Part shown: positions 1 through 25,866 of the stretch, piece by piece
Layout of the letters: every line of letters starts with the position of its first letter
How positions within the stretch are numbered: position 1 is the first letter of the stretch
Source of the DNA: a virus
Reading direction: 5' to 3' (one strand)
DNA: 25,866 bases
Virus record (IMG/VR): IMGVR_UViG_3300006738_000071
Span: 1 to 25,866 of that record
Translations under genes and position numbers: made by a program
The notes under the pieces: generated by a model
Told to the model about the DNA's origin: nothing
Databases searched by the model: none
Seen by the model: only the letters and a program-made list of their open reading frames with translations

Positions 1-1668
1 AACCCCTATGTGATGATCGGGTACAGAACCACCGGCACCGGCACCGAAACCGACAAGGTGAAGCTGAAGGCCCGCCTCGAAGCCCTGGGTGTTGATGTCA
101 GCATGTGGGATGCCAATGAGGGCGTATCCGAAGACAACTTCGAGACGATTCAAGAGCACTATAGCGCGAAGAAGCAGCTTCTCAGAGACGTGGACGTTGT
201 TCGCGCCTCGAAACTTAATGAGCTTAACGTGCCGTCACACTCGGAAATTATGGACCACGCGGTCAATCATTCCCATTATAGGCACGTTAAGCCAGCCTTT
301 AAGAGTGCCAAGGAGAAAATTGACCGCCTAAATGAAGCTCTTGCGGCGCTAGGTGTAAGAGAGTGGCGGGGTTACAAAATAAAGCCGTTCGCCTCTAGCG
401 ACTTAGATGACTTAATCGCGATGAGGGATCAGATACGGCGCGATGAAGAAGCCCTAAGCGCGAGGGTGGGCTTGGTTTCGGTAGACCTTCCGTCGAATTC
501 AATGATTGGCCGTGAGCATCCCGAGGTAGGGCCACAGATCAGGGAGGAAAGGGAGAAGTTAGAGGAGGTCAAATCGGCTATTGCAGCTTACAACAATGAG
601 GGCACATCCGAAGACAACTTCGAGACGATGCCTGAAGCAACCACGCCCGTAAGCCAAGCGCATGAAGAGAATCGCCTGGACGCTGAGTTGCGAAGCAACA
701 ACACCAGCGAGCAGAAGGCCAACGAGAACATCTTCACGTATGCCGAAAATGCCTTGGACCCGGACTCGCTTAAATTCGTCATCGAGTGGTCAGAAAGTGG
801 TGCTGTAGAAGACGGCCAAGAGTTCGCATCAGTCAATGAGCTTAACGCCAAATTGCAGGAAATATCCGACCACCATAGGGAGCGGTACGGTCTTGGTGGT
901 GGCTACTTTAAGACAAAGGTCTACGCTGAACTTGAGGGCAATCGGTTCTTTGGCAACCGTCTGGACGTTACATCGGGCGGCGAAGACGTAAATCTGGTAG
1001 ATCACATGACTGCGATTTCTCATTATTACCAGTCCGACAGGGGTCGAGAATATTGGTCGGCGGTTCAGGCTAACCAACGTGACAGGGGTGAAGAGACAGG
1101 CGAGCAGGCGCACGAGCGGGCGCAGTCGTATAAGAACATGGTTCAGCTAGTGCGGGACCATCAAAGAATTGCCAGTGGCTACGACATCGCAGGGGGCGAC
1201 CCTCCTCAAGTAAAGTCTAAGAGAGAGTTAGACAAACTATCCGAAACAAGAAGAGCACAGGCCGATGCTTGGGAACAAGCAGAGCGAGAGGCCGAACAAA
1301 GAGCCGCCCAGGATGCTCACGCGGCTCGAACAGCAGGCTGGGAAGCCCCGCAGAGCAGGCGAGAGGTAACCAAGCGCGTTAAGCGAGCTATCGTTCAGGC
1401 GACTGGTTTGCCAGCGAAGGACGTTAGCGTTCGTGGTTCAACAGGGACCGCCTGGGGGTGGGTACGGATAAGCGGAAAAACGCAAGCAGCGCAAGCGGCT
1501 ATTGATGCGTTTCAGGGAAGGACTTATTGGGGCAACATTTCTCCAGATGACTGGGACAGGGCAACGCTAGAGTTTGAAATTGGTGCGGGCATTCACACTC
1601 CGGGCTCTATCTCGCGAGGCGGCTTCACTAACTTCTCAGACCTGCTCAAATCAATAGGCCGTGCCTAA
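1..1668 (+). CDS. Large polyvalent-type phage protein, 5' end outside window
   Basis: The frame is open through the left edge (codons for N-P-Y precede the GTG at 10), and no ribosome site is visible in the few bases before it. The visible 552 residues are therefore probably the C-terminal part of a longer protein. Residues about 253-345 carry a WSES motif, a GGYxKTK motif and a later RLDV, a pattern I associate with the large-polyvalent-protein domain LPD25. Residues about 450-520 (VSVR, WGWV, AFQG) weakly recall LPD29. Residues about 400-445 are charged, Glu/Arg/Ala-rich and probably helical. Polyvalent proteins are multidomain proteins of phages and conjugative elements, thought to enter the cell with the DNA. 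A role in the virion or in early takeover is inference. A 12-residue segment is duplicated (see repeats). It could instead be an unrelated head-morphogenesis protein. The last base of its TAA is the first base of the next ATG. Confidence 0.6.
   Translation, partial: NPYVMIGYRTTGTGTETDKVKLKARLEALGVDVSMWDANEGVSEDNFETIQEHYSAKKQLLRDVDVVRASKLNELNVPSHSEIMDHAVNHSHYRHVKPAFKSAKEKIDRLNEALAALGVREWRGYKIKPFASSDLDDLIAMRDQIRRDEEALSARVGLVSVDLPSNSMIGREHPEVGPQIREEREKLEEVKSAIAAYNNEGTSEDNFETMPEATTPVSQAHEENRLDAELRSNNTSEQKANENIFTYAENALDPDSLKFVIEWSESGAVEDGQEFASVNELNAKLQEISDHHRERYGLGGGYFKTKVYAELEGNRFFGNRLDVTSGGEDVNLVDHMTAISHYYQSDRGREYWSAVQANQRDRGEETGEQAHERAQSYKNMVQLVRDHQRIASGYDIAGGDPPQVKSKRELDKLSETRRAQADAWEQAEREAEQRAAQDAHAARTAGWEAPQSRREVTKRVKRAIVQATGLPAKDVSVRGSTGTAWGWVRISGKTQAAQAAIDAFQGRTYWGNISPDDWDRATLEFEIGAGIHTPGSISRGGFTNFSDLLKSIGRA
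115..149 (+). repeat. Direct repeat copy 1 (35 bp, in frame)
   Basis: This copy matches 595-629 at 33 of 35 positions and encodes NEGVSEDNFET. The two mismatches are adjacent and change V to T. The copies are 480 bases apart, exactly 160 codons, so recombination between them would delete or duplicate the segment without breaking the frame. Confidence 0.85.
595..629 (+). repeat. Direct repeat copy 2 (35 bp, in frame)
   Basis: This is the second copy of the repeat at 115-149 and encodes NEGTSEDNFET. The sequences flanking the two copies do not look alike at protein level, so the duplicated unit is short and sharply bounded. The codons are the same in both copies apart from one position. Confidence 0.85.
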
Positions 1669-1886
1669 TGCAGCCAGCCCAGCCCCCAAAGGATACAGCA
1701 ATTGTGTGCGATTACTGCGGTTTTCGCTTGGGCGTCTGGGTTAAATCACGCCTAAAGATACACGTTCGGAGTCGGCTTTTAGTGGTAAGAAAAAGTGGAC
1801 AAGCTGAGTTGAGATGTCACAATTGTAAAAGCGACACTCTACTTCCTCTTTTTCTACCTCTGGAGCAGCCATGTTCATCTGGTTAA
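1668..1886 (+). CDS. Small zinc-ribbon protein, Com-like
   Basis: This 72-residue protein has two CxxC pairs, Cys14/Cys17 (CDYC) and Cys50/Cys53 (CHNC). They are separated by a short basic stretch rich in Arg and Lys that would fit a four-cysteine zinc ribbon. The layout recalls the Com family of phage zinc-ribbon proteins. In phage Mu, Com binds mRNA and activates translation of mom, but no mom-like gene is visible here, so that role should not be transferred. The start is fixed by a TAATG junction with the upstream gene, which suggests translational coupling. The 3' end overlaps the next gene by 16 bases. Nucleic-acid binding is inference from the ribbon and its basic character. Confidence 0.6.
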   Translation: MQPAQPPKDTAIVCDYCGFRLGVWVKSRLKIHVRSRLLVVRKSGQAELRCHNCKSDTLLPLFLPLEQPCSSG

Positions 1887-2326
1887 ACGTACTTCTGACT
1901 ATGATGTTCCTTCCGGTTGCGCTGTTGTTTGGTAAAATTAAGCGAGTCGGGCTCTGTAAGGACGCAGTAAACGATCAGGTAAACGAAGCGTTTCCCGTGT
2001 CGAAGTGGACCCCGTATTTAGATCTTGAACCACGAGGCTGGTTTAGGTGTTGGATGGAGAGGAATGGGATCGGTGGTATGGCGTGCCTCGGGTACGTGTT
2101 TATCCAACAAAGACACGAGTTAATTGTGTTCCATGAGTGCGTGCATGTGATGCAGCAGAGCGCGGTGAGCCCTGCACTGATAGGTCTTACCTACCTTCTG
2201 GACATAATCGTGTTCCTTCCGTGGCGTGGATGGTTCAAGGAGGGAGAGGCTAAGAGGGTGTCCACGGTAGAGGTCGTAGCGTACCGGGTGACAGGGCAAG
2301 ACGAGTGGTCTTCGGGACAAGATTAA
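1871..2326 (+). CDS. Membrane-anchored HExxH metallopeptidase-like protein
   Basis: This 151-residue protein begins with a hydrophobic segment (residues about 3-21, rich in Leu, Met and Phe) that should act as a signal anchor. Residues 88-92 are HECVH, matching the HExxH zinc and catalytic motif, followed by VMQQ. A second hydrophobic stretch (about 101-118) follows. A later Glu134 in VEVVAY could be the third zinc ligand, as in gluzincin-type peptidases where a Glu lies downstream of HExxH. The protein is short for a peptidase and no propeptide is visible. It overlaps the zinc-ribbon gene upstream, so the two are probably co-translated. Activity is inferred from the motif only, and the substrate is unknown. 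Position before the head genes could mean a virion or lysis-related role, but nothing in the sequence decides it. Confidence 0.55.
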   Translation: MFIWLNVLLTMMFLPVALLFGKIKRVGLCKDAVNDQVNEAFPVSKWTPYLDLEPRGWFRCWMERNGIGGMACLGYVFIQQRHELIVFHECVHVMQQSAVSPALIGLTYLLDIIVFLPWRGWFKEGEAKRVSTVEVVAYRVTGQDEWSSGQD

Positions 2327-2330
2327 ATAC

Positions 2331-2359
2331 TTGACACCGATCTTGGCCCGGACAAGAAT
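2331..2359 (+). promoter_or_regulatory. Candidate sigma70-type promoter before head genes
   Basis: A perfect TTGACA (2331-2336) is followed after a 17-base spacer by AAGAAT (2354-2359), which matches TATAAT at four of six positions. Transcription would start near 2366. It lies five bases after the preceding stop codon and is the best promoter-like sequence I found in the window. Phages may use their own late sigma factor, so use of this site is unproven. Confidence 0.5.
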
Positions 2360-2383
2360 GTGCAGAGAGGCCCGTAGTTTAGG

Positions 2384-2419
2384 GGCGCGAGAATCCGTGT
2401 GGTTTTTGTGCCTTTTTTT
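2384..2419 (+). terminator. Terminator-like hairpin with T7 tract
   Basis: GGCGCGAGAATC (2384-2395) can pair with GGTTTTTGTGCC (2401-2412) around a 5-base loop. This gives 12 pairs, of which four are G-U. Seven T residues (2413-2419) follow directly. This is the form of an intrinsic terminator, weakened by the G-U pairs. It lies just downstream of the candidate promoter and ends a few bases before the ribosome site of the protease gene, so it may act as an attenuator rather than only ending the upstream operon. A short alternative stem, 2370-2373 with 2383-2386, would compete for its base. Confidence 0.5.
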
Positions 2420-2432
2420 GTTTTGGTGATTT

Positions 2433-3191
2433 ATGTACGAGAATAATATCGACGTATTCAGCGCATGGACCCCGTTCGACGTTGTCGAAAAGGGTGAGTC
2501 CGAAAGCAGTCCTAGTGGTCGTATCTCCGGTGTTGTTTCAACTGAGACGGTAGACCAACAGGGCGAGCAGGTTGTACAGAAGGGCCTCGACTGGGACTAT
2601 TTCCTGAGCAAGGGTTGGTTCAACTGGGAGCACGCGGCTGGGCCTGAAAATGTTCTAGGGTACCCAGACAAGGTTGAACCCGTAGAAATCAACGGAACCC
2701 ACGCAACTCGCGTAGAGGGCCGTCTCTTGATGAACAAGGCTAAGGCCAAAGAAATTTACAATACGGCGGTAAGTCTACAGAAGTCGGAATCAAACCGACG
2801 GCTTGGATTTTCCATCGAGGGTCAGGTGTTAGAGCGCGAAGGGAAGACGATCAAAAAAGCTCGTATTCTCAATGTTGCGATAACTGCTCACCCGATTCAT
2901 CCAGACGCACGTTTGGAGATCCTAGCGCAATCACTCCTCGCCCGCGCCGCCTCTGTCGGCTATCAAACCCCAGCCGGTGAGGGCGGCTCTATAGCACCTT
3001 TGGTCGCACAATCTCTGGAAGGCTCAGTTTCAACTGCCACCTTCGGGGCTCGTGGTCTTGAAGCGTATTTGAAGAGCTTGAAAGAGGAAGACCTGATTGC
3101 GCTGCGTATTCTAAAGAGCTTTCCAACGCTCAATTTTGGAGACGCACATTCCATAGTAACAGACTTTTTACGAAAAAAGGGAGTCCTCTAA
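2433..3191 (+). CDS. Prohead serine protease (XkdF/HK97-protease-like)
   Basis: This 252-residue protein has the layout of a phage capsid-maturation protease. An N-terminal strand pattern contains VDQQGE (41-45), His67 lies in an NWEH motif, and Ser127 lies in LGFSIEG. His and Ser are the expected positions of the nucleophile and base in the herpesvirus/HK97-type protease fold; I could not assign a third catalytic residue. It would cleave the scaffold and the capsid N-arm inside the prohead. Residues about 175-202 (GYQTPA, then PLVAQSLE) closely resemble residues 29-62 of the capsid protein encoded downstream. A GGTGAT sequence (2425-2430) complementary to the 16S 3' end supports the ATG at 2433. 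The stop overlaps the next start (TAATG). Immediate linkage to the scaffold and capsid genes supports the call. Confidence 0.8.
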   Translation: MYENNIDVFSAWTPFDVVEKGESESSPSGRISGVVSTETVDQQGEQVVQKGLDWDYFLSKGWFNWEHAAGPENVLGYPDKVEPVEINGTHATRVEGRLLMNKAKAKEIYNTAVSLQKSESNRRLGFSIEGQVLEREGKTIKKARILNVAITAHPIHPDARLEILAQSLLARAASVGYQTPAGEGGSIAPLVAQSLEGSVSTATFGARGLEAYLKSLKEEDLIALRILKSFPTLNFGDAHSIVTDFLRKKGVL

Positions 3192-3913
3192 TGAAGAAGG
3201 CAACGCAACTCCGAGAGGAGTTAAACGGCGTGCTTGCGGACGGGGAAGTAGATCGCGTAGTAAAATCCGCGATTGACGCTGGAACAGTCGAGAATGACAT
3301 CGACTACAAGCCAGCGGTAGATCCAGAAGCACTCGACGTAGCACTCGAAGCCGTTAAGAAAGCGATGAATATCGCTAAAGAAGAAGTATCAACTGAGCAA
3401 GCACTAGCTCAAGCCGAAGAGATTGAGGAAGAAGTTTCCAAGTCTCTTAGCTTTGACGAAGTCGCTCTCGCAGAAGAAGAGGACTACGTTGATGTAACGG
3501 ACGTTCTCGACACAATCACAAAGGGCGCAGACAGCCTTCTGAGTGAGATTCGCCACGAGCACACAGTGTTGGCAAGCGCAATCACTGAGATGACTGCTGT
3601 ATACCGCGACATCGCTAAGGGCATCAACGCGCTTAGTGGTCGAGTCGGTGACCTAGAGAACGAAACCAAAGAGGTCCAAAAGGGTCTTGCCATTACTCCT
3701 GAACGTAAATCCGTTACAGGCACGTTAGAGGCAGTTCCCCACCCAGGTGACGCTCCAGTGCAGCTTGACCGCGCCGGACTCATCCAGAAGGGCCTGACAC
3801 TTCTTGAAACTTCGACTGAGCCAATGAAGCAAGCAGAACTCTCGAAAGCCATTTCGCTTTTGGAGTCTGGTGCTGACATTAACGAAGTCGTAAGCAATTA
3901 CCATCTTAACTAA
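3191..3913 (+). CDS. Probable capsid scaffolding protein
   Basis: This 240-residue protein is strongly acidic in its first half (runs of Glu and Asp around residues 75-105). Helical, coiled-coil-like sequence follows around 115-165. Residues near 166-190 look loose, and the C-terminal part (about 195-240) appears helical. It has no recognisable enzyme motif. Scaffolding proteins of tailed phages are typically acidic and alpha-helical, lie between protease and capsid genes, and often end in a helix that binds the capsid protein. All of that fits, but the identification rests on position and composition rather than a matched family. The start is set by TAATG overlap with the protease gene, implying coupled synthesis. 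Confidence 0.6.
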   Translation: MKKATQLREELNGVLADGEVDRVVKSAIDAGTVENDIDYKPAVDPEALDVALEAVKKAMNIAKEEVSTEQALAQAEEIEEEVSKSLSFDEVALAEEEDYVDVTDVLDTITKGADSLLSEIRHEHTVLASAITEMTAVYRDIAKGINALSGRVGDLENETKEVQKGLAITPERKSVTGTLEAVPHPGDAPVQLDRAGLIQKGLTLLETSTEPMKQAELSKAISLLESGADINEVVSNYHLN

Positions 3914-3927
3914 GGAGGGCTTTCATT

Positions 3928-5358
3928 ATGCTTTCAATGCCCCAAGCAAACGACCTAGTGTCGGTGAAGGACTTGCATGAGCTTAACAAAGCTCTCCGCA
4001 AGGCCACAGCGGCTGGCTACCAGACACCAGCCAGCCAAACACCAGACGGCAACACCACCTTTAGCCCACTGGTGCCTCAATCTATTGAGGCGACTCTCGC
4101 TTCAAAAACTTTCACTATGGACGAACTCGTTCTGTGGAAAATGCTGCCTAAACGCGCAGTTTCTCAAACCGTTCATGAGTACACCGTTGTAAATGAGCAT
4201 GGTGGAGATATGGACCCATTCTTCGTGGAAGGTGGTGGTGGATATGAATCCCTCAGCACTTACGAAAGAAAGAGTCTGCGAATCAAGTACCTCATGGAAA
4301 AGCGAGAGGTTACTGACGTGGCCTCTATGGTCGGAATCATCGGCAATAACGCAAACGCTATTGCTGAAGCCACCGAGCGTGGAACCATCTCTCTTTTGAG
4401 CAAGTTGGAGAAGCAGCTTTTTATCGCTGACTCCAGCATCAACCCACTTGCATTCGATGGTATCGATAAGCAGATGGCTGATGGCGCTCCTAACAATGTC
4501 AGCAACCTTGCTGGTGATGACCTTACTCCAATGAAGTTGCAGGAAATCCTGTCTGGCTCCTATGCCGAGCCAAACTTCGGTAAGCCATCCGTAGTTCTCG
4601 TTGAGCCTCGCGTACACGCGCAGCTTATTGAGCAGGCTACTGCTTATGGTCGCCACGACATGATGGGCACGGGACAGGGAACAATGACCTTCGGTCGTTC
4701 CGACCTCCGCATCTCGGTGCCTTACGGTACTGGTTCCGTACCTGTAGTTGGTTGCCCGTTCTTGTACCCAGAAGGTGCACCGAACGCAGCCGCTGTTGGT
4801 ACTGCACCGACAGCACCTTCTGCTTTCAACACCCCTACCGTTGCAACTCACGCTTCTTCCCTGTTCCTCTCCGGCGATGCCGGAACTTACTACTACCACG
4901 CGGTAGCAGTAGGACAGGGCGGTAAGTCAGCACCGATTGTGTCGGCTGCTATAACAGTAGCTGCTGGTGAGCGAGTATCCGTTGGTATTAACGATGACGC
5001 CCTTGCTACACCAGTAAGCGGCTCCGAGAACACTGCAAGTATCTTGTACTACAAGATTTATCGCAGCACGACCGGCGTCCACGCTGATGCAAAGTGGGCC
5101 TTCAACGTCAAGAAAGCGGATACCAGCAGTGACACCGCATTCAACGATGACAACCTTCACCGCCCTGGCATGTCCAAGGCGTATGCTCTTCAGATGACTC
5201 CAGATGTAATCGAGTGGGTAAAACTTCTCGACTTCATCCGTCGTCCTCTTGCAGAGGTGAAGACCACTAAACCATTCTTGCTCATGCTCTTTGGTGCGCT
5301 AAACATCAAAGTTCCGACCAAGAACTGGCTTATCCGTAACATCAAGACTAATCCTTGA
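3928..5358 (+). CDS. Major capsid protein with Ig-like insert
   Basis: This 476-residue protein has an N-arm (1-62) ending in GYQTPA and PLVPQSIE motifs, a HK97-type core including EREVTD-like and E-loop-like glycine-rich sequence (residues about 90-115), and a conserved C-terminal segment. Residues about 290-410 interrupt the core with an FN3/Ig-like stretch (TYYYHAVAV, SAPIV, ILYYKIYRS). The overall plan, including such an insert and the C-terminal MTPDV...PLAEV...GALN pattern, resembles the capsid proteins of SPO1/Twort-type myoviruses as I recall them. A strong AAGGAGGG (3912-3919) lies 8 bases before the ATG at 3928. The protease and scaffold lie just upstream. A GC-rich hairpin follows the gene. 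The N-arm is probably cleaved during maturation, but the cut site cannot be placed. Confidence 0.9.
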   Translation: MLSMPQANDLVSVKDLHELNKALRKATAAGYQTPASQTPDGNTTFSPLVPQSIEATLASKTFTMDELVLWKMLPKRAVSQTVHEYTVVNEHGGDMDPFFVEGGGGYESLSTYERKSLRIKYLMEKREVTDVASMVGIIGNNANAIAEATERGTISLLSKLEKQLFIADSSINPLAFDGIDKQMADGAPNNVSNLAGDDLTPMKLQEILSGSYAEPNFGKPSVVLVEPRVHAQLIEQATAYGRHDMMGTGQGTMTFGRSDLRISVPYGTGSVPVVGCPFLYPEGAPNAAAVGTAPTAPSAFNTPTVATHASSLFLSGDAGTYYYHAVAVGQGGKSAPIVSAAITVAAGERVSVGINDDALATPVSGSENTASILYYKIYRSTTGVHADAKWAFNVKKADTSSDTAFNDDNLHRPGMSKAYALQMTPDVIEWVKLLDFIRRPLAEVKTTKPFLLMLFGALNIKVPTKNWLIRNIKTNP

Positions 5359-5359
5359 T
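5341..5359 (+). promoter_or_regulatory. Small inverted repeat over the capsid stop codon
   Basis: ATCAAG (5341-5346) can pair with CTTGAT (5354-5359) across a 7-base loop, and the second arm contains the TGA stop (5356-5358). It is a weak 6-pair stem and may be incidental, but it sits directly before the strong hairpin at 5378. Confidence 0.3.
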
Positions 5360-5377
5360 GTTATAGTACTATGAGTT

Positions 5378-5421
5378 AGCCGCCTCTTCTTAGCGGGGGA
5401 GGCGGCTGCTTGTGTGCTTTT
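5378..5421 (+). terminator. GC-rich hairpin after the capsid gene
   Basis: AGCCGCCTC (5378-5386) pairs perfectly with GAGGCGGCT (5399-5407), giving nine pairs of which seven are G-C, with a 12-base loop. The downstream sequence is only moderately T-rich (TTTT at 5418-5421) and does not begin at once. It may be a partial terminator or a 3' stability hairpin that lets capsid mRNA exceed the downstream transcripts. No clear promoter was found between it and the next gene, so read-through is expected. Confidence 0.65.
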
Positions 5422-5450
5422 AGTGTTAATTAACCTGGGAGGAAGTACCG

Positions 5451-5711
5451 ATGGCGGTAATCTGGAAACATAAAACAATTCGCAACAGCACTGTTGTGGT
5501 TGGCTCTGAAACCTATCAGATTGATGGAGAAGGCGTTTTGTCGCCTGAATTGTCGGAGCCAGCATCAACACGTTTGCTAGGTATTCCCGGCTATTCGTGT
5601 TCGCGAGTGCCCGATGCGAAGCCAAAAGAAAAACCTGCGCCGAAGAAAAATCCAGCAGCCAAAAAGGCTGCCCCAAAGAAAAAAGCGGCTGCAAAGCCTA
5701 AGAAAAAATAA
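5451..5711 (+). CDS. Small head protein with lysine-rich tail
   Basis: This 86-residue protein has two parts. Residues 1-50 form a short beta-like unit with a 'LSEPASTRLLGIPGY' segment; similar short proteins are common next to capsid genes in phages (recalled, not searched). Residues 57-86 are almost entirely Lys, Ala and Pro, with 14 lysines in 30 residues, like the tails of histone H1 or AlgP-type proteins. Such a tail would bind DNA, RNA or an acidic surface. Whether it is packaged is unknown. The ribosome site GGGAGGA (5437-5443) lies 7 bases before the ATG. It is the first gene after the capsid hairpin and is followed at 11 bases by the next gene. Confidence 0.65.
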   Translation: MAVIWKHKTIRNSTVVVGSETYQIDGEGVLSPELSEPASTRLLGIPGYSCSRVPDAKPKEKPAPKKNPAAKKAAPKKKAAAKPKKK

Positions 5712-5722
5712 GGAGAATTCTC

Positions 5723-6253
5723 ATGGCCGATCCTACCGGAACCAACATGACAGCCGCGAAAGCCAAGGCGATTGACGCGACTGACCCTGCCCTCTACGAA
5801 TTACGTCTTTGCGAGCGTGTGCAACAGCTTCGCACAGACCACGAAAACCCAGTTCTCAGCACTGTGTCTGCGCCTGCGAGCACCACAACGACTCTCACAG
5901 ACGCACAGTCTGGCAGCGTGGTGCTTATGGCACCGAACGCAGCCGCAATCGTACTGCCTACGCCATCTGTTGGCCTGAACTACAAAATTGTTCTGACAGG
6001 CAACTACGCCTCGGCTGTATGCACTGTGAAAACAGCGACCACAGACGGTTCGGTGCATTTTGTCGGTGGCTGGACCTCTCCAGACTCTAACCACGGAGCG
6101 GCGTCCAACAACAGCAGCAATGATGCCATCACCTTCGGCGCTGATACAGAGGCGGGTGACAACATCGACCTGACCTGCATTAGTGCCACACAGTGGCTTG
6201 TGACCGGGTTCTCGAACGCGACGACGAACGGAATCACAATCGCTGACGCATAG
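5723..6253 (+). CDS. Beta-rich virion protein, possible capsid decoration
   Basis: This 176-residue protein has a helical N-terminal 45 residues. After that come strand-like stretches rich in Ser, Thr, Ala and Gly (STTTTLTDAQSGSVVLMAPNAAAIVLPTP, then NYKIVLTG). The later half ends with a 'TQWLVTGFS' type strand. This plan resembles phage tail and capsid accessory proteins in which a beta domain coats the surface. No catalytic motif is seen. AAGGAG lies just before the ATG. Its place between the capsid gene and the connector favours a head decoration or head-fibre role, but that is inference, and it may be another minor structural protein. Confidence 0.5.
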   Translation: MADPTGTNMTAAKAKAIDATDPALYELRLCERVQQLRTDHENPVLSTVSAPASTTTTLTDAQSGSVVLMAPNAAAIVLPTPSVGLNYKIVLTGNYASAVCTVKTATTDGSVHFVGGWTSPDSNHGAASNNSSNDAITFGADTEAGDNIDLTCISATQWLVTGFSNATTNGITIADA

Positions 6254-6277
6254 TCTTAGTCAATAAGGAGATAGGCG

Positions 6278-7021
6278 GTGGCCATCGCAGATCAAGTTTC
6301 AGTCAGCTTTCTCAAGACCAACTTTTTAGCTGGTGTTGACCTGACATTTGATGATGGCACCGCCTACCCCGACTCTCTTTATCAGCAGAGTATTGATGCA
6401 GCCATTTCTTGGCTAGAAGCAGACCTTGAGGTGGTGTTCGATGATGCCACCTTCACGGAACGCTACGATGCGCGTGATATTGATCGCAACGCATTCTGGT
6501 TAATTCACGTAAATAAGCGTCCGATAAAATCTGTTACGTCGTTAAAGGCACGCTACGGGTCTTTCGACGGGGTAACATTCCCGGTAGATTGGATTCACAT
6601 ATCTTCGGAGATAGGTGGCCAGCTTCAGGTCATTCCGGGTCCATCGAGTATGGGTAGTTTTGCGTTTACATCCGGTGTACCGTTGCTTATTGGCGACGTG
6701 TTTATGCCAGTGGAGTACATGCCGTTGTGGTGGGAGATTACTTACACGGCGGGGTTTACCAGTCTTCCAAAAGACCTTATCCATGCGATAGCTCTGAAGG
6801 CAGCCTTACTCCCTCTTGATGTTGCCGGTGACCTCATTGCGGGCGCAGGCATCGCGAACAAGTCGATTTCTGTCGATGGGTTGAGCCAGACAATTGGCAC
6901 GACGGCATCGGCTACGAACGCTGGCTATGGTAGTCGGATTCTTCAATATGAACGGGAGCTTAAAGCACTCTTGCCACAGCTTCGGAAGCGTTATCGCGGC
7001 AAGAACATGATGGTGATCTAA
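6278..7021 (+). CDS. Head-tail connector/adaptor protein
   Basis: This 247-residue protein starts at GTG 6278 with TAAGGAG just upstream. The N-terminal half contains an SIDAAISWLEADL helix followed by an ERYDARD and VNKRPIKSVTSL pattern typical of gp6/gp15-type connector proteins. 'LPKDLIHAIALKAALLPLDVAGDLIAGAGIA' then forms a helix-loop region. 'SISVDGLSQTIGTT' and a basic helical C terminus (KALLPQLRKRYRGK) complete the pattern. Connector proteins of this class form a ring beneath the portal and seal the head. I recognise the pattern rather than a specific family member. The stop overlaps the next ATG (TAATG). Confidence 0.7.
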   Translation: MAIADQVSVSFLKTNFLAGVDLTFDDGTAYPDSLYQQSIDAAISWLEADLEVVFDDATFTERYDARDIDRNAFWLIHVNKRPIKSVTSLKARYGSFDGVTFPVDWIHISSEIGGQLQVIPGPSSMGSFAFTSGVPLLIGDVFMPVEYMPLWWEITYTAGFTSLPKDLIHAIALKAALLPLDVAGDLIAGAGIANKSISVDGLSQTIGTTASATNAGYGSRILQYERELKALLPQLRKRYRGKNMMVI

Positions 7022-8223
7022 TGCTTCTGCCGGTAGATACCCCAGCAAAGCTGTCGCCAAGAGTCGATTTCCGACCAGAGGAATTTAAGAAGCTACTGTT
7101 CTCGCACGGTCTACGTTTGAAGTGGGAACAAGCAGCGACTTGCCCCTGCAACATAAAGGTGACCGCAAACGAAGGTGTCGCTGCTTATCTGAAGACAGGC
7201 TTTACTGGAGAGACGCGGGTTGCGTGCCCTGCCTGCAACGGCACAGGTGTTATCTACCACAGTAGCCAAGAGGTTCGCGCTATCGTCACGAGCGCAAGAA
7301 CGAATCCAGAACGCTTTAAGCTCTACGGAGAGCACGCTGAAGGCGCGATGGGGCTCACGCTATTACCAGAACACCTTCCGGGCTTCTTAGACCGATTTAC
7401 GCTCCTTGATGCCGTCATTGTGTACACGGAGACACGCGAGCGAAAGAAGGCCAAGGCTTCCGCAACCATTACCGTTACATCGGGTTCAGCGCAAACGGTG
7501 GGTGACAAGGTGACGATTAACGTACCTGTTGCAGCCGGTGGCACTGGGTCTGCTATAGACGTACCTTTAGTGGCGAGCAACGGGGTGCCAAGCCTCGAAT
7601 CAGCAAACTCCTTTCAGTCCTCAACGGACAAGGTCGAGCAAGCCAGATATATAGCAGCCGCGATCAACAACGCGGTTTCAGGTGTCTTTGCATCTACAGA
7701 AAACCGGCCTGTGGTTACGATACAAGCTACGACATCTGGCACTGCTGGAAACGCTATAACGGTGGTGGCGACACAGTCGAGTAGTTGGATGACGGTTTCG
7801 GGCTCACCACTGAGTGGTGGCGACGATAACGTGATGAAGATGCGGTACCCGATTGTGAAACGAACGCTCGCGCTCACGGGCGGGAGCAAAACTTTTGGAA
7901 CGATGTATCTTCGTAGCGCACTGACCGATAATGTCATGGGTAATATCGCCACGACCGTTTGCGCTGAGGATACGGACTTCAGCGTGAACGGCGATGGTGA
8001 CCTCGATTTTTCGTCGGCAACATCGAAGACCCCAGCGGTAGGAAATATGTTTACGGTTTCGTACTACGCCAATCCGAGATTCATAGTACGTGACCACCCA
8101 CATAGCCTCCGAGTCTCATACGTGAAGGAAAAAAGCGTATCCGCAACGAAGACGGAGATGCCTGTAAATGTAAATTGCTGGCTCGAATTCAGAGGCGACC
8201 CTGAGAGGTTTAGTGATGGCTGA
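7021..8223 (+). CDS. Neck-region protein with zinc ribbon and beta insert
   Basis: This 400-residue protein has three visible parts. Residues 35-80 contain Cys41, Cys43, Cys69 and Cys72; the second pair sits in CPACNGTG, a DnaJ-type zinc-ribbon knuckle. Residues about 145-270 form a repeat-type beta domain (ITVTSG, IAAAINN at 211-217, VVTIQATTSGTAGNAITV at 231-248, then LSGGDDN). The rest is a conserved-looking structural segment with FIVRDHP near the end. Its place between the connector and the gp10-like gene suggests a neck or head-completion protein. The beta insert resembles one in the last gene of the window. I do not recognise the whole protein. It overlaps the next gene by 8 bases. Confidence 0.5.
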   Translation: MLLPVDTPAKLSPRVDFRPEEFKKLLFSHGLRLKWEQAATCPCNIKVTANEGVAAYLKTGFTGETRVACPACNGTGVIYHSSQEVRAIVTSARTNPERFKLYGEHAEGAMGLTLLPEHLPGFLDRFTLLDAVIVYTETRERKKAKASATITVTSGSAQTVGDKVTINVPVAAGGTGSAIDVPLVASNGVPSLESANSFQSSTDKVEQARYIAAAINNAVSGVFASTENRPVVTIQATTSGTAGNAITVVATQSSSWMTVSGSPLSGGDDNVMKMRYPIVKRTLALTGGSKTFGTMYLRSALTDNVMGNIATTVCAEDTDFSVNGDGDLDFSSATSKTPAVGNMFTVSYYANPRFIVRDHPHSLRVSYVKEKSVSATKTEMPVNVNCWLEFRGDPERFSDG

Positions 8224-8929
8224 GTTACGCGCTGAAACTATCGACCTAAGCAAGGTTGTGCGAGCGAGCAAAAGCCAGAACGCGAAGCTCATTCGGTCTA
8301 TCGCGATTCGGGTTAAGATGGAAATTCTGAAGGAGGCAAGGAATAGCCTCGGTACGACGCTGAATGATTACATTCGCGGCCTCCAGATTGATCACATTTC
8401 CGAAACCAGTGCTCGCATCGTCTTGACTGGCCCGATTGCGAATATGATCGAGCAGGGCTTAGGTAGCGGGGGGATTGGGACAACCGGACCACGGGATATG
8501 CGTGCAGTGCTTCTAAAGCCCGGAACAAGAAGCTTGCGGCATGGTAAAAACGGCATGTACCTGCACGTCCCGTTTACGCACACGAAGGGATCTATCGAGT
8601 CAAAGGGCGGGGCCAGTGCCATGACGGCTGCAAGACGGCTATCCCCGACGCAAACCAGCCAGAGAGGGGCAAGTCGGGTCACGCGGTGGGCTCCGGGCGA
8701 AACGGGCCGTCTTGGCAATGAGTTTCACAAACACCTAACGGGTATGGTGAGGCTTGAAAAACAGTATGCGGGAGCGACACAAAGCACATACCGGACTTGG
8801 CGTACAATATCCGAGGCGTCAAAGACCGGGTGGATAGCCGCGCCGATTAAAGCTCGCAATTTCTTTGAAAAAATAAACATGCTTGTGCCACAGTTCGTAA
8901 ACGAAGCTCGTGCGAGGATGAATCAATAA
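8216..8929 (+). CDS. HK97 gp10-like head-tail/tail completion protein
   Basis: The protein is 237 residues from ATG 8216; a GTG one codon earlier at 8213 is also possible. ATG 8216 is favoured because GAGAGG (8203-8208) is 7 bases upstream. 'GPIANMIEQGLGSGG', then 'DMRAVLLKPG', then 'GMYLHVPF' match the usual order of motifs in HK97 gp10-type proteins (an exposed EqG segment, then a conserved loop and a strand with VPF). Members of this group join head and tail or finish the tail. The C-terminal half (basic, about residues 135-180) is an addition I do not recognise. The stop overlaps the next ATG. Confidence 0.65.
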   Translation: MAELRAETIDLSKVVRASKSQNAKLIRSIAIRVKMEILKEARNSLGTTLNDYIRGLQIDHISETSARIVLTGPIANMIEQGLGSGGIGTTGPRDMRAVLLKPGTRSLRHGKNGMYLHVPFTHTKGSIESKGGASAMTAARRLSPTQTSQRGASRVTRWAPGETGRLGNEFHKHLTGMVRLEKQYAGATQSTYRTWRTISEASKTGWIAAPIKARNFFEKINMLVPQFVNEARARMNQ

Positions 8930-9591
8930 TGTTGGATAGACACACACTTTTAGTGCTGCAAGCCGGTTGGCAAACCTTGATCGATGACCGGGTGATGTTC
9001 CACGATCTTTATCCAATCGCATCGGATTCAGAGATCGAAAGCTGGCGAGCGGCCTTCAAAAAGCATCCGGTGGTCTTTAAGGCGGCGTTTGCTCCGGGCG
9101 AAGAAGAGCTACCGCTTTGTGTGGTCCAATTGTCGTCGGAGTCCGTTGAAGTTCAGCCGCTAGGCGGCGTTGGTGGTTGGACACCAAACCAGTCCACAGG
9201 CTCGGTCACGATGTCTAGTGCTGGCGTACCGTCCCACGCTTCTGGCGTTCGAGATTACTTCCACTACGGAATTCGGCAGAACGTGAACATATCATGCTAC
9301 ACCGAGCACCCCGATCTTACGCGATCACTACATTACGGGCTTCGTGCGGTTATGTTTGCAGCCCAGGATTGGTTTCTCGGGAGCGGGTATTCAACAATCG
9401 AATATCAATCGGCCTCTGATCTAACAACAGAGCTAGAGCTTCTTTTTGGGTATGTAAGGCAAATGAGTTGGTCCGCGCTACGTATGGAGCAAATTACGGG
9501 CGTAAGCCGACTCGCACACAGTATTTCAGTTCACATGAATGATATTGTTGTCGCTGGGGTAACTGGTGGTACAATAGCTCTTAACGAATAG
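8929..9591 (+). CDS. Probable tail terminator / neck protein
   Basis: This 220-residue protein is joined to its upstream neighbour by a TAATG overlap. It begins with a hydrophobic helix (LLVLQAGWQTLIDD) and then has alternating strands and helices. 'CVVQLSSESVEVQPLGG' is followed by 'YGIRQNVNISCYTEHPDLTRSLHYGLRAVMFAAQDWFL', which looks like the alpha/beta layout of tail terminator proteins. The gene precedes the sheath gene directly, the usual place for a terminator in myoviruses. No specific family can be named from sequence alone. The role is inferred from position and fold-like pattern. Confidence 0.5.
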   Translation: MLDRHTLLVLQAGWQTLIDDRVMFHDLYPIASDSEIESWRAAFKKHPVVFKAAFAPGEEELPLCVVQLSSESVEVQPLGGVGGWTPNQSTGSVTMSSAGVPSHASGVRDYFHYGIRQNVNISCYTEHPDLTRSLHYGLRAVMFAAQDWFLGSGYSTIEYQSASDLTTELELLFGYVRQMSWSALRMEQITGVSRLAHSISVHMNDIVVAGVTGGTIALNE

Positions 9592-9605
9592 TAAGGAGGC
9601 ACGCG

Positions 9606-11621
9606 ATGTCAGCGTCCACATTAACCTTCGGTGGTTTCCAAACACGGCGGCCCGGTACATACGCGCTGGTAGATGCCTCTGCTTTAGGCGGCAAGCAACT
9701 AACAGTAGGTCGATTGGGAATCGTTGGTGACTTCCCGTTCCTGCAACAAAACACAGCGAAAGAGGTCACTTCACCTCTGGCGATGTCACAGCTTGACTCG
9801 ACGAACGAGGATCTACAAGTCATTACGCGACTTGCGTTCACTCCATCAAACGATGAGCGGGTTCCGGGTGGAGCTACAGCGGTAGTCCTTATGAACGCGG
9901 CTGTCACGACTCAGGCCAGCAAGGCAGTGTCTTCGTCGGGTGCTGAAGACGTACTTCTTTTAAAAAGTCGAATCTGGGGAGCCTCTGGGAACCGTATGCG
10001 CTACGCAATCGCAGCAGGGACCAACGAGGGGAAAAAGCTCACCATTGAACACAATGGAACATCTGAGGTTCACGACAATGTGACCTGGGGAACCATCTTA
10101 CAGGTGAACTACAGCGGTAGCTCGTTTGCGACTGCGACCATGTACGTGGACAACTCGTCGGCTGGAAACGGGTTGGTGATCAACGCTACGCGCTCGCTTG
10201 GAACCTCCACTGGATCGCACGCCTTGGCTACCCCAGCCGACGGAAAGGTGACCATCACATCAAACGCCATCGGTGCAGCCGACGCCAACATAACTGTTGT
10301 TGTCTCGGGAACAGCCTTGGTAGATGGTGTGGCCACAACAGGCCAAACCGAAACAATCGTGTTCAATAACACGAGCGGAACCTCGAAAGAGGGAACTAAG
10401 CACTTTACGCACATCACAACAATTGCGAACACGCACACGAACATTGCAAACGCTGCGACTGCACAGTTCGACGTTTTCACAGCGAAAGACAGTGGTTCGA
10501 CTAACCAGAGCCATAACTTCGCGAAGATTTCAGACGCAGTTGAGGAACTGACTAGCTACACAGATTTCGCTGCGACATCCGTATCTCCAAGAGTCTCAAG
10601 CTTGAAGATAAGTGAGCTTGATGACTTCGCATCGTCCGGGTCACCAACTTCCATCAAGGCGTCTCTCCAAGATTTGACTGCGGAACTTCACGCAGTCAAC
10701 GCTGCTTTCAATAGCAGTGCGCTCGTGTCATCGACTGTTTCCCTTGAGGGAGCGCGCAAGAATGTCGCGAATGTCACAGCAACCTATCTTATTGGTGGGA
10801 CTGCGACAGCACCTACGACTTCAGGCTACCAGACAGCCTTGGAAAACCTAGAAAGCCAGAACGCGCAAGTGCTCGCGGTTCTTTCCGATAACGCGACTGT
10901 TCACGGTTACACAGTCACGCACTGCAAGAAGATGGCGGGCCTCGGTAAATCAGAGCGTAACGCCTGGGTAGGTGCAGCCGCTTCCGAGGCGTTGTCAGCA
11001 CTGAAGACTCGCGCAAAGGCAATAAACTCTCGACACGTCGCTTTGGTCGGCCAAGAGATATATATCGCCAACGCGAAAGGGACTTTAGCCTACTACGCGC
11101 CAATGTATTTAGCATTGCAGCTTGCAGCTATGCAGTGCGGGACACCAGTTGCTACGCCTCTCACACGTAAGCTGCCAGCACTGAGTGGGTTTCGGCAAGC
11201 AGCATCATGGTCGCCTGATAAAAACGCAGAGGAACTTCTCTCTAACGGTATTTGCTTTCTCGTGGATACCGATTTAACGCCACGAGTCGAGCGTTCTATT
11301 ACGACCTACCTCACGGACGACAACGCTATCTTCTCTGAAGTTTCAGCTAATGAGTCTGTAAACACGTCGGTACGTGACTTGCGTGCAGAATTGGACACTT
11401 TCATCGGTTCCGCGTCGGTGGCAGGTACAACTGCGCTAATCAAAGAGTTGGCCGTTTCGAGGCTTAAAAAACAGGTTGAGCTTGGCTATATCAAGGCATT
11501 TAGAAATGTCTCGATTGACGACCTTGGCGATACTTTCCGTATCAACTACGAAGTAGCTGCCACCGAGCCAATCAACTTCATCCTCATCGTCGCACACGTT
11601 GTGCGAATTGCGGCTGCATAA
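9606..11621 (+). CDS. Contractile tail sheath protein
   Basis: This 671-residue protein starts with a 'RRPGTYALVDASALGG' signature typical of sheath N termini. A 'GASGNRMRYAI' segment near residue 130 follows, and the C-terminal domain contains 'ELAVSRLKKQVELGYIKAFRNVSIDD'. The last 40 residues (TFRINYEVAATEPINFILI) match the C-terminal strand that links sheath subunits. Residues about 190-300 are a Thr/Asn/Gly-rich beta insert, probably on the outer surface. AAGGAGG (9593-9599) lies close to the ATG. The tube gene follows directly, confirming a contractile tail. Confidence 0.92.
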   Translation: MSASTLTFGGFQTRRPGTYALVDASALGGKQLTVGRLGIVGDFPFLQQNTAKEVTSPLAMSQLDSTNEDLQVITRLAFTPSNDERVPGGATAVVLMNAAVTTQASKAVSSSGAEDVLLLKSRIWGASGNRMRYAIAAGTNEGKKLTIEHNGTSEVHDNVTWGTILQVNYSGSSFATATMYVDNSSAGNGLVINATRSLGTSTGSHALATPADGKVTITSNAIGAADANITVVVSGTALVDGVATTGQTETIVFNNTSGTSKEGTKHFTHITTIANTHTNIANAATAQFDVFTAKDSGSTNQSHNFAKISDAVEELTSYTDFAATSVSPRVSSLKISELDDFASSGSPTSIKASLQDLTAELHAVNAAFNSSALVSSTVSLEGARKNVANVTATYLIGGTATAPTTSGYQTALENLESQNAQVLAVLSDNATVHGYTVTHCKKMAGLGKSERNAWVGAAASEALSALKTRAKAINSRHVALVGQEIYIANAKGTLAYYAPMYLALQLAAMQCGTPVATPLTRKLPALSGFRQAASWSPDKNAEELLSNGICFLVDTDLTPRVERSITTYLTDDNAIFSEVSANESVNTSVRDLRAELDTFIGSASVAGTTALIKELAVSRLKKQVELGYIKAFRNVSIDDLGDTFRINYEVAATEPINFILIVAHVVRIAAA

Positions 11622-11633
11622 GGAGTATAAAAA

Positions 11634-12104
11634 ATGGCAACTGAATTAGGACGTGTATTCTCGGGTGCTCGCGCAGAGATACACATAAAAGGCTCTCAAG
11701 GCTTAGAACGAGTCGGCTACGCGACTGGGGTGACTGGGACAGAAACGCTCACGCTTCAAGAGGTTGAGGTGCTTGGTCACATCGACCCTATCGAAATCGA
11801 GCCCATCGGGCGAAGGGTTACTGTCACAGCGGACTTTGTTCGTTTCGTTGGCACGAGCCTGAGAAGCAAAGGTTTGTGGCCGAAAGCTGGGGCAGATGCC
11901 AACTCGGCAGTGTCGGAGGTGATCAATTTTCCAGACCTTGAGTTCATTGTCTTCGATGCAATCAGTGGCCAGAAGATCTTCAAGGTTGAGGGTATCAAGT
12001 GTGAAACAAGGACGTTCCGAGTTGACCGCGCCGGTCTAACTACGACAAACGCAACATTTAGAGGTCTTCGCATGACCGACGAAGGTGATGCGTCTAACGA
12101 ATAA
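11634..12104 (+). CDS. Tail tube protein
   Basis: This 156-residue protein lies just after the sheath gene with AAGGAG upstream. The order of short strands (ATGVTGTETLTLQEVEVLGHI, then RRVTVTADFVRFVG) and a central loop fit the tube fold shared by T4 gp19, P2 FII and Hcp-like proteins. 'DLEFIVFDAISGQKIFKVEGIKCETRTFRVDRAGL' near the end fits the last sheet and inter-ring contacts. It is near the usual size for tube proteins. The identification rests on position and strand pattern. Confidence 0.75.
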   Translation: MATELGRVFSGARAEIHIKGSQGLERVGYATGVTGTETLTLQEVEVLGHIDPIEIEPIGRRVTVTADFVRFVGTSLRSKGLWPKAGADANSAVSEVINFPDLEFIVFDAISGQKIFKVEGIKCETRTFRVDRAGLTTTNATFRGLRMTDEGDASNE

Positions 12105-12115
12105 TCGCAATATAA

Positions 12116-12138
12116 ACACACGGGGAGGTAAAGTGTGT
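12116..12138 (+). promoter_or_regulatory. Hairpin with RBS in loop and start codon in stem
   Basis: ACACAC (12116-12121) can pair with GTGTGT (12133-12138) across an 11-base loop. The loop contains the Shine-Dalgarno GGGGAGGT (12122-12129), and the GTG start (12135-12137) is inside the stem. Six pairs give only modest stability, so it would lower initiation rather than block it. Confidence 0.45.
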
Positions 12139-12629
12139 CTTTAGATGATATTAGGCAACTCGGAGAAACTTCTGAGTCAGAAAAGGTTTACGAGCGTGAA
12201 CACACGTTCGTTGTTAGGTACAAGTGCCCGGAGGGTCGCCAGTACGAAGCGGCCATTACTTCTAAGATTCTTTCGGGCGATGATCGCAACAAGGTAGCGC
12301 GAATTGCAGCACAGATAGCAGCGTGCCCCTGGGATCAGCTTCCGATGGGTGAGCAAATCCGAATTTATGGCCTTGCCGTGTGCTCTGTCGCACTCGATAG
12401 CCCGCCAGACTGGATAAATAAATTCATTACGGAAGACCCTGCTTTGTTAGGCGGCATCTATGAGGAGGTGGCCCGACATGACACGGGCTGGTTTCGTTCA
12501 GGTGGTGGATCGGGTAGCGAGGACGAGGAAGAGGCCAGAGTTTCAATTTCTTCAGAAGCACCTACCTCAACTCCAGACGAGCGAATGCAGCCCATTAGTT
12601 CCAAACCTATGCTTGGCCGATCTGTATGA
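12135..12629 (+). CDS. Tail assembly chaperone, first frame (G-like)
   Basis: The protein is 164 residues from GTG 12135 with a strong GGGGAGGT upstream. Residues 1-120 contain a compact domain (HTFVVRYKCPEGRQYEAAITSKILS, then MGEQIRIYGLAVCSVAL and WINKFITEDPALLGGIYEEV). The last 45 residues become Gly/Ser/Glu-rich and low in complexity. A location between the tube and tape measure genes, plus an overlapping second frame, is the classic layout of tail assembly chaperones (lambda G and GT). The start codon lies in a small hairpin. Its tail region overlaps the downstream gene in another frame for about 150 bases. Confidence 0.7.
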   Translation: MSLDDIRQLGETSESEKVYEREHTFVVRYKCPEGRQYEAAITSKILSGDDRNKVARIAAQIAACPWDQLPMGEQIRIYGLAVCSVALDSPPDWINKFITEDPALLGGIYEEVARHDTGWFRSGGGSGSEDEEEARVSISSEAPTSTPDERMQPISSKPMLGRSV

Positions 12630-12843
12630 GGCTAATTTTCTTCGCATGGAAGATAAGCATTGGAATGAGTTCTTAGCTAGTAGGGCGTCTACCGGAGAAG
12701 GGTTAGTGACCGGCGATCAGGTTTTCGATGAAATGGAGCGTAAGCTCTTCTCGGAGCTTGATGGTGGCGAAGAAGTGGAGACAATTTCCGCAGCTAATGG
12801 TACAAATGAGGTAGATAAGAAGCCGGAGAAAGAAGATGCCTGA
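12478..12843 (+). CDS. Tail assembly chaperone, second frame (T-like)
   Basis: The frame is open from 12451 and offers ATG 12460 and ATG 12478. I choose 12478 because AGGAGGTG (12464-12471) lies at good distance before it, whereas 12460 has none. The product is about 121 residues. 'LADLYEANFLRMEDKHWNEFL' looks like genuine folded protein, and the C terminus is acidic and lysine-rich. It is read in the +1 frame relative to the first chaperone, so a lambda-type -1 slip cannot join them. A +1 slip, for example at TTT-C (12492-12495), or a -2 slip, is possible. Independent internal initiation from its own Shine-Dalgarno is the simpler reading. It overlaps the tape measure start by 8 bases. Confidence 0.65.
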   Translation: MTRAGFVQVVDRVARTRKRPEFQFLQKHLPQLQTSECSPLVPNLCLADLYEANFLRMEDKHWNEFLASRASTGEGLVTGDQVFDEMERKLFSELDGGEEVETISAANGTNEVDKKPEKEDA

Positions 12844-14506
12844 GCAGCGGCATAGAACTATACTCGACATCCAAGCTGACACGTCTAGCGCAGAGCAGGC
12901 GATTCAGCGTTTAGAGGATAGGATACGGTCGATGCAGCAGGCGGCTAACATCACATTCGGTGGTGGAGGCGGCGGTGGCGGTGGTGGCGGTGGTGGCCAA
13001 ATCAACGCGGGAGCTTCAGGTACCGGCTCACACAGGCGCGGTCGGTACGGCGGGTCAGATCAAGTAAGGGACAGCCAGGGAAGATTCGTTGGCGAAGGTG
13101 GTGGAAGCGGTGGCGGCAGCATGTTTCAGGGCCTTGGTCGAGGTTTGCTCGGGCTTGGCGCTGTCGGCTTTGCGGGTCAAGTAGGTGGATACTCTGCTGG
13201 GCAAGTCTCCCCAGGATATGGCGGCGTAGCTGCTCGCCAACAGCAGCGTTTAGCGATGGGCCAGACAGCCGGTATGACAGCCGGTGGCGCATTGATGATG
13301 ACAGGCAACCCGGCTCTTATGGCTGGTGGTGCGCTGCTCTCTATCGGTAGCTCGTTCTTCGGGTCACGCTCGCGTGCAGACCTTCAGCGACAGCAGAATC
13401 AGGCTCAAATGCGTCAATCGGTAGCCGAACGAAGCATTAGCATTAACATGGCCATGCGAAGAGCTTCCTTTCAGGGCGCGAACGTGTTTGGAGCAGACGC
13501 AAGCGCGCAGAACGACCCATTTTCAATGTTGCGTACGGGTGCCAATTTGGGCATGGACCCAACACAAGCGGCTGGAATGCTTCAGCAAATCACCACGGCT
13601 GGTGGTGGTGGCTTTAACGGTGACTTCATGGGTCGAAACCCACAGACCTTCGCAACCAACCTCATTCAAAGCCTCGCAGCCGGTGTCAGCGCGGGGGGGA
13701 TGGGGAATTTTGCAGGGCAGTTTAGGGCCGGTGGTGGTTTTCGTATGGGTGGAAACCGAGGGCTCGGCGGTGGCGAGTTGATGATGGGGCTTATACGCAG
13801 CGGGCAAGAGCAAGGTCTTGGCTCCGCTGGTATCGACCAGATGTTATCTTCGTTCACTCGTATCGGGCAGATGATGGAGGAGAAGGGCATGAAAATAGCC
13901 CCAGAATCCATCCTGAGCTTCTCTGAGAGCCTTCGTGGGCACGGGGGCATGAATGGCCCATTCGCGGGCGCACAGGGCATGAGAGCGGCCCAGACGATGA
14001 TACAAAGCAACCTGGGTGCGCGGGATAAGTTACTTTCTCCCTTCCAGGGGCTAGGCCAAACGATGGCGATGGCGACGGCACTAGATAAAACGGGCGGTAA
14101 CCTTGTGGCCGCAACCGACCTGCTAGAAACGGGTGGCCCCGGATTCGCGGCTAACTCGGTGCTCGGCTTTGGTGGAGAGGATTCGTTTTTGTCGAAGATG
14201 GTTTTCCGGTCTATGGGGTTCGGGGGAGGTCAGGCTGATGTCCTTGCTTCCGGTGGCTTTAGGAACGTGAACACGGCGGGATTAGCAGACCAACTCGACA
14301 CATCGTTTGCTATGGGCGGGGGAATGGACATTGCAGCACCGGACGCACCGGGGGCCGCCGTAGCCCAGGCATCGAAGACCCTTCGCCAACAACAGATGAT
14401 TAGTGGTGGCGAAGCGACGAACATAATTAGGTCATTGGCAAATATGGAGGATGCGTGGGTACGCACGGCATCTTCTCTTGAGAAGTACGTGACCAAGAAT
14501 TACTAA
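12836..14506 (+). CDS. Tail tape measure protein, short and glycine-rich
   Basis: This 556-residue protein begins with a helical 'TSSAEQAIQRLEDRIRSMQQ' unit common to tape measure N termini. It then has a run of 13 glycines (residues 42-54) and Gly/Ser-rich sequence to about residue 105. Two hydrophobic stretches follow, about 97-125 and 145-178 (rich in Gly, Ala, Met), like the membrane-inserting segments of other tape measures. The remainder is Gly/Met/Gln-rich. The position just after the chaperone genes is diagnostic. At the usual 0.15 nm per residue the tail would be about 80 nm, shorter than in SPO1-like phages. GGAGA is a few bases before the ATG. TAATG joins it to the next gene. Confidence 0.8.
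   Translation: MPEQRHRTILDIQADTSSAEQAIQRLEDRIRSMQQAANITFGGGGGGGGGGGGGQINAGASGTGSHRRGRYGGSDQVRDSQGRFVGEGGGSGGGSMFQGLGRGLLGLGAVGFAGQVGGYSAGQVSPGYGGVAARQQQRLAMGQTAGMTAGGALMMTGNPALMAGGALLSIGSSFFGSRSRADLQRQQNQAQMRQSVAERSISINMAMRRASFQGANVFGADASAQNDPFSMLRTGANLGMDPTQAAGMLQQITTAGGGGFNGDFMGRNPQTFATNLIQSLAAGVSAGGMGNFAGQFRAGGGFRMGGNRGLGGGELMMGLIRSGQEQGLGSAGIDQMLSSFTRIGQMMEEKGMKIAPESILSFSESLRGHGGMNGPFAGAQGMRAAQTMIQSNLGARDKLLSPFQGLGQTMAMATALDKTGGNLVAATDLLETGGPGFAANSVLGFGGEDSFLSKMVFRSMGFGGGQADVLASGGFRNVNTAGLADQLDTSFAMGGGMDIAAPDAPGAAVAQASKTLRQQQMISGGEATNIIRSLANMEDAWVRTASSLEKYVTKNY
12959..12997 (+). repeat. (GGN)13 glycine codon run
   Basis: Thirteen successive glycine codons in the tape measure gene use GGT, GGC and one GGA, never GGG. 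The near-perfect triplet repeat could change length by slippage without loss of frame. Confidence 0.9.
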
Positions 14507-16941
14507 TGACCACGAAAACACCAAACGAAGATGTCGGCTTTGCTTCCGCTGGAATTTGCGTCGAATTGCACACTTTCGACAAGAACACGGTCTTGGACCT
14601 GAGTGACGCTGCCAAAGCTGAGGGCCTCAATACCCAACTTTCATCGTGGCTGCTGGCCTCGGATAACAGTGTCCAGGGAATTGATGATGGTTGGCTCAAA
14701 GATGTGGTGAGAGGTAATAATCTAGGCGACCTGACGGAAAAAACAGGCGGCCAGGTTTCGGAACCGAAGATACCCGACGCATCCGCTTGGCAGGGAGGAG
14801 GTATCCCGCTAGACGTGACCTGCTGGGTGAAAAGCCTCTCTTGGTCACAGTCTACGACGCCACCATACGACACAATATCTGTAGAGCTTGCCTTGCCTGT
14901 TGCAGACGCAGGGTGGCTCGCAAAGCACCTAATGAGCGATGCCCAAGGCGGTTGCGTCGTAGTTCGCCGTCGCGGTGGGTACTCAACCAACACAACAACC
15001 GATTGGCCAGCCGTGGCGTGGGGTTTTATTGACAACGTAGAGCACGGTGCGAGCGCGGGTCAGAATGGTGAAATCAGAAGTTATGGTGTCCAGATTAAGA
15101 CTATCAGTTGGTTTCAATATCTTCGGTACACGAGGCCGATAGTGGACGTTTTTCAGGCGGCACAGGCGAAGGCAGCGGGCTCTGAAATTGGCGGGTTTAG
15201 GATTGGGACGCTATTTTCGTTGTCGAGTTGGTACAAAGGTGTAGTTACACCTATGCTCAAAGGCATGACGGGCGTCCGCGTTCACCGGCTGGTAAGATCG
15301 CTCCTGAAAGTTCTGGGCTCTCCACAAATACCAAAGTCACTCACTCCAGGCGCAAATAGTAGCAGGGACAGGGAAATCGGTCGGTCGGTTTACGTGTATC
15401 AATCGATGGGTGCAGACATGGTGTACAACCATGCTTACACACCGACTGGTGATGTCGGGAAACAGGAGTTGGAAAAATGGGCGGCTGGCGGCGTTAATGC
15501 GATTCATCCGACAGCAAACGTGTCTGTTCCTGCACCACCACCGGGAGCAAGAGTTGTGTGCCCACCCGGCATCGCAATGCTGAATCTTGGCGACTGGAAA
15601 CAGACATCGTCTGTACATGACATGATTCGTCAGAATTTCGCGCCAGACGACGCGCTCATCGAGATGTTCCCATCGCTTGTTCCGCTCGACCACCATTTAA
15701 AAGAAAACGCTAATTTCGGGAAGGACTGTAAGTATTGGAAAGGCGATAAATCGCTTACACCATTAGGCCGTGGCCTAAATGCGTTCCCGACCCTTATCTA
15801 TCGCTTCATACCGGACGCTGGAGAGACTTACAGTGGAGAGATGGCGCATGTTCTTATCGGAGGCTCGACACGAGAAGGCTCTAAGTTTAGCGAGAATCGA
15901 ATCAAAGTAAATCAGGTTATGAGCTACCGAATTCGTTACGAGGAATCCTCTCGAATGAACGTGTTCGCTGCAATCTTTCCGCTTTCGCCTGAGTCTGAGA
16001 TAAAATTCAAAGGCGGGCTTCCCATTTATCTTAGCTCGTCCATGAAAAGGTTCGGCTGTAGGGCATACGAGCCCAACTACACCTTCATCGGCTTACCGAA
16101 GCAAAAGCGTGAAGACAATCATTACATTACTGGCATGAATGATGCCGAAATTAAGGCAGTTGCAGAGTATATGGTCAAGCACGGAAAGGTTGACCAGTTC
16201 GGTAATGTGACATCTATGATGGACTCCACGACCACTGACCAGATAGCGCGTCTGACTGGCCAATTCGGGACGAGCCAAGATAAAGTCATGGAGAAGATGA
16301 CTGCGTTTTCTAAGTACGCGCAAGCGGCGTTTGAGGTGAAGGAGCGTGTCGAAAGCGGTCAATCGGACGGCATGGCGGCTGCCGACAACATGGAAGGTGC
16401 GCTTTTGCAGGCGAGGGGTTACGCAGATCAGGTACAACAGGCTTTAATCTTCACACTTCTTCGCCAAGTCAATGAATACAGCGCAAAAGTACATTACTGG
16501 GGTCCACTTGTTGGGAATTGCTCTGCGAGCACAGCGTACACACCGGAGCTTCAGGCCGGGATGCACGTAGAGTTGACCCCGTTTCCAGACCAGCTTCACA
16601 CAAAAAAGCGGTATGGGGCAGCGGTCGATCAGGCGTACTCGTCGCTTGACCCGGCAACTGGAAAGCCACAAGCGAAGGGCTTTGATGATTTCACAATTGA
16701 CGGGTACTGCACTGAGGTGACGCATTCAATTTCTGTGGGTGAGTCTGGGGCTGTTAGTAGGCGAACAGATATGTCATTGGCGCGAGCAAGAACATTTCAC
16801 GGTTTTCCAGGCCCAGGTTCATCGTTAGACATGGACTTTCGATCTTTTCGTGGAATGAGTGACGAGCAGGCAAGGAAGGTCGCAGACGAGCTACCCAGTG
16901 CGACTGGAAGCGACTGGTCATCCGATTCAGGCGATAGGTAA
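14506..16941 (+). CDS. Baseplate hub candidate (gp27/gpD-like)
   Basis: This 811-residue protein directly follows the tape measure by a TAATG overlap. The N-terminal third has a beta-barrel-like segment (VTCWVKSLSWSQS, then DTISVELALP, and WPAVAWGFIDNVEHG). The middle holds 'SSVHDMIRQNFAPDDALIEMFP', resembling the hub pattern of a short helix preceding an acidic-aromatic strand. Residues about 725-760 (IDGYCTEVTHSISVG, then TDMSLARAR) match the usual last hub strand pattern 'V.sv.Hs...G...T.l.l.R'. Hub proteins form the ring at the tail tip around the spike. The order tape measure, hub, spike agrees. The protein is larger than most hubs, so extra domains are likely. No peptidoglycan hydrolase motif is evident. 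Confidence 0.5.
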   Translation: MTTKTPNEDVGFASAGICVELHTFDKNTVLDLSDAAKAEGLNTQLSSWLLASDNSVQGIDDGWLKDVVRGNNLGDLTEKTGGQVSEPKIPDASAWQGGGIPLDVTCWVKSLSWSQSTTPPYDTISVELALPVADAGWLAKHLMSDAQGGCVVVRRRGGYSTNTTTDWPAVAWGFIDNVEHGASAGQNGEIRSYGVQIKTISWFQYLRYTRPIVDVFQAAQAKAAGSEIGGFRIGTLFSLSSWYKGVVTPMLKGMTGVRVHRLVRSLLKVLGSPQIPKSLTPGANSSRDREIGRSVYVYQSMGADMVYNHAYTPTGDVGKQELEKWAAGGVNAIHPTANVSVPAPPPGARVVCPPGIAMLNLGDWKQTSSVHDMIRQNFAPDDALIEMFPSLVPLDHHLKENANFGKDCKYWKGDKSLTPLGRGLNAFPTLIYRFIPDAGETYSGEMAHVLIGGSTREGSKFSENRIKVNQVMSYRIRYEESSRMNVFAAIFPLSPESEIKFKGGLPIYLSSSMKRFGCRAYEPNYTFIGLPKQKREDNHYITGMNDAEIKAVAEYMVKHGKVDQFGNVTSMMDSTTTDQIARLTGQFGTSQDKVMEKMTAFSKYAQAAFEVKERVESGQSDGMAAADNMEGALLQARGYADQVQQALIFTLLRQVNEYSAKVHYWGPLVGNCSASTAYTPELQAGMHVELTPFPDQLHTKKRYGAAVDQAYSSLDPATGKPQAKGFDDFTIDGYCTEVTHSISVGESGAVSRRTDMSLARARTFHGFPGPGSSLDMDFRSFRGMSDEQARKVADELPSATGSDWSSDSGDR

Positions 16942-16947
16942 CGAGAT

Positions 16948-18900
16948 ATGGATTTTGTTCAAAAATGTGGAGGCAGGTTGCCCGCTGGAGGCACCTCAGA
17001 CGTGAACAACGTCGGGTCGATTAGGGAGTTCACAAAGGGCCTTCTTATGTCCTACGGGCCTGCCGCAGACGGCGGGATGGTGGGAGAGGTATTCGATTTA
17101 CATGGGTGTCATGTGTATACGGAGTGCCAATTTCTTCATCACGGCGGGATGTCCGAAGGCAAGATGAACTGGGACTTTGGTTACGAGCCACCACACCCGG
17201 ATGTTATGGATAGCCTCATGGGTAACAGGCCGATGTCGGGAGAGGCTGGTGGGTCAGAGTGGGATAAGGCCAGTTTTGTGCTTTTAGGCTTCATTAACGA
17301 AGGCTCTACCCGGATGCCGGTCATCATGGGCCAACTACTCAGCTTGAAGCAGCGGGTTCTGATGGCTGCCACGTTTGCCGATGACCAAACTGCAAACCGG
17401 GGCTCGGGGTCGCTTCTTGGTGGCCGTGTTTCAGGGCGTGACCTTGTAAGACAGGCGGGAGGCACGCTATTTCAGATATCATACCAAGGCGGCGTCACGT
17501 TTGACACGAACTGGCTATCTAAGTCGGACATGCTTGCCGACTCTGTTAGCAAGGGACTAGCGGACGCATCAGAGCAGAATGCCCGACCGGGCACGGGATC
17601 ATCTCGCGTATCAACATCCAGCGATGGAGTCTCGCGGGAGTGGTTACCAAAGACGCCATATATCAGATTTATCTGCACGCACACCGAGGAGGGATTGCGT
17701 GGGGAGGTGTCAGTTATCCTTCAGAGGTGGTCTTGGAAAAAAGCAAAAGCAGGCGGTGGATGGGGAACGGAGTACCCGTCCGAAGAAAGAAAAAACGCGA
17801 TACTGAAGCGTGACTTTCCCATGCTCGGACAGCGGGTATCAACTTTAATGTATGCAGCGTTCAAACATTTTGAGCAGCGTATTTTCCAACTCGAAACCCA
17901 GATGTTGTGGTGCTGGAATCAGTTCATCACAGTCGAAAAAGAATTTGGTAAACTCGATGGTGCAGTTGTCTTGGGTACGGGGTCTTTTAACGGAACCCTA
18001 AAGACTCCTCTGGCTACGGTGGCTGGAGGCCCCGTCACAACACCCCACTCATATTATTGGGGCAGCAAGGGCCTTTTTGAGCACTCAGACCAGAACTCGA
18101 CGAAAACCGGCAAACATTACATAAGCGGGGCTGCTGGAAATCAGCGCGATGGGTGGGGAAGCAGAATCCCCTACGGCGTGCCAACCACGCCAGAGCACGT
18201 AAAGGCGTATGATGCCAACCACAGTAAGAACTCCTCGTCGCAAGAGGAGGCCGCGATGGCATCGACGGTCAAGATGACTGAAAAAAACACCGCCAAAAGC
18301 GCAAATTTTGTCAGTGAATTAAATGAGCAGCGGGAGAATTGTGCTCGACCACCATCCTACGGAGAGCGTGTCCGGGGTCTGGTTCGGTGGTATCAGGGAG
18401 GCTACAATAGCGCCTGGGTGAATTGGCCTGGGCGGTCTTCTTTGACCATCAAAAATCCAACGTGGGAAAAGGATATATCAGCGTTCAGTAACATCAAAAA
18501 CATGAATCCCGTCTCAGGCGCGGGCGCGGGCTCAGGCAGGCTCCATCCGGTTACCAGTGTTGCTAATAGCCCCTACAACGAAACATCAACCAATATTCAG
18601 AAAGCTCTGCCAGCGTCGATAGAATTTCACTTTCCCTGCGATGCCAAGATCGCAACTCCATTTTTTAAGAAGCAAGACGTAGGATATGGTCACTACGCAC
18701 TAAACAGCCCAGAACAGAATGCGCCGATGATCGCCGCGATGACGTTCTCAGAAACAGCGATGAATCTATTTACCGCTGGCATCCACGTCTCGGGAATGAG
18801 CGTGGATGAAGACAGCCCATCGTTCGGATTCGAGACTGTGATGAACAAAAAAGAAGAATCTGTCACGCAAGATCTACGAAAATTCTTTCACGAGAGTTAA
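16948..18900 (+). CDS. Baseplate spike candidate with OB-fold-like domain
   Basis: This 650-residue protein has around residues 105-130 a segment 'SFVLLGFINEGSTRMPVIMGQLL' that matches the conserved part of the OB-fold domain of gp5/gpV-type spikes (a strand, then a loop with small and charged residues, then 'PVI.G'). 'DLVRQAGGTLFQISYQGGVTFDT' follows at about 170-190. The rest is not recognised and has no obvious triple-stranded beta-helix repeats or lysozyme motif. Spikes are encoded next to hubs, which agrees with the neighbour. The ribosome site is weak (CGAGAT), suggesting translation coupled to the upstream gene 6 bases away. It could instead be a different baseplate protein. Confidence 0.45.
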   Translation: MDFVQKCGGRLPAGGTSDVNNVGSIREFTKGLLMSYGPAADGGMVGEVFDLHGCHVYTECQFLHHGGMSEGKMNWDFGYEPPHPDVMDSLMGNRPMSGEAGGSEWDKASFVLLGFINEGSTRMPVIMGQLLSLKQRVLMAATFADDQTANRGSGSLLGGRVSGRDLVRQAGGTLFQISYQGGVTFDTNWLSKSDMLADSVSKGLADASEQNARPGTGSSRVSTSSDGVSREWLPKTPYIRFICTHTEEGLRGEVSVILQRWSWKKAKAGGGWGTEYPSEERKNAILKRDFPMLGQRVSTLMYAAFKHFEQRIFQLETQMLWCWNQFITVEKEFGKLDGAVVLGTGSFNGTLKTPLATVAGGPVTTPHSYYWGSKGLFEHSDQNSTKTGKHYISGAAGNQRDGWGSRIPYGVPTTPEHVKAYDANHSKNSSSQEEAAMASTVKMTEKNTAKSANFVSELNEQRENCARPPSYGERVRGLVRWYQGGYNSAWVNWPGRSSLTIKNPTWEKDISAFSNIKNMNPVSGAGAGSGRLHPVTSVANSPYNETSTNIQKALPASIEFHFPCDAKIATPFFKKQDVGYGHYALNSPEQNAPMIAAMTFSETAMNLFTAGIHVSGMSVDEDSPSFGFETVMNKKEESVTQDLRKFFHES

Positions 18901-18924
18901 AATGTGTGTTTTTGGAGGTAAATT

Positions 18925-20706
18925 ATGGAATTTCTAGGAAGCCTAAATCCGCACGCGACTCCGATTAAATATATAATTGAGTACACAACGAGCGGTGGTG
19001 ACGTGAAATACATACCGCTCCCATACAACCCGATACAGATTCGCTTCAACAAACAATTTGCGACGGTGGTGACCCCGACCCTTGGCCGGCTTCCTGTGGT
19101 AGAGCATTCAGGCCCTCGGTTCATGGAGATTGAGCTTCAGGGTCGCACGGGCCTCAAAGAGCGAAGACAGGTGTTAGACGGGGGGTGGTGGTCACCAAAC
19201 AACATCTTCGACGGTTACGCGGCATTCTCGAAGCTGTACAAGGCTTTGGTGGATTGGGAATCGGAGGCCGCCTCGATTGAAGCCGAACACCATAGTGAAA
19301 AAAAGCCCTTTAGGCTCGCAGCCTCTTCTTTTACTGGGTTAAAGTTCGACGATGCAGACCAGAACCTAACGCGGTCTGGTGGTCGAATGGTTTTACGCGC
19401 ACTTGACGAGCAAATCGAATACCACGTTGAGCCAACCTCGTTCACTTGGTCAAGGCGGGCGTCTGGGCCTCGTTTTGGGTACCAGTACACACTAAACCTT
19501 AAGGGGTACGGCGAAGCAGAGAGGATATCCAAGCCTAGCGTTGTCGAGATGGCGTTTAGTGCGTACGCGGGAGCAACCGCGTTTATCGATACCTACCGGC
19601 GTGGCGTTCAAAATCTGACCGGCATTGTGAGCGACCTCAATGCTTTGGTCCACGGCGCGTCAACTCAGATCAAAAGAACCGCGCTCACTGTCATAAATAT
19701 GGGCAACGAGCTTGTGGCTACATCGCGAGCGTTAAAAAACACTCCAGGCAATTTAAGCCTCAACGCGCTGGAGGTATCAAACAGATATAAAGCTCTTATG
19801 AACGACTTGCAGAACGCATTCGATGACGAGGACGTATACGACGCGGACACTGATCCTCAAACAAACGCAGTAGCCAAATCGAGCGTTCACGACTTCCTGC
19901 TGGCACTAGCCCCAACGATAAATGCCGCGAATTTAACAGCCGCATCAACGCTCCAACTCCACTACCAACCGAACATGCCATACGTGTATTTCCAGTCACA
20001 GTTGGATGTTGAGAAGCAGATGGGGCTAGAGTCGATGGATGGTGCGATACTCAGTGACGAGCGCAATCGATCACATGCAGTCGAGGCTGGTTTTGATGGT
20101 GGCGACTGCGTCTACCATACAGTCGGTGTTGGCGAAAGCCTGTATGAAATTGCTGAAAAGTATTACAACTCCCGACATTCGGTTGGCCTCTTGATGCTGG
20201 CTAATCCGGCCCTTGATGAGATGTACGCCTCGGACGCTGGGACGCCAGGGTATTTAGAGGTCGGTAGCGTGCTTATTGTGCCAAGCCCATCAAATAAAGA
20301 GCAGGGAATCGTTGATCCTAACAACCCACTCGTTCAAGGGCTCTTTGGAATCGACCTAATGCTCGACGAAGACGGTGATCTAAAGATCAAAGGTGATGAT
20401 AGCGATGATATCGCGTTGATCCGGGGGCATGAAAATCTTCGACAGGGCCTTCTGAACAAGCTAAAAACATATCGTGGCGACAACAAGGTTTTCCCTGAAA
20501 TCGGCCTACCGATACGTCCTGGCGACCCTTCGTCTACGGAATCTATCGCGATTCTTTTGTCCGAACTGAAGAATCAGATTGTAGGAGATAAGCGGGTTTC
20601 CAGGCTGCAAGACGTACAGATTGTGGACGGTGGCGACCGCCTCGCGGTAAGATGCGATGTGTATCCTGTGGCTGGTGGATTTATACCGGCTGAGATACCG
20701 ATTTAG
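18925..20706 (+). CDS. LysM plus gp25/W-like baseplate fusion protein
   Basis: This 593-residue protein has three parts. The N terminus (1-120) contains 'GPRFMEIELQGRTGL', typical of LysM-bearing baseplate proteins. Residues about 395-453 form a LysM domain (VYHTVGVGESLYEIAEKYY, then LMLANPAL, ending VGSVLIVPS). Residues about 472-593 look like the gp25/GpW wedge domain ('NLRQGLLNKLKTYRGDNKVFPEIGLPI', then a helix and a strand pair). LysM in T4-type phages is on gp53 and gp25 is a separate wedge protein; here both appear in one chain. GGAGGT (18914-18919) supports the ATG at 18925. It precedes the J-like gene, as W precedes J in P2. Confidence 0.7.
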   Translation: MEFLGSLNPHATPIKYIIEYTTSGGDVKYIPLPYNPIQIRFNKQFATVVTPTLGRLPVVEHSGPRFMEIELQGRTGLKERRQVLDGGWWSPNNIFDGYAAFSKLYKALVDWESEAASIEAEHHSEKKPFRLAASSFTGLKFDDADQNLTRSGGRMVLRALDEQIEYHVEPTSFTWSRRASGPRFGYQYTLNLKGYGEAERISKPSVVEMAFSAYAGATAFIDTYRRGVQNLTGIVSDLNALVHGASTQIKRTALTVINMGNELVATSRALKNTPGNLSLNALEVSNRYKALMNDLQNAFDDEDVYDADTDPQTNAVAKSSVHDFLLALAPTINAANLTAASTLQLHYQPNMPYVYFQSQLDVEKQMGLESMDGAILSDERNRSHAVEAGFDGGDCVYHTVGVGESLYEIAEKYYNSRHSVGLLMLANPALDEMYASDAGTPGYLEVGSVLIVPSPSNKEQGIVDPNNPLVQGLFGIDLMLDEDGDLKIKGDDSDDIALIRGHENLRQGLLNKLKTYRGDNKVFPEIGLPIRPGDPSSTESIAILLSELKNQIVGDKRVSRLQDVQIVDGGDRLAVRCDVYPVAGGFIPAEIPI

Positions 20707-20714
20707 GGGTTCCA

Positions 20715-22154
20715 ATGCCATTCACACCACGCCTAAGAAATGAAATCTTGCAAGACATGGTCGCTCGCGTCGTTGCGAGGACCGAATTAAATGACCTCAA
20801 CGCAGGCTCGGTGTTGTTACAAATCCTGGGTTCTGTAGCTGAAGAGCTTGAGCATATTGAGCTACGGATGAAGTCGGTTCGTGACAGTTACTTTCTCGAA
20901 GGTGTTTTCGGATCGGAGCTTGATGAGCGCGTTGCTGAACTACCACCGAACGGCGTTATAAGAAAGGGTGCGGTTTCTGCACGCGGGACAGTGACGATTC
21001 AGAGAACAGTATCCGCTGGTGATGCTGGCCTTTCTGTTCCGGTCGGCGGCCTGATTGTGTCCTCGACTTTTAATCCTGGGGTCACCTACACAAACGACGC
21101 GGTAATCAGCTTTGCGACCGATGCAGCGAGCGCAAACGCTAATGTGGTATCGCTAGTCCCAGGCACGTCCAGCAATACAGCGGCAGGCACGATTAACTCG
21201 ATTGACTTGAGCCCGAGCCCCTCGGTGTTTAGCGTTACCAACGCTGCACCAATAGCGGGCGGCCAAACAAGGGAGAGTGACGCATCACTACGCGCTCGCG
21301 CTAAAAAATACCTAAAGTCCCTATCTCGATGCCAGCGGCCCGCGCTGGAGTATAAGGCGATAACTTTTACCGGCAGTAATGGTGACACTTTCAAAAATGC
21401 GACTGTCTATGAAGATGTCAGCCGACCCGGCTATTGTGAATTGGTTGTGGACGATAAAGGTACCACCGCGAATGGTGTGTCTTTAGGCGCAATTCCTCCA
21501 CAGGTGACAGTCCCATCGACAGGTATTTCGCAGTTATACTTTCAGGCCCCGGCGCAGGACGCGCCAAAAATATTTAAGAAAGCGAGTGGTGCATCGACGT
21601 TTACAGAGCTAGAGCCCGATGTCTACAAGTCGGACTTTACAATCATCGAGGAGCGAGGCGTTGTTTACATCAATAACCCTGAGCTTTTCTCGACTGGCGA
21701 TACCATAGCCGTCGGAGTTGTTGCTGACACGTCAGCGGACTTGATCGATGCAACGCAATCCGGCTACTACGTTTACGGTGCTTCGATCAAAGAGCTTCAA
21801 GATCAGTTGGAGGGTGACCTCAATAAAGGCGCGGGCTTTTACGGTTTCCGTGCAGCCGGAACCAGGGTCCGGGTGGTGCCACCGACAGCGCAGTATTTTG
21901 ATGTAGAATTCACAGCAACTTATACGACAGCGTCGGAAGTAGCTCTTTTCGGAGAACAGGCTCAGTTGGCCGTCGTTGACTATGTGAACGAATTGGCCCC
22001 AGGGCAGCCAGCCCTGCTCGCAGAAATGTCGCGCAGAATTATGGATATCTCTGGTGTAACGAACGTGCTCATAAATGAGCCACAGACTGACGTGTATCCT
22101 AAGTCGATGCGTCACAGCCTTCGCGTCGAGAAGGCCAATATTACGGTGGTCTAA
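20715..22154 (+). CDS. Baseplate J-like wedge protein
   Basis: This 479-residue protein follows the baseplate J plan. A helical N terminus ('LNDLNAGSVLLQILGSVAEELEHIELRMKSVRDSYFLEGVFGSELDERVAELP') is followed by a strand-rich section with 'ARGTVTIQRT' and 'VPVGGLIVSS'. Then comes the conserved 'GGQTRESDASLRARAKKYLKSL' segment. The C-terminal part has 'YFDVEFTATYTTASEVALF' and ends with 'VLINEPQTDVYPKS'. The family includes P2 gpJ, PBSX XkdT and T4 gp6, which form the wedge ring. The start is 9 bases after the LysM fusion gene, with only a weak GGGGTT before it. Confidence 0.85.
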   Translation: MPFTPRLRNEILQDMVARVVARTELNDLNAGSVLLQILGSVAEELEHIELRMKSVRDSYFLEGVFGSELDERVAELPPNGVIRKGAVSARGTVTIQRTVSAGDAGLSVPVGGLIVSSTFNPGVTYTNDAVISFATDAASANANVVSLVPGTSSNTAAGTINSIDLSPSPSVFSVTNAAPIAGGQTRESDASLRARAKKYLKSLSRCQRPALEYKAITFTGSNGDTFKNATVYEDVSRPGYCELVVDDKGTTANGVSLGAIPPQVTVPSTGISQLYFQAPAQDAPKIFKKASGASTFTELEPDVYKSDFTIIEERGVVYINNPELFSTGDTIAVGVVADTSADLIDATQSGYYVYGASIKELQDQLEGDLNKGAGFYGFRAAGTRVRVVPPTAQYFDVEFTATYTTASEVALFGEQAQLAVVDYVNELAPGQPALLAEMSRRIMDISGVTNVLINEPQTDVYPKSMRHSLRVEKANITVV

Positions 22155-22156
22155 AA

Positions 22157-24280
22157 ATGGATAAAGTAAAGCTACATGACCTAGAACGCTTAGACATCCC
22201 AGATGCTAACGCGCTTCAAGATTTGGTCTACACCTACTGTTCTCGATTCATTGGCCAGATTTTGGGCCAAGGGAATTGGACGCATGACCAGAAGAGCTTC
22301 AATCGTGGCGGCGTGTTTTCAAAACCGGACCTCACAATTACGCACAACGCAGTTGGCGTAGCTGGGAGCGATGCGTTTAAACGAACGCAGTTGAAGGTGA
22401 CGCTAGGCAGTAAGTTCATGGTTTATCATTACGCGACTGACGACACTGCAATCAGCGTGAGTGCGGATGACCCTCGCGAGGTCGAGGGCCACATCCTATC
22501 CATTGACCCATCGAACGCGCAGCAGCAGGACAAGTTTGACCTAATCGGCGTACAGGACGCTTTCGATTCGACTGGGCAACACCCTTACGTTTGGGTTCGG
22601 CCTGTAGCATACGATGCTGATACGGCTACCCGAAGAAAGTGGTCTACGACAACTTCTAAGGAAGTAGCTGTCGCGCTAAAAACACGCATTCGCACGGTGG
22701 CTGAGTTCGCCTTCCAGGCTGATGACCCAGGCCCCGAATGGTGTGCGATTGGACGTATTTTGATGCACAAACCGGAAACTGCCGGAACGGGCGCACAAAA
22801 ACCAGAGATTAAATGGTTCCACTGGAGCGACATGGAAGCCTTTGGTGGAGAGATCCCAAAGGGCCTTTTGGGTGAGCTAGGCTTATACTCCAGCACATCG
22901 ACTGGCTACAACATTCAGGGAAAGGATGGTCGAAGAATCGACGGGCTTGTGAACCAATTAACTGAGATCAAGAGGCAGATTGCACGTCTCTACGGGGGCA
23001 ACCCGCATTTTCCAGAGCATGATTACTGGCATCACTGGCGTGCCGGTGTGCTCGACACGGTGCCGCAACCGCAAGGTATAATGAGCCTTACGCGGAGGCA
23101 GCGAGAGCTAAAGGAACTTTGGGGAGCTAACGGGTACGCTATCGAGGAGTTAGTTGATGATGCTCCGACATCTCAGTTTAGCTGGGACAAGTTCATTTCA
23201 GACAACGGGCTTTCTGACGGGACTTACAATTTCCCGATCAACGTAACCGCTGGCATTCTTCACGACGAAGATGGCGAGCAAGTGTACGATACGCCCGAAG
23301 AGCAGGGAGCCGATGGTGGTTTGAATTTAAGGGTAGAGATTGTTGTGTCGGGTGGAGCACTGGATAGCAGCGTTTTCTTCCTCGGTGCCACCGAAGAGTT
23401 CTCGCCGGGTGCTGGATATGGTTTTATGGCCAACCAACCCGGAAAACCATTCAAGGTAACGTCGAAGGGTTTCACAGCAGAGAGCCTGACTCACCTCGCT
23501 TTTGTAAACTCTGCGTGGTCTGGGACTGCGACCGTCGGAACCGAATTGAAGTCGCTCGACAAGGATGATTTCGACCGGAGAATACAGGCCAACGTAGACG
23601 AGAGTTTAACTGCCTCCACCATGCCAGTCGCAGTGTTCCACGCAGCGCACACGTTAGAAGGTTTCACGGGTGCTGAGTCGGATGGTGAGTGGAACGAAAA
23701 AAGGAACTGGAATTACTCATACCAGCATCGCAATGGTAAAACCGTTCGATTTTGGCGAGTCGCTCGCGGGACATACGTGTTGGACTTTGGTTCCAAGGTG
23801 AATTGCGTGGTCGCTACGTCCACCCAGTTCAACGGGTCTGCAACCGTGGCCGCGTTGGACCCAAACACAGACCCGTTGAACGGAACGTCGTCCACTGGTG
23901 CGAAGGGTCCGAAAACATGGGTGGTGCAGGGCCAAAATCCACAACAGGCTTCAGGCGCAACCTCGGACCTTTCTGGACCGACCGCGCCCACACGTTACTG
24001 GCTCGTTAGAACGCAGTATTACGCAGGCCACCAAGACTACATTAGCGAGGTTGGCGAGGGCTGGATTAGTGGTCGAGAGGAGCCTATGACCTCCTACGAA
24101 AACTTGAGCCAAGAGGCGGGTGGGTTTTTTGAAAAACTCGAAAACGTCCACGATGCGTCGTTTAGTTTGGCGGCATGGCTAATTTCCAGCGCAACTGGTG
24201 GTCGAGTGGTCAAGCAACAAAAGACGCTGATTGAAGGTGACCTTGAAGGCAATGGCTTTGGTGGCATCTTAAATGACTAG
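22157..24280 (+). CDS. Large wedge or fibre-connecting baseplate protein
   Basis: This 707-residue protein begins just 2 bases after the J-like stop, with no clear ribosome site, so coupled translation is likely. The N terminus has a helix followed by strands (TITHNAVGVAGS, LKVTLGSKFMVYHYAT). The middle has 'YGGNPHFPEHDYWHHWRAGV' and a basic helix 'LTRRQRELKELWG' near residue 310. The second half is beta-rich. I do not recognise the family. Proteins in this position, between J and the fibres, connect the wedge ring to the fibres (P2 gpI, T4 gp7/gp8/gp10 as examples of role, not of homology). Confidence 0.4.
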   Translation: MDKVKLHDLERLDIPDANALQDLVYTYCSRFIGQILGQGNWTHDQKSFNRGGVFSKPDLTITHNAVGVAGSDAFKRTQLKVTLGSKFMVYHYATDDTAISVSADDPREVEGHILSIDPSNAQQQDKFDLIGVQDAFDSTGQHPYVWVRPVAYDADTATRRKWSTTTSKEVAVALKTRIRTVAEFAFQADDPGPEWCAIGRILMHKPETAGTGAQKPEIKWFHWSDMEAFGGEIPKGLLGELGLYSSTSTGYNIQGKDGRRIDGLVNQLTEIKRQIARLYGGNPHFPEHDYWHHWRAGVLDTVPQPQGIMSLTRRQRELKELWGANGYAIEELVDDAPTSQFSWDKFISDNGLSDGTYNFPINVTAGILHDEDGEQVYDTPEEQGADGGLNLRVEIVVSGGALDSSVFFLGATEEFSPGAGYGFMANQPGKPFKVTSKGFTAESLTHLAFVNSAWSGTATVGTELKSLDKDDFDRRIQANVDESLTASTMPVAVFHAAHTLEGFTGAESDGEWNEKRNWNYSYQHRNGKTVRFWRVARGTYVLDFGSKVNCVVATSTQFNGSATVAALDPNTDPLNGTSSTGAKGPKTWVVQGQNPQQASGATSDLSGPTAPTRYWLVRTQYYAGHQDYISEVGEGWISGREEPMTSYENLSQEAGGFFEKLENVHDASFSLAAWLISSATGGRVVKQQKTLIEGDLEGNGFGGILND

Positions 24281-24292
24281 GAGTAGATAGAG

Positions 24293-25507
24293 ATGGCAGC
24301 ACCGATAGCCACAGCTAAAATTGGAACCTCCAGCGAGGCGACGTATCTTTATTCAGACGTTGTCTCGGGCGGGGGTGTTTCAAGCATAACTTTAACCGGG
24401 GCCGGTACTGCGGACGGTGGGGCTACAATTGCCTCCTACAAGTGGTATATAATTTCTCAGCCACCAAACGGTACTGCGGTTCTTTCATCCGACACAGCGC
24501 AAAACCCGACCATCGGGCCGATTAGTAAGTGGGGCAACTACCGCGTACTTTTGGTGGTGACTGATTCGGCTGGCGTTACTTCTGCCACTGACCCACTTTT
24601 AGCACCGGATAGCGCGTTCGCTACCGTGCGAGTTCGTGGCCCGAACGTCAAGCTTGCTGGGTACCCAGGCGACCCTGCCGCTATTGGGCTGATAAAGCCA
24701 GCGGCTACCGAGCGAAATTGGTACGATGAGTATTGGGAGCTTGTTGAGGCGGTTTCAGATAACGCCAATCGTTGGCCAGTCATTGAGCACACAGACGTTA
24801 CCGCTTGCACAGGCCCCAATTTGGATGAGCTTGTTTCAGGCGATTACACTACTCTGCACAAGCATCAAGGCGATTCGATTGAGGCGTCTACTGCGAGTGC
24901 CCCCGGAACTGTCGTCTTACGCGACACGCCAGCGGATGCGGCTACTCCGAAGGCAGTGAACTACGAGTATTTTGTTTACACCGCGCAGGTTTACGGATCG
25001 TTCTATATCGACCTCCGAAATGGAGTCACCACACCTTTGCCATACTGGATTGCATCTACAGACACTTCCAGCCTAACAGGCGCAGGGCAGGGTGGTGCGT
25101 TCACTCAGGATGGACTCTCTCACGTTGTGGCTCGACCTCACGTAATGTTTACATTGCCGAAGACAGGCGCGAGCGCAAACCTAACGATGGATTTGTGGCA
25201 AGTCACAGTAAATATGGCCGATTCTGGCTTTGATTCAGGTGGTAGCGGAAGCTATCAGTTCAAGGTTGTCGAGGGTAGTGCGGCTGAGTGGGCTGCGAAT
25301 GCGCTTATCGACGGCTCGGGAGGATTAGATTCAAAGCACACGATTTCTGGCTCTGTTGGTACAGCCCGTTCACCACTCTCCATCGATAGCTATGTTGGTG
25401 GGTCGGTTCAACTTAGCGATGCACACTTTGGGCTTGTCTGCACGGGTGCTCCGGCCAACATCGGTGGAGGCATGAGCGTAACCATTATATTGAGGCACAG
25501 AGTATGA
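24293..25507 (+). CDS. Tail fibre/appendage protein with Ig/PKD-like domain
   Basis: This 404-residue protein has at residues about 28-115 a PKD/Ig-like domain ('SYKWYIISQPPNGTAVLS', 'NPTIGPISKWGNYRVLLVVTDSAG', a terminal strand 'FATVRVRGPN'). This domain often occurs in phage surface proteins and may bind carbohydrate. A short 'NWYDEYWELVEAV' helix and a 'YTTLHKHQGDSI' segment lead to a beta-rich C terminus with strands such as 'MSVTIILRHRV'. The type fits a short fibre or adhesion protein. GGAGTAG is upstream at about 9 bases from the ATG. No chaperone domain or catalytic motif is seen. The host receptor cannot be inferred. Its stop overlaps the next start (ATGA). Confidence 0.5.
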   Translation: MAAPIATAKIGTSSEATYLYSDVVSGGGVSSITLTGAGTADGGATIASYKWYIISQPPNGTAVLSSDTAQNPTIGPISKWGNYRVLLVVTDSAGVTSATDPLLAPDSAFATVRVRGPNVKLAGYPGDPAAIGLIKPAATERNWYDEYWELVEAVSDNANRWPVIEHTDVTACTGPNLDELVSGDYTTLHKHQGDSIEASTASAPGTVVLRDTPADAATPKAVNYEYFVYTAQVYGSFYIDLRNGVTTPLPYWIASTDTSSLTGAGQGGAFTQDGLSHVVARPHVMFTLPKTGASANLTMDLWQVTVNMADSGFDSGGSGSYQFKVVEGSAAEWAANALIDGSGGLDSKHTISGSVGTARSPLSIDSYVGGSVQLSDAHFGLVCTGAPANIGGGMSVTIILRHRV

Positions 25508-25866
25508 GTCCTACTTTCGATCTACCACTGTTTATCCCTAGTTCGGTCGGGTCTGGTACAGCCCTTAATGCTACCCAGGCGACCGCGAAGATCACAGTTT
25601 CAGGTAACCCTTCGTCGAATCCGACGTTTAAGGTAAATGGTTTAGACACAGAGGTGACGCGAGGCGTCTCGACTACAGCGACAGCGACAGCCATTGCGGC
25701 TGCGCTACTCGCGGCTGGCAACGGCTGCGTGGCTGAATCTGATGGTGCCGTTGTTACCCTCACTTCCTCGGTTCGGGGTCCGGTTGGTAACAACATGAGC
25801 TTAGGTTTGGTGAGTGCTGGAGGCGGGACCATCACGGTGACGGGTTTTAGCGGTGGTGGCGTTATC
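25504..25866 (+). CDS. Beta-domain structural protein, 3' end outside window
   Basis: The reading frame starts at ATG 25504, overlaps the preceding TGA as ATGA, and stays open to the window end (121 residues visible). Residues about 25-115 form a beta domain with 'AKITVSG', 'FKVNGLD', a helix 'TATAIAAALLAAG', then 'AVVTLTSSVRGPVGNNMSLGLV' and 'GTITVTGFSGGG'. The order, strand, helix with IAAA, then 'VTLTS...G..GN' and a final Gly-rich turn, is the same as the insert in the neck-region protein at 7021-8223. This points to a virion surface or fibre-attached protein. No Shine-Dalgarno is clear, so translation is probably coupled. Confidence 0.6.
   Translation, partial: MSPTFDLPLFIPSSVGSGTALNATQATAKITVSGNPSSNPTFKVNGLDTEVTRGVSTTATATAIAAALLAAGNGCVAESDGAVVTLTSSVRGPVGNNMSLGLVSAGGGTITVTGFSGGGVI

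Follow-up and report, generated by a model that had tools for sequence, protein, structure and literature searches.

What use is a piece of the capsid protein to the protease that matures a phage head? The question is raised by the window, that is, the whole stretch of DNA analysed here, a virus record of 25,866 bases, in which a segment of the N-terminal arm of the major capsid protein (MCP) recurs in the C-terminal tail of the head maturation (prohead) protease. To our knowledge, it is open for most phages how the prohead protease is selected into the prohead and how it is restrained until the shell is complete.

The head module and the shared segment

From position 2433 onwards the genes of the window make up the head and tail module of a contractile-tail phage, with the protease, a gene in the scaffold position, the MCP, an adaptor, the tail sheath and the baseplate. 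The head module is SPO1/Herelleviridae-like. Its nearest named relatives are in the Herelleviridae (SPO1 and Lysinibacillus phage LysYB1) and among Thermus phages, and the same proteins were found on four other IMG/VR contigs. The protease (252 amino acids; positions 2433 to 3191, on the plus strand like all features described below) falls among the S78-like head maturation proteases of phrog_1028, with a profile match (E 1.3e-45) that runs across the catalytic domain; against Pfam Peptidase_S78 it scores only 14.3 bits and does not reach the cut-off of 21. The catalytic residues His67 and Ser127 are, like Gly130, invariant in 41 relatives, and the AlphaFold model has a herpes-protease-like fold, the best PDB matches found with Foldseek being herpesvirus proteases (E 2e-3 at best, probability up to 1.00). 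The layout of the protein is a catalytic domain at about residues 29 to 165, a disordered linker and C-terminal helices (residues 206 to 248), and the catalytic domain and the helical part are modelled confidently. A relationship of this C-terminal domain to the C-terminal helices of HK97 gp4 was considered and rejected, as the match was not significant. The protein encoded next, the scaffold (240 amino acids; 3191 to 3913), lies between protease and MCP like SPO1 gp3.3. It is followed by the MCP (476 amino acids; 3928 to 5358), which has the HK97 fold and belongs to the SPO1-like capsid proteins, as seen in its matches to phrog_752 (E 3.7e-54) and, in Foldseek, to the SPO1 capsid structure 9vel (E 4e-31, TM 0.73). 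Upstream of the protease, an ORF at positions 10 to 1668 has an LPD25 domain (Pfam score of 28 bits, with the cut-off at 27), which is a domain of large polyvalent proteins; the portal gene, expected beside the protease in SPO1-like phages, is absent there.

The arm copy occupies protease residues 171 to 204 (2943 to 3044; Arg followed by AASVGYQTPAGEGGSIAPLVAQSLEGSVSTATF), and its original is the N-arm of the MCP at residues 25 to 62 (4000 to 4113; Lys followed by ATAAGYQTPASQTPDGNTTFSPLVPQSIEATLASKTF). The motif GYQTPA stands at residue 176 of the protease (nucleotide 2958) and at residue 30 of the MCP (nucleotide 4015), and the shared stretch ends at residues 204 (nucleotide 3044) and 62 (nucleotide 4113), respectively. 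In BLASTP, protease residues 169 to 204 align with MCP residues 23 to 62 with 16/40 identities, 26/40 positives and one 4-residue gap (E 3e-6), which still corresponds to an E of about 1e-3 after allowing for the roughly 400 protein pairs in the window. The local alignment has a z of 11, and its score was reached by none of 1000 shuffles. The original prediction had placed the motif at protease residues 175 to 202 and capsid residues 29 to 62; the segment and its nucleotide span stand, while the residue numbers were off by one or two. It had also held that the DNA of the two copies is diverged, and in agreement with this the same codon is used at 8 of the 16 identical residues, where 5.7 are expected. 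AlphaFold monomer models give little confident structure for either copy: in the protease the copy lies in the disordered linker (pLDDT mostly <50), and in the MCP residues 24 to 45 are of low confidence. Both therefore look like flexible peptides that may become ordered on a partner. That the shared segment is real is settled by the relatives.

Distribution of the arm copy

The first eleven relatives comprise nine Herelleviridae or Herelleviridae-like phages and two Thermus phages, and every one of them has in its protease tail a form of its own MCP arm, most faintly recognisable in Thermus phage Lalka27b. In Brochothrix phage A9, for example, the protease has SMTTGYEHGGTDQTDGSALRRQSL and the capsid protein SMTTGYNHGGTDQFNGQALRRQSL; in Thermus phage Cumys the two read AGDPHALDPKSGLTGVPAIRRESLEG and AGDPHALDFKAGLSGVPAIRLESLEA. 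Phages of Gram-negative hosts, including ST4, Touem01, Dolphis and PHB04, have the copy as well. Searched against the PDB, a profile of twelve proteases picks up the capsid protein structures of SPO1 and 812 by way of the shared segment (E 2.5e-6 for SPO1). We then considered a larger set of loci, gathered with MCP alignments together with the phages already fetched, in which proteases and capsid proteins were located by profiles of the catalytic domain and the capsid body only, so that the arm itself played no part. The alignment of the tail with its own arm has z>5 in 117 of 126 non-redundant pairs, with a median z of 14.7. In two of the remaining loci (L093 and L096) the copy lies behind an intein, and matches are weak (z 2.9 to 4.8) in L075, L082, L098 and L099. 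The arm copy is thus a family feature, much wider than the window, of a large group of tailed phages. The original prediction had suspected such a wider feature of the protease/capsid pair, and the segment is indeed present in the related proteases and capsid proteins. It is not universal, since among the 126 loci no copy was found in the protease tail of Bacteroides phage DAC23 (L027), of the faecal phage contig MT835500 (L034) or of L211; the first two are of a Bacteroides type and the third is a relative of the window. In all three the MCP retains the arm motif, and they offer themselves as natural controls for what the copy does.

Within the phages the arm is restricted to two proteins. 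An arm profile built from MCPs alone, run against 4701 ORFs of all loci, matches only MCPs and proteases, the remaining matches looking like MCPs or proteases of loci in which one partner is missing. In each of 16 whole phage records (50 to 146 kb) a similar profile finds exactly two places, the MCP and the protease, and no third carrier. Against 124 scaffolds the arm profile gave no convincing match, the lowest E being 0.05 among the matches listed, and the C-termini of protease and scaffold are unrelated (hhalign probability 1.2). A tail shared with the scaffold, of the lambda C/Nu3 or UL26/UL26.5 type, was thus not found, with the exception of L099, L102 and L108, where protease and scaffold form one continuous ORF. 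In this single lineage the arm copy is shortened (z 2.9). The protease ORF of L102 (from about 3270) has an internal ATG at 4221, shortly behind the ribosome-site-like GGGGGTGAG, a nested layout as in lambda C/Nu3.

The protease ORFs of L093, L094 and L096 (near 2262 to 3930) have intein-like insertions of roughly 250 to 270 amino acids, which start with CFPGD, end with VVHN or IAHN before Cys and split the protease near an AITNC motif. They occupy two slightly different positions, and the arm copy behind them is intact.

Covariation and the cleavage boundary

Under a single ancient duplication followed by independent drift of the two copies, one would expect a tail to be no closer to the arm of its own phage than to that of another. 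Instead, the tails are closer to their own arm than to swapped ones, with a double-centred excess of 32.8 (permutation sd 1.4). This excess falls but persists in ever tighter clades (18.8, 12.5, 12.3, 6.1 and 2.1), each value well above its permutation sd, which ranges from 1.2 to 0.5. In a test of alignment columns, own pairs have 2435 matches, against 2210.7 +/- 14.7 in within-clade swaps; the alignment that defines the columns was made jointly and may favour matches, a bias that the swap control has as well. The covariation sets in at the maturation-site Lys (119/120 arms, 116/120 tails) and extends for about 35 residues, and the column test found none before the Lys or after the segment.

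The position of this Lys relative to the cut is indicated by relatives. The A511 record annotates a mature peptide of the capsid protein from S24, with the cut between ALK and SFTTGYG; the MCP of phage 812 (entry 9row) has 439 of 463 residues with the same start point as the mature A511 protein; and SPO1 chain 9vel_B comprises 445 of 468 residues, which by length would be A24 to the end if contiguous. The shared stretch, which begins with the maturation Lys, therefore corresponds to the first 35 or so residues of the mature MCP, the arm that the capsid keeps, and does not include the propeptide lost on maturation. HK97 MCP is likewise cut at a Lys-Ser maturation site, K103/S104 (PMC10275583).

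Protease and MCP both have a conserved Lys-[Ser/Ala], and in most relatives' proteases a Lys-[Ser/Ala/Gly] site precedes the arm copy. In the window, the probable MCP maturation site is Lys25/Ala26 (4000 to 4005), placed by its spacing to GY, by alignments and by homology to K23/S24 of A511; by sequence, an alternative is Lys21/Ala22 (LNK followed by AL; 3988 to 3993). At the corresponding position the window protease has Arg171, in contrast to Lys in 116 of 120 relatives, and the Lys further upstream, which in most relatives belongs to a VKS site, is replaced by Gln166; Arg171/Ala172 (2943 to 2948) would probably be the position of any self-cleavage. The scaffold of the window has 10 Lys-[Ser/Ala/Gly] sites against 3.7 expected, and in the scaffold ORFs of the 124 loci Lys-Ser occurs 836 times against 246 expected (3.4x), the residue two positions ahead of the Lys being hydrophobic. 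This suggests hydrophobic-x-Lys followed by a cut and Ser or Ala as the likely cleavage consensus of these proteases. Provided that the scaffold is cut at those sites, the arm copy is not simply a requirement for cutting, since the scaffolds are rich in Lys-Ser and have no arm.

Proposed docking by arm mimicry and its alternatives

On balance, we lean towards the view that the protease tail mimics the MCP arm so as to anchor the protease in the prohead, and that a self-cleavage site precedes the anchoring segment. The tail would imitate the mature N-terminal arm, and during prohead assembly the copy would stand in for a capsid arm, binding either the scaffold or the inside of the shell, and so draw the protease into the growing head; besides the scaffold and the MCP groove, the protease itself is a conceivable partner. 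The Lys-Ser/Ala site just before the copy is of the same kind as the MCP maturation site, and there the protease would cut itself off its anchor once the trimming of MCP and scaffold starts. This reading builds on the match in 117 of 126 loci, the phage-specific covariation, the start of the segment at the cleavage Lys, its restriction to two proteins and its absence from the scaffolds. Against it count the relatives that do without the copy and the Arg at the supposed cleavage position of the window protease. Observations on other phages are consistent with such a course of events. The protease of SPN3US without part of its C-terminal propeptide is active and is not packaged, which led to the proposal that this propeptide directs the enzyme into the prohead (PMC7411985). 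In HK97, the N-arm takes the scaffold's former place under the capsomer after cleavage, and in P22 and T7 the scaffold-binding regions are near the N-arm (PMC10275583). Taken together with these facts from HK97 and SPN3US, the arm copy is most economically read as docking by arm mimicry followed by self-cleavage at the Lys. The position of the copy in a disordered linker also counts for docking, and its shortening in the lineage with a continuous protease-scaffold ORF fits, as would be expected if the fusion replaces docking, albeit as a single case. The presence of prohead protease peptides in mature particles of Listeria phage CKA15 (PMC12282133) likewise counts in its favour. The original prediction had offered a substrate mimic, a processing or docking site and incorporation into the prohead as possible roles of the tail. 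These are supported to different degrees: a docking segment with an adjacent processing site is favoured over a plain substrate mimic, because the copy starts at the scissile Lys on the mature side and the scaffolds are without it.

The main rival to docking is that the protease recognises the MCP by the approximately 35 residues after the cut, its own tail then being a self-cleavage substrate or an autoinhibitor that is later displaced by MCP arms. We consider this rather unlikely, although the shared stretch begins exactly at the scissile Lys, the Lys-[Ser/Ala] is conserved in both proteins and such recognition would impose the observed covariation. The scaffolds have many sites of the same type without an arm segment, the residues on the non-prime side do not covary, and the Bacteroides-type relatives have the MCP arm and no copy in the protease. 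It is less probable still, and in our opinion improbable, that the cleaved tail stays in the mature head as a structural component and occupies arm sites left vacant by the MCP, for example near the portal vertex. The cleavage fragment would start like the mature MCP, the record of Yersinia phage fHe-Yen8-01 calls its protease particle-associated, and protease peptides occur in the Bc431v3 proteome and in the mature particles of CKA15; however, the amounts given are small.

A functionless likeness, renewed by repeated gene conversion or recombination between neighbouring genes, is highly improbable. Protease and MCP genes are close neighbours, and codon identity over all phages slightly exceeds expectation (1248 against 1187.7, z 2.5), a few phages having high values, for instance L198 (22/25). 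In most phages, however, the codons are no more alike than chance, which rules out recent copying of DNA between the genes and implies that the similarity has been kept at the protein level. Moreover, the match is maintained between clades that are only remotely related, it is bounded by the cleavage site and the copy persists behind inteins. Chance likeness of two short, low-complexity stretches has next to no probability: the segments are short, but the BLASTP E of 3e-6, the z>5 in 117 of 126 loci and the phage-specific covariation refute it.

Comparison with known systems places the proposed docking by arm mimicry beside several related solutions. In lambda C/Nu3, P2 gpO and herpesvirus UL26/UL26.5 a tail in common with another head protein carries the protease into the procapsid. 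There the shared sequence is that of the scaffold, whereas the window-type protease shares the arm of the MCP and its separate scaffold has no copy. SPN3US gp245 resembles the protease described here in its C-terminal tail, in the removal of this tail by self-cleavage and in the proposed targeting to the prohead (PMC7411985, PMC10052503), cleavage and targeting being predictions from sequence in our case; unlike it, gp245 cuts after A-X-E, and its tail does not resemble the MCP gp75 over residues 1 to 330 (z -0.6). HK97 has in common the fold of the MCP and the Lys-Ser maturation site, and in gp4 a Lys-Ser also follows the catalytic domain; gp4 has no copy of the gp5 arm (z about 0), and the HK97 scaffold, unlike that of the window, is part of the MCP, of which it forms the N-terminal domain. 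The capsid targeting sequence of T4 is a short, prohead-targeting peptide next to a site for the prohead protease (PMC7411985). It is N-terminal on internal proteins, whereas the segment described here is C-terminal to the catalytic domain and found only in protease and MCP, and is thus not of the T4 type; T4 gp21 has no copy of the gp23 arm. The head modules of SPO1 (gp3.2, gp3.3 and gp6.1) and other Herelleviridae agree with the window in genes, gene order, arm copy and MCP fold (9vel). The window is distant from SPO1, with an MCP about 25% identical, GYQTPA...PLVPQSIE in the arm, and Arg instead of Lys before the copy. No description of an arm shared between MCP and protease was found in the open-licence literature, and judged against this literature, the copying of the MCP arm into the protease seems unreported.

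We propose more tentatively that capsid-subunit mimicry could be a general route of protease loading, in which the enzyme would enter the shell as a surrogate MCP arm, competition with real arms would set its occupancy, and self-cleavage at a Lys site like the one that matures the MCP would couple the release of the enzyme to shell completion. The sequence names the element that is likely to load the protease, a 35-residue copy of the capsid arm with a cleavage site at its head, and the element occurs in phages for which genetics and structures are at hand (SPO1, 812 and A511), so that the question becomes testable. As a likely loading element, it would also lend itself to use as a tag that takes cargo into these capsids.

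In Lactobacillus phage LfeInf (L033; 2367 to 4825) the capsid gene precedes the protease gene instead of following it, and the protease keeps the arm copy. In Thermus phage Lalka27b (L016; 5665 to 8672) a CRISPR array, a TnpB-family gene and a DNA methyltransferase are annotated directly behind the capsid gene.
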